DNA of 47,117 bases from the IMG/VR virus record IMGVR_UViG_3300008448_000154, positions 1 to 47,117 of that record, one strand, 5' to 3'. The position numbers and the translations under genes are program-made. The notes under the pieces were generated by a model. It worked only from the letters and a program-made list of their open reading frames with translations, did no database searches and was not told the DNA's origin. Source of the DNA: a virus. Shown piece by piece: positions 1-47,117 of this stretch. Positions within the stretch are counted from its first letter, which is position 1. Each line of letters begins with the position of its first letter.

Positions 1-129
1 AGCGTCGTTGACGAATTCTTAGACAGCAAACTCAACCCCTACACTGGCCACGCACACCGCTCAATGGCCCGTAACACTGTCGTCAACTGGGAACTATGGA
101 AGTCCAAAAATGAAATCCTTGCTAAGTGA
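1..129 (+). CDS. 3' end of an unidentified plus-strand gene (partial)
   Basis: Frame 1 is open from the first base to a TGA at 127-129 and gives 42 residues ending KSKNEILAK. The start lies outside the window. The last 20 bases overlap the start of the next gene, a spacing typical of phage operons, which supports it being real. The fragment is too short to recognise: it is mixed polar and helical with no clear motif. It is one of only two plus-strand genes here, so the strand switch sits at about 340-425. Confidence 0.55.
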   Translation, partial: SVVDEFLDSKLNPYTGHAHRSMARNTVVNWELWKSKNEILAK

Positions 130-337
130 AGAACTCGTCAAACAAGTCTTTTTCTACAGCGATGAAAAGCGGCCAGATCCGCTGATCGCTGACGAGGTAG
201 ACATCTTGCAATTTGCACAAAAGCTTGAGGCTGTGCTTCGGCCCATGATCGCGGCTGAAGAGCACAAGCGGTGCGTCACCATCGTGGCTCACATGAACCG
301 CGAAGTGGCCAACGGCCTACAAAACCAGCGTCCATAA
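110..337 (+). CDS. small hypothetical protein, 75 aa
   Basis: This acidic, helical 75-residue protein has no recognised family. It starts at ATG 110, eight bases after a GGAAG ribosome-binding site, and overlaps the end of the upstream partial gene by 20 bases, so the two are probably co-transcribed. It ends just before the hairpin at 343-364 and converges with the long minus-strand operon. No membrane segment, cysteine pair or nucleotide-binding motif is visible. Its function is unknown. Confidence 0.6.
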   Translation: MKSLLSEELVKQVFFYSDEKRPDPLIADEVDILQFAQKLEAVLRPMIAAEEHKRCVTIVAHMNREVANGLQNQRP

Positions 338-364
338 AAAGACCCCCTCCCGCGAAGGAGGGGG
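336..364 (-). terminator. rho-independent terminator closing the minus-strand virion operon
   Basis: Arms 343-350 (CCCCCTCC) and 357-364 (GGAGGGGG) form a perfect 8-bp GC-rich stem around a 6-base loop. Read on the minus strand, the stem is followed by TCTTTTT, the classical U-tract. On the plus strand no T run follows, so it should mainly stop transcription arriving from the muramidase gene at 426. The position between convergent genes fits. Confidence 0.85.
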
Positions 365-425
365 CAGAAGATGCCGCAGGCAACTGGCAAAGCCACGGCA
401 ATCCAAGCGGGGAGAGCCGCTTGAA

Positions 426-2006
426 TTAGGGGGAATACCCAGTGTATTCCTTCATTTTTTCTTTGAAGTATTCTGGGTCTTCTCGATAGGTTTGAGCTGC
501 TGCTGTACCAATCGATAACGGAATACCGACAGGCGCTGTGACTGGGAACATTGACATCACGCCACCAAGAACGCCAGCACCTTTCAAGCCCATTTTTACA
601 AGGTCTCGTTGGTCTACTGGCTTGCGATATTCGTGTGCAATGTCAGCAACGTCTAAGCCAGCAGAAAGGCCGCCAAGAGGTGGCAACACAACTTTTCCAA
701 CAGTACCAGCAGCGCCTACAACTGGCTGCATCATGTTTGCAAACTTACCTGTGATCCAATCAAGGCCCGCCTTTGCACGCATGCCTGTAGTAGGTGGTGG
801 TGGCGTTGTTGGAACAATTTGTCTAGGGGGTAGCTGCGACAGGCCACCTGCTTGGCCTTGTGGAAGGTCTGGGCTAGGTGCAACAGAGGCTTTCATGGTA
901 AATGACTCACGAGGGCCGCCACCAACACCCTGCTGCTCCGTCAAGATGCCGCCATACATTGGGTTTTCGGCATAATTGGTTATACCCATACCCCGAAGCT
1001 TACTCATTGCTTCGCCACGTTTATTGGAAAGATCCCACGCGCCACCCTCTTGCTTTGTGTTAGTCAAAGCTTGTGCCGCTTCGATGTCTGTCAAACCAAG
1101 CGCCTTAGCGGTGTTGTAAGGGATGACGCCTGTTTGACCTTTGGGCATTCGGCCCGCATCAGCAGGCCCCATGGGTGGCGTCAAGCCACCAGTAGCAGGT
1201 GGCGTCTGACGCATGATGGTGCTGCCTAAAGGAGGCGTGGTAGCAGGCACGGTCGTAGGAACACTTGGCGCGGCTGGAGGCACAACACCAGCAGAACGCT
1301 GTGCAGCAATTCGAGCGCGTTCCTCAAGACCTGCACGCTTTGCAAGGGTTGCTGTTTTCTGAACGTCGTATGCGTTTTTGCCAGCAGCGATTGTTCCAGT
1401 AGCAGCGCCAGCGCCACCATAAAGGAATTTTTCGCTTGGGCTTGCATTTGACTTGTCACTTGCTGGAGGCGGTGGAGGTGGAGGTGGGGGCGCATCCACT
1501 AAAGGTATATTGCCATCACTTTGCGCTAGCTTTTCTTTAGGCTGAACTGTTGGCTCAAAAGGCAGCATCTTGCTTTCAGGGATTGATGCCTGAGCACTAG
1601 ACAATGATTTTTCGTATTCTTCAATGGGGACTTCAAAATATGATCCCTTTTTTCCTGACGCCAAACCACGAGTAAAGGCTCCAGCATCTGGGCCAGTATT
1701 AAGGGCGTTTGGAAAATTGCGCTTGATCTGGTCAACGTAGTACATGCCGAAGACCTCAGGGTCCTCGAACTTGACGTACTTGTCTTTGGACCCAGTCTTG
1801 TTGTCTTTAGCTTCAAAGCCAGCGCCACTGAAATCCTTAATGCCGCCCAAGTTGTGGTACTTCTTGGCCATCTCGGTTTGGCCCCAACGGCTCTCAAGGC
1901 CCCACTGACTTAGCAACACATTGGGATCAACATTGATCTCTTTACTGACCTGCTGTGCAACAGGCCCATAAGTTGCAATAAATTGCTCAATGTTTTTGTT
2001 GGCCAT
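426..2006 (-). CDS. glucosaminidase/muramidase (GH73-like) with proline-rich linker, virion-associated
   Basis: The first ~140 residues look like a GH73 (FlgJ/LytG-type) peptidoglycan hydrolase. The stretch VLLSQWGLESRWG carries the expected catalytic Glu at residue 38 and is followed by NLGGIK and a FEDP/F-x-M-YYVDQI block typical of this fold. A run of nine prolines near residue 175 starts a long Ala/Pro/Thr-rich linker. The last ~100 residues contain small hydrophobic stretches that could contact membrane. It is the last gene of the virion operon, two bases after its neighbour's stop, with an AGGAG site inside that neighbour's end. The position after ejection-type proteins suggests cell-wall opening during DNA entry rather than lysis, since a separate M15 enzyme lies in the lysis block. 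The family is fairly clear; the entry role is inferred. Confidence 0.75.
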   Translation of the reverse strand: MANKNIEQFIATYGPVAQQVSKEINVDPNVLLSQWGLESRWGQTEMAKKYHNLGGIKDFSGAGFEAKDNKTGSKDKYVKFEDPEVFGMYYVDQIKRNFPNALNTGPDAGAFTRGLASGKKGSYFEVPIEEYEKSLSSAQASIPESKMLPFEPTVQPKEKLAQSDGNIPLVDAPPPPPPPPPASDKSNASPSEKFLYGGAGAATGTIAAGKNAYDVQKTATLAKRAGLEERARIAAQRSAGVVPPAAPSVPTTVPATTPPLGSTIMRQTPPATGGLTPPMGPADAGRMPKGQTGVIPYNTAKALGLTDIEAAQALTNTKQEGGAWDLSNKRGEAMSKLRGMGITNYAENPMYGGILTEQQGVGGGPRESFTMKASVAPSPDLPQGQAGGLSQLPPRQIVPTTPPPPTTGMRAKAGLDWITGKFANMMQPVVGAAGTVGKVVLPPLGGLSAGLDVADIAHEYRKPVDQRDLVKMGLKGAGVLGGVMSMFPVTAPVGIPLSIGTAAAQTYREDPEYFKEKMKEYTGYSP

Positions 2007-2007
2007 A

Positions 2008-3780
2008 TTATTCTCCTGCCCGCTTACGGCGAATTAGACCAGTGACTGGGTCGCGGATGAACCCAGCGCTTGGAGCACCACCCGCTGGCGGCGCTGTTGC
2101 GGGACCAGATGAAGCAGGCGCTTGGCTTGGATACGTTTTCAAACCTGTTGCAATACCCTGAATGTCTTCGTAGTATTTGTCGTACATCTTCATGTACTGA
2201 TCTGAGTCTAAGAACTCTTCGGCAGTCATCTTTGACTTCTTAAACTCTCTTGCAGATTGACGATCAAATTGTGCCTTAGCAGTTAACAGGTCAGCCTTAC
2301 GACGTACAGTCTCAGCAGTGTCCTGTGGGCTGATGTTTGCGTTGCCAAGAATCAAACGCTCACGCTCTGTGGTTGAGCCTTTCATAGCCTTTTCTGCATT
2401 CAACTGCATCTGGGCTGTGTACATCAAGAACGTGCGGAATGTTGCCTGCTGTTGTGGACTCAGATCGGCATTTCTCATAACATCTTCAATGGCAGGAATA
2501 CCAATCGTAAATCCTCTGCCGCCGATACCGTCTCGAATAAGGTTTGCAATTCCAGAAGAAACCTTGTCGTTGTTCAAGATGCCAGTCATTTTCTTGAAGT
2601 TTGGATCATCCGTGAAACGGCGCATCACGTTAGCTGTGGCCAAGGTCTCGCTAGCATCTTTGCTACGCTGATTGAAATCTTTTCTATTTTCAATTTCTTC
2701 AGCAATTTTGGCTTCTTCAAGCTTTTTCTTTCTTTCTCGAGCCTCAACAGAGCCATCATCAACACCAAACGCTTTGCCAGTAAATTTGTCAGCCAAGGCT
2801 TTGTAGCCAGCCCAGTTGTCTTGGTTTGCAAGATATTGAAGTTGCATTGCAACATTCTCTGGGATCTTAAAGCTACTGCCGTTGTAACCTTCTCCCATGA
2901 TCGGCACTTCAACATATCGACCATTCAAGAATGGATTAAATACACCAGTGCGTAAGTCTGTAATACCAGCCTCAGTTTTTTCGTAACGCTTAGACTCCAA
3001 CTCAGCGCCCTTAGCCAAAAGCTCTGCAAGCGTTTTGGTCTTGTCGTTGCGGTTCAATGCCACATACTCTTTTTGCGTCATGAACGCAGGATTGCCCTGC
3101 ATGATCTGAATGCCCTCAGGAGCCTTTGCAACTGGAGGAGCTGCTGGAGGTGCAGGGGGAGCAGCAGGCGGGGCCTTTGGAGCTTGCGCAGCAGGCAACG
3201 TGCTTTGTGGGGTTGGCCGTGGAGCCGCAGCAGGAGCCTCAGGAACCGCTGGAAGCGTTGCGGCAGGGCTAGGTGCAGCAGCTTGCGTTAAAGCGCCTAC
3301 AGGGGCTTCAGATGGCTCTGCTGGCGCGGGCACGGCAGACAGTGGCCCAGCCTTAGGCCCAGCAACTGCAGCCGCCTGTGGGCCTGCTAGAGGCCCTGTT
3401 GGTGGGGGAGTCTTTTGATCGCTAGCTAGCCACCTTGCAATATCAGCATCTCTAGACTTCAAGCGCTGAAGCTCTAGGCCTTGAGTGGCCACGCCAAGCT
3501 GCTGTTGAGCGATCTCTTGCTTTTCCTTAGCAGCAGCGGCCTCAGCAGGGCCAAGCTTGCCAGCAACACGCCCAAGCGCTTCACCAAAACTGCCTGTTTG
3601 AGTGGGGCCTAAAAACCCCTCTGCCACAGCTAAAAGTGTTGGATCAAAAAATCGATTTTTACGAACATCCAGCGATTCAGTTAGCCTTGCAAGCGCCTCT
3701 TGATAGCGGCGGTTAGCGTCAATAATGTCTGGATCATCTCCAGACAAATAACTTGCGGTGGGTGCTTTTGCTTCGGCCAT
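2008..3780 (-). CDS. Ala/Pro-rich, charged helical protein, probable internal virion protein, 590 aa
   Basis: No known family is recognised. The N terminus is helical (about residues 1-120), followed by an extreme Ala/Pro tract (about 120-225) of linker type, and then a charged, helix-forming C-terminal half with KERKKKLEEAKIAEE-like coiled-coil character. A GTG lies five codons upstream, but ATG 3780 has AAGGGG six bases ahead of it and is preferred. The gene sits between a 349-residue helical protein and the GH73 muramidase, with 1-2 base gaps. Long helical proteins with low-complexity linkers beside a muramidase are typical of ejected internal proteins of podoviruses. That role is inferred from position and composition only. 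Confidence 0.7.
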   Translation of the reverse strand: MAEAKAPTASYLSGDDPDIIDANRRYQEALARLTESLDVRKNRFFDPTLLAVAEGFLGPTQTGSFGEALGRVAGKLGPAEAAAAKEKQEIAQQQLGVATQGLELQRLKSRDADIARWLASDQKTPPPTGPLAGPQAAAVAGPKAGPLSAVPAPAEPSEAPVGALTQAAAPSPAATLPAVPEAPAAAPRPTPQSTLPAAQAPKAPPAAPPAPPAAPPVAKAPEGIQIMQGNPAFMTQKEYVALNRNDKTKTLAELLAKGAELESKRYEKTEAGITDLRTGVFNPFLNGRYVEVPIMGEGYNGSSFKIPENVAMQLQYLANQDNWAGYKALADKFTGKAFGVDDGSVEARERKKKLEEAKIAEEIENRKDFNQRSKDASETLATANVMRRFTDDPNFKKMTGILNNDKVSSGIANLIRDGIGGRGFTIGIPAIEDVMRNADLSPQQQATFRTFLMYTAQMQLNAEKAMKGSTTERERLILGNANISPQDTAETVRRKADLLTAKAQFDRQSAREFKKSKMTAEEFLDSDQYMKMYDKYYEDIQGIATGLKTYPSQAPASSGPATAPPAGGAPSAGFIRDPVTGLIRRKRAGE

Positions 3781-3781
3781 T

Positions 3782-4831
3782 TTATTCCCCTTCACCGCCA
3801 GTGATCGGGACTACACCGCCAGCGGAGTCGTAGTATTTGCCTGATGCGGTGTCGTAATAAACTCCCCTGCCGCCAGCGTTTACACCAGCGTATTCGCTTG
3901 GGTCTATGGTGAAGTTGCCAAAAATGTTTTGGTTGCCAGTGCTGATGCCTTTGAGGTAGTCAATAAGCCCAGCGCCAGCGCCAGCAACAGTTTGCATGCC
4001 TTTGCCACCAGCCGTGCTGCCAAGCATCGACAAAACGCCAAGCATTTGCTCCAAATCTGATTTTTGATACGCGCCAGCCTTTGGACCCACAAACGTAGAC
4101 GTTTGGCTTTGCGGCACGGTAAACCCACGCATGAGTCCAGACGCTGCTGTTGCGGTCTTGAGGGGCTGGTCTAGCTTGCTCTGCTCATATGCTTGACGCT
4201 CTGCGCCAGCCTTAGTCAACGCGCCAGCAGCGGTCAAGCCTGTATCCAGCTCTTGCTGCGCAAGCTTGCCTTGAGTGCCAGCGGCCAAGTTCTGCAATTG
4301 AGCCTCGTCAAGAGCGCCCTTTAAAGCCTCGCTGTAGCCTTTTGACAGTGCGCCGTATTGCTGGCCTGTCAAGCCTGCTTGAATGTCCGCCATGCCTTGA
4401 CCTAAAGCGCCAGCGTAGCGTTGGCTACCAAGGCCACCAGTGCCAACGAAGCCAGCCTTCATGGTCGGCAATAGGTTGCGCTGCACGTTCTGCTGAGACA
4501 GGCGAGCCATCTCGTCCACCACGTTACTGGTGTAAGGATTCATCAAAGCCTGAATGCGCTCTGGTGTAATGCCCTTCGCAGCTTGTGCGGCGGTATCTTG
4601 AGCGGCCTGTAAGTCAGGCTGATAAGACGATGTCGAGGCAGGCAGGTTGCTGTAGCCCATGACCTGCAAGGGGTCGTAGCCAGCAACTGACTGGGTTGGC
4701 GACTTTCCTAAAGCCGTTGTGCCAGCCTTGGAAAGCCCAGACAGGTAGTCGGTGTAGTACGACGGCGCGGTGTCCGTGCGCGTCTCTGTCGTTTTAATAT
4801 CTGGTAACGGTGCACCTTGAGTAATTGCCAT
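3782..4831 (-). CDS. helical Ala/Gly/Gln-rich protein, probable ejection or internal virion protein, 349 aa
   Basis: The protein begins MAITQGAPLPDI after a good GGAGATAACC ribosome site. Its middle (about residues 75-240) is Ala/Gln-rich and almost entirely helix-forming, with small-residue motifs (GTGGLGSQRYAGALG). The end is Gly/Tyr-rich. This is the look of medium-sized internal virion or DNA-transfer proteins coded next to giant tail-tip proteins. The gene follows the 2075-residue gene by two bases and is followed directly by the 590-residue gene, so the three probably form one functional set. No enzymatic motif is seen. The family is not named with confidence. Confidence 0.7.
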   Translation of the reverse strand: MAITQGAPLPDIKTTETRTDTAPSYYTDYLSGLSKAGTTALGKSPTQSVAGYDPLQVMGYSNLPASTSSYQPDLQAAQDTAAQAAKGITPERIQALMNPYTSNVVDEMARLSQQNVQRNLLPTMKAGFVGTGGLGSQRYAGALGQGMADIQAGLTGQQYGALSKGYSEALKGALDEAQLQNLAAGTQGKLAQQELDTGLTAAGALTKAGAERQAYEQSKLDQPLKTATAASGLMRGFTVPQSQTSTFVGPKAGAYQKSDLEQMLGVLSMLGSTAGGKGMQTVAGAGAGLIDYLKGISTGNQNIFGNFTIDPSEYAGVNAGGRGVYYDTASGKYYDSAGGVVPITGGEGE

Positions 4832-4833
4832 GG

Positions 4834-7800
4834 TTATCTCCTAGCCTTGCGAGCGGGTTTTTTAAGGTAGTCCAAAGGTGACTTTTTCGCTGGAGGCGGT
4901 AAGTCCTTTGGTTTGGCCGACCTGTGATACGCCCGAATGGAGTGCATCATGTCGTATAGTTTATCGCTTCCTGCCTTAGTTGAGCCATTTCCTAGTGCAG
5001 CAACCACGTCAGCAGGGAAAACAAACTCACCGTCAGCTAGCATGGCAGGGATGTCGTCGGACTGGCCGTCCCCTGCTCCCGTAACCGCGTTGCCTGAACG
5101 GAAGTCCAGCCGAGCCTTGCCAGCGTGCTCAACCACGTTCAAGCCACCCCCTGCGTAGTGGCCATAGCGGGTCGTTCCGCCACCACCAGCGAACAGGGGC
5201 GTTGCAAGACCACCAGCCTTGAAGGGCTGATTTGGAATCTGATTTCCGCCTAACAGATCGTCAATTTCGTTCTGTTGGCCGTAGGCGAAATAGTCAGTCC
5301 CTTGTTGGGGCTGCTGCTGTGGGTTTGAGAGTTCATCTTGCACTGGGGCCACCTGCTGGTTTTGTTGTTGAGTTTCTTGCTGTGTTGGTTTGGGCACATA
5401 AGCATTTTCTTTGACCATCTTGAGGTATTGCTCAAGGGGGCCTTCAAATTTTGCCTCGCCTGTGGTTTTGAGGCCAATGTCCTTGAAGCCGGGGGTGGAG
5501 GTGTCCACCAAGTCCCCCGCCGCAGGCGCAACAAGCGCCAAAGCACCAGCAAGGTTGCTTGCCGTTTTTGCCGTGTTAGCTGTCCGCTTTGCTTGTAAAG
5601 AGGCCTGCTTTGCAGCCTCCTCCTGCTGCTTTTTATATTCGTCAAATCCAGTCTGCAAACCAGTAACGCCTGTTCCTAGCTCTTTCAAGGCTAGATTGGT
5701 AGCGGCCTGATAGGTCTGACCTTGCAGCATCAGCTCGTCTACGCGGGTGTTGAATTGCGTTTGGACGTCAGTAATGTTTTTGGTCAGATCAGTTTTTACA
5801 GTGTTGATCTGATTGGTCGTTGTTAAAGCGGCATTGTCAATAGCCCGCGTCAAGTCAACACCCTGCTGGGTCATTCTCGCAACCAAGTCCCTTTGTCCTT
5901 GATTTAGCGTTTCAAACTTAGTTCGGACGTTTTCATTGACGCCAGTTAAGAGTGTGTTTAACGTTGTGTTAGTTACTAAATTTTGAGTAGCTGTTGAAAT
6001 TGCTGTGTTGACGTCAGCAGCAGTAAGGGCTGGATTAGCCGTCATGTAAGCAGAAATGGCGTTAGTTACATCCGCAACACTTAAATTTGGACGTGTAGCT
6101 AACTCAGCCTTGATGGCCGCAGTAACATCGGCAGCAGTAATTCCTACTGGGAATTTAATTCCAGCAATTGCAGTATTGATAGCCTGAGTAACAGCGTCAA
6201 CGGTTCCTGTTTGCGTTCCCGTCTGCGTTTCAGTACCAGTTTGAGTTCCTGTGCTCGTCTGAGTACCTGTACCAGTCTGCGTGCCAGTCTGAGTACCAGT
6301 CTGAGTTCCAGTCCCCGTCTGCGTTCCTGTGCCAGTCTGTGTTCCTGTCTGAGTGCCTGTCTGTGTACCCGTTTCAGTTCCAGTTTGTGTGCCAGTCCCA
6401 GTTTGCGTACCCGTCTGAGTCCCCGTCCCTGTCTGAGTACCTGTTTGCGTGCCAGTACCTGTTCCCGTGCTTGTTCCTGTGCCAGTAGCCGTTCCAGTGC
6501 CTGTGCTAGTTGCTTTTGCTGCGTCGTAAGCCGCCTTGTCGCCGTTGTACTGGGTGTACGTTGCGTAGTCAGGGAAACCTGCGTCGGTCGCCGTTTTGGT
6601 GTTTGCGGCAGTAGAAAGGGCAGTAGCGTATGCAGCCTTGTCACCGTTGTATTGCGTGTAAGTTGCAAAATCAGGAAAGCCTGCGGCAGTCGCAGTTGCT
6701 TTATTTTTTTCCTCGGTCTTTGCTGCTGTGTACGCGGCAATGTCGCCGTTATATTGCTGAAACGTAGCGTAGTCAGGAAAGCCAGCGTCCGTAGCTTTTC
6801 TGATGTTTGCGGCATCAGTGTTAGCAGTGTTGTAAGCAGCTAAATTACCGTTGTATTGGGTGTAAGTCGCAAAGTCAGGGAACCCTGCATCTGTTGCAGT
6901 TTTCTTATTTGCATTTGCTACTAGTGCAGCGTCATATGCTGTTTTGCTTCCACCATACTGTGTGTAAGTTGCAAAGTCAGGAAAGCCTGCATCGGTTGCC
7001 GTTTTAGTATTTGCAGCAGCGGTCACAGCGCTGTTGTAAGCGTTTAGATCACCACCGTACTGAACAAAGGCTGCGTTATTAGGAAAGCCTGCTGCTTTTG
7101 CCTCAGCATCAAGAGTAGCCGTGGTTTTTGCACCAGAGGCATCAATGTCAGTTCTAAGCGCAGTGCCTTTTGCAAGCAATAAGCCGTCGGCAGAATTTAC
7201 TTTGCCATCTTTGTTTACGTCATAGCGCAAATCAAGTGGCGTATCTGCGCGGCCAACAGCCATTTTTATAGCGGTTTCAGCCGCTGTTTTGGCTGCGGTA
7301 TAAGCCTCCAAATTTCCATTGAACAGCTTGTAAGATGAGTAGTCAGGGAAGCCTGCATCAGTAGCTAACTTAATATTCGCCGCCGTAGAATTGGCAGCGT
7401 CGTATGCGGCTTTATCACCTTTGTATTGCGTGTAGGTTGCAAAGTCTGGGAAACCAGCATCGGTTGCTTTTTTCGTATTTGCAGCGTCAAACTGTTGCGT
7501 TACAAGATTTTTTGATGCTGTCTCTGACTTGCCAACAAACGCTGTTAACTGTTCAGCAGTTGGATCAACGCCAAAAACCTCTTTGAAAAACGCTTTTGCT
7601 TCGTCTTCAGTGGTATTTAATGGATCTGCATATCTTGTGACGGCAGCGGTCAAATCGCTAGCGCTTGCGTCAGGGTTATTGTTTCCAATAGAAAGTATTT
7701 CAGCGTCATTAGGCGTATACCCTTCAGACTGAAACGTTTTGACAATCTGTGTGTATTGCTCTGGGCTTGATTGCAGCCCAAGACTTGACAAATTGTTGTA

Positions 7801-10800
7801 CTGAAGCGCATTGTTGATGGTCATCCCACCAGCCAAAACAGCAGACCGCACAAGTGTTGATGGGTCAAATGTTTTTGCACCAGTAATGATGTCATTTAAC
7901 GTTACTGATGCACCGTCATAACCCTTGGCCACAACCTGAGACAAAGCACTTGAAGAGACAATACCAGCAGTCAATCCACCTTGAATGAAGCCTTCTAGCG
8001 CTCCAGAGGCTGTGACCTCTGCTATGTTGCGCACTTCACCGAATTTACCAATTTGTGCGCTAATGTTTTGAGCTGCGCCCTCAACATAGCCCATCACAAA
8101 TTCTTTAGAGCTAGCGCCCACCACAGCAGTTGCTGCAATTCGGGCCTGATCTCCCATAAGCACTCTAAGCGCAGCCGTATCTCCGACCCAGCTTGTTGCG
8201 GCAGTCACTGCCATAGCCTCAAGACCAGAGGCAAGCGCTCGTGCTTCAGCTTTGCTAGGAGGAACGCCTCTTGAAATTAAATAGTCTTTGACTTCAGCGT
8301 AATTCCCACTGAACGATTCAAAACCATTAAGTGCTGCGTCAGTACCTCGAGCAACAGCAAAAGCTCCAGCCCTGCTGACCATTTTTGCCGCAACTGAACC
8401 CACGCCAGCAGACGCAACCAAGAACGGGATCTCTTGCAACGCCTCGCCGCCAACAACTGACAATGTGCCAAGAGGATTGTTTACTGCCTGCTTGCCAAAC
8501 TCTTTAAGCTGACGTGCAGCAACTTGCCAGTCTTTGACTTGACTTTCAGGAACGCCTAGCTCTTTTGCTACCGTTGCTTTGCTGATGTTGTTTATGCCAT
8601 CGGAGAATGCTTTTTCAGCATCCATGATGCCTTTGGATTGATTCAATTTGCCCCAGCGCTCAAAGGCTTGAGAAACCTTTAATGCGGAGTTTTCTGGACT
8701 CAAGCCCATAGCCTCTGAACCACGCAGCAGCGTTGTTGCAAGGTTGCCAAAGTTACGCGCACCAAACGCAAGGCCGTTCTTAATGACGTTTGCAACAGAG
8801 CCATCAGGCGCACCCTTGAACGCTTCTGTTGCAATTGCTAGTTGGTCGCTTAACCACTTTGGAAACTTAACACCGCCATGGTCTTTGATGAATTGCTGAT
8901 ACTCTGCGTAAGCCTTGGCATCACTATACAAAGGTGGTTCTATACGCTTTGCAACAATAACAATTCTAGGAATGTCTTTTTCGCTAACCCAATCAAATTG
9001 CTGGCCTGTGATAGTTTGGAAGTCTTGTGTCGATACACTAGGCAACTTATTTTCTGAGGCAGCTTTGGCAACAACCTTTGCTTGATCGCTTGGCATAAAC
9101 GTGTAGGTCATGCCGTTTTGCTCAAAGGTGTTGTACCCTGCTTTTTGAGCAGCGTTCAAAGCCTCTTCTTTTGTTTTGTACCCATTACCATCAAACGTTA
9201 CTGACTTGATATCGGCAAGGTTTTGCGCGTATGTCTTTGCGTTTGCCTCACTTAACGACAAAGCTGAAAACACCTGATCAGCCGTTAAGTCTTCAAATTT
9301 CAACCCTACGCTATTGAGATATGAAGTTAACTCAGTCTGATTCGTTGTGTTTCTGTCGTCATTCCAGTTTCTAACGTAGTTGTTAAAACCTGTGGTGTAG
9401 CTGTCAGCGTTACCAAATGATGCAAGCAAATCATCAGAAATTGGCTCACCAAATTGATCTAAATAGCTTGCTTTTACAGCGTTGATTTGCTTGTAGTAAT
9501 CTTTGATGTGCGCATCGGCCTCACCTGCTGACATTGTCAAAAGTTCATTTGCACGCTTGTCTGACAGCGGCAAGCCCATTTGCTTTGCAGCGTCTTTGAT
9601 CACCGATGCATTCAACTGAGTCTGCCTTGCAAAGTCAATTGATGCAGACATCATTGCGGCTGGATCGCCTGACTTCAAAGCGTTGACAAGGTTTAATCCA
9701 CTAGCTGCAAGCTTTACGTCTGAATTGTTTGTAAGAGTTGCAGCCGCATAAGTAGCACCTGTAAAGTCGCCTTTGCCAAGAGCAGAAGCAACAGCCGCGT
9801 ATTGCACGGGCCGCATTAAATCTTCAGGTATTGTGATACCGATCTGCGGCGATATGCCTATTAAAGAAGAGAGGACGCCTTGTAGGTTTTTTTTGTCTAA
9901 TGCGTATAAAAGCTGCACGCCTTGCGTGGCCGTTCTAATTGAACCTGCATTGGTTGCAAGCCAGTTTGCTGCTGTGTTATCTACGCCCGCTGCAACGTAA
10001 CTACCAAGTGTGTCAATGTCAAATGCTTGTGTGCCAAGGGTTGTTGGCAGCGTATTGAATGCTTGGCCATATGCATTAGCAGCACCGAGGGCACTTAAAA
10101 TTGCGCCTACGGTGTTGCCATTGGCAGCGTTTCCAATTGCGCTGAGGGCCATGGTGAAGGGCTGGTGCGGCCCCGGGATCATCGACGCGACGCTCAATAT
10201 CTGGGAAATGATGCCCCAGTCACTCGTTGAGCCGCCATACGCCGTGTAGAAGATCGGCATGCCTAGTTCATTAAACTGCACGCCAAAACCTGTAGAGCCA
10301 TCACCCGCAAAAGTACCAGACCAAATGTCGCCACCTGCTCTGCTGTAATTTGCAGGGATTGCTTTACCTGTTACTTTGTTGCCAAAAGTTTCGCCGCTTT
10401 TGTAAACTTTTTGGCCGTCTTTTGTTATAACTTCGTTGCTTGCAAGTGGTGCAAGCGACGTAAGAGGATACCCTTCTGAATCCGTTCCTGCGTCAACAGT
10501 CTTAAAATAACGAGGTTCTAAGGTGGCGCTTTTAGGAACCATAACGGTTCTAAATTCTTGGTTGCCATCATAATCATAGCCACCTGTTGGCTCTCTATAG
10601 AAATAATCGCCACCACCGTAGCCATATTCGTCTGCGCCTGTTACTTGAAGCTCGCGTCCGTTATAGTAATATTTAGTTGTAACAGGTGTGTACGCTGGAA
10701 CTTTGCCAAAATCTTCAAGCCTTGTAATGCCGTTGTTGTACAAGGCTTCAGCCATGGCCTTTGCGTTGAGGTCTTTGTTGCCAAATCCTTGACCAGTCCA

Positions 10801-11061
10801 TTTGTCAGATGTGCCTTGCGCAAGAATTTTTTTCTTCATCTCGCCAATGGCTTTGGCTTTTACTTGCTCTTCTGGCGAATTTAACTTTAAGCCGCTGTTA
10901 AGGCTAAAGTCGCCAAACGCATATTCTAAATCTGACAAATCAATTGGGTTTTTAACAAAATAATCGTCAAACAACTTCTGTATTTCAGGCGTTATTTCGG
11001 CGTTTGGATTTGCGTTATACCAATCCCAAACGTTGTCTATGGTTAAATTCTGTGGAGCCAT
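4834..11061 (-). CDS. giant (2075 aa) repeat-containing internal virion/ejection protein with dockerin-like EF-hand
   Basis: This is the largest protein in the window. Residues ~1-700 are mixed, with Gly/Tyr-rich and Ala-rich segments. Residues ~800-1100 hold long Ala/Val/Gly-rich helices that could insert in membrane. Residues 1199-1517 contain eight copies of a ~34-residue unit around [13 protein letters not shown], interrupted by a dockerin-like loop [12 protein letters not shown] at 1281-1292. Residues ~1518-1620 are almost pure Gly-Thr-Gln. Residues ~1620-1850 are Thr/Asn-rich coiled coil. The Gly-rich C terminus holds a conserved-looking block [20 protein letters not shown]. Size, position after neck proteins and before the muramidase, and amphipathic helices fit a protein ejected to span the envelope or a tail-tip protein. 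That is inference; no catalytic site is visible. The ribosome site (GTAAG) is weak. Confidence 0.75.
6202..6510 (-). repeat. Gly-Thr-Gln low-complexity tract (about 103 codons)
   Basis: Codons 1518-1620 of the 2075-residue protein alternate [10 protein letters not shown] and TET units with very little else. At DNA level this is a degenerate repeat of roughly 12 bases with many synonymous changes, so the protein sequence appears to be selected rather than freshly slipped. It separates the 34-residue repeats from a coiled-coil region and probably acts as an extended flexible or solvent-exposed linker. Confidence 0.85.
6511..7467 (-). repeat. eight 34-residue (102-bp) tandem repeats inside the giant virion protein
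   Basis: Eight units with the core [17 protein letters not shown] followed by DKAAYDAA can be read by eye. Copies 1-2 and 3-8 are separated by a dockerin-like insert coded around 7140-7270. Copies 2, 3 and 6 are the most diverged ([28 protein letters not shown]). The period is 34 residues where uninterrupted. Each unit predicts one or two short helices with conserved aromatics, as in solenoid repeats. DNA between copies has drifted at third positions. These are coding repeats, not a CRISPR array. Confidence 0.9.
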
Positions 11062-11066
11062 ATTAC

Positions 11067-11327
11067 TTACGTTGTTTGCGTTGCAGGATTAACAGCAGCC
11101 ACCATGGCCTCAGCCCAATCAAACCAGTTCTCGTACTGGTCTGTGCGTGGCGTGGCCTCATTTGAAAATACGTCAATGGCGTTCAAGCCATTTCCCCACA
11201 GCCGCCAATCCGTCTGTGCATCAGGGATCTGGAGATTTTGAGCAGCATAAAGCTCGCACATGAGCGACGCCCACGACTCAAACGTGTGATAGCGTGGATC
11301 ATAGATCTGTGCTGGATTAAGGGCCAT
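11067..11327 (-). CDS. small acidic, Trp-rich virion-cluster protein, 86 aa
   Basis: The protein is 86 residues, acidic and rich in Trp/Tyr ([32 protein letters not shown]). It starts inside the last 11 bases of the upstream 737-residue gene and ends five bases before the giant gene, so translation is likely coupled. No family is recognised. Its place between a hub-type protein and the giant ejection-type protein suggests a small tail or plug component. Confidence 0.65.
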
Positions 11328-13530
11328 ATGGCCTCACGTCGCCGATCTCGGCATTGAGAACCAATTTGCCAAGCTGATAGTTTCCACCAGCCACGTCAGA
11401 GGTGAACCTCAATCGCAATTCACGGCGCTGCTCACGCATGTCAATCTTGCCTGTGTTAGGTCCAAAGACGTAAGGATCAGACTCTTTGTCTTCACCCTGC
11501 GCAAATGGGCGGCCAGTCACAACAACGTTCATGTCGCCAGACTGCAAAAAGTCAGGCTCAATACGCTCTACGCGAATCCATCGGTTTTGACCTTCTGCCG
11601 CTGGTTGAGAAGGTCCACCGCCAAGCCAGCTCAAATCGTTGGTCTCAAATGAGCTTAGGATCGCCCGCACGTTTTGACCAGCAATTTCATCAGTGCCAAT
11701 TTCATGCTGATACATTGAAATCAAGTTGGCAGGGATTGAAAAAGTCAGAGCTGCCGCGCCCGTTCCAGTAGCCGCTGCTGACATCTGAATGGCTTGAAGA
11801 TAAATTGCCGTCACAGGGATTGAAAAGCCAGCACCAGAGCCACCTAAACTAGCTGCCGTGGCACTTAGGGTGTTGCCGACCGCATAGCCCGCTCCACGGG
11901 CCGTAATGGTCACGGTGGTAACTGCCCCTCCAGAAACACCGATCGTGGCCTTAGCGCCCGATCCTGAGCCTCCTGTGAGGGTTACGTTGACGTAGGAGCC
12001 ATTGACGTACCCAGAGCCGCCTGTGATCGCTCCAAGCGTCTTAAGGTTGCTAGTGGTGATCGCCGCCACGGTCGTGCCTGTGGGGATGTTGGAGCCAGAT
12101 ATGACCTGACGCAAAGCCACTTGAGTGTTGTAGGTGTCACTGTACAGGAACACGCTGCCAGACACTTCGTTGTAAGTTTCAGTGAACACGGTCTCGGCGG
12201 TGCTAGTGTGCCAGTCAGCCGCAACGGGAAAAGCAAACACCTGTGAGAAGTAACCAGCGGAGCGCTGTGCACCACGGGCCTCGCCTGCATCGTACCAAGT
12301 GTTCTCGCGCACGTTGTAGATGATTGCGTCAGTGCATTCTGTTGCATCGCCACGAGGGTAGAACCACCAAATCTCACCAAAACGCGGAACCTTTGTCGCC
12401 CAAACCTTTTGACGTTGGTCATAGTTCAGGTTGTCAAAAAAGTAGTTCTGGTTCATGGTGTTAGGAATTTCTTTCACAACACCGTTGTAAAGCAAGAAGC
12501 GATCAACACCGCACCAATAGTAAACGCCGTCGTACTCAATGGCCGACTGCGAAGACAGAATTGAGGATTGGCTGCTGATGATGTCATAGCGCCAGTATTG
12601 AGGGGGCGTTCCTGTGCCACCAATGAACGACACGCGGATCAGGCTGTCAAGGCTCCAAAACAGGCCAGAAGGCGCGTTTGAGCCACCCCTGACGGGTAGC
12701 CCTTGGACAATCTTTCCAGAGGCCACATTGACCGCGTTGGCGTCCGCAGAGACCCAGTCGTTGGTGTTGCCAGCCGAGCAGTTCTGGATCAGGCCGTTGT
12801 TGCCATACACGAACAGGTAAGGGTGCAGCGACACCACGCCACCAGAAACTGAAATGTTGTTGTTGAATGTCAGCACCACCGTACCAGAGGCCGTGGCGTT
12901 GTTTGACAAAGTCAACGTGGTAGTGGATATTGACACCACCGTGGTATTGGCAGGAATGCCCGTGCCTGTCACAGTTTGGCCCGCACCAATCAGAGGATTG
13001 GCCGCAGCCAAAGTCACTGTGGGACTCAAATTTGTTGTAGTGCCAGAGTCAGTAAAGACACCAATTTGGCTCATGGTTAAGGCGGTGATGTCGCCAATGA
13101 GCACAGGGGTGTTGTTGTCGTTGCCGATGGAGGCGAGGTTTTGCCCCGGGTGCGCTATCAACGACTGCAACCCCGTCCCTGTCACGTCGTAGAAGCCATC
13201 AAACTGCCACAGGTTCAAATTGGATGGCGTGAAGTTGGACAAAGTGAAGTCACCCACACCAGCGCCCACGCCATTGTTGTCAATGGTCAGGACCTGAAGG
13301 CCGTTGTTGTAGCCACTGAAAATGGACGTGAAGGCGTTCTGTGGGTTGACCCAGATCCCGCGTGAGGGTCCTGTGAGCTGGTCCGAAATGACGCGAAAGC
13401 CACCGATCTTGCGAGGGCGGCCACGCTGGAAGCGGACCCACTCGCCGTCGTTGTAGAACATTTTGTCGAACACTGTGCCATCGCGCTGGATGCCCGGCTG
13501 CGTGTCGAGTGAGAAAACCTTGGCCGCCAT
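11317..13530 (-). CDS. neck/tail-hub protein, P22 gp10-like (packaged-DNA stabilisation type) candidate, 737 aa
   Basis: The N terminus (GIQRDGTVFDKMFYNDGEWVRFQRGRPRKIGGF) and the following repeated beta-rich blocks with Trp/Tyr turns resemble beta-propeller hub proteins of the P22 gp10 type, which plug the head-tail channel. Two beta-sandwich-like insertions are visible. One, at about 165-230, is Thr/Val-rich with GTGIPANTTVVSIS; the other, at about 465-575, contains GGSGYVNGSYVNV and GAGYAVGNTLSA, a pattern of surface modules. The C-terminal ~110 residues (RWIRVERIEPDFLQSGDMNV onward) are the tail-hub-like end. The start overlaps the upstream stop by one base (TAATG). Structural role is likely; the exact gp10 equivalence is inferred. 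Confidence 0.65.
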   Translation of the reverse strand: MAAKVFSLDTQPGIQRDGTVFDKMFYNDGEWVRFQRGRPRKIGGFRVISDQLTGPSRGIWVNPQNAFTSIFSGYNNGLQVLTIDNNGVGAGVGDFTLSNFTPSNLNLWQFDGFYDVTGTGLQSLIAHPGQNLASIGNDNNTPVLIGDITALTMSQIGVFTDSGTTTNLSPTVTLAAANPLIGAGQTVTGTGIPANTTVVSISTTTLTLSNNATASGTVVLTFNNNISVSGGVVSLHPYLFVYGNNGLIQNCSAGNTNDWVSADANAVNVASGKIVQGLPVRGGSNAPSGLFWSLDSLIRVSFIGGTGTPPQYWRYDIISSQSSILSSQSAIEYDGVYYWCGVDRFLLYNGVVKEIPNTMNQNYFFDNLNYDQRQKVWATKVPRFGEIWWFYPRGDATECTDAIIYNVRENTWYDAGEARGAQRSAGYFSQVFAFPVAADWHTSTAETVFTETYNEVSGSVFLYSDTYNTQVALRQVISGSNIPTGTTVAAITTSNLKTLGAITGGSGYVNGSYVNVTLTGGSGSGAKATIGVSGGAVTTVTITARGAGYAVGNTLSATAASLGGSGAGFSIPVTAIYLQAIQMSAAATGTGAAALTFSIPANLISMYQHEIGTDEIAGQNVRAILSSFETNDLSWLGGGPSQPAAEGQNRWIRVERIEPDFLQSGDMNVVVTGRPFAQGEDKESDPYVFGPNTGKIDMREQRRELRLRFTSDVAGGNYQLGKLVLNAEIGDVRPYGP

Positions 13531-15026
13531 TAGAAGGTCCCGCCCTGAACACCCCCAGTAAAGTTCCCCGTGCCCGGGATGTTCAGCCCTGTCGAGGTTA
13601 GGCCAAACAACTTGACGCCCAAGATTGAGATGCCGAACTCACCAGAGCCGGGGCGATAGATACCCGTTGACGTCTCCGTCGCAAAGTTCAGCGATGGAGC
13701 GCCCACCGTGCCATCCACCAGCGACACGTTCACCGCACCAGCAGCGATCGTCGAGGCGTTGAGCAAGTTGACCGAGTCACACAGCAAGATCACCTGCTGG
13801 CCAGCGGGGACCGTGGCAGTTGCACCACCTGCGCCTGTGGTGAAGGTGATCTGGTAGCCGGGGCCTCCGCCGTTGGTCTGATTCGTGATGTAGTACACCT
13901 GCACCGTCTGCGGTAGGACCACGGTGACGTTGCCTGTCAGCGTGCCTGTGTACTTTTGAATTGTGTTGGCCGCCTCTGAGGCTGTCAGGGTATAGCTGCC
14001 AGTCACCACAGCCTTGGTGAGCTGCGTAAAGTTGAACTGGGTGCTGCGGCCCAAGCCTACGGTGAAAAATGCAGCGCCAGAGCAGCAGATCACGCAAGAG
14101 TCAGCAGGCTGCAAGGAAATTGTCGATGCGCCGTTGATCAAAATGCCACCAGAGGGGGCGATGGTCAAAGTACCAGATCCGCCGTTGCGGACCATCATGT
14201 ACCAGTCGTTGCCTAAGGTGACAGCAGAGGTCAGGGTCAGCGTGCCTGAGCCACCAGTCCAAACGTGAGTTGATGCACGGTCAGTGGTCAGAGCGGTGTA
14301 GTTTGAAGCAAAGGTGACGACGTTGTTAGCAGAATTCAGCGTGTTGGAAATAGCCTTCAGACCAAAACCAGCAAGAGTAGCTGCGTCGACGTTGGATGTG
14401 CCCACACCAAAAGCAATGAGGCCCCATGTGCCTGCTGTGGTGGTGTTGCTGGTGAGGTAGATGTACTTTGCTTCACCGGGGGCAATCGTCACAATCGTGC
14501 CACCCACATAGTTCCTGACCGTAAAGGTGTAGGACCCCACGTTGCGGAACAGCGCGTCAATACCCACAGACGCCTGATTTGCAGGGGGCATGTCCAGCGT
14601 GAACGAGTCAAGCGTGAACGTCAACCCAGTAGTTGTGCCAGCCGTGGTGGCCACCGCAGCTCCACCCAAGGTAGAGGACACCGTGAAGGTCGTCGAGCCG
14701 TTGGTGGCAATAATGTAGTAAGTGTTGCCAGTAGTGATGCCTGTTGACGTACCAGTGGAAATACCAGTCACGACGATAGCTTGGCCAACAAACAGGCTTG
14801 GAGTCGTGGTGCAAGAGCACTGACCATTTGTGCCTGTGACTGTAACGCCAGAAAGCACTGCGCCGCTTGAGAGCGACGTGACGTCCATAACTCGTGCGGC
14901 TGCGTTGTCTGTGTCGCTGCCATTGATTGGCCACGACAGGGTTTCGTCAGCAACGAGCGTAATGCTGCGGTATGAGACGTCGGTCGGTTGAATTACCTGA
15001 CCAGTAAATGGGCTATTGAAACTCAT
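13530..15026 (-). CDS. Thr/Gly-rich beta structural protein (tail fibre or decoration type), 498 aa
   Basis: This beta-rich protein has almost no charge and many Thr/Ser/Gly/Val repeats. Residues ~50-150 form an insertion-like module with GISTGTSTGITTGNTYYIIA. Residues ~300-400 are collagen-free fibre-like strands, and the C terminus ends GVQGGTF, nearly the same as the end of the 734-residue fibre protein at 21677 (GISGGTF). It starts at ATG 15026, overlapping the adaptor stop by four bases (ATGA). Between adaptor and hub it probably builds the tail surface. No enzyme motif is seen. A fibre versus neck-appendage role cannot be decided. Confidence 0.65.
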   Translation of the reverse strand: MSFNSPFTGQVIQPTDVSYRSITLVADETLSWPINGSDTDNAAARVMDVTSLSSGAVLSGVTVTGTNGQCSCTTTPSLFVGQAIVVTGISTGTSTGITTGNTYYIIATNGSTTFTVSSTLGGAAVATTAGTTTGLTFTLDSFTLDMPPANQASVGIDALFRNVGSYTFTVRNYVGGTIVTIAPGEAKYIYLTSNTTTAGTWGLIAFGVGTSNVDAATLAGFGLKAISNTLNSANNVVTFASNYTALTTDRASTHVWTGGSGTLTLTSAVTLGNDWYMMVRNGGSGTLTIAPSGGILINGASTISLQPADSCVICCSGAAFFTVGLGRSTQFNFTQLTKAVVTGSYTLTASEAANTIQKYTGTLTGNVTVVLPQTVQVYYITNQTNGGGPGYQITFTTGAGGATATVPAGQQVILLCDSVNLLNASTIAAGAVNVSLVDGTVGAPSLNFATETSTGIYRPGSGEFGISILGVKLFGLTSTGLNIPGTGNFTGGVQGGTF

Positions 15027-15658
15027 GAATCCCTCGCAATCGCCTGACGATCAGCACCGCGTGTGACGTTCTCTGTCTTCAGGACTTCAATAATTCGGTC
15101 GTAATTGCTTTGCCACATTGGCATGCGCTCGTCATTCTTGAGGAACGGCATGGCCTGCAACAAAGTACCGTACAGCATCGCTTGTGGCGCGTACTGGGTG
15201 AACCAGTTTGATTGGTTCGAGGAGTCCAAGGGCTGCACTCGCTCGTAGTACAGCACCTCGTAGTTGTAACCTAATGAAGGCGTAGGACCAATCAGCCAAT
15301 GCTCATAGTCGTAGTCGCAAAAGAACAGCGGCACGTCGGTTGAAGTTGGGTTTGGCCAATACTCGCGGATGTACTCGTATGTGCGCAGCAATACAGGCTG
15401 GCGCTGGCCTGCCACGGTCACGTTCATTGACACAGTCTTGCGCCAGCGGGCAGGCTTTGGAATGACGTTTTCGCCAAGGACCATGGTGCTTGTGGCCACA
15501 GTCAGGTTGCCAAGGAATTTGATCTCAGCCGCAATGATCTGCTCCGCCAGCATAATGAACTGCGGAATTTTGTCCAAAGTCTGCTGATCAGTACGCTCCA
15601 GATAGGTCTGGATGTCGTTGACCAGAGAGTCATACGTCATTACGGCTGCGACTGTCAT
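15023..15658 (-). CDS. head-tail adaptor protein, SU10/P22 gp4-type
   Basis: The 211-residue protein matches the look of podoviral adaptors that dock under the portal. It has a helical N terminus (SLVNDIQTYLERTDQQTLDKIPQFIMLAEQIIAAEI), a central beta part with WRKTVSMNV and PVLLRTYEYIREYWPN, and a helical C terminus (YAPQAMLYGTLLQAMPFLKNDERMPMW) ending in a charged tail. The start is ATG 15658 with AAGGGA nine bases ahead; an in-frame ATG six codons later is possible. It precedes the beta-structural and hub genes, the usual order adaptor - hub - tail tip. Family assignment is good; placement in the virion follows from the family. Confidence 0.75.
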   Translation of the reverse strand: MTVAAVMTYDSLVNDIQTYLERTDQQTLDKIPQFIMLAEQIIAAEIKFLGNLTVATSTMVLGENVIPKPARWRKTVSMNVTVAGQRQPVLLRTYEYIREYWPNPTSTDVPLFFCDYDYEHWLIGPTPSLGYNYEVLYYERVQPLDSSNQSNWFTQYAPQAMLYGTLLQAMPFLKNDERMPMWQSNYDRIIEVLKTENVTRGADRQAIARDS

Positions 15659-15703
15659 GTGGTGGCATCCCTTCTTTTGTTCATTTTAATGCCTAAGCTA
15701 GCT

Positions 15704-16132
15704 CTAAGCAAACAGTCTTGTGCCAGCTTTGTCAATAATCAACGCCTGTTTTCGGGGCTTTCCGTCATCTTGGTTTGGAATGCTGATGTGCGTCCAGCGG
15801 TCAAACTCACGAATTACTTGGTCAAATTCAAGATCTGAGGCTATTACGGCACGCACCACTTGGTCTGGCGTCATGGCGGGAACACGAATATCAGCAGCAC
15901 AGCCGATGCGATGCTGAGAAGTGTCTTTGCTGCCCACAGCATCATTGACTTGTTTACTGCGGAAGGCTGAATTGACCATGATGGGCTTTCCGCCAAGTAC
16001 AGTTTTGAGTTTTTCAAGAAATTCGGCCAGTCTTTGAATGTTTTCAAGTTCTTTTTCATTTGGAATATTGTCAAATTCACGGTGATCCGTGTGCGTTAAT
16101 TCTTCAAGTGTGAAGTGTGGCGTGAGGTTCAT
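15704..16132 (-). CDS. M15-family peptidase endolysin (D-Ala-D-Ala carboxypeptidase/L-Ala-D-Glu type)
   Basis: This 142-residue cell-wall peptidase of the M15_3 type opens with NLTPHFTLEELTHTDH. The zinc ligands can be read as His74 in SQHRIGCAADI, Asp81 in the same motif, and His115 in WTHIS. The substrate-cleft block NSAFRSKQVN (54-63) is typical. Length matches single-domain phage endolysins. No signal peptide is present, so export depends on the holin-type gene immediately upstream (16129-16536), with which it shares an ATGA overlap. It cuts peptide cross-links in peptidoglycan at lysis. Confidence 0.88.
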   Translation of the reverse strand: MNLTPHFTLEELTHTDHREFDNIPNEKELENIQRLAEFLEKLKTVLGGKPIMVNSAFRSKQVNDAVGSKDTSQHRIGCAADIRVPAMTPDQVVRAVIASDLEFDQVIREFDRWTHISIPNQDDGKPRKQALIIDKAGTRLFA

Positions 16133-16536
16133 TTTTTAATCCTGTCTGCAATTTTTTCCATGGTACGGCCACCAAAGTAAAACGACATGACCAACATTCC
16201 CCACTGGCCAAGCAACTCAACATAAGCGCCGCGCGTCTCATACTCAAAAATTGATGCAATAGCAAAGCCAGAATAGGCCAGCAAAAGGAATATAAGCGTC
16301 ATAGGACGTATATTTTTGGACAACCAAGAGTCAGACCCCATATCGGCCTGAACGCGCTGTGTGAGGTTGTTTTGCTCAGTCTCGTACAGCTTTGTTTCGT
16401 TGGCCATCTTGGCTAACTCGCCATCTTGAGCCATTTTAGAAAGTTCTAATTGCGCCTTGGCTTTGGCCTCTGGGTCTGGAATTAGTTTGTCAATGAGCTT
16501 GCCGCCCACGTTTAGAAGTGCGTCGAGTGCGATCAT
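16129..16536 (-). CDS. holin-like protein (3TM holin family)
   Basis: The N-terminal half (1-70) is charged and helical (IDKLIPDPEAKAKAQLELSKMAQ) and the C-terminal half carries hydrophobic segments at about 78-98 and 104-122, ending in a basic tail. This layout and the phrase IRPMTLIFLLLAYSG match the GTA-type 3TM holin superfamily. It lies directly before the M15 endolysin and overlaps it by four bases, and overlaps the upstream membrane gene as well, so the lysis genes are translationally coupled. The likely role is forming holes in the inner membrane that release the endolysin. Confidence 0.75.
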   Translation of the reverse strand: MIALDALLNVGGKLIDKLIPDPEAKAKAQLELSKMAQDGELAKMANETKLYETEQNNLTQRVQADMGSDSWLSKNIRPMTLIFLLLAYSGFAIASIFEYETRGAYVELLGQWGMLVMSFYFGGRTMEKIADRIKK

Positions 16537-17144
16537 TGTTTGCTCCTTGAAAGCATGGTTGCTGCAATTTCCATCATGGTTCTTGCCACCTGAATGTCGG
16601 CAGGCTCATTATCCCAGCCAACAGTAATTTGGCCAACAAAACGGCTTGGATCAGGTGGGATGCTGATTCGGCAGGTGTAGGTAACCCCTTTGGCGATGTA
16701 CCACAGGCCCATCTCGGACTGTGCTGCGCGGTACTCACCGCAAGGAACCTCGCTGGCCATAAGGCTGACCACGTCAGCGTTGTTCTTTGCGTTCTGGGTA
16801 AACAGGCCAACATCAAGCCCGTCATTGGTTTTGTCTCGGCCTTCTTTGGTGTAAGCGCGGTACAGCACTCGGGTTCCAAACATGGGGTTTACTTTGAACA
16901 CGGCCACAATGGTGGCATTGGTGGTTTTGAACAGGTGGGCGGCAGCGTCTTCCACTCTGTCCTCAACAATGCTTGGCATTCGCTTGGACTCTTTGTAAGC
17001 CCCCACTAACAGTTCTTGGTTCTGCCAGACGAAGTAACCAGCGAAAGCAAAAATCGCCATGAGTATCAGCGCAAACAGCTTGAACGGGCTGTCAACATAG
17101 GACAGCACCTTGCTCAATACGTCTGATGGCTTTTCATCACTCAT
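16533..17144 (-). CDS. single-pass membrane protein in lysis region, 203 aa
   Basis: One transmembrane helix lies at about 22-41 (LFALILMAIFAFAGYFVW), followed by a soluble ~160-residue domain with mixed alpha/beta character, including ATIVAVFKVNPMFGTRVLYRAY and an acidic/Cys-containing middle (ASEVPCGEYRA). The topology suggests a periplasmic domain anchored at the N terminus, as in some spanin-like or regulatory lysis proteins, but no spanin signature is seen. It overlaps its neighbours on both sides by four bases (ATGA). Function is unknown; a role in lysis timing or envelope disruption is inferred from position. Confidence 0.65.
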   Translation of the reverse strand: MSDEKPSDVLSKVLSYVDSPFKLFALILMAIFAFAGYFVWQNQELLVGAYKESKRMPSIVEDRVEDAAAHLFKTTNATIVAVFKVNPMFGTRVLYRAYTKEGRDKTNDGLDVGLFTQNAKNNADVVSLMASEVPCGEYRAAQSEMGLWYIAKGVTYTCRISIPPDPSRFVGQITVGWDNEPADIQVARTMMEIAATMLSRSKQ

Positions 17145-17290
17145 AGTCCAAACATCCCCAATATCTTGGTCACGACCTTATCGGCCAACTCATCAGGCAG
17201 GAAGCGGAGCAGTCCGAGCACCCACCAAACAATGCACAACCGTACAAAGATTTTAAGGAATTGGTCAAACTGCTTTTGGTACTCATTCAC
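17141..17290 (-). CDS. small membrane protein with GTG start, 49 aa
   Basis: This short gene is easily missed because it starts with GTG at 17290. The upstream gene's stop is the overlapping GTGA, and its own stop overlaps the next start as ATGA, so it fits exactly between two genes with 4-base overlaps on both sides. The product has a charged N terminus (NEYQKQFDQFLKIF), one hydrophobic helix (VRLCIVWWVLGLLRFL, about 16-31) and an amphipathic tail. Size and topology are those of small holin or antiholin peptides. No family can be named. Confidence 0.65.
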   Translation of the reverse strand: MNEYQKQFDQFLKIFVRLCIVWWVLGLLRFLPDELADKVVTKILGMFGL

Positions 17291-17787
17291 CGACCACACC
17301 TTGTCTTGGCACAGTAGTCTTGTATCTCAGCGATGCCCCAACCAACTGCGCCTAAGAGCATCACGATCACGACAACGCCAATCGCCCACGCCATCTGCTC
17401 TTGTTCTTCTTCTTTGCGTTTCTTTTCTTCAGCTTTCAACGCCGCCATTTCCTTGGCGTCATCTCTGTCCATCTCAGCTTGTCGAGCTTTGGTGGCGTTC
17501 CACACGTCTATTCGGCCAGCCTGCATGAACAGCAGTTGCAACTGGGCTTCAAACCTCTTGGCTTCATCAAGCGCCATCTCAATCTGTAACGCCGCTCCAA
17601 GGTTAGATTTACCGCCTGTACGCTTGGCTTGAAGCATCGCTTTGGTAGCGGTGCTCTTGGCATCGAAAAGCCGCGAGATGGATGGAGCCAAGCCTGCTAG
17701 ATCACTTGCGACCTTACTAGCCTTCTTGACTACGCTGATTGCACTTTGTAGTCCTTCTAACGCTGTTATGGGGTCTATTGGGATCAT
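17287..17787 (-). CDS. coiled-coil protein with C-terminal membrane helix (spanin- or lysis-type), 166 aa
   Basis: ATG 17787 is preferred over a TTG two codons upstream; neither has a strong ribosome site. Residues ~1-60 are amphipathic. Residues ~60-128 are a highly charged helix (ARQAEMDRDDAKEMAALKAE and a KKRKEEE run) that is a clear coiled coil. A hydrophobic helix at about 131-150 (WAIGVVVIVMLLGAVGWGI) and a Cys-containing tail finish it. A C-tail anchor with a long cytoplasmic coiled coil is the reverse of a classical i-spanin, so the role is open. It sits in the lysis operon and overlaps the 49-residue membrane gene by four bases. Confidence 0.65.
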   Translation of the reverse strand: MIPIDPITALEGLQSAISVVKKASKVASDLAGLAPSISRLFDAKSTATKAMLQAKRTGGKSNLGAALQIEMALDEAKRFEAQLQLLFMQAGRIDVWNATKARQAEMDRDDAKEMAALKAEEKKRKEEEQEQMAWAIGVVVIVMLLGAVGWGIAEIQDYCAKTRCGR

Positions 17788-17821
17788 GACCAAAAAATCT
17801 CAAATACTTTCTAGCCAAAAA

Positions 17822-18037
17822 CTAAAGTCCTAAAATCTTTTTAACAAATTCGGCGGCGACCCCGGGGCCAAGCAACACAGCCGCAATCACAATGTACAAG
17901 AGGTACTCGATCTTGGTCATGCGCTTGGAACCGTCGTCAAAGCGGGCTTGAATGCCCTCATATCGTTGAGCGCAAATTGCCTCGTGAACACTCAGACGCT
18001 TGTCCGTTTCCGTAGCAAGTTCGTGAATCGGTTCCAT
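17822..18037 (-). CDS. small tail-anchored membrane protein, XhlA/holin-like, 71 aa
   Basis: The N-terminal ~40 residues are charged and helical (HELATETDKRLSVHEAICAQRYEGIQARF). A single hydrophobic helix follows at about 45-62 (YLLYIVIAAVLLGPGVAAEF) with a short basic end. This coiled-coil-plus-C-terminal-anchor layout matches XhlA/hemolysin-type phage proteins that assist holins. It opens the lysis cluster. The assignment rests on topology, not on a diagnostic motif. Confidence 0.6.
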   Translation of the reverse strand: MEPIHELATETDKRLSVHEAICAQRYEGIQARFDDGSKRMTKIEYLLYIVIAAVLLGPGVAAEFVKKILGL

Positions 18038-18063
18038 CGGTCAATTTCCGCTCAACTAGACGT

Positions 18064-18222
18064 TTACTCAGCAGCAGGTGCTTCAGGGGCTGCGGGTGCA
18101 GCTTGGGCTTGGGCTTCTTGCTGGATGCCGTTGATCAATTGCTGTACCTGAACAAAGGGCTGATTGCCCAAATATTGCAGAATTGCGTTGACCAGTTCGG
18201 TTGAAAGGGTGATTTTTTGCAT
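18064..18222 (-). CDS. small Ala/Pro/Gln-rich protein, 52 aa
   Basis: The start at ATG 18222 is chosen because GGAGAG lies six bases upstream and the upstream extension in the same frame has no ribosome site. The product begins MQKITLSTELVNAILQYLGNQ, then a helical Gln-rich stretch, and ends in an Ala/Pro/Glu tail. Short proteins of this form are common beside phage tail-fibre and lysis genes. No function is known. Confidence 0.6.
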   Translation of the reverse strand: MQKITLSTELVNAILQYLGNQPFVQVQQLINGIQQEAQAQAAPAAPEAPAAE

Positions 18223-18275
18223 GAAACTCTCCGTGTAATTGCCGCTGTTAGGGCCAGCGGTTTGCCCTTTTGCAA

Positions 18276-18605
18276 TTATGCCGCAGGCGCTGCCCAAGGC
18301 AGTGCAGGAGTGACCACGGGTGGGTTCACTTGGTTTGCAATCTGCTGTGCAACAGCGGCTTCAGTAGCGGCTTGGTCAACACCGTTAGCCCAGATCCAAC
18401 CCAATACTTGAGCTTGAGTAAGCTGTGCGTAGGGGGTGAATGTGCCAGAGGTCAAAGGAATGCCGCAAGTGGAATAGACAGAAGAACTGTATGTGCCGTC
18501 TGTACCAGAGCAAGTCCAGTGAACGGTGAACACGACATCGGTGTTGCCGCCTTCTTGTGGGTAGCAGTCCATTGCTGTGACTGTCCAAGTGTATGTATTA
18601 GCCAT
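18276..18605 (-). CDS. small beta-rich protein next to tail fibre, DUF7936-like, 109 aa
   Basis: The N terminus (TYTWTVTAMDCYPQEGG, then VVFTVHWTCSGTDG) is a beta-strand pattern I recognise from a widespread family of small phage proteins coded after tail-fibre genes (DUF7936-like, recalled without a search). The C-terminal half is helical (LTQAQVLGWIW, EAAVAQQIANQVNPP). Four Trp/Cys-rich strands suggest a small carbohydrate-binding-like or fibre-associated fold. It begins 17 bases after the fibre gene and probably belongs to the tail transcript. Confidence 0.65.
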   Translation of the reverse strand: MANTYTWTVTAMDCYPQEGGNTDVVFTVHWTCSGTDGTYSSSVYSTCGIPLTSGTFTPYAQLTQAQVLGWIWANGVDQAATEAAVAQQIANQVNPPVVTPALPWAAPAA

Positions 18606-18622
18606 GATTTTCCTTTCGGGGG

Positions 18623-21600
18623 TTAAAGATTAGCGGCATCCAAACGTGCCTTGAGTGATTCAATGATTGCTTGTTGTTCTTGCATGGCTTTTACCAGCAT
18701 AGGAACAAACACGCTGTACTTTACGTTTTTTGTGGTTGTACCTGCCATTTCCTCGCCGTTGATGACATCAGGGCTTTCGTAAATCATTCCGGGGAAGATT
18801 TCTTCCAACTCTTGCGCAATCACGCCCAACTTATCGGGTGCAGATTTGGCGTCGGCTTTAAGCGAATACTTAATAATACGGACTCGGCACAGGTCTTCAA
18901 GATACCCACGGGCATCCTGAATGTTTTCTTTAATTTTGATGTCAGAGATAGTGCCGTATGTACCCGTTGTGTTGAAGCATGAACCGCCTTGAGTGACGTT
19001 AAACCTTGGGCCTACCAACGTCCCGCTATCACCTGAATAAACGGTCAGTGCGTTAGCAAGGTTTCCACCAATACCACCGAACCCGTCACCACCACCGCCA
19101 CCAGTGCGTTCCAACAGCAACTGAACATCAGCACCACTTTCTCTAAAACAGTTGTATGTAGCAACTGGTGAAACGGTTGTGCCGACTAAAAATTCACCCG
19201 TTGAAGTTATACGAGCGCGCTCCGTCCCACCGGTAGAAAACGCCATTGTGTTGGTTGCCGCACCACCACTAATTTTCCAATGTTGAGTAACGCTAGTTGT
19301 GTTTGAGGCAATGTAGTTATAGATAGCACCGTTATCGTTTTGGGCTTCAATGTTTATGATTGACGCATAGTTTGCCGCCTCAGCTTTAACTGTGAGCGTT
19401 GCATCCACTGCTGTGGTAGTTGCAACAGTCAAGCGACCGCCAGCAGTCGTAGTCCCCACAAGCAAGTTACCGCTTGAGTCTATACGGGCACGTTCGGTGT
19501 TGTTTGTTCCGAATACAAGTGGATGGTTAGTAGTGGTACGAATAAAACCGCCAGACAATCCACCATCACTGCCCATTGCGGTTGTGATGCTCAAATCACT
19601 TCTGGTCGCCTGAATTAAAGCTACCGCATTAGAACCAGAGCCAGAAACATCGACTCGCGCACCGGGAGAGGTTGTGCCAACCCCCAAATTCCCACTAGCA
19701 TCCAGAGTCATTGCCTGAGTAAAGGTAATGGCGTTTCCTGCTGTGCCTGATGGGGCGTTGTACCAGCGATGTGAACCAGCAACTTGAGAATATGAAGATG
19801 CGGCGGCGGTAGCAATATATTTTTCACCACCAGACTCACCAACAAAGTTTTGTGAAAAATTGACTTGACCGCTAGAACCAGAAACTGCGCCACCACCAAA
19901 AATTTGAAATGCTTTGTAAGTACCACTTGTCCAAGCACTAGGAGTAACTCCTAATCCAAGGTTGCCAGAGGAGTCGAGGCGCATACGCTCCAATACTCCA
20001 GCGCCATTTGCATTAGTGCCAAATGTGATTGCTGAACCCGTACCAAAAAAGTTTTCAACTTTTAGTGTTGCACCAGAATCCGCAAAAGACAAATCTGCTT
20101 GTGAAGTGCTTGCGGCATTGTTTAATCTAATTGGTGTATCAGAAACAACTTGTAGTTTAGTAGCAGGTGAACTTGTACCAATACCTAGACCTGTAGAGGT
20201 TAGGCGCATTTGTTCTGAGCCTGTAATATTCCAAATATGGTTAGTAGAACTAATTGAGTTGGTTAAATATCCACTAGAAGTAAAGCCTATTGGGTATGTT
20301 TGAAGACTTCCATAATACGAATACCCTGTTGGAATTCCTTGTCCATTTGTAGAACCAGAGTCGTTAAAACCCATGACAGTATTTGCTTTTCCTGTCGTTG
20401 TATTTGTAATATATGCGTCTGTACCTTGTGCATGAATACGACTTAAAAGTCCCGAAAAAGTACCTGATCCTGTAGTTGCAAAGTTAGTCCCATCAAAAGT
20501 AAGCGCAGAACCGCTTGTAACAACCTTAGAGCCGTTTAAATACAAAACGCCGTTGGCTGTGCCACCGTCAAGAGTAATGCCGCCACCGAAGTACGAAGCG
20601 CCTCCATTCACATACAAAGCGTATGGGTTGGTCAGTGTGACGTTCGTGCCAGCGCTTGGAGCGCCTGCGATGTACAAAGTCGCTGCGTTGGTGTAGGTGA
20701 CACTGGTGTTGGTCGCAGCAATTGGCGTGATGGCCAAAGAAGCGATTGCACCTGTTGCGTTGGTCGCACCAATTGCAGAAGTTGTGTCAGTCACCGTGCC
20801 AGTGCCGAGATACAGCTTGGCAGGGGTTGATGGAGCAAACACAGCGACGCCACTGAAGTTGCTGTCACCGATCTTGACAGTCCTCACAAGATTGGTCAGG
20901 CCAACTGTTGAGAAGCCACCAGCCGACAAAGTTGTGCCGTCAAAGGTCAGATCAGCATCATCAGCCTGAGCGCCGCCAGTAGTGCTCACAACGACGCGAC
21001 CAGAGGTCAAGCTAGTGTTGGTGATGCTAGAGCTGGAAACGCCTGTAAGGCCTGTCAAAGAGGTCACCCACTGAGGCGCAGTACCTGTAGAGGTCATGAC
21101 GCGGTTTGCAGCGCCGATGGCCAAGAAAGTGGTTGTGTCAACGGCAGACTGGTAAGGAACAGAACCAGCAAGGCCACCAGCAAGGTTTGTGGCCGTCAGA
21201 ACCGAAATGCTTGAAGGAGCGGACCACTGAGGAACCGAGCCAGTCGATGTCAAGATGTAGTTGACAGCGCCAATACCAAGCTTTGCAAGCGTGTTGGAGG
21301 CTGATGCGTAAAGCACATCACCTTGAGCATAGGTAGACTGCGCAGTGCCGCCATAGATCGCGCCAAGGGCATTGGTGAGGTTCAGCGTGGTTAGCGTAGT
21401 GGTGCTTGTTGCGCTGTTGAACGTCATGGCCGCATTACCAGCCAACGCGCCTGCGTTGTTGTACTGGATTTGCGTGTTTGAGCCGCCGATCGTGCCAGCA
21501 CCTTTGGTTGCAATTACCTGCACAACGCCAGCGTTGTCCTCGTAATACAGCTTGCCGTCAGTGATGTTGATCGCCAGCTCGCCTTGTGCAAGATTTGCCG

Positions 21601-21667
21601 CCAAAGGTACGGCAGATGCAGTCGTTGAAAAGTAAAGTTGGATCGGTGTGTAATTTGTTGCAGCCAT
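18623..21667 (-). CDS. tail fibre/spike protein with C-terminal S74 intramolecular chaperone, 1014 aa
   Basis: The N terminus (YTPIQLYFSTTASAVP and LAQGELAINITDGKLYYED) is a common attachment domain of phage fibres. The long middle is beta-helix-like with repeated phrases such as MRLDSSGNLGLGVTP, MTLDASGNLGVGTTSP and RARIDSSGNLLVGTT, typical of trimeric fibres. The last ~109 residues are a peptidase S74 chaperone domain: SDIKIKENI starts at Ser908 (the self-cleavage Ser in this family), followed by LGVIAQELEEIFP and a terminal coiled coil (MLVKAMQEQQAIIESLKARL). S74 domains trimerise the fibre and then cut themselves off. It should bind the host surface. Confidence 0.88.
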   Translation of the reverse strand: MAATNYTPIQLYFSTTASAVPLAANLAQGELAINITDGKLYYEDNAGVVQVIATKGAGTIGGSNTQIQYNNAGALAGNAAMTFNSATSTTTLTTLNLTNALGAIYGGTAQSTYAQGDVLYASASNTLAKLGIGAVNYILTSTGSVPQWSAPSSISVLTATNLAGGLAGSVPYQSAVDTTTFLAIGAANRVMTSTGTAPQWVTSLTGLTGVSSSSITNTSLTSGRVVVSTTGGAQADDADLTFDGTTLSAGGFSTVGLTNLVRTVKIGDSNFSGVAVFAPSTPAKLYLGTGTVTDTTSAIGATNATGAIASLAITPIAATNTSVTYTNAATLYIAGAPSAGTNVTLTNPYALYVNGGASYFGGGITLDGGTANGVLYLNGSKVVTSGSALTFDGTNFATTGSGTFSGLLSRIHAQGTDAYITNTTTGKANTVMGFNDSGSTNGQGIPTGYSYYGSLQTYPIGFTSSGYLTNSISSTNHIWNITGSEQMRLTSTGLGIGTSSPATKLQVVSDTPIRLNNAASTSQADLSFADSGATLKVENFFGTGSAITFGTNANGAGVLERMRLDSSGNLGLGVTPSAWTSGTYKAFQIFGGGAVSGSSGQVNFSQNFVGESGGEKYIATAAASSYSQVAGSHRWYNAPSGTAGNAITFTQAMTLDASGNLGVGTTSPGARVDVSGSGSNAVALIQATRSDLSITTAMGSDGGLSGGFIRTTTNHPLVFGTNNTERARIDSSGNLLVGTTTAGGRLTVATTTAVDATLTVKAEAANYASIINIEAQNDNGAIYNYIASNTTSVTQHWKISGGAATNTMAFSTGGTERARITSTGEFLVGTTVSPVATYNCFRESGADVQLLLERTGGGGGDGFGGIGGNLANALTVYSGDSGTLVGPRFNVTQGGSCFNTTGTYGTISDIKIKENIQDARGYLEDLCRVRIIKYSLKADAKSAPDKLGVIAQELEEIFPGMIYESPDVINGEEMAGTTTKNVKYSVFVPMLVKAMQEQQAIIESLKARLDAANL

Positions 21668-21676
21668 AATTTTTCC

Positions 21677-23881
21677 TTAGAAAGTTCCGCCAGAGATGCC
21701 AGACCAAACAGGCCCAGTTGCGCCCGCTGTCAGCACATACCCCTGCGTGCCAAGCGCTAGTTTAGACAAAGTTGTTGCACCACTTGCGTAAAGCGTATCA
21801 CCAATTGTGTACGAGGCGATGTCTGTTCCGCCTTGAGCAACGGCTAGAGTGCCAGACGTTACTTGAGACGCGGCAATTGCGATGTTTGTGTTTGTGACGC
21901 TTGTGAGCTGACCTTGCGCATTTACAGCAAAAACAGGCACAGCGGAGGCCGAGCCGTAGGTTGCCGCAGTCACAGCGGTGTTGCTGATTGAGAACGTTGT
22001 GCCAGTCAGCGTCAAACCAGTGCCAGCAGAATAGATCTGCGTTGCAGAGATTTGGACAAAAGTGATGTTGGTCGTGCCAAACGTGATGACGCCAGACGTG
22101 TTGCAAGTGTAAGTCTCGCCAGCGCCAGTCGTGCCCTGTTGGACAAAAACAGTGGAGCCTTCGCTTAAACCGTTGGCGCTATTGATGACGTAGGTATTCG
22201 CATCGGATGACCGAGTCAGCACCCAATTGGTTGACCCAGATCCTACGTCCGTCACCACATAGATGCCGTTCTGCGTTGCGTTGGTCTGGGTATAAATCAG
22301 CACGCGGTCATTGACTGCAACAGTCACGCCATCAATAACTAAGGCGGCTTGTGTGCCTGCGTTAGTCAGAGTTGCACCGACACCAGATGCACCGTTGTTG
22401 TAGGTTGCATTCAGCGGAGTTGGGGACTCAACACGAACAGGCGTGTGGAAGTGAATACCTGAGGCGACTAAGGTGTCGACATACTGCTTTGTCGCCAACT
22501 GGAAGTTGCTGACTGGGTCTTGAGTTACCGTAACCGATGTCAGACCGCCCAAGGTCAGGCTTGTGGCCCCTAGCGCAATGCTGGTTGTTCCAATAGTCAG
22601 CGACGAGTTCGTCAGGCTTGCGTTGGCAATGTTGGTCAGCGTGTTGGTCGAGCCACTGATCGACTTGTTGGTCAAAGTGTCGGTCGTTGCGCGGCCCACC
22701 AAGGTGTCGGTGGTCGTTGGAAAGCTCACCACGCCTGTGTTGCTGATCTGCGAAATGACAGGCAACGTCAGCGTTTTATTGGTCAGCGTTTGCGTGCCAT
22801 TCAGGGTCACCACGTCTACGCCGCCTACGGTCACCGCGCTTGCGTTAAACGTGCCACCTGTTACCGTTTTGCCTGTGAAGGTTAGCGCGGTAGGCAGTGA
22901 CAAAACAACGGTCGTTGTGCCTGTTGCGGTTATTTCGTTTGCTGTGCCAGAAACGGACGCTACCGCACCGATGCCAGCAGGGGTGATTGCCACATTGGCT
23001 GCGGCAGTCAGTTGGCCTTGGGCGTTGACGGTGAACGTGCCCACCTGCGTGGTAGATCCATAGGACCCAGCAGTCACCGTGGTGTTGGCAATCGAAATCG
23101 TGCCTGTGCCTGTGATAGGTCCGCCTGTGAGGCCTGTTCCAGTGTCGACTTGAGTGACACCACCAGACAGAGAGAATTGACGCCATGCACCCGCAGAATA
23201 GCCTTCATAAGCCCCGTCGGTGGAGTTGTAGCGCATTTTGCCAATAACACCAGCGCCGCGCTGGCCAGTGGTTCCGACAGGAAGGGTGACCGCACCGACC
23301 CCGGGGAACACCGCGTCATCAGCAATCGAGAAAACAGGATTGCCCACGCCGTTGGTGTTTGTGATGCCAATCTGGTTCGCTGTACCCACCAAGGTAGTCG
23401 AGGTCACAGCGCCAGCCGTTGACAGCACCATGAAGCCATTGAAGCTGGCGTTTGCAAGGTTTAGTGCTTGACCTGTCAAGGACAGCGTTGGGTTGCCTGC
23501 AATGCCGTCGCCATCGGTCACGCTCAGGCCTGTGTTGGCAATAGCGATAGAACGGCCTGTAATGGCCGTAGAAGACGTTTTTACCTGTATCCCAGTACCA
23601 GAGTTCACCAGAGACAACAAAGCGCCTGTAGTGCCGATATTAAAGAGTCCTTGAGCGCCACCGTCAGTGATCACCAAGCCATTGGTTGCGCCCACATAGC
23701 GGCTGTTGGCCAACTGAGGCGTCTGGGTGACTGTCAGGTAGGTGTAGGGTTGCGACGGGGATGCAGCGATTGCAGCCGTGGTCGTCTGCACCGTCACGCC
23801 ATTTTGGACAATAGGAACCGCCTCAGTGCCTGTGATAGCACCTGCGGCTGGCAGTTGGAGTATGGTTACTTGTGCGGACAT
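21677..23881 (-). CDS. tail fibre-like beta-structural protein, 734 aa
   Basis: The protein is Thr/Gly/Val/Asn-rich with few charges. It carries repeated fibre phrases: SIANTTVTAGSYGSTTQVGTF with VNAQGQLTAAANVAI near residue 270, and a second similar block (AVTAATYGSASAVPVFAVNAQ) near 640. The middle holds TLTNKTLTLPVIS and TLTNKSISGSTNTL repeats and FQLATKQYVDTLV, which is characteristic of fibre proteins. It ends GISGGTF. The 1014-residue S74 fibre follows nine bases later, so the two may form a proximal and distal fibre pair. No enzymatic domain is seen. Confidence 0.75.
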   Translation of the reverse strand: MSAQVTILQLPAAGAITGTEAVPIVQNGVTVQTTTAAIAASPSQPYTYLTVTQTPQLANSRYVGATNGLVITDGGAQGLFNIGTTGALLSLVNSGTGIQVKTSSTAITGRSIAIANTGLSVTDGDGIAGNPTLSLTGQALNLANASFNGFMVLSTAGAVTSTTLVGTANQIGITNTNGVGNPVFSIADDAVFPGVGAVTLPVGTTGQRGAGVIGKMRYNSTDGAYEGYSAGAWRQFSLSGGVTQVDTGTGLTGGPITGTGTISIANTTVTAGSYGSTTQVGTFTVNAQGQLTAAANVAITPAGIGAVASVSGTANEITATGTTTVVLSLPTALTFTGKTVTGGTFNASAVTVGGVDVVTLNGTQTLTNKTLTLPVISQISNTGVVSFPTTTDTLVGRATTDTLTNKSISGSTNTLTNIANASLTNSSLTIGTTSIALGATSLTLGGLTSVTVTQDPVSNFQLATKQYVDTLVASGIHFHTPVRVESPTPLNATYNNGASGVGATLTNAGTQAALVIDGVTVAVNDRVLIYTQTNATQNGIYVVTDVGSGSTNWVLTRSSDANTYVINSANGLSEGSTVFVQQGTTGAGETYTCNTSGVITFGTTNITFVQISATQIYSAGTGLTLTGTTFSISNTAVTAATYGSASAVPVFAVNAQGQLTSVTNTNIAIAASQVTSGTLAVAQGGTDIASYTIGDTLYASGATTLSKLALGTQGYVLTAGATGPVWSGISGGTF

Positions 23882-24243
23882 TATGTGCTCGTATTGTCTG
23901 GTGGGTTCGGTGCAATAGTGTCCTTGTTTCCAGTCGATGTTGGCGTCTGGGTATTACCCTCGGTCGAGATCTGGAACACGTTGGTTTCACCACCCGTGAC
24001 CAAATAGTTGTCGCCAGCGTTGAGTGGGAGGTCAGGACGTGGAAACCGAATCGTTATCCTTTCGGTTTTACGAGCAGGTAAACGATAGGGGTCGAGCTGA
24101 TCTGCGCAGCCTTCGTTGCACACGCGGAGGCCGGGGAAGTTGGGATCATTGCGCATCACCGCATGCGGGCGCTTCATCTTGCAGCGGTCGCATATCGCAA
24201 TTGCGATGTCTGAGTAGCCTTCGGTGTCCAGAAAGATGGCCAT
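23881..24243 (-). CDS. small protein with paired cysteines (zinc-binding-like), 120 aa
   Basis: Cys18 and Cys21 (ICDRCKMKR) and Cys43/Cys47 (RVCNEGCADQLDPYRLP) form a plausible zinc site in the first half. The second half is extended and Thr/Asn/Pro-rich. It lies between the connector-type 353-residue gene and the fibre genes, sharing a base with the fibre start. The conserved order suggests a minor virion or assembly protein. Function is unknown. Confidence 0.6.
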   Translation of the reverse strand: MAIFLDTEGYSDIAIAICDRCKMKRPHAVMRNDPNFPGLRVCNEGCADQLDPYRLPARKTERITIRFPRPDLPLNAGDNYLVTGGETNVFQISTEGNTQTPTSTGNKDTIAPNPPDNTST

Positions 24244-24246
24244 CGG

Positions 24247-25308
24247 TCACCTCGTGTAGACGGAAATGTTAGGCGCAAAGTAGATAGGCGACTTGTCGCG
24301 CTCTTCCTCTTCGGCCATGGCAAGGTACTTTTCGGCTTGGCCTTCGAGGTATTGGGTGCGATTGAGGTCGACCCCGGGCAACTCGAGGCTCATCCTGTGA
24401 GCCAGCATCATCACGACAGCCTCATACCAGCGCTGTGGCACTTCCAGCTCGCCATACAAGTCACCCACGTCCATGATCTGGCGCGAGTACCAAATGGTCA
24501 TCTGGTAGAAGGCGTTCTGAGGCGTAGGCCAGAGCGTAATTTGACTCTGAGGAATGGTCCTGTTGAACCAATACTGGAACGGCTGGTTTGCCGTAAAGTT
24601 TTTGTTTGGCAGGTTGGTGAAATCATCACGGTTCAGGCGCGACATTGTGATTTCGGTGCTGTTGTTGCCCAAGTACCACTCGCGCAGGTTCAGCGTCGTG
24701 CCGTTGTAGGCGCGAATGCGGTAGTAGGGCACTGTTTGGCCATTGACAATGTCAGTCCAAACCCAGTCGTTGTCCACCACGGTGATTGTTCCAAGGTCGA
24801 CCAAAGTTGACCAAGTCACGTTGTCTAACGAGTATTCGTAAATAATTGACCAAGTGCCACTTGCAGCAGGCAAGAAACCAATTGAGCCAATGTAAATGGG
24901 GTTCGAGGGTCCGTAGTTGACCGAAATGTTGCCGTTGGCTGCATTCTGGGTGCAAATTGTCTCGACGTCTTGGTCGTACACGTTGCCCAAAACACCCCCA
25001 GCAGACGACGTATAGGAGCCATCAGGGCGGTTCATCCAGCGATACAGGGCGTTGAGCACGTCGTTGCCTCCAAGGGGCAGCAGGTACGTTGCGCGGTCAG
25101 GCGAAAAGCCGTAGACCTTCTTGTTGATGGCCCAATACTGGATGCCGATGTTGATCAGGTTGGACAGCAGGAAAAACAGCGACTCGCGGGCACTTAAGAC
25201 CTGCTCAGAGGTTAGCTCTTCGGCCAACTTCCCACAGCGACGTGCGCCATGATCAATTAGCGTTTGCACCGTTACGACGGTAGTGCCTACTGAACCTGAA
25301 TATGCCAT
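24247..25308 (-). CDS. head-tail connector/minor virion protein, 353 aa
   Basis: The start is set at ATG 25308 because GAGGAC lies six bases upstream; the longer frame overlaps the upstream gene without a site. The helical N terminus (VQTLIDHGARRCGKLAEELTSEQVL, in pieces) resembles connector proteins. A beta domain with GTWSIIYEYSLDNVTWS lies at about 140-230. The C-terminal ~100 residues (VPQRWYEAVVMMLAHRMSLELP, then a Glu-rich helix) resemble the membrane-free helical end of adaptor proteins. A structural role in the neck is likely but not proved. Confidence 0.65.
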   Translation of the reverse strand: MAYSGSVGTTVVTVQTLIDHGARRCGKLAEELTSEQVLSARESLFFLLSNLINIGIQYWAINKKVYGFSPDRATYLLPLGGNDVLNALYRWMNRPDGSYTSSAGGVLGNVYDQDVETICTQNAANGNISVNYGPSNPIYIGSIGFLPAASGTWSIIYEYSLDNVTWSTLVDLGTITVVDNDWVWTDIVNGQTVPYYRIRAYNGTTLNLREWYLGNNSTEITMSRLNRDDFTNLPNKNFTANQPFQYWFNRTIPQSQITLWPTPQNAFYQMTIWYSRQIMDVGDLYGELEVPQRWYEAVVMMLAHRMSLELPGVDLNRTQYLEGQAEKYLAMAEEEERDKSPIYFAPNISVYTR

Positions 25309-25322
25309 GTCTTTGTCCTCGC

Positions 25323-25730
25323 TCACCAGCCGGGGCAATTCCAGCGCTGCATCGAAGCACGCGATCTGCTGCCCTTTTCGCTCTTTTCTGCTACAGGCCC
25401 CATTCTCGCGCAAAATGCATCCCTACGGGGACCCCCTTGGGGCTGTGGAGCCTTTAAATTTGAACCAGTCTCACGGTTGTATTTTGCACGCCCTTTGGCC
25501 GTCAATCCAGCGCCTTGCTTGGCTGGCAACTTCTCACCTCGGCCAATGGCAAGAGACGGACCGCCATCTTTAAATTTCTTGCCCTCAAACACCTCGTCAA
25601 CAATTTTTACCCGTTGAGGCTTGGTTGTTACTTTTTTAACGATGTTTAGCCGCTCAGACTTTTTTTTGTTTGGCTCATAAAAACCAGCCGCCTTCAAAGA
25701 CTTGGCTATTGATGCATTGTTTTTTGGCAT
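25323..25730 (-). CDS. basic small virion-cluster protein, DUF6321-like, 135 aa
   Basis: ATG 25730 is preferred to an upstream TTG. The protein is strongly basic. The C-terminal half holds GAGLTAKGRAKYNRETGSNL followed by a Cys-containing QGGPRRDAFCARM block, a pattern I recognise from small conserved phage proteins (DUF6321-like, from memory). It stands in a run of three small basic genes and may be a DNA-associated internal protein. That is inference from charge and place. Confidence 0.6.
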   Translation of the reverse strand: MPKNNASIAKSLKAAGFYEPNKKKSERLNIVKKVTTKPQRVKIVDEVFEGKKFKDGGPSLAIGRGEKLPAKQGAGLTAKGRAKYNRETGSNLKAPQPQGGPRRDAFCARMGPVAEKSEKGSRSRASMQRWNCPGW

Positions 25731-25732
25731 AG

Positions 25733-25972
25733 TCAAAACCTGTATTTGGCTGTTTTTTGAGCAATCTTTTTAGGTTGCGCTACGAATTGTTTTCCTGCGG
25801 CTTTGCCTGCTCTTTTTGCTTTGGTCGTCGCAGCGTACTCACTAGGGCTGAGACTTTTGATCGCAGCTTCTGGAAGGTATCTTTCACCTGTTTTACTAGA
25901 CGGTTTTCCACTTTTGGTTCTCCATTTTTGATCGCCCCAATCTTTCAATGATTTTTGCGAATCTTTAATCAC
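25733..25972 (-). CDS. basic small protein, DUF5872-like, 79 aa
   Basis: The start is a GTG at 25972, inside the last eight bases of the upstream gene, with AGGTGG about eight bases ahead; an earlier start would run deep into that gene. The product contains DWGDQKWRTKSGKPS and KTGERYLPEAAIKSLSP and ends in a Lys/Ala-rich tail (KRAGKAAGKQF). This is the pattern of DUF5872-type phage proteins, recalled without a search. It is highly basic, so DNA or nucleoid contact is possible. Confidence 0.65.
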   Translation of the reverse strand: MIKDSQKSLKDWGDQKWRTKSGKPSSKTGERYLPEAAIKSLSPSEYAATTKAKRAGKAAGKQFVAQPKKIAQKTAKYRF

Positions 25973-26270
25973 GATAACCACCACCTGCGTCTTTATACCG
26001 CTTGGCCACAAGCTGCGCTTTTCTTGCGCTCCATTGGCCTGCGCCTGTGCCGTGAGTGGCCTCAGACTTGACTTGGCTCACAATTCGCTTGCGCAGCTCA
26101 GGCTTAGTGTAATTGCCAGCCTCGTTCACGCTGCCACCATCAGCCATCTTTTTGTCAGCACGAACAAATTCTTTCCCAACCTTTGTGGGAATGCCAACCT
26201 TTTTTGCAAACTTAGGGTTGTGCGCAACCGCCGCCATCAAATTGTGTTGAGCTGGTGACTTGCTTGGCAT
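25965..26270 (-). CDS. basic small phage protein, 101 aa
   Basis: Two blocks are visible: an N-terminal SPAQHNLMAAVAHNPKFAKKVG with many Lys, and a C-terminal HGTGAGQWSARKAQLVAKRYKDAGGGYR. Both recur in small proteins of other phage genomes, but I cannot name the family. It overlaps the next gene by eight bases and follows the 93-residue gene by two bases. It is probably a minor virion or DNA-binding protein. Confidence 0.6.
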   Translation of the reverse strand: MPSKSPAQHNLMAAVAHNPKFAKKVGIPTKVGKEFVRADKKMADGGSVNEAGNYTKPELRKRIVSQVKSEATHGTGAGQWSARKAQLVAKRYKDAGGGYRD

Positions 26271-26272
26271 GA

Positions 26273-26554
26273 TCAGCCGCAGAAAATAGTCACTGATGCA
26301 CTGGTAGGCAATGTGACATGAATGTTTGTGTTGAAGCGGATGCCGTTCCCGGGGATCAGCGTGGCAATTACCGCCGTATTGGTTGTGATGTTTACGCGCA
26401 AACGCTCAGTGCCTGATGCACCGCCATCACGAAAAACAATTTCTCCAGCAACTCCACCAGAGGCTAGTTGATACCCAGCAAGGTTTGCCGCGCCTGCATA
26501 AATAACGCCAGTTGCGTCATTGTGTTCCGCAAATACATTCGTCAATGTTGACAT
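26273..26554 (-). CDS. small beta-rich structural protein, 93 aa
   Basis: The product is beta-rich and neutral (DATGVIYAGAANLAGYQL, VFRDGGASGTERLRVNI, LIPGNGIRFNTNIHVTLP) and ends IFCG. The pattern of strands separated by Gly/Asn turns suggests a head or fibre decoration fold. A ribosome site (GGAGATTTAG) precedes ATG 26554. It lies downstream of a UUCG hairpin at 26575-26590. No function can be given beyond likely structural. Confidence 0.6.
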   Translation of the reverse strand: MSTLTNVFAEHNDATGVIYAGAANLAGYQLASGGVAGEIVFRDGGASGTERLRVNITTNTAVIATLIPGNGIRFNTNIHVTLPTSASVTIFCG

Positions 26555-26574
26555 CTAAATCTCCAATTAAAAGC

Positions 26575-26590
26575 AGGGGCCGAAGCCCCT
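26575..26590 (-). terminator. UUCG-tetraloop hairpin, weak terminator or processing element
   Basis: On the minus strand AGGGGC-TTCG-GCCCCT forms a 6-bp stem with a very stable C(UUCG)G loop between the 412- and 93-residue genes. It is followed by GCTTTTAATTGG, a short T run, so it could partly stop transcription or protect mRNA ends. A near-identical hairpin occurs at 46004-46017. Confidence 0.5.
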
Positions 26591-26598
26591 ACCTTGTT

Positions 26599-27837
26599 TC
26601 AGCAATTCACCATTCCACCACGCTTTTTGGCGGGTGTCACAGTGACTGACTCTTTGGTCTTCGTGACGCTGTCAGCTTTGGGTGCAGTAGAGAACAGGTC
26701 TTTGGCCACGCTCTTCACTTTACCCATCACTTTGCTTGGAAAGCCACGGATTGCCCGTGCCATCGCCATGTCATCAGCATCAGGTCCGATCGACTTGTCA
26801 TATGCACCTTTTGAGAGGTCGACATTGCCGCCCTCCGCAAGCTTCATACGGCTAGCTGGACCATACTTCTCGTTCGAGTCCTTTTTGGCAGCACGAAACG
26901 CAGGAGCATTCTCAGAGGCAGAAATCTTCTGCAAGCGACCTTGGGCAGGCGTTACCTTGCCACCAGCCTTGTAAGTACCAGCGAGTTCGTTGATTCTTAC
27001 AGGCTTGGCAGCAGGCTTGCTACCTTGAGGCATCGCGACGGGACGACCTGAATTAACAGTACCCCCCGCCGCGTAGGCTTTTTTTGCTGCACCACCTTTT
27101 TTGTACATGCCATCAGCCATCATGCCGTCGCCCATCATGCCGCCGTCCATCATGCCTTTGACCTTGCCGCCCTTTTTGTAGCCGCCGCCATTTGACTTGG
27201 CAACACCACCAGTAGCGTAGCCACCGCCGTTGCCCATCTTCACGCCACCAGTTTTGGCGGGTGAGTGGTCAGGCTTGGCTGTGTCCATCTTGGTGTTGCG
27301 ATACTCGCCGCCTTGGCCTTCAGTATTGATGATGCCGCCCTTGGCGTAACCACCTTGACCGTTGACCACACCACCAGTCTTCAGGCCTTTATGGCCTTTG
27401 CTAGCAGGCTTGGACTCGTGAGACTTCAGTTCTTTTTCAAGACCCTTCATCTTCGACATCTCAGCTTTGTGCATAGATTTGCTCTCGCCGCCTTCAGCCT
27501 TGCCGCCTTTTTTCATGGCGGGTGCGGGAGCAGACATTTGAGCGGGCATTGCAGGCTGCATTGAAGCTGCACCGCCAACTGGACCAGCAGGACCAGCACC
27601 AGCGGGCAAGCCCCTCATGGCGCGGCGACGCATAGCCAAAGAAGGCTTCATTGGTGCGCCAGCCATTGGCATACCGCCACGAGCAGGCATAGAGGGAGGC
27701 ATAGCGCCAGCGGCGCTCATGGGCGAACCCATCATGCCGCCGTCAGCCTTCTTGGCTACCTTGCCGCCTTTTTTGAGCTTCAGTTCAACTGAAGGCTCAG
27801 TGGTCTCCATTTTGACCATTGGTTTGAATTGACCCAT
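26599..27837 (-). CDS. Gly/Lys/Met-rich low-complexity protein with repeated GG motifs, 412 aa
   Basis: The whole length is low-complexity. It contains about fifteen K/A-x-GG-V/K/G motifs (KKGGKVAKKADGGMM, YAKGGIINT, YATGGVAKS, YAAGGTVNS, TYKAGGKVTP, LAEGGNVDL) and a Met-rich block (MDGGMMGDGMMADGMYKKGG). Pro/Met-rich and charged linkers lie between them, and it ends KKRGGMVNC. No folded domain is obvious. It lies among virion genes, downstream of the capsid and 323-residue genes, and was probably chosen for disorder. Similar GG motifs occur in the 1301- and 2075-residue proteins. A scaffolding or ejected disordered role is only a guess. Confidence 0.7.
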   Translation of the reverse strand: MGQFKPMVKMETTEPSVELKLKKGGKVAKKADGGMMGSPMSAAGAMPPSMPARGGMPMAGAPMKPSLAMRRRAMRGLPAGAGPAGPVGGAASMQPAMPAQMSAPAPAMKKGGKAEGGESKSMHKAEMSKMKGLEKELKSHESKPASKGHKGLKTGGVVNGQGGYAKGGIINTEGQGGEYRNTKMDTAKPDHSPAKTGGVKMGNGGGYATGGVAKSNGGGYKKGGKVKGMMDGGMMGDGMMADGMYKKGGAAKKAYAAGGTVNSGRPVAMPQGSKPAAKPVRINELAGTYKAGGKVTPAQGRLQKISASENAPAFRAAKKDSNEKYGPASRMKLAEGGNVDLSKGAYDKSIGPDADDMAMARAIRGFPSKVMGKVKSVAKDLFSTAPKADSVTKTKESVTVTPAKKRGGMVNC

Positions 27838-27849
27838 GACGCGCTCCTT

Positions 27850-28821
27850 TTAGGCTTGCGTGACGCCGAAAGCGCCAGTGCGGGTTGCATTAGGACCAAC
27901 AGCAATTGCAGGCAAGGCGATGGTCATGACCAAGCGCTTGATGCCGTCAGCCGCACCGTTGGGTGTGAACGTGCCGCGCACATCACCAGTAGTGGTGGTC
28001 GCAGTAGCGGTAACGGCTGCAACAGCAGTACCAGCGTTGTCAGCCAAGGTGTTGTTGTAGCCAGCGTGGACGATGTAGCCCAAGTCGAGGATACGAACAG
28101 GAGAGCCAAGGATGTCAGTAGTGCCAATAGCAATCGTTGCGCCCAAAGCACCAGAGATGCTTGCAGATGCAATTTGGTAGAAGGCTTTTTTGCCGTTTAC
28201 CGTGGTTGATTGAACAGTGCCAGTGGCAATCACTTCGCTCATTGGCTGGCCGTAATAGTCGTAGCCAGTAATGGTCACGTTGCGGTTGGTCAATGTGCCA
28301 GTACCAGAAACGATACTGACTGCGCGAGGGCAATCAAGCTGCAACACTGTAGAGCCATTTGCAAGCACCACAGAGTTGACAGAAGTACCAGCAGTCAACG
28401 CAATTGTTGATGAGGTGGTTTGAACAGCCGCAATGTTGCTTGCCGCAAGTGCTTGAGGAACGACGTCCCAAACGTAAACGCGGCCCAAAGGACCAACGCC
28501 TACGTCCATTGGAGAGGGGTCCCCCAAGAGGGCGTTGCCTGCACCAACAATGGTCGCGCTTGCTGCGGTTTGTGAGGCGCTTACAGTGTAAGTGCCAACG
28601 CCGCCAGCACCAGTGCCAAAAGCAGTGATGTAAGCGGCTGTGCCCACGTTTGCGCCGCCTAGCCACATGCCAAGGGTGATTGGATCACCAGAGAGCATTG
28701 CGGTCACGGTCAACGTGGTCGTGGAAATTGAGCCAGTAAATGTGGCTGAGTTGGGGTATACGTCGAGGCCTTGGTAGCCCTGTGCCGTACCCAGAAAGAG
28801 GTCGTCTGAAAATTGAGGCAT
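27850..28821 (-). CDS. beta-rich virion protein (decoration or minor capsid type), 323 aa
   Basis: This neutral Thr/Ala/Gly/Val-rich protein starts MPQFSDDLFLGTAQGYQG after AAGGAG. It contains a Thr-rich insertion-like module at about 27-95 (TTTLTVTAMLSGDPITLG, AGGVGTYTVSASQTA) and continues as regular beta strands with NGKKAFYQIASASISG. It is the first gene after the capsid terminator and may have its own promoter or be read through. A head decoration or capsid spike role is likely; no catalytic site is seen. Confidence 0.65.
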   Translation of the reverse strand: MPQFSDDLFLGTAQGYQGLDVYPNSATFTGSISTTTLTVTAMLSGDPITLGMWLGGANVGTAAYITAFGTGAGGVGTYTVSASQTAASATIVGAGNALLGDPSPMDVGVGPLGRVYVWDVVPQALAASNIAAVQTTSSTIALTAGTSVNSVVLANGSTVLQLDCPRAVSIVSGTGTLTNRNVTITGYDYYGQPMSEVIATGTVQSTTVNGKKAFYQIASASISGALGATIAIGTTDILGSPVRILDLGYIVHAGYNNTLADNAGTAVAAVTATATTTTGDVRGTFTPNGAADGIKRLVMTIALPAIAVGPNATRTGAFGVTQA

Positions 28822-28854
28822 CGTCTTCTCCTTGAAAAGCTTGACGAATTAACG

Positions 28855-28884
28855 AAAAAAGGGGCGGGTTTTTATTCCCGCCCC
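28855..28884 (-). terminator. strong rho-independent terminator after the major capsid gene
   Basis: On the minus strand GGGGCGGG, an 8-base loop and CCCGCCCC form a perfect 8-bp GC stem (arms 28861-28868 and 28877-28884), followed directly by TTTTTT (28855-28860). It lies ten bases after the capsid stop. It should concentrate transcripts on the head genes. Confidence 0.9.
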
Positions 28885-28894
28885 GCTTGGCACT

Positions 28895-29809
28895 TTACAC
28901 GCCGGGTGTGCCGTACATGGCACGCGGGTCGGTGAAGCCGGGGATGTAACGCTCGGTGGCCTTGTAGCGCATAGAGTCGGTCTCGAAATCACCTTCCATG
29001 GTTTTCTCAAGCTTACGACGCATCAGCAACTTCATGCCTTCAGGAGCATCAGTCTGCACGAAGAACGCGGTAGCGCTCGTCAAACGGCTGATAACAGCAG
29101 CGCCTTCATCCAACAAGCCAATAGACTTGACAGGGTTCAGGTCGTTGTTTGCTGTACCAGAGCGCAAGACGCTCTTCAACAGAACTTCGGCTTGGAAGAC
29201 GTTACCGGGGGCCACCACCAACTGGCGGGGCACAAGGCGGATCTTCTTGCCGTTGTTGTCCACAGCTTGACGGATTTGGATCAGCATCTGCTCCAGAGAA
29301 GTCTGGGACAGGTTAGCCGCAGTGGCCAACTGGTTGCTGAAAGTGCCGTTCACGATGGGGTGGGCTGTGTTAATCAGAGACACGCCATCACCACCGGGGA
29401 AGCTGTTGTTGAACGCACGGTTCAAGATGTTCGCGCACAGGGTCTCTTTTGTCTCGATAAGAGACTGAGCCAAGTGACGAGCATATACCTGACCGATACG
29501 GATATGGTCGCCGTCTTCAACCAACACTTTGGTCAACGCGAAGGCCAAGCCATACACGTTGTACACATAGCGCTGCAAGAAGAGCACGCCACCCTGTTGA
29601 TAGCTGACAGGAGTACCGTCAGGCAACTGGGGAGCCGCGCCAAAACCGTACAAGACGGGTTCTTCGTGGTAGTTACGGGGAATACCGTCTTGCTCGCGGA
29701 ACACACGGCTCCACTCGTCGGTACGTTGGTCATAGACTCCATCGAAACATTCGTTGAGGATAGGCTCAACGATCGAACGGAAGTCCGTACTGCGCATTGG
29801 TGCTGCCAT
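28895..29809 (-). CDS. major capsid protein (HK97-fold type)
   Basis: The 304-residue protein lies after portal, scaffold-like and 190-residue genes, where the coat gene is expected. It has an N-terminal helix-rich start (STDFRSIVEPILNECFDGVY), the E-loop-like EEPVLYGFGAAPQLPDGTPVSYQ, a helical spine (AFALTKVLVEDGDHIRIGQVYARHLAQSL, in pieces) and P-domain strands (KKIRLVPRQLVVAPGNVFQAEVLL). The beta ending DAPEGMKLLMRRKLEKTMEGDF is like other HK97-fold coats. An RBS precedes ATG 29809, and a strong terminator follows. No protease site is evident. Confidence 0.82.
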   Translation of the reverse strand: MAAPMRSTDFRSIVEPILNECFDGVYDQRTDEWSRVFREQDGIPRNYHEEPVLYGFGAAPQLPDGTPVSYQQGGVLFLQRYVYNVYGLAFALTKVLVEDGDHIRIGQVYARHLAQSLIETKETLCANILNRAFNNSFPGGDGVSLINTAHPIVNGTFSNQLATAANLSQTSLEQMLIQIRQAVDNNGKKIRLVPRQLVVAPGNVFQAEVLLKSVLRSGTANNDLNPVKSIGLLDEGAAVISRLTSATAFFVQTDAPEGMKLLMRRKLEKTMEGDFETDSMRYKATERYIPGFTDPRAMYGTPGV

Positions 29810-29820
29810 GTTATTGCTCC

Positions 29821-30393
29821 TTAGATAGCGTTAACTGTGGCGACATACTGGCTGCGGCTCACTTGAACCTGAACCACGGTGTATGCATCACCCCAAGCGT
29901 TATCAACGCCGTTGTACAAACCGATGATACGCAGATCACCGACGTTACCCGAACCTACCAAAGAGGTAGAGATCATGCACTGAGACAAACCTGTGGTTGA
30001 AGAACCATCAGTAATGTTTGCAAAGTTGGCTTGATCGCCGATCGAGCTTTGTGCCAAGCTACCATTTGCCTGAATGTCGTAAACGATATTAGGGTCAGAG
30101 TAGTAATAGGTCACTTCAGAGCCAGCTTGATAGGCGGTGTTAGCCACCCACTGATTGCTGACCAAACGACGACCAGTCACATCAGTGTACTCATGGCCAG
30201 CAAAAGCACCTTGGAAGGCGCTGCCAGCAGTAGCTGCAATGATGTTTCCTGACGTGTCAAGGGCTACAGGTTGGCCCTTAAGAATTCTGGTGTTATAACC
30301 AGAAGCGATACCGCCAGCGAGCGCCACAGCGCGATCCAGACCCGATGGGTGGAACGAAGGACGCAGGCCGAACGGAGCAGAGGTTGCACTCAT
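29821..30393 (-). CDS. capsid decoration/stabilisation-like protein, 190 aa
   Basis: This beta-rich neutral protein contains SAPFGLRPSFHPSGLDRAV at its N terminus, followed by Gly/Ala/Thr strands (YNTRILKGQPVALDTSGNI, FQGAFAGHEYTDVTG). Proteins of this start are often coded right before the coat gene and attach to the head surface. It ends with SRSQYVATVNAI. Ribosome site AAGGAG lies before ATG 30393. The decoration role is inferred from order. Confidence 0.7.
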   Translation of the reverse strand: MSATSAPFGLRPSFHPSGLDRAVALAGGIASGYNTRILKGQPVALDTSGNIIAATAGSAFQGAFAGHEYTDVTGRRLVSNQWVANTAYQAGSEVTYYYSDPNIVYDIQANGSLAQSSIGDQANFANITDGSSTTGLSQCMISTSLVGSGNVGDLRIIGLYNGVDNAWGDAYTVVQVQVSRSQYVATVNAI

Positions 30394-30415
30394 AATTAAC
30401 TCCTTTGTTATGTCC

Positions 30416-30958
30416 TCAACCGTAAAACACGGGAGTTTGGACGTTTCGGTTCAAATTGCCAAAGCCTTCACCTTCAACGCTTCCCAGACTTCTGCCTGAG
30501 CTATCGCGGTTGCCTTGAAGCTGCTCAATTTGGACTTGGACCTTGTCCGCCTCCTCCATGGGTGCTTCATGGTGCATTTGAGTCATGACCTCTTGATAGA
30601 CTTCCATTGGAAGCTTATACAAGCGCATCTCATTGCACGCGATAAAACCAATGTCTTCGCCAGCCTTTACGCGGTAGTTGTCGAACCCGGGTAACTCATC
30701 CGCCTTAACGGGAACATACCCCAATCGCATCCGCTTATCGATACTGTCGTAGCCGTTGGTGGTTGATAACCAGCAAAGATGCCATCCCTGAATTTCAGGG
30801 ACCTTCGGCAGCGCACTTTGTGTCCATTCATCGCTCCACATCTTGCGACGTTCCTGCTTTGAAATGAACGCCTCTTCGGGGGCGGCTCGTGATAAATCTT
30901 GTGAAGATCGGCTTTCACGGCCACCTGCGTTGAGGGTTTTCTTTAGACGAGAATCCAT
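30416..30958 (-). CDS. head-cluster protein of unknown function, 180 aa
   Basis: The protein is charged. The N-terminal half holds a basic/acidic patch (KTLNAGGRESRSSQDLSR, then SKQERRKMWSDEWTQS). The middle has a compact domain with GWHLCWLSTTNGYDSIDKRM and RLGYVPVKADELPGF. The tail is Gln/Asn/Gly-rich. Position between scaffold-like and decoration-like genes is conserved in related phages as far as I recall. I know of no function. Confidence 0.6.
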   Translation of the reverse strand: MDSRLKKTLNAGGRESRSSQDLSRAAPEEAFISKQERRKMWSDEWTQSALPKVPEIQGWHLCWLSTTNGYDSIDKRMRLGYVPVKADELPGFDNYRVKAGEDIGFIACNEMRLYKLPMEVYQEVMTQMHHEAPMEEADKVQVQIEQLQGNRDSSGRSLGSVEGEGFGNLNRNVQTPVFYG

Positions 30959-30963
30959 AATGT

Positions 30964-31908
30964 TTAGCTCCTTTTGTTGCGTGCTTCGATCGCGTAACGT
31001 TTGATCATCTTGTTGCGTTTTTCTTGGTCATCCCAAAAACCTGCATCCTTCATTGCTCTGACCTGTTCAGGGGCCAAAACAAACTGGTTGCCATTAACGC
31101 TACTAGAGGATTCGCGACTCGATCCTGTAACCACACTTCGGGGACTCCTTCTGGAAGGCTCGTCAGTGTTTCTAGTATAACGGTGTGGTAAGCGCTTTTG
31201 CAAGCGATTATCTAACTCGTCCCAATAATCTTGTGTTGCTGGATCCCAACCCTCGGCAACCAAGCGGTTGTCAATGACCTTGGCGATCTGAGTATCCTCG
31301 TCTCCAGCCTCTGGGTCATACCAAGAATTGCGCTCCATCCAACTGTTGGCTAAACGCACCAACTTCGGATTGGCTGGCGCTGTGTCTTGCGAACCTGCGC
31401 GGGCAGCCTGCTCCTTGTAGTTGTGCATTGCCTCAAGTTTGCGTCGGCTGTCGTACCAAAGCTCCTGAGCCTTAGTAAACGCCGCACCATCAGAGTTGTC
31501 TGTCGCCTCTTGCATCTTCTGCTGGGCGTATCGCAGACGGTACTCTTCGTCTTCCATGGCCTTTTCGTAGCGGGCCATGTCTGCACCATGCGTCTTGCGC
31601 TCAAGAACTGCGAGTCGCTCAAGCAGCTCCTGATTTTGACGCTGGAATAAGCTAAGGCGCTGGTCCTTTTCTTCATTGGTGCGCTTGATGTATTCCTTCT
31701 TGGCACGGCGGCGGTTGCGGCGTGCTTCGCGGACTGCATCAGTGTCGTCAGGGTGGTCGACATCACCGTCATTGTCCTGATGATTTTCAGGCTCGCTGCT
31801 GTCATCTTCTGACTTGTCGACCATGTGGTCTGGCAAGTCAACCGTGACGGAGCCGTCTTTTTCCTCAATGACGTTGAGGTCTTCAATATTTTCTTTGGCT
31901 TCGCTCAT
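30964..31908 (-). CDS. scaffold-like protein, acidic N terminus plus coiled coil, 314 aa
   Basis: The first ~60 residues are strongly acidic (DDSSEPENHQDNDGDVDHPDD). Residues ~60-170 are a charged helical coiled coil (EARRNRRRAKKEYIKRTNEEKDQRL, in pieces). The end is basic (KRNKMIKRYAIEARNKRS), which could contact the coat. Acid-coil-base layout just before capsid genes is typical of scaffolding proteins. It starts at ATG 31908, overlapping the co-chaperonin stop by four bases. No protease is recognised nearby, so removal may not need cleavage. The role is inferred. Confidence 0.7.
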   Translation of the reverse strand: MSEAKENIEDLNVIEEKDGSVTVDLPDHMVDKSEDDSSEPENHQDNDGDVDHPDDTDAVREARRNRRRAKKEYIKRTNEEKDQRLSLFQRQNQELLERLAVLERKTHGADMARYEKAMEDEEYRLRYAQQKMQEATDNSDGAAFTKAQELWYDSRRKLEAMHNYKEQAARAGSQDTAPANPKLVRLANSWMERNSWYDPEAGDEDTQIAKVIDNRLVAEGWDPATQDYWDELDNRLQKRLPHRYTRNTDEPSRRSPRSVVTGSSRESSSSVNGNQFVLAPEQVRAMKDAGFWDDQEKRNKMIKRYAIEARNKRS

Positions 31909-32348
31909 AGGAATGCCCTCATAGCAAGTGGATCACCAGTCAACTTAGCAATCACTTCGTGATCGTTAAGGACCATAAACAAGGCGTTGTCTTCGTTCTC
32001 ATCCTCACCGGGGACATGCACCTCCCAACGGTCGCCGCCCCATTTGGGCACGCGGATGTAGTCGCCGACCTCACACCAAGACCCTTCAGGCCAGCCTAAC
32101 ATCGTGTCACGATGCTTGAACGCTAGCGGTCCGATCTCGATGACCTTGGCCACCATGTTTTGCCACTTTTCGGTTTCCTTGGTTTCTTCGACCAAGATAA
32201 TTCCAGATGCAGTTGTTGCCTTTTTTGTACGGCGGAGCTGCACGAGCAGTCGTCCACCAAGAGGTTTTGCACCGGGATCTACGCTCGGAAAAGCCCAAGC
32301 CATCTCAGCTTCGTTAGAAGCTACCGGGGTATTACTCATAGTCTTCAT
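31905..32348 (-). CDS. GroES-like phage co-chaperonin (Cpn10 family)
   Basis: The protein holds the landmarks of Cpn10 at expected spacing: PLGGRLLVQLRRTKK at about residues 29-43, a mobile-loop equivalent TASGIILVEE with hydrophobic IIL at 50-52, KVIEIGPLAF, GDYIRVPKWGG and an ending ALFMVLNDHEVIAKLTG. Length 147 is longer than bacterial GroES (about 97); the extra is an N-terminal ~27-residue extension and an insert near GPLAFKHRDTMLGWPEG. Phage co-chaperonins pair with host GroEL to fold the coat protein. It lies between portal and coat genes, which supports that. An in-frame ATG at 32339 is an alternative start. Confidence 0.8.
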   Translation of the reverse strand: MKTMSNTPVASNEAEMAWAFPSVDPGAKPLGGRLLVQLRRTKKATTASGIILVEETKETEKWQNMVAKVIEIGPLAFKHRDTMLGWPEGSWCEVGDYIRVPKWGGDRWEVHVPGEDENEDNALFMVLNDHEVIAKLTGDPLAMRAFL

Positions 32349-32517
32349 CTTCTTTCATCAGATTGTTTAGGATGTCGAGAGCCTCCTGTAGGCCCGCGTT
32401 ATGACCGACCAGCCGAATGTAAGACTCCCAGTTCGTCGCATTACCAGCAACAAGGGACGCGGCTATTTCAGCCTGCCTAGCCTTAATTCCACCAATCAAG
32501 TCCGATAGGGTTCTCAT
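32332..32517 (-). CDS. small helical protein between portal and co-chaperonin, 61 aa
   Basis: The product is 61 residues and helical (LSDLIGGIKARQAEIAASLV, then LQEALDILNNLMKEDEDYE). It is acidic at the end. It overlaps the 49-residue gene by an ATGA and the co-chaperonin start by 17 bases, so its translation is tightly coupled. No membrane helix, Cys pair or known motif. A chaperone or assembly helper is possible. Confidence 0.6.
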   Translation of the reverse strand: MRTLSDLIGGIKARQAEIAASLVAGNATNWESYIRLVGHNAGLQEALDILNNLMKEDEDYE

Positions 32518-32663
32518 TTTTTCTTAGCCTGTGACAGACCTCCTGACTGTTTGGTTGGGGCGGGGCTGCCCTTCATGCTCTGGCCATCGAGCTTTTCGCC
32601 CATAGCCATGCGCTTGTGCTGGGGAACCAACACGCTCTTTTGCTCTTGATCACTCGTAGCCAT
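32514..32663 (-). CDS. small basic/Gln-Lys-rich protein, 49 aa
   Basis: The start at ATG 32663 follows AAGGAGACCGTT, a strong ribosome site lying within the end of the portal gene, 14 bases before its stop. The product (begins MATSDQEQKSVLVPQHKRMAMG and ends LSQAKKK) is short, basic and probably disordered. It may be a minor assembly protein. No family is known. Confidence 0.6.
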   Translation of the reverse strand: MATSDQEQKSVLVPQHKRMAMGEKLDGQSMKGSPAPTKQSGGLSQAKKK

Positions 32664-35202
32664 AACGGTCTCCTTGGGTTGGTACAGCCTTGGTTTGCTC
32701 GAAATTGAGCTTTGCCGCATCGCGTGTTAAACGGGCTGTTTCGATGCGTTCTTTCATCTCTTGGTCGCTCGTTGCAATGGCCAAGCGCATTTCTAGCTCT
32801 TCCATTGCCTCTTGCTGATCCTGTTGCAGTTTGGCCATATCCAATTGGATCTTGGCAGCCAGTGCTTTGTCCTTGAGGCCCATCTCTGCCTCGTCGCGTT
32901 TGGCGCGGCGCTGGGTCTCGGCCATGCTCGTGTCGAGCAACACCTTGGTGTCTGGCGTCATCTGTGGCTGTGGCTTGAACTGCTGCAAACCCTGCACCAA
33001 TTGCTGGATCACAGGCATGATGCCCTTCAGTGTCTGGTCTGCATCTAGCTCGACGTGCTGTGACGCCAAGGCAAACAGCTTATCCACTGCCTTTGGATCG
33101 GTCTGCAAGTCGTAATCCTCGAGCTTCTCGCCCATGGCCTTCTGAACGTAGCCTGTCATGCGGTTCAAGTACCACAAAACAATGTGCTGCTTGATGTGTT
33201 CCACGGCCTTGGGCAGGTAAGCTGGCGCAATGATGGGGTTGCCACCAAAGATCGGACTCTTCGCGAAGTCCAAGTGGGCTTGGATGTGGCCAAGGTGGTC
33301 TTGCTCTGGGTAGGCGTAGGCAGCCTGACCGATGGCCATAGCGACGTTCTCGTTGGCGGCGTCCATCTTCACTGGAGCTGGGACGTCAACCATGATTTCG
33401 TTGATCCCGGGGACCTTGATCTGCTTCAAGAACCTCTGGATCACCACCTTCTTGTTGAACAGGTCTGGGTTGTCCTTCATGATGGCCATAACCGCTTGGG
33501 TTTGGGCCATACGCTGCGTTTCGCTGAAGATGTGTGGGTCCGAGACTGGAATTACGTCAGTCACGCGGGCAAAGTCCTCGCGTTTGATCTCTAGATCCTC
33601 AACAACCTCACCACGCTGCATGTCATCCAAGTACCAGCGGTTGATTCGGCTCAAAACCTTGAGCACGCGGCCCTGAGACTCGTGCAAACGGGCGTGAATG
33701 GAGCTGAATACGGCTGCGCCTTGCTCAATCAGGGCTTGAGTCGTGCCAACAGGGGTGTTGGAGTTGACGTCAGCAATCTTTTCCTCTGCTGTGGTCACCA
33801 CACCCTTGGCGGCGTTGGTCAACCAGCCCAAAAGCTGGAACAGAACAGGCGAGGGGCCATTGAAGGGCATGGGCATGGCGATCTTGCGCACGTCGTCGAC
33901 ACCGGGCGCACCCTCAATCTCCACCACCTGCGTCACCTCGATCTCTTGCGACTGTCCTGAGATCTTTCCGCCCTTGAGCTTTAGGAGCGTCGCAGCATTG
34001 TTAATGTGGGCAGAGTCCAACAAGGCCCGCAAAGAGCCTGTAAGGGCTGCTGAAAGGCCTCCAATGAGCTGTGGCAAGCCAACTGCGTATGCACCACGCC
34101 ATGGAATGAACTTGAACTCAATAACCCAGTCCAATTTTGTGTAGGTGTCGTCGCCTTCTTCCCAATTTCGGTACAGGCCAATCACTTCTGTCGACAAGTC
34201 GTCGATCATCAGGATGTAAGGAGCCATTTCGCCTTTGGTGATAGGGTCGTCTTCGAGTTCAATCCATGTGTAGATGTGATAAACGCGGCGGACAGCGTCT
34301 TCGTTGTCGTTTTGGGACTTGCCCTCGACTTTGTTGGTGGCCTTTTGCGCACCAGTCATCTCTGGGTCCATGGTGGCGCGGGACATTACGGTGTCGCGGT
34401 ACATGCCAGAGGCTACGCGGCGCTTGTAATCCCAGTCAGAGATGTCGTCTACCTCAGTAAAACGCTCTGCGGTGTAGAAGTTGCCTGCTGCATAGGGCAA
34501 AAGCACGTTGTCGATAGGCAAAAACTGTGCGCAAGGGCGGCGTTTGCGCTCGTCGTACCAGAGTTTGAGGTACTGTGAGCCACCAAGTGGGAGCTGAGTC
34601 AGCATTTGCTCTTGCTCGTCGCGGAATTCCTCGATCTGCTCAGTCAATTGCCAGTTCATGAAGTCGCGTTTGCGCTCTGCGATCTGTGTTTTGTCCTCAG
34701 TAACGTCGCCCAAAATCTTGGTTTTGGTAGGGCCGTCTGGTGGGAACATCTCTTTGATGGCGCGGGCAGCGAAGTCGATGCAGGTTTCGGCCATAACAGG
34801 GTGCACGACCTTGGATGCGCCGTTGAAGTTCGCACCCCCGGGGGCGTCATTCCCCATGCCCGTCCTTTTAATGCCCTCTTCGTACTGCTTGTCACGCTGC
34901 TTGCGTGCGTCCTTGTCCTTCTCGACCAACTCAATGTAGCGCAGCGCCATAGCGCTCAGGTCGTAGTCCTGAATCAGGTCGCTGTCAGACAAGTTCTGGT
35001 AGAAGTCTTCGTCCTCCATCGGGCCTTTGGTGTCCATGGTCACCACGACGGAGCCATCAGGCAGCTCCTCTAGCTCGGAGTTGATCAGGTCAGGCATGTC
35101 GACGACCTGAGTCTCTTCTTCGCCACCAGCCTCAACGTCTTGGTTAGGGTTGCCGCCAATGAATCGGTTGAATTCTGGGTCTATTGGGAATTGGGTTGCC
35201 AT
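32650..35202 (-). CDS. portal protein (podovirus-type), 850 aa
   Basis: The product is 850 residues with an acidic N terminus and a recognisable portal core: DKQYEEGIKRTGMGNDAPGG, then FNGASKVVHPVMAETCIDFAARAIKE, a wing domain (FLPIDNVLLPYAAGNFYTAERF), a clip/stem region and a C-terminal helix (LEMRLAIATSDQEMKERIETARLT, in pieces) of barrel type. Length and content resemble large portals of P22-type phages. It lies next to the terminase-side genes and upstream of the head genes. It forms the dodecameric channel at one capsid vertex for DNA entry and exit. Confidence 0.82.
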   Translation of the reverse strand: MATQFPIDPEFNRFIGGNPNQDVEAGGEEETQVVDMPDLINSELEELPDGSVVVTMDTKGPMEDEDFYQNLSDSDLIQDYDLSAMALRYIELVEKDKDARKQRDKQYEEGIKRTGMGNDAPGGANFNGASKVVHPVMAETCIDFAARAIKEMFPPDGPTKTKILGDVTEDKTQIAERKRDFMNWQLTEQIEEFRDEQEQMLTQLPLGGSQYLKLWYDERKRRPCAQFLPIDNVLLPYAAGNFYTAERFTEVDDISDWDYKRRVASGMYRDTVMSRATMDPEMTGAQKATNKVEGKSQNDNEDAVRRVYHIYTWIELEDDPITKGEMAPYILMIDDLSTEVIGLYRNWEEGDDTYTKLDWVIEFKFIPWRGAYAVGLPQLIGGLSAALTGSLRALLDSAHINNAATLLKLKGGKISGQSQEIEVTQVVEIEGAPGVDDVRKIAMPMPFNGPSPVLFQLLGWLTNAAKGVVTTAEEKIADVNSNTPVGTTQALIEQGAAVFSSIHARLHESQGRVLKVLSRINRWYLDDMQRGEVVEDLEIKREDFARVTDVIPVSDPHIFSETQRMAQTQAVMAIMKDNPDLFNKKVVIQRFLKQIKVPGINEIMVDVPAPVKMDAANENVAMAIGQAAYAYPEQDHLGHIQAHLDFAKSPIFGGNPIIAPAYLPKAVEHIKQHIVLWYLNRMTGYVQKAMGEKLEDYDLQTDPKAVDKLFALASQHVELDADQTLKGIMPVIQQLVQGLQQFKPQPQMTPDTKVLLDTSMAETQRRAKRDEAEMGLKDKALAAKIQLDMAKLQQDQQEAMEELEMRLAIATSDQEMKERIETARLTRDAAKLNFEQTKAVPTQGDRYGYE

Positions 35203-35209
35203 GTGGTGC

Positions 35210-38200
35210 TCACTTTATCGATGACAGCCCACCGCGCTTTCGGCGCTGGACTGGTGTTTGGTCAAACATGATGGCCATGGGCTTAGATGCCTTGGGGTTG
35301 GCCATGCCTTGGTAGCCGTACTCGCGCACGAGGCGCTCCATGTCATTGGCGTCTTGCAAGGGGTTAATCACGCCTTGGTTGTATTTTGACGTGAATGGAG
35401 TGCGGTTGGACTCGCGTGCCAAGAGGCGGAAGTCCAATGGGTCCTGCGTGATGTCGTACAGGTTGGACGACTCGGCGCGGTAGCGGTTGATGCCTAGCCC
35501 CGGCTCAGGCGACACCGTGCCCGGCTCGCCCATGTAAAAGTACGAGCGGTCACGCACAGCACTTGGGTCTTGCAAGCGCTCGGCCTCCTCACCCTTGATG
35601 CCCGTGCCGTAGCGTCTTGGGTCAGTAAACATCAGATCAGGACTGTGACTGTAATGAGTTAAAACCGATTGCGTTTCGGTTCCCTTTTCTGGGGTGATCA
35701 GCTTGCGAACGTAGTCAGGCATGCCACCTTTGTAGTCAGCGCTTAGGTATTCAGGCGGCAGCAAGATGGCCTTCTGCGGGGCGTACTGGAAGCCTTGAAA
35801 GGCGTCCTCAATAGCCTTGGTGGCCATCTTGTAACCTTCGGTATCCTTGCGCCGTTTTGACTCCATTTGCATCTCACGCAACTGTGCAACTTCAGCCTTG
35901 AGCTTGGCGTTAAGCGGAGTGTAATTGACCACGCTGTTCTGACCACGGGTCTCAGCCGTCATGGCCAACTGCGCCAGCGGACTGTACATTTGTTTGTGAA
36001 TGCCCCAAGCTATCTCTTCGCCTAATGGTCCAAACTCGTTGCCTCTAATGGCATGGCCAAACAGATCGTGAACGGCGCGAAACTTCTCGTTCTCGTTAAG
36101 CCCAGTGCTAGGATCAACTTGGTTTAAAAAGTCGTGCTTATCTCCACCTTGGAAAACGTACAGGTGCTGGTTGCCATGGACGTCGCTAGCCATTTCCTTT
36201 GCGCCTTTGTAGTTGCCCTCACCACTTCGATGAAACGACATACTCACGGGTAGACGGTCAAATTGCTCGCTGGTCTCTTTGGCCAATTGGCGGTAGGCTT
36301 TTTCTAGCAGGTCGTCATAGTTCTTGGCTCCAGCCTGCTCAAGAACGTCGGGCATGCTTTGAGCGTAGGCGTTAAAGATGGCGTCCTTATAAGCGGGCGA
36401 TCCTTCAACTGCTGCCATGTGTGTGCGGCCAATAGCAGACTGCTTGGCCAAACTTGATGCTGGCATCTCAGGCATCATGAAGTCTGATCCGCTCTGCTCC
36501 TTTGTGTAGCTCTGGGCGAGCTTGAGTGGTTTGTTTTCTGGGCTGCTTATCAGCCCTGCCACTTCCTCATCCGAAAACTGTTTCGGAACTCGTTGTCCAG
36601 TTGAGCTTGGTCCTGCTCCGACAACCCCTTGGGCTTGTAGTTCAGGCGTTTCTCTAACGCCTCGCGCACTGACCGTGCTTTGGTCAAATGTTGCTGGGAT
36701 GACTCGGTAGAACGGGCCTTCTTGTCTTGTTGCATATGTAGCTCCTGTTGGTTTCCCTGCTTGCGCAGTCTTCGCCTCTGTGGCCAGAGGGGGGATCTTA
36801 CTTGAAGTTAAAGCATCTGACGCCTTTTTCAACAACTCAGGCGCTTTCTTGGCGGCGTCTGTTGTTTTCATTGCACCTTTGATCATGGCCGTAGGGCTAG
36901 CAAAGCTCAGTGCGGTCTCAATCATTGGGCGCTCTTCGCCCGACGTGACGTTGTACTTGTCCATCAAACCCTTAAGGTGCTCGGACCCAAGAAACGGCTT
37001 GTCGCTACCAAGACCTACTGCACCAAGGCCCATGTTAAAAAGGTCAACGCCTGCGCTCAATGGGTTGTTGGCCAGCACGCCACGGTTGAGCAGATCCGTG
37101 AGTGCGCGTGGCTTTTTTAGGCTTTCCACCTCTTGACTTCCTTGCTTCTTAGCCATGTCGGCAATGAGCTTGGCCATTATCTTGGCCTTCTCAAGACCGC
37201 CAACGTTTTGCTCTGAGCCAGCAAAGTCTGCGGCTGCCATGCCGCCACCGTCAAAGCGTTGTTCATGAATTAAGCCGCCTTCAGCCTTGTGGACCTCACC
37301 ACCTTCGGCTCGCTGCAATCCAGTCTGGCGAACATCAGGTAAGCCTTCTTTACGATACCAAGGCAGCAAGTCACCACGGCCTGTTTCAATCTGTTTGAGG
37401 ACTTCTGCTCGCACGTTAGCTGGGTTTGGCTGTATGCCTTTTTGCTGAAGCACATAGGCCACTTGCCTTTCAAGCAGGTCGAGCGCATCGCCTCGAGGCG
37501 ACTTCAATCCAGTCAGCTCGCCGCCACCAAACCAACGTCCAGCCTGCGCCATACCACCGGGGATGCCAAGGTCCTTAGCAATGCCCAACAAACCTTGTTC
37601 GCCAGCGTTGTATTCAGTGTTGCCAAAACCGCCCTGCTCATTGAAGTAGGGGTGGTATCGACTGCCTTGCGTTTGGCCCCCAGCCTCATGCACGTCAAGC
37701 ACTACTGAGTTAGCAAAGTCGCCAGCCTTCTGGCTGCCGTAAGTTGGGATCTTGTAGTTGGTTGGTATGTTTGCTAAATTCTGCTCACGCAGGTTCAAAC
37801 CGCCCTCAAGAACTTTTTGCACACCTTCGCGATGCAACGGCATCAACGGCAGACCTATACCAAATTTTTCTTTGTACAAAGCCATCTCTTTGGCAACATT
37901 TGCCTCAGTTAATGGAATACCACGCGCATTCATATCACGCAGAAACTGGCCAACAGCCATCTCATTCATGATGGAGTTACGGGCAGAGGCTGGAGCCATC
38001 CCATAAATCCATTGGTCAAATTTTTCGGCAGGCATGCCCGCCTCCATTACCGCCTGCTTGACAGGGTACAGCGAGGCGTAAAACGTCTCACCACCCAAAG
38101 GCAAACCACGCTTGATCTGTTTTTCAATGAGAGCGCGGTTTTCTGGATCTGTGTACAGCTCTTCAACGTGCGAGGTGCTGGCGCGACTAGGTATGTCGCG

Positions 38201-39115
38201 AGGGAAGGTAGACTGCGACACATCAGGGAAACCCTCCAAGGCGTCCTTAATAGATGCGCGGTCAAACGCTTGCAGCTCTGGTGGTGGAGGTGACCATGCT
38301 TCAGTGGGCTGGTCTAGAAACTCATTGGCCTTGCGCTTGCGTTCTGCCACCACCTCAGCGGTGTTCTGCATCTTGTTGGGATTGCTCTCAGAAAAAGAAG
38401 ACTTGGTCAATGCCCCATACTTTTTTTCCAACGCAGGCTTTTGTGTTCGCTCCCACTCTAGCTTTTTGATGGCTTGATTCATTGCCTTTTTGGCAACCTC
38501 TTCGTCACTCAGCTTTGGGCTGGCCGCTGAAATTTTGTCAGCAAATCGGGCAGCAGTTGACTCTAGAACCTTGGTGCTGTAGTTAGCTGGCTTGGCTGCT
38601 TTGGAAGGCTTGGCGGCCTCTTCAGCGGCCTTCTGGGCCGCAAGTATCTCGTCAGCCTGCTTGCTTACGTCAGACACAATGTCGGCGATCTTCATGCCCA
38701 CACCCATCTTGCCGCCCTTTTGCATATTAACCACGCCACCCTTAGCGTAGGCTGGGCCTTGGATGATCTCCTCGCTGTCTGATACGTCAGGCACGGTGTT
38801 GAACACCCCACCACCAGCAGCGTGCGACTGGGCGACGTTCCTTGCCGCCTCTTTAACGCTCTCGCCCTTGTTGACGCGGTCTACGATCTTGTTCAGGGTT
38901 GCGTTGTCAGTCTTCAGGCCGTTAGCTTGGGCGGCCTCGACAAACTCGCTGCCATCGATCAGCGCAGCAGGCTTGACCCCACCACCAGCGGCAAACTGCT
39001 GCACCTTCTTGTGCCACTCATACGCCCGCCCCTCGTATTCTTTGGGGATGCCACCACCAGCCATGGCCCACTCTTTGAGGGATTGCTTCTTAGGACTACG
39101 TTCGGGGTTGGTCAT
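35210..39115 (-). CDS. multidomain 'polyvalent-like' protein with hydroxylase-like HxxxxH...E and ART-like C terminus, 1301 aa
   Basis: ATG 39115 has AAAGGTG six bases ahead; an ATG 11 codons earlier lacks a site. Residues ~1-150 carry GG motifs (QFAAGGGVKP, YAKGGVVNMQKGG). A charged coil follows, then an uncharacterised domain at ~340-590 (FYASLYPVKQAVMEAG to LLPWY). Ala-rich, GG-bearing linkers lie at ~600-830. Residues ~950-1120 hold VHDLFGH (His1016, His1021) followed by GEEIAWGIHK and AETRGQNS (Glu1055). H-x4-H with a distal Glu is the iron-binding layout of aromatic amino acid hydroxylases. From ~1150 an ART-like end runs from LTHYSHSPDLMF through YFYMGE and LYDIT to YGYQG. Its place between terminase and portal and the mixed domains suggest a protein delivered with DNA. 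Both enzyme calls are tentative. Confidence 0.72.
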   Translation of the reverse strand: MTNPERSPKKQSLKEWAMAGGGIPKEYEGRAYEWHKKVQQFAAGGGVKPAALIDGSEFVEAAQANGLKTDNATLNKIVDRVNKGESVKEAARNVAQSHAAGGGVFNTVPDVSDSEEIIQGPAYAKGGVVNMQKGGKMGVGMKIADIVSDVSKQADEILAAQKAAEEAAKPSKAAKPANYSTKVLESTAARFADKISAASPKLSDEEVAKKAMNQAIKKLEWERTQKPALEKKYGALTKSSFSESNPNKMQNTAEVVAERKRKANEFLDQPTEAWSPPPPELQAFDRASIKDALEGFPDVSQSTFPRDIPSRASTSHVEELYTDPENRALIEKQIKRGLPLGGETFYASLYPVKQAVMEAGMPAEKFDQWIYGMAPASARNSIMNEMAVGQFLRDMNARGIPLTEANVAKEMALYKEKFGIGLPLMPLHREGVQKVLEGGLNLREQNLANIPTNYKIPTYGSQKAGDFANSVVLDVHEAGGQTQGSRYHPYFNEQGGFGNTEYNAGEQGLLGIAKDLGIPGGMAQAGRWFGGGELTGLKSPRGDALDLLERQVAYVLQQKGIQPNPANVRAEVLKQIETGRGDLLPWYRKEGLPDVRQTGLQRAEGGEVHKAEGGLIHEQRFDGGGMAAADFAGSEQNVGGLEKAKIMAKLIADMAKKQGSQEVESLKKPRALTDLLNRGVLANNPLSAGVDLFNMGLGAVGLGSDKPFLGSEHLKGLMDKYNVTSGEERPMIETALSFASPTAMIKGAMKTTDAAKKAPELLKKASDALTSSKIPPLATEAKTAQAGKPTGATYATRQEGPFYRVIPATFDQSTVSARGVRETPELQAQGVVGAGPSSTGQRVPKQFSDEEVAGLISSPENKPLKLAQSYTKEQSGSDFMMPEMPASSLAKQSAIGRTHMAAVEGSPAYKDAIFNAYAQSMPDVLEQAGAKNYDDLLEKAYRQLAKETSEQFDRLPVSMSFHRSGEGNYKGAKEMASDVHGNQHLYVFQGGDKHDFLNQVDPSTGLNENEKFRAVHDLFGHAIRGNEFGPLGEEIAWGIHKQMYSPLAQLAMTAETRGQNSVVNYTPLNAKLKAEVAQLREMQMESKRRKDTEGYKMATKAIEDAFQGFQYAPQKAILLPPEYLSADYKGGMPDYVRKLITPEKGTETQSVLTHYSHSPDLMFTDPRRYGTGIKGEEAERLQDPSAVRDRSYFYMGEPGTVSPEPGLGINRYRAESSNLYDITQDPLDFRLLARESNRTPFTSKYNQGVINPLQDANDMERLVREYGYQGMANPKASKPMAIMFDQTPVQRRKRGGLSSIK

Positions 39116-39326
39116 GCTCGACACCTTTCGATGGAATGCCGTGATCATAAACGCTAGGCGGTGTCAAGTCCATCCGTTGCACGAGCCAGCGCTCAAACAT
39201 ATCACGCGCCCAGTCCTTATCGACTGGCTGGCCCCATCGGCTGATCAGCTCGAAGCGGTTAGCGCTCATCTCCACCTTTGCAGGGTGGTTCAGGTTCTCG
39301 ATGGTCAAGTCGCCGTCATATCGCAT
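39096..39326 (-). CDS. small hypothetical protein, 76 aa
   Basis: Starts at ATG 39326, overlapping the upstream stop by 11 bases, with GGTG ahead. Its end overlaps the start of the 1301-residue gene by 20 bases. The product (MSANRFELISRWGQPVDKDW, then FERWLVQRMDLTPPS) looks like a folded small protein with Trp/Arg patches. No known family. It may be a cofactor of its large neighbour, but nothing shows it. Confidence 0.55.
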   Translation of the reverse strand: MRYDGDLTIENLNHPAKVEMSANRFELISRWGQPVDKDWARDMFERWLVQRMDLTPPSVYDHGIPSKGVEHDQPRT

Positions 39327-39633
39327 TTGGTTTCACCAATGTGTAGGGTTCGTTGGTGCGCTTCTGCTGCTCTTCGACCGCCTTAAGGTCGTGCAGCACC
39401 TCGCGCTGGACTAGCTCAAGGTCGTGCCTGCGCAGGTGGCCCTCAATGATGTTGACGCGCTCTACTGACCACAAGATGCGCGGGGCTTGATGCAGCCTCA
39501 GTCGCAGGCGAGCGCAGAACGTCTCGCACTTGGCAAAGTCGAACCACACCCACATGGCCACAAAGCCCCATGGTGCGCGGCTCAGGTTCAGGCCTAACTT
39601 AAAGTAGCCGCCTTCTGGTTTGAAATGAATCAT
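39316..39633 (-). CDS. hypothetical protein next to terminase, 105 aa
   Basis: The start is ATG 39633, which has GAGGAGACCGAC directly ahead; the longer frame runs back into terL without a site. The product begins MIHFKPEGGYFKLGLNLSRA, has a hydrophobic Trp-rich segment (WGFVAMWVWFDFAKCETF) and ends in a charged helix. The hydrophobic part is short for a membrane helix. It lies ten bases after terL. Function unknown. Confidence 0.6.
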   Translation of the reverse strand: MIHFKPEGGYFKLGLNLSRAPWGFVAMWVWFDFAKCETFCARLRLRLHQAPRILWSVERVNIIEGHLRRHDLELVQREVLHDLKAVEEQQKRTNEPYTLVKPNAI

Positions 39634-39643
39634 GTCGGTCTCC

Positions 39644-41062
39644 TCAAATAGCGTAAGGGTTAACACGGCGCACGCGGCCAGTGTCAGCGTAGTCGTCTTC
39701 GTCCCAGTCCTCGTCAGGTGGTGGGTCAATGTCCAGCCAGCCAGAGTCGCGCAGGTAGCGCAAGGCCTGAGTGCAGGCGTCCACGAGGTCGTCGTGCGTG
39801 GTCTCAGGGAATGAGCAAATCTGGCTCACAAAGCCCTCGGCCCAGTCTTTGACGAAACCCTTTCGGTTATCGCTCTCAGGGATCCACACACGGCCACGGG
39901 CGATGATGTTGGAGACGATGTTCAGGCGCTGCATCTTGTCAGCACGGCCGGGGTTATACGCACGCACAGGCAAGTGCGCCCGCTGCAAGTCTTGGATCAG
40001 CGAGATGCCTGCCGACTTGTCCTCGATCAGAAGCAGGTCCACACGTTTGCGGTCCTTGCCCTCGCCGAAGACCGTCTCGTACTCCTCGAGCACCTTGGGC
40101 CGCAGGTCTGGGTACTGCATGCGCTCTTGCCAGCAGTCGATGATCATGGCCGACATTGGGCCGTCCTGTGGCTTGAACACGCCGAACGTGATGCAGGCCG
40201 TCGGGTCGTTCTGGACCTTCTCTGAGGTGGCCACGTCGTAGCTCTGGAGGATGTACTCGAACTTGGGGAAGGGGCGGCCAGCAGGCCACAGCTTGAACAT
40301 GTCGCGTTTAACGATGCCACCCTCTTCAGGGTCGATGATCTCAGCGTAGATCTCCTGACGGCCAAGCTTCGTGCCCTCATAGGACAGGATCTGCTTGCGG
40401 AAGTTGTCAGACAGGTTTGCAAGGTTGGCGTAAGTCGAGGCGGTAGTCATCACCACGTCGTCACCCTCACGGCCAAGCAGCTCAATGATCAGGTCCTTGG
40501 GCCGTGGCGTGGTGGTGCAGATCATGCGGGTGCGCTTACCGAGACGCATGCCGAACTGGATCTGGTCCCACGCCTCTTGCAGGTAATCCCACGCGGCTAG
40601 CTCGTCGCACCAGCCACCATGGAACTGCGGGCCACGGAAGCGCTCAGGCTCTGATGCGGGGATGCCTTTGATCAGGCTGCCATTGATCAGGCGCAGCTCG
40701 TGGTACTGCTTGTTGTAGTCAGCGATCAGGCTCTTGGGAATGATGGTCAGCAGGCCTGAGTCACCCTCGAAGCAGGTCGCCTTGACGTCAGCGCTAGTTG
40801 GGGCGGCCACCAGCCACCGCGTCTCTGGCTCTTCCCATGCCCACCACGCGATCTGCTCGGCTGCTGTGCGGGTTTTGCCTGCGCCGCGCCCAGCTAACAT
40901 TAGCCAGATACTCCACCAATCACCATGGGGCAGCGTCTGGTGCGCGTGCTGGGTCTTGAACCAACTCATACGCCACGCCCATGCAAGCCTGAACTCGGGG
41001 CTAGCCAGCGCGAGGCTCTTCTGAACCTCTGGGTCTGCCACGATCTCAGCGATGTCACTCAT
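39644..41062 (-). CDS. terL: terminase large subunit (packaging ATPase and nuclease)
   Basis: The N-terminal ATPase has Walker A LAGRGAGKT at residues 56-64 (Lys63), a VAAPTSADVK coupling segment near 85-94, and Walker B with Asp153-Glu154 in GGWCDELAAW. A coupling motif CTTTPRPK follows near 190. The C-terminal nuclease carries acidic motifs (SYDVATSEK, LLLIEDKSAG, THDDLVDACTQAL) expected of the RNase-H-like fold. The 472-residue length is normal. It overlaps the terS gene by eight bases, so translation is coupled. It pumps DNA into the procapsid through the portal and cuts the concatemer. Confidence 0.93.
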   Translation of the reverse strand: MSDIAEIVADPEVQKSLALASPEFRLAWAWRMSWFKTQHAHQTLPHGDWWSIWLMLAGRGAGKTRTAAEQIAWWAWEEPETRWLVAAPTSADVKATCFEGDSGLLTIIPKSLIADYNKQYHELRLINGSLIKGIPASEPERFRGPQFHGGWCDELAAWDYLQEAWDQIQFGMRLGKRTRMICTTTPRPKDLIIELLGREGDDVVMTTASTYANLANLSDNFRKQILSYEGTKLGRQEIYAEIIDPEEGGIVKRDMFKLWPAGRPFPKFEYILQSYDVATSEKVQNDPTACITFGVFKPQDGPMSAMIIDCWQERMQYPDLRPKVLEEYETVFGEGKDRKRVDLLLIEDKSAGISLIQDLQRAHLPVRAYNPGRADKMQRLNIVSNIIARGRVWIPESDNRKGFVKDWAEGFVSQICSFPETTHDDLVDACTQALRYLRDSGWLDIDPPPDEDWDEDDYADTGRVRRVNPYAI

Positions 41063-41696
41063 TCGCGTTGACCTGCTTCTTTAGCTCTGTATTCTTGAGG
41101 ATGGCAGACAGCAGGTTCTCAGCCTCCACCTGCGCCTCCACCTTGATAGGGTTGCCGCCGTCGCCACCGAGCTGGACCTTGTTGCCATAGCGCTTAGGGT
41201 CCCAGACAGCTAGCAGCTTCAGGCGCGTCTCGATCTGGAGCTTCCTGTGGCCAAGCATGTCGTCCTCGGTCACCGTCATGCTGTCCTCATCCTCACCAGC
41301 GCCAGAGCTGAAAACCTTCTTCTGGCCAAGATGCGGCGTGTTGGCAATCTCGAGGGCCTCCTCGGCCAATGCGTCGTAGCCCATTTCGCGTGCGCGTGCG
41401 AGGCGTGAAGCAAACTCAGGGTGCTCAACGACCCAGTTGTACACAGTGCGCCAGCTTGGCATCCCATCCATACGGCACACCTTACGCAGATTTACGCCAT
41501 TAGAGACGAGGTCACAGATCTGGTCTGCTAGCTCTTCGGTGTATTTTGATCCTGAGCCTTTAGGTGCGCCCATCTTCTTTGGGGCGATTACAGGCTCTAT
41601 GGGGGCTTCGTACACTGCGGGGCGTACGATCTTCTCTGCGCGTGTTGTTTTGCGCGTTGTGGGGCGTTTTGATGGCTTGGCGGCGGTTTCTGGCAT
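41055..41696 (-). CDS. terS: terminase small subunit (Sf6-like DNA-binding protein)
   Basis: The middle of this 213-residue protein holds a helix-turn-helix of Sf6 gp1 type: ELADQICDLVSNGVNLRKVC, then PSWRTVYNWVVEHPEFASRL. It is followed by REMGYDALAEEALEIAN and the RLKLLAVWDPKRYGNKV oligomerisation end. A basic Lys/Arg/Pro-rich N terminus of ~40 residues precedes these parts. GAGGA lies nine bases before ATG 41696. It binds the packaging site and hands DNA to TerL. The binding site could be in the repeat-rich gene-free stretch just upstream (41697-42014). Confidence 0.85.
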   Translation of the reverse strand: MPETAAKPSKRPTTRKTTRAEKIVRPAVYEAPIEPVIAPKKMGAPKGSGSKYTEELADQICDLVSNGVNLRKVCRMDGMPSWRTVYNWVVEHPEFASRLARAREMGYDALAEEALEIANTPHLGQKKVFSSGAGEDEDSMTVTEDDMLGHRKLQIETRLKLLAVWDPKRYGNKVQLGGDGGNPIKVEAQVEAENLLSAILKNTELKKQVNANE

Positions 41697-41877
41697 TACC
41701 TTATTCCTCGTCCGATTAGATGCACCGTATGGTAACCGAATCGATTAGCTTTTGGAATGTCAGCGGCTTATGCCACGCTAAAGCGAATCGGTTTCATTTC
41801 GCTTGCGGTTCGCTATAGTTTGTTGGCCTGCGCTCATCTCAGGTTAAACAGTCGCACGAGCAAGCCAGTGTATGTAA

Positions 41878-41966
41878 CCAACACGACTGGGGACTGGCAG
41901 GTTCCCTACCCTGAATATGGGACTGCACCCACGACTTCAGTTCTCGGCAATCCCCATGCGTGTTGG
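41878..41966. other. 89-base structured inverted repeat in the terS-upstream gene-free stretch
   Basis: Arms CCAACACGACTGGGG (41878-41892) and CCCCATGCGTGTTGG (41952-41966) pair at 13 of 15 positions around ~59 bases. Inside, GCAG/CTGC and TCCC/GGGA (41897-41926) make a second, bulged hairpin. A third hairpin (41967-41993) follows directly. No gene with a ribosome site is present on either strand across 41697-42014. It may be a packaging-site or RNA structure. Confidence 0.6.
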
Positions 41967-41993
41967 CCCCCGTTTTGTCTACACGGTCGGGGG
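41967..41993. other. GC hairpin adjoining the structured repeat
   Basis: CCCCCG (41967-41972) pairs with CGGGGG (41988-41993) around a 15-base loop. No T tract follows on either strand, so it is not a standard terminator. It abuts the 89-base inverted repeat on one side and the AACCGAATCGGTT palindrome on the other. Confidence 0.6.
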
Positions 41994-42014
41994 AACCGAA
42001 TCGGTTTCGATTCG

Positions 42015-42158
42015 CTATCTCATGATGTCAGGCATCACACACACAACTACTAAAAACACGATAAACATTGTACCAATAAACCAGCGTTGCAGCAACGATT
42101 CCTCGGGCTGCTGGCTAGGTAAATGACTCATCATCTCATCGATCTCTTCACGGTTCAT
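42015..42158 (-). CDS. small single-pass membrane protein, 47 aa
   Basis: The start at ATG 42158 has GAAGGA ahead and overlaps the upstream stop as ATGA. The product has an acidic helical start (NREEIDEMMSHLPSQQPEE), then one clear membrane helix (WFIGTMFIVFLVVVCVM, about 27-43). Small tail-anchored proteins like this may be superinfection or holin-type factors. Its last bases lie inside a repeat copy. Function unknown. Confidence 0.65.
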   Translation of the reverse strand: MNREEIDEMMSHLPSQQPEESLLQRWFIGTMFIVFLVVVCVMPDIMR

Positions 42159-42364
42159 TTTGCTTGATCCTTCACTTTTGCCATCCTCACGCGGATGTTG
42201 CCCTCGCCCATGTGGTGCATGAGCAAATGCACAAACGTCTGGCTCATGGTGGTGGTGTCGATCTCGATGTACGCCTCTTGGCACACCACAAGGCCGTCGC
42301 TGATGATCTTGGGGTTCTCATGCGTGATGGTGCGCTCACGCACACTGAAGGTAGGCAACGTCAT
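42155..42364 (-). CDS. small hypothetical protein, 69 aa
   Basis: ATG 42364 follows a GAGGTGG site, and both ends overlap neighbours by four bases. The sequence (MTLPTFSVRERTITHENPKI, then CQEAYIEIDTTTMSQTFVHLL) is strand then helix, ending in a basic tail. It is part of a chain of coupled early genes. No family is recognised. Confidence 0.6.
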   Translation of the reverse strand: MTLPTFSVRERTITHENPKIISDGLVVCQEAYIEIDTTTMSQTFVHLLMHHMGEGNIRVRMAKVKDQAK

Positions 42365-42588
42365 GCTGCCACCTCTTTGATGTACTTACGCGCCATGCGC
42401 TTGTCGTGGACCGACAGGGGCAGGCCCTTCTTGAAGCGCTCGACTAACATCTTGACGTTGGCGTTCTGATCGCGCTCTTGCGTGTCACCAAACGCCTCGA
42501 CGCGCTCCTCTTCGGTCAGCTCGATGCGGGGCAGGCCGAGGGCCTTACGCACCTCGATCTCAGCCCGTAGTTGTTGAATCGTTCTCAT
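42361..42588 (-). CDS. small charged helical protein, 75 aa
   Basis: Begins MRTIQQLRAEIEVRKALGL with GAGGGTGG ahead, and ends RMARKYIKEVAA. It is mostly helix, with many Arg/Lys/Glu. It lies nine bases after the 90-residue gene. No DNA-binding motif can be named, though the charge pattern would allow one. Confidence 0.6.
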   Translation of the reverse strand: MRTIQQLRAEIEVRKALGLPRIELTEEERVEAFGDTQERDQNANVKMLVERFKKGLPLSVHDKRMARKYIKEVAA

Positions 42589-42597
42589 GCCACCCTC

Positions 42598-42870
42598 TCA
42601 ATACGCGTTAGCGTCAGCAACGTGCTGCGCAAAATCTTCTTTGGCCTCTTCGAGGAAACGGTCAGTCTCTTCGGTAGGGATGTCGTAAGTGATGTTGTTG
42701 CCAGAGGCGTCGAACACAAACACGTCGTAGTGCTCGGCGTAGTCAGGCGCGTGAGGAAAGTTGATCTCTTCTGGCAAGTAGTCATAGGCCACGGTCACTG
42801 GCTGCTCGGTCTCGCCTTGGTCATAAGACACAAAGCTGCTGAAGGTGTATTGGAATTGTGAGGCTTTCAT
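42598..42870 (-). CDS. small acidic protein with AGCGAA leader, 90 aa
   Basis: A Tyr/Asp-rich, strongly acidic protein (SSFVSYDQGETEQPVTVAYDYLP in pieces, and HYDVFVFDASGNNITYD) with beta strands and a helical end rich in Glu/Ala. Upstream of ATG 42870 is AAAAGCGAAAGGAAAGCGAA, the same leader element seen at three other early genes. Acidic, strand-rich small proteins are typical of phage proteins that mimic DNA or bind host factors, but nothing proves that here. Confidence 0.65.
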   Translation of the reverse strand: MKASQFQYTFSSFVSYDQGETEQPVTVAYDYLPEEINFPHAPDYAEHYDVFVFDASGNNITYDIPTEETDRFLEEAKEDFAQHVADANAY

Positions 42871-42892
42871 TTCGCTTTCCTTTCGCTTTTGA

Positions 42893-43129
42893 TTAACAGT
42901 CTTGCAACACGCGCAGGTCGGTAGTCAGGCGAACACGGTTGCCCAGCTCGTCCGTGCCTTCTGCAAATGAATCCTTGGCTTTGCGGATCTGGCCAACCTT
43001 GTTGGTCTTCACCAACTCGTGAGTCTTGGGCAAGCAGGCCCAGATGTTGGTGATGCCATTGCCCTGTGCTGTGAGCACAAAGTCAACAATGGCGTTTTGC
43101 TGTTGGCGGGTTGTTGTGGTGTATGTCAT
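42893..43129 (-). CDS. small hypothetical protein with AGCGAA leader, 78 aa
   Basis: Starts MTYTTTTRQQQNAIVDFVLT and contains a helical C-terminal half with KVGQIRKAKDSFAEGTDELG. The leader CAACAGCGAAAAGGAACAGCGAA precedes it in two parts, and a promoter is predicted about 31 bases upstream (43160-43187). It is the first gene after that promoter. No family is recognised. Confidence 0.65.
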   Translation of the reverse strand: MTYTTTTRQQQNAIVDFVLTAQGNGITNIWACLPKTHELVKTNKVGQIRKAKDSFAEGTDELGNRVRLTTDLRVLQDC

Positions 43130-43159
43130 TTCGCTGTTCCTTTTCGCTGTTGATGTGTA

Positions 43160-43187
43160 ATTGTAAGTTAAACAAGAGGGTGGTCAA
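43160..43187 (-). promoter_or_regulatory. sigma70-like promoter P1 before the 78- and 90-residue genes
   Basis: On the minus strand TTGACC (43182-43187) and TACAAT (43160-43165) are spaced by 16 bases. The shared GTTTAAC...ATTACAC stretch seen at the other two promoters lies inside. An A/T tract (AAAAATATTTT) lies upstream. The -35 box is inside the hairpin at 43173-43195. Confidence 0.65.
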
Positions 43188-43195
43188 CCCCCTTG
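43173..43195 (-). terminator. hairpin with terminator features overlapping promoter P1
   Basis: On the minus strand CAAGGGGGT (43187-43195) pairs with ACCCTCTTG (43173-43181), 9 bp with one G-U pair, around a 5-base loop. It is followed by TTTAACTT. It lies after the stop of the 290-residue zinc-ribbon gene and would end its transcript just where P1 begins. Confidence 0.55.
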
Positions 43196-43223
43196 CTCAA
43201 AATATTTTTATTAGGGCTTTCCC

Positions 43224-44096
43224 TTAGAAGCCATAGTTCTCTGAGCACACTGGGCCAATGCCGCGAGCAATGCTGTCGTTGTCGGTCAACTCACGGCCAC
43301 AAACGGAGCATGCGCCGAATTTCTGGCCATAGGCTATGGCAGCCTGCTTGGGGTCGCTAGAAGCCGCTGCAATGCGTTCTGCGGCCTCTGGAGTGCAGTC
43401 GCGTGATGTGAAGAGGCGGCCACCCATGACCTTGCCCAAGTACAGGCCGTCTTCTTTGGCCTTGACGTAGATAGCACCAGCGTTGGCGCTTTTCTCGCTA
43501 GCAGGGCTGAAAATGAAAGTGTCAAGGCGCAGCTTAGGGAACTTCACGCCAGACTTCTTGGCGTTGCTGAATGCAATCTCGATAGCCTCAACAGACACCA
43601 CAGGAGCTGATTCGCCGCGTGCAATCTTCTCAGCAGCACGGGCAGCCAAACGCTCTGCGCTTTGCACAGTCAGGCGCTGCACTGTGGCCATTTGCTTTTC
43701 TGTGAGTGAGCCGTACTTGTTGAGGGCGTCGAGCATAGAGCGAGCGAACTCAAAGTTAGCAGCGCTGTTGTCCATCCATGCAGCCTCGGCTGGGTTGGCA
43801 GCCTTCCAAGCTTCGACCTTAGCAGCTTGCGCGTCAGCCTTGGCGGCTGCACGTTTTTGAGCTGAGGCCTTAGCCTTCATGCGCGTAGCAGGGGAGGTTT
43901 TGAAGGCCAGCTTGCCCTTGCCCTTGCAAGTGAAGCACTGCATGCCAAAGCGGCTGTAGCCCATGTAGGTTCCAGTGCCGCCGCACTTAGGGCAAGCTTG
44001 CTCGAAGTAAGTCACCTCAGCAGTGGTGGACTTGACTGGTGCGCCAAAGTCCAAGTCGTCTTCCATGTCGCTGAAGGGGTTAGATGCTGTGTTCAT
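43224..44096 (-). CDS. DnaJ-type zinc-ribbon protein with C-terminal CxxC...C motif (DUF6011-like), 290 aa
   Basis: ATG 44096 follows an AGGAG site and the leader element. The N-terminal half has CPKCGGTGTY (Cys35/Cys38) and CFTCKGKGK (Cys54/Cys57), the layout of a DnaJ cysteine-rich repeat. The middle is Lys/Ala-rich coiled coil (MKAKASAQKRAAAKADAQAA in pieces). A second metal-like site closes the protein: CSVCGRELTDNDSIARGIGP with a Cys at 284. The C-terminal pattern is DUF6011-like from memory. It has no J domain, so a chaperone role is not shown. A regulatory or nucleic-acid-binding role is possible. It is controlled by the promoter at 44141-44170. Confidence 0.7.
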   Translation of the reverse strand: MNTASNPFSDMEDDLDFGAPVKSTTAEVTYFEQACPKCGGTGTYMGYSRFGMQCFTCKGKGKLAFKTSPATRMKAKASAQKRAAAKADAQAAKVEAWKAANPAEAAWMDNSAANFEFARSMLDALNKYGSLTEKQMATVQRLTVQSAERLAARAAEKIARGESAPVVSVEAIEIAFSNAKKSGVKFPKLRLDTFIFSPASEKSANAGAIYVKAKEDGLYLGKVMGGRLFTSRDCTPEAAERIAAASSDPKQAAIAYGQKFGACSVCGRELTDNDSIARGIGPVCSENYGF

Positions 44097-44140
44097 AATT
44101 CGCTCCTGATTCGCTGTTACCTGCTTATTGCAGTGCTGTA

Positions 44141-44170
44141 AGTGTAATGCAGAATTAAACAATATGTCAA
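44141..44170 (-). promoter_or_regulatory. sigma70-like promoter P2 before the zinc-ribbon gene
   Basis: On the minus strand TTGACA (44165-44170), 18 bases, then TACACT (44141-44146). The spacer holds GTTTAATTCTGCA, matching the P3 promoter. An AAATATTTTTG stretch lies about ten bases upstream, like an UP element. Confidence 0.75.
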
Positions 44171-44187
44171 CGCAAACAAAAATATTT

Positions 44188-45063
44188 CTAAGTAGTTTCC
44201 CTCATATCTTTTAGGACCATGCCGTAAGTGTTGACGCCCTCTTGGACCACCGCATCAGGCCTGCGCACCAGAGGGTTGCGCTTGAACGGCGTGTAGTCGA
44301 CGTGGTGATGCCAGCGGTTAAAGCGCCACACGACCTCGGCCACGTCAGGGTGTAGCCGCTCAATCATCTGGGACTTTGGCAGCGTGCCTTCTTTGGCGTA
44401 GAACTCATCAGTGTTACCACCCTTCATGGTTTGGGTGGTGGCCTTCTCTTGCAGGAACGCATTGAACTGCACGGTGCACATTCCAGCCTTGAGCACGCGC
44501 AGGGATAGGTCAGTGTCTTCGTTGTAGCGACCGCGCCAGCGTATGGACAAGCCATTCCAGATCAGCAGGCACGAGTAAATTCTGGTGTTCATTACAAACG
44601 CAGGCAGCGGCTCCTTTGCCTTAGCAAAAAAATCATAGTTGAAGCCTGCGATGGCCACGTTTTCGTAGCGGTCTGCGAAGTCCTCAGCAGCGCGGAAGAT
44701 CGTGCCTGAGGTGACCTTGACCATCAGGTTGCGGTTAAGCCTGTTGAAGCTGGCGATGTTGTCGTCCATGACCCAGTGCCTATCATGGCCGAGGCTCACT
44801 GAGTGATCCCAGCAGAAGTTACGAGCAGCCCCGGGTCCCTTGCCTCGCGCCTCACCCACCTCGTCGCAAGTGTCGTAGCTTTGCAGGTAGCTCTCTGGAA
44901 GCACCAACACCCTGCTAGGTTCAATCACCGCCGCGTATTGGTCGCGCTCGTGTGCCTCCACCACGATGTAGTAGGGCACGTTGATACGGTCCAGCGCTTT
45001 GCTCGTAAGGCGCGTCTCCCACCGCCCCTTAGACACAATGTAAATGGGGTACTTAGGGTTCAT
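44188..45063 (-). CDS. TET-associated-type DNA glycosyltransferase (TAGT-like)
   Basis: The 291-residue protein starts PIYIVSKGRWETRLTSKAL and continues VPYYIVVEAHERDQYAAVI, the nucleotide-sugar half of a GT-A-like fold. HWVMDDNI supplies an Asp100-Asp101-Asn102 metal-binding motif, and RYNEDTDLSLRVLKAG (Asp183, Asp185) is the second acidic part. A Lys/Arg/His-rich end includes RWHHHVDYTP. These are features of the TAGT group, enzymes that add sugars to modified pyrimidines in phage DNA. GAGGTGGGTAG lies before ATG 45063. Its likely partner precedes it with an 11-base overlap. No TET or hydroxymethylating enzyme is in the window, so the base it acts on is unknown. Confidence 0.75.
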   Translation of the reverse strand: MNPKYPIYIVSKGRWETRLTSKALDRINVPYYIVVEAHERDQYAAVIEPSRVLVLPESYLQSYDTCDEVGEARGKGPGAARNFCWDHSVSLGHDRHWVMDDNIASFNRLNRNLMVKVTSGTIFRAAEDFADRYENVAIAGFNYDFFAKAKEPLPAFVMNTRIYSCLLIWNGLSIRWRGRYNEDTDLSLRVLKAGMCTVQFNAFLQEKATTQTMKGGNTDEFYAKEGTLPKSQMIERLHPDVAEVVWRFNRWHHHVDYTPFKRNPLVRRPDAVVQEGVNTYGMVLKDMRETT

Positions 45064-45295
45064 CTACCCACCTCAAATGCGCAGCCCTGCGGAACTCAGC
45101 AAACGGGAACCACAGCGCCTTTTGCTTTGGCGTGATCGTTTGCTCGACAAGCTTTGCAAAAGCCTGCACGTCCTCCTCACACCTGAATCGAACGTTGATG
45201 ACTCGGAAGGGCATGAGGTCCTCTTGAAAGAACTCAGGCATGCCTTGCCATTCTTTTTTCCAATCAAACTCTTCGTGGCCAAACAGATCTGGCAT
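45053..45295 (-). CDS. small conserved phage protein upstream of the glycosyltransferase, 80 aa
   Basis: The block KEWQGMPEFFQEDLMPFRVINVRF, then EEDVQAFAKLVEQTITPKQKALWFP (given in pieces), is a pattern I recognise from phage genomes, often near TAGT or ParB-like genes. It begins at ATG 45295 in the TAATG junction with the 105-residue gene and overlaps the glycosyltransferase start by 11 bases. A small alpha/beta fold is likely. Its molecular role is unknown; a modification-related partner is inferred. Confidence 0.65.
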   Translation of the reverse strand: MPDLFGHEEFDWKKEWQGMPEFFQEDLMPFRVINVRFRCEEDVQAFAKLVEQTITPKQKALWFPFAEFRRAAHLRWVDEP

Positions 45296-45612
45296 TACTT
45301 GCCCTCCACTGGTTTGTCTTGCATCTTGAGGTGCGACAGCAGAACATGCAGGTCTACGCCCACCTCGTCCTGCCAGCGCTCGATCTCGGTGAGGACGTAG
45401 CTGTAGCCAGCGTCAAAGCCTTTGATGTACTCAGACATCACGGTCTCAGCAGCAGGCGCTTTGCAGTCCTTGTGCTGCTCAATGAACACGTCCATGGCGT
45501 CAATGATGACGTTGATGGGCGCAGGCATGAAGGGCGGCTCCTCCTCCGCCCCGCAAAACTCGCACAGGAACTTGCCAGTCTTTGCGTCGGTGATGACGTG
45601 GTCGGTGTTCAT
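45295..45612 (-). CDS. hypothetical protein with CxxC-H-C candidate, 105 aa
   Basis: The N-terminal third contains CEFCGAEEEPP and EQHKDCKAP, a possible zinc-binding arrangement. The rest is a helical acidic region (SEYIKGFDAGYSYVLTEIERW). It is coupled at both ends by one- to four-base overlaps. No family is known. Confidence 0.6.
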   Translation of the reverse strand: MNTDHVITDAKTGKFLCEFCGAEEEPPFMPAPINVIIDAMDVFIEQHKDCKAPAAETVMSEYIKGFDAGYSYVLTEIERWQDEVGVDLHVLLSHLKMQDKPVEGK

Positions 45613-45797
45613 GCTGACACCCCTCTAGCCTCTTGGCGGCCTCGTTCGACCAAGTAGCGGGCCTCGGTCCTGTCCTCGATCGTTTCGGCCTCTAAGAGCG
45701 TTCTGATGGCCTGCGCGGCGGCTTGGCCAGCCGATGGTGACTGCGCACGCTCGTACTTGTAGCCAAGGCTAATGTATTGGGCTTCTGTGTGCTTCAT
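45609..45797 (-). CDS. small helical protein, 62 aa
   Basis: Begins MKHTEAQYISLGYKYERA and is largely helix with an Ala/Glu-rich middle and a basic end (YLVERGRQEARG). Both ends overlap neighbours by four bases. It has no membrane helix and no cysteine. No function can be stated. Confidence 0.6.
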   Translation of the reverse strand: MKHTEAQYISLGYKYERAQSPSAGQAAAQAIRTLLEAETIEDRTEARYLVERGRQEARGVSA

Positions 45798-45988
45798 GCT
45801 GTCACCTCTCTGTCGAGGATCAATTGAATGCTGGCCACCAACTGCTTGGCCTCAGCGCGGGTGAGCGTTGTGCTCATGCTTGCTTGGCGGCCTTGCAGGA
45901 ACAACCACATGCCGCCGTCATCCCACTGGTCGATGGAGACGCGCACGTTGTTTTTGCAGCTAATTGTGATGTCGGTTTCGTCGCTCAT
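45794..45988 (-). CDS. small hypothetical protein, 64 aa
   Basis: A good site AAGGAG lies eight bases before ATG 45988. The product is strand-rich in the first half (ITISCKNNVRVSIDQWDDGG) and helical in the second (RAEAKQLVASIQLILDREV). A UUCG hairpin lies between the preceding gene and its ribosome site. No family is recognised. Confidence 0.6.
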   Translation of the reverse strand: MSDETDITISCKNNVRVSIDQWDDGGMWLFLQGRQASMSTTLTRAEAKQLVASIQLILDREVTA

Positions 45989-46003
45989 AATTTTCTCCTT
46001 GAT

Positions 46004-46017
46004 GGGGCCGAAGCCCC
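46004..46017 (-). other. UUCG-tetraloop hairpin between two small genes
   Basis: On the minus strand GGGGC-TTCG-GCCCC forms a 5-bp stem with a very stable C(UUCG)G loop. No T tract follows, so it is not a usual terminator. It may stabilise or separate mRNA segments. A near copy lies at 26575-26590. Confidence 0.6.
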
Positions 46018-46023
46018 GTTGAT

Positions 46024-46323
46024 TTAACGGCTGGTGACTTTGACGCTGAACACAGCGGTAACTTTGGTATGGCGAGCGATCTGCTCAGGTGTAGCGCCCA
46101 ACTCAGCGAAGAGGGCCTTGCTGTCAACCACAGAGCGGTTGCTCTCGATGTAGGTGGCTTTGAACAGCTCGCCCTCAAAGACCTTGTCGCCTGTCAGGCT
46201 GGCGTCGCCTTTGATGGCGTCTTTGATGGAGTCGGCTTGCTTGGTCAACTCGGCGATCTGGGCCAAGAGTGCGCCAAGAGCGTCAACGTCGTGGGAGGCT
46301 GGGGTTGTGATGGTAGTGGTCAT
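46024..46323 (-). CDS. small hypothetical protein with AGCGAA leader, 99 aa
   Basis: Begins MTTTITTPASHDVDALG, followed by a helical segment (LLAQIAELTKQADSIKDAIKG) and a C-terminal domain with FKATYIESNRSVVDSK. It looks like a small helix-plus-strand phage protein. The leader AGAAAAGGACAGCGAA lies before ATG 46323, and promoter P3 is 57 bases upstream. It is the first gene of that transcript. No family can be named. Confidence 0.65.
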   Translation of the reverse strand: MTTTITTPASHDVDALGALLAQIAELTKQADSIKDAIKGDASLTGDKVFEGELFKATYIESNRSVVDSKALFAELGATPEQIARHTKVTAVFSVKVTSR

Positions 46324-46379
46324 TTCGCTGTCCTTTTCTGTGTTACCTGACTGTGCTGATTTGCTGTGTCAGTGCTGGT

Positions 46380-46409
46380 AGTGTAATACAGAATTAAACC
46401 AGTCAACAA
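46380..46409 (-). promoter_or_regulatory. sigma70-like promoter P3 before the 99-residue gene
   Basis: On the minus strand TTGTTG (46404-46409), 18 bases, TACACT (46380-46385); an alternative -35 is TTGACT (46401-46406) at 15 bases. The spacer GTTTAATTCTGTAT is nearly identical to P2. AAATATTTTAAAAATA lies just upstream. Confidence 0.65.
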
Positions 46410-46434
46410 CTATTTTTAAAATATTTGTAGGTGC

Positions 46435-46716
46435 TTACCCTAATAGCCTGCGGACATCCTCGAGCAGGTCCAGCTCGGTGTAGCCGTAGTGCTTGGGGAA
46501 GCCCTTTGTGCCAAGGCCATGGAGGCCCGTCTTGCCTCTGTGGTGCTCTGGGCATAGTGGGATGACGTCCATGTGGCTAGAACGCCCCCAGCCCCCTGCT
46601 AAGGCCCTTGGATGGTGCAACTCAGCAGGGGTTCCCTCGTACCCCATGCGCCTGCATACCGCGCAGCCTAACTCAGCCACGCGGCTCATGTGCTTGCGCT
46701 CGGCAATGGTGGTCAT
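46435..46716 (-). CDS. HNH-type nuclease, Ref/DUF968-like
   Basis: The 93-residue protein has a Cys-x2-Cys (18/21, GCAVCRRMG), His34-His35 in AELHHPRA, and PLCPEHHRGKTGLHGLG with Cys55, His58, His59 and His66. This is the betabetaalpha-metal HNH layout of P1 Ref or DUF968-type nucleases, at usual length. It ends in a helical tail (ELDLLEDVRRLLG). It overlaps its upstream neighbour by an ATGA. The role is probably DNA cutting in recombination or repair; the exact subfamily is not settled. Confidence 0.75.
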   Translation of the reverse strand: MTTIAERKHMSRVAELGCAVCRRMGYEGTPAELHHPRALAGGWGRSSHMDVIPLCPEHHRGKTGLHGLGTKGFPKHYGYTELDLLEDVRRLLG

Positions 46717-46862
46717 TGCTTGCCCTTAGTGAAACCGACTCGGTTCTTTAGGTCGTGGCACGTCATGCAGCGCCACATCACTCGGCCATCGCTGGTGCGG
46801 CTTTGCTTTTCTGCTGGACGCAGGCGGCACACTGAGCACGTCTTCTTTGTTAGTTCAGTCAT
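46713..46862 (-). CDS. small zinc-ribbon protein, 49 aa
   Basis: The start at ATG 46862 follows AAGGATGAGG. The sequence holds TCSVCRLRPAEKQ and WRCMTCHDLKNRVGF, two Cys-x2-Cys pairs about 20 residues apart. This is the pattern of small phage zinc ribbons that bind nucleic acid. It overlaps the 50-residue gene by eight bases and the nuclease gene by four. Confidence 0.65.
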   Translation of the reverse strand: MTELTKKTCSVCRLRPAEKQSRTSDGRVMWRCMTCHDLKNRVGFTKGKQ

Positions 46863-47007
46863 TCGCCTCATCCTTTGACCAAGTTCTGTCGCATACTGGG
46901 CAGCGCTCGCGTTTTTGTTTTTGCTCTTCAATCTGAAACTTGCGTAATGCAATTGCACGGGCCTGCTCTCTCTCAATGCGCTCGAACTCTTCGTCTTCTT
47001 CGGTCAT
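46855..47007 (-). CDS. small acidic-basic helical protein with Cys pair, 50 aa
   Basis: The start at ATG 47007 has AAGGAGAAGAACAC directly upstream, a strong site. The product is a charged helix (MTEEDEEFERIEREQARAIA), then KQKRERCPVCDRTWSKDE with one Cys-x2-Cys. It ends eight bases inside the next gene and starts inside the stop of the partial gene (ATGA). A dimer could complete a zinc site. No family. Confidence 0.65.
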   Translation of the reverse strand: MTEEDEEFERIEREQARAIALRKFQIEEQKQKRERCPVCDRTWSKDEAND

Positions 47008-47117
47008 GTGTTCTTCTCCTTGAGTTGATAGTCTTTAAAAACAGTTCCTTTGCTTGCATCACCTTTCCAACATTCACTCACCCAACCGCGCTTTCCTGAT
47101 TTGTAAGTGCGCCAATG
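47004..47117 (-). CDS. 3' end of an unidentified gene (partial, runs off the window)
   Basis: The frame is open from the window's last base to a TGA at 47006-47004, giving 37 residues: HWRTYKSGKRGWVSEC, then WKGDASKGTVFKDYQL. The stop overlaps the next start as ATGA. The basic, Trp/Tyr-rich end suggests a nucleic-acid-associated protein, but the rest is outside. Its name cannot be given. Confidence 0.55.
   Translation of the reverse strand, partial: HWRTYKSGKRGWVSECWKGDASKGTVFKDYQLKEKNT

Follow-up and report, generated by a model that had tools for sequence, protein, structure and literature searches.

An HDxxGH domain with a conserved, metal-site-like signature in phage polyvalent-type proteins and bacterial sulfur/methyl-transfer operons

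Introduction

A phage protein encoded among head genes carries the motif VHDLFGH, and the question raised by this locus is whether the motif marks an iron site like that of the aromatic amino acid hydroxylases, as a preliminary description of the sequence had proposed, or a domain of another kind. The sequence analysed here, referred to as the window, is the whole 47,117-nucleotide stretch of IMG/VR record IMGVR_UViG_3300008448_000154.

Genomic location and features of the protein

The protein is encoded by an uninterrupted 1312-aa ORF (Table 1), upstream of which lie the genes of the small and large terminase subunits and downstream those of the portal protein and a GroES-like protein. Its placement between terminase and portal was thus correctly described, and its closest kin are mostly found between, or close to, the same two genes. 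The three motifs VHDLFGH, GEEIAWGIHK and AETRGQNS are all encoded in this frame, as had been reported. The residue numbers needed to be raised by 11 because the earlier count began at the second methionine (residue 12), so that His1016, His1021 and Glu1055 become His1027, His1032 and Glu1066; the spacings of four residues between the histidines and of 34 from there to the glutamate hold. Counted from the first methionine, the glutamate of GEEIAWGIHK is doubled (Glu1044, Glu1045). The word giant, previously applied to the protein, fits its kin (open frames of up to 4,017 codons) better than the 1312-aa protein itself. Residues 1–880 (36511–39148, minus strand) form several blocks belonging to no family, with GGG-rich linkers between them, and are weakly conserved except for a middle block (401–880).

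Table 1. Features of the 1312-aa ORF and its neighbours in the window
Feature	Position	Strand	Basis or remark
ORF of 1312 aa, polyvalent-type protein holding the domain	35210–39148	−	Uninterrupted frame
Core HDxxGH domain, residues ~917–1145	35714–36400	−	tblastn and profile boundaries, AlphaFold2 model
VHDLFGH: His1027 (36068–36070), Asp1028, His1032 (36053–36055)	36053–36073	−	Invariant, 79/79
GEEIAWGIHK: Glu1044 and His1051, second helix	35993–36022	−	Both invariant
AETRGQNS: Glu1066 (35951–35953), third helix; Gln1070	35933–35956	−	Gln1070 likewise invariant
C-terminal ADP-ribosyltransferase-like domain, residues ~1146–1312	35213–35713	−	Foldseek 6kyf, 6fkg
Large terminase subunit, neighbour	39644–41062	−	phrog_38, E 2e-27
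Portal protein, neighbour	32650–35202	−	phrog_1216, E 9e-14

Conservation of the signature

An alignment of 79 rows was built from viral and bacterial contigs with 22–92% identity to the window protein. Fifteen of its columns are identical throughout, namely Y980, N1020, F1023, R1024, H1027, D1028, G1031, H1032, F1039, G1043, E1044, H1051, E1066, Q1070 and K1126. His1027, His1032 and Glu1066, whose conservation the preliminary description had set beforehand as the test of its proposal, are therefore kept in all 79 relatives. In a second alignment of 53 rows, centred on free-standing (solo) bacterial proteins, both histidines, the aspartate, both glutamates, the third histidine, the glutamine and the lysine are kept. 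Part of the bacterial set was retrieved by the patterns NDxFRxVHD or ETRGQNS, and since these contain half of the signature, that half is not independent in those rows. G1031 is replaced by alanine or cysteine in the more divergent actinobacterial rows, in which both histidines and the glutamate are retained. The alignments support a conserved triad resembling a metal site in a distinct domain.

Extent of the domain family

No Pfam family was matched by the 1312-aa protein, none (LPD families included) by the core domain, and searches of 53 members against Pfam and NCBIfam returned no family, with scattered chance matches only. Sequence searches of the PDB, in which the protein and two alignments served as queries, likewise gave chance matches only. 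The single meaningful PHROG was PHROG 3170 (function unknown; residues 952–1077, E 1.3e-13). By tblastn, 150–160 residues of the core were found in 201 phage records, including Bixzunavirus-type Mycobacterium phages, of which the Sebata copy is a separate 433-aa protein near head genes, and cyanobacterial phages, where the core forms part of proteins 2,772 aa and ~4,000 aa long. At least 555 stretches in IMG/VR encode a relative, and GTDB genomes added 133, from which we retained the 80 best. Proteins holding the core range from ~240 to more than 3,400 residues in length, from which we take it to be a mobile unit, and solo copies exist in phages as well. Solo bacterial copies are very rare: broad surveys covering ~490 genomes of Bacteroidota and Actinomycetota added just one to the seed genomes. 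An enzyme-like domain outside the Pfam and NCBIfam models is shared by several hundred phage genomes and by the two operon types, both widespread in bacteria, that are described below. Annotations of relatives as lysin with a beta/gamma crystallin motif, RelA/SpoT or glycosylase were set aside, as they refer to other parts of the giant proteins or are unsupported for the core.

Small early homologues in T7-like phages

A Foldseek search against viral models also found small proteins of T7-like Pseudomonas phages. One of them is LKA1 gp07 (188 aa; NAWFRAFHDLGH...E...DTVGQ), and its family, phrog_7806, is represented in 118 phage records. Profile comparison of this family with the core gave a probability of 95.6% and an E-value of 1.3e-8 (shuffles reached 0.012 at best), and the alignment pairs N, FR, HD, H, E and the third ligand, which is Asp or Glu in the small proteins. 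Their motif, HDxGH, is one residue shorter than the HDxxGH of the core. The gene comes first in Pf-10 and KoPa-1 and second in PspYZU08; LKA1 and Caulobacter phage KSC have it in their early regions. The equivalent position in T7 and T3 is taken by the anti-restriction gene 0.3. The T3 SAMase is the first protein to be expressed (PMC8406200).

The core domain is in this way tied to an early-gene family hitherto without a function. Both PHROG 3170 and PHROG 7806 lack an annotation, and that library connects them neither with one another nor with a metal site or the bacterial operons. The early region of KoPa-1 that holds the small homologue also holds a gene annotated as a 2OG-Fe(II) oxygenase (2615–3319).

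Comparison with aromatic amino acid hydroxylases

Residues 880–1312 of the window protein were modelled by AlphaFold2 with a pLDDT of 90.2 and a pTM of 0.87, and a solo protein of Chryseobacterium with values of 93.3 and 0.91. The models place these residues on three consecutive helices: the first bears His1027 and His1032 towards its C-terminal end, the second bears Glu1044 and His1051, and the third has Glu1066 midway along it. The core domain resembles the aromatic amino acid hydroxylases (PF00351; PAH, TPH, TH) in the H-[DE]-x2-G-H spacing and in a second helix that is led by Phe and has a conserved Gln/Glu five residues past it, followed by a later Glu, which comes 34 residues after the second histidine in the core and ~40 in the hydroxylases. 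It differs from them in the additional invariant residues His1051, Arg1024, Gln1070 and Lys1126 and in gene context.

Bacterial phenylalanine hydroxylases (PF00351 proteins from bacterial genomes) carry HDLFGH verbatim, and when the family was compared with 21 of them by hhalign, HDxFGH was aligned on HDxFGH with a score of 35.2, a probability of 42% and an E-value of 2.7e-4 (the value for one comparison). The best of 60 column shuffles scored 22.4 and the reversed profile 14.4. Glu1066 was not placed on the hydroxylase glutamate in this alignment, comparison of the phrog_7806 family with the hydroxylases revealed no similarity (E 0.47), and Pfam Biopterin_H (PF00351) gave no match with the window protein at E ≤ 10 or, at E ≤ 1, with the 53 members searched.

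Foldseek searches of the core against the PDB gave no match at an E-value of 0.1 or better, and hence no significant fold. When the solo model was compared with 350,542 PDB chains, hydroxylases, of which there are just 45 distinct PDB sequences, were the top two matches and 8 of the best 50, in a scoring that takes amino-acid letters into account beside shape. The E-values of the hydroxylase matches were 0.26–0.7 (0.67 or worse for the solo model), and the TM-scores 0.08–0.19 at an rmsd of ~19 Å. For the solo model against the hydroxylases the TM-scores were 0.13–0.19, from which it follows that the likeness is local and driven by the motif.

The core could still be genuinely, if very distantly, related to the hydroxylases, that is, an Fe(II) oxygenase with the same active site (HDxxGH, F-x4-[EQ]-E, later Glu) that may work with a pterin or another reductant. 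The order of the motifs, the identical HDLFGH, the hhalign score exceeding all 60 shuffles and the head of the Foldseek list argue for such kinship. The Foldseek values, the missing Biopterin_H match, the unaligned glutamate and the one-residue-shorter motif of the phrog_7806 family argue against it, and on balance we regard it as unlikely. Membership in the hydroxylases is not supported. What stands of the hydroxylase-like or derived domain first proposed is the motif likeness and the rank of the hydroxylases in the fold search; a shared fold and PF00351 membership do not. A hydroxylase-like metal site is plausible, and common ancestry is possible, although convergence onto a short motif would look alike.

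Bacterial operons

In the tree, the solo bacterial copies form two clades on fully supported branches (100/98 and 100/99), each with its own operon type. Type A occurs in Aquimarina, Chryseobacterium, Aureispira, Enterovibrio, Ruegeria, Pelagibius, Actinophytocola and BD1-7, where all 12 loci have a 350-aa AdoHcyase-like NAD-binding protein as a neighbour and 11 of them DUF3293. The genera of type B include Nocardia, Streptomyces, Saccharothrix, Nocardiopsis, Micromonospora, Actinosynnema, Actinomadura and Paraburkholderia. Its neighbours across 28 loci are a homologue of SufS-type cysteine desulfurase (26), a Cys/Met PLP enzyme (23), a UbiE-type (SAM) methyltransferase (22) and a homocysteine S-methyltransferase (18), sometimes with a full AdoHcyase and an adenosine deaminase in addition. 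None of the remaining 40 contigs, which are phage-like or mobile, has type A or type B neighbour genes.

Type B is a conserved and apparently undescribed operon, with the look of a gene cluster that makes a methylated sulfur compound. Literature searches on DUF3293 and on the bacterial gene set found nothing relevant, and a link between DUF3293 and SAM lyase (E 0.002–0.007, under Pfam's cut-off) was too weak for use. Since the solo bacterial copies sit in these two operon types, sulfur metabolism and methyl transfer would be the home metabolism of the domain. The window's phage clade lies across a very long branch (2.88 changes per column) from the clades of the bacterial operons, and its substrate may therefore have changed.

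Microbacterium, Oerskovia and Arthrobacter represent a third bacterial group. Those of its members that were read show HDxxAH rather than HDxxGH, and the group has plasmid-borne relatives. Near-identical copies of this group occur in MAGs labelled Croceicoccus, Acidobacteria, Verrucomicrobia and Proteobacteria, which suggests contaminated bins or a mobile element.

C-terminal ADP-ribosyltransferase and polyvalent architecture

Foldseek matched the last 167 residues of the protein to 6kyf, the anti-CRISPR protein AcrIF11 (prob 0.99), and to 6fkg, the MbcT toxin (prob 0.51). Both of these proteins are ADP-ribosyltransferases, and AcrIF11 has been described as one (PMC12421852). The likeness to the AcrIF11 type is one of fold, with an E-value of just 0.018 for 6kyf and without a Pfam match at the sequence level. 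The core and the ADP-ribosyltransferase-like (ART) domain are paired in all nearest viral relatives with a long enough contig, down to ~60% and 48% identity; the N-terminal 880 residues are not kept among them. In long relatives the partner domains are SLT lysozyme, LPD22, ART-PolyVal, PBECR5 and InPase.

At least two unrelated effector-type domains (core and ART-like) are hence found in one chain near virion genes, as in phage polyvalent proteins, which are defined, and argued to be packaged and injected, by Iyer et al. (2017; PMC5512222). The likeness extends to a multi-domain late protein near virion genes with an ART domain, and no HDxxGH-type motif is named in the main text of that paper.

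Given its position amid structural genes, and the long branch of the window clade, the domain might be non-enzymatic or repurposed in phages, as a module of a head or ejection protein whose conserved residues are structural. The residues in question are of the pocket type (two His, Asp, two Glu, Gln, Lys) and are strict in phage and bacterial copies with differing neighbours, and solo early copies occur, which makes this improbable in our view. Still less credit is due to the reading as a zincin-like metallopeptidase (HExxxH type) in which Asp stands where the catalytic Glu would be and which would cleave the polyvalent protein. Polyvalent proteins do contain peptidases of this kind, in some of which four residues separate the histidines (PMC5512222). 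Zincins are common in the PDB and yet absent from the best 50 matches of either model, and Pfam at E ≤ 1 gave no peptidase family save one chance match among 53 members. The Glu general base is missing in every aligned member, with Asp always following the first histidine in the 79-row alignment, and the free-standing members sit in sulfur-metabolism operons; we hold a zincin to be very improbable. An HD-type phosphohydrolase was rejected, as it is absent from the Foldseek lists and its motifs do not fit.

Proposed role of the domain

As a whole, the best explanation is an unnamed metalloenzyme family that serves in phages as an effector domain and acts on a small-molecule substrate of sulfur or methyl metabolism, a reading whose chances we regard as evenly balanced. 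The recurrence of the signature in hundreds of phages and in bacterial sulfur/methyl operons points to a metal enzyme that probably acts at the start of infection; even the term metalloenzyme is something we infer, since no solved fold matches significantly. In the predicted mononuclear site, His1027, His1032 and Glu1066 would hold one metal, possibly iron. The site would be lined by Asp1028, Glu1044 and His1051, of which the last two may have a second-shell or a catalytic role.

The solo bacterial enzyme would serve SAM–homocysteine (sulfur/methyl) biosynthetic operons, and because of this context the substrate is most likely a small molecule of that metabolism (an amino acid, or a SAM or SAH derivative). 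The tie between phage copies and these operons offers a first testable substrate class for a domain of effector proteins. In phages the core may be an interchangeable effector domain of polyvalent proteins, made late and encoded amid head genes. The protein probably travels in the phage particle and enters the host along with the DNA; its domain make-up is that of the polyvalent proteins, for which packaging is argued in PMC5512222. The core and the ART domain would then act together on the host or its defences, altering a host metabolite or blocking a SAM-using defence. Both packaging and a counter-defence role that would benefit the phage are suggested by the location of the gene and the company of its domains. 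T7-like Pseudomonas phages would instead make a reduced version early.

T3 SAM lyase depletes a host SAM-type metabolite by a different chemistry. The more specific proposal, that the domain represents a new class of phage counter-defence metalloenzyme altering or depleting a host SAM or sulfur/methyl metabolite, used as an early gene in T7-like phages or injected together with an ART domain, and recruited from, or given to, bacterial operons, is one that we consider rather doubtful.

Other features of the window

A 2075-aa frame (4834–11061, minus strand) is without a PHROG match at E ≤ 0.001. The protein encoded at 44188–45063 (minus strand) matches phrog_842, beta-glucosyl-HMC-alpha-glucosyltransferase (E 1e-51), a hint that the phage has its DNA modified with sugar or carries out glucosylation of another kind.
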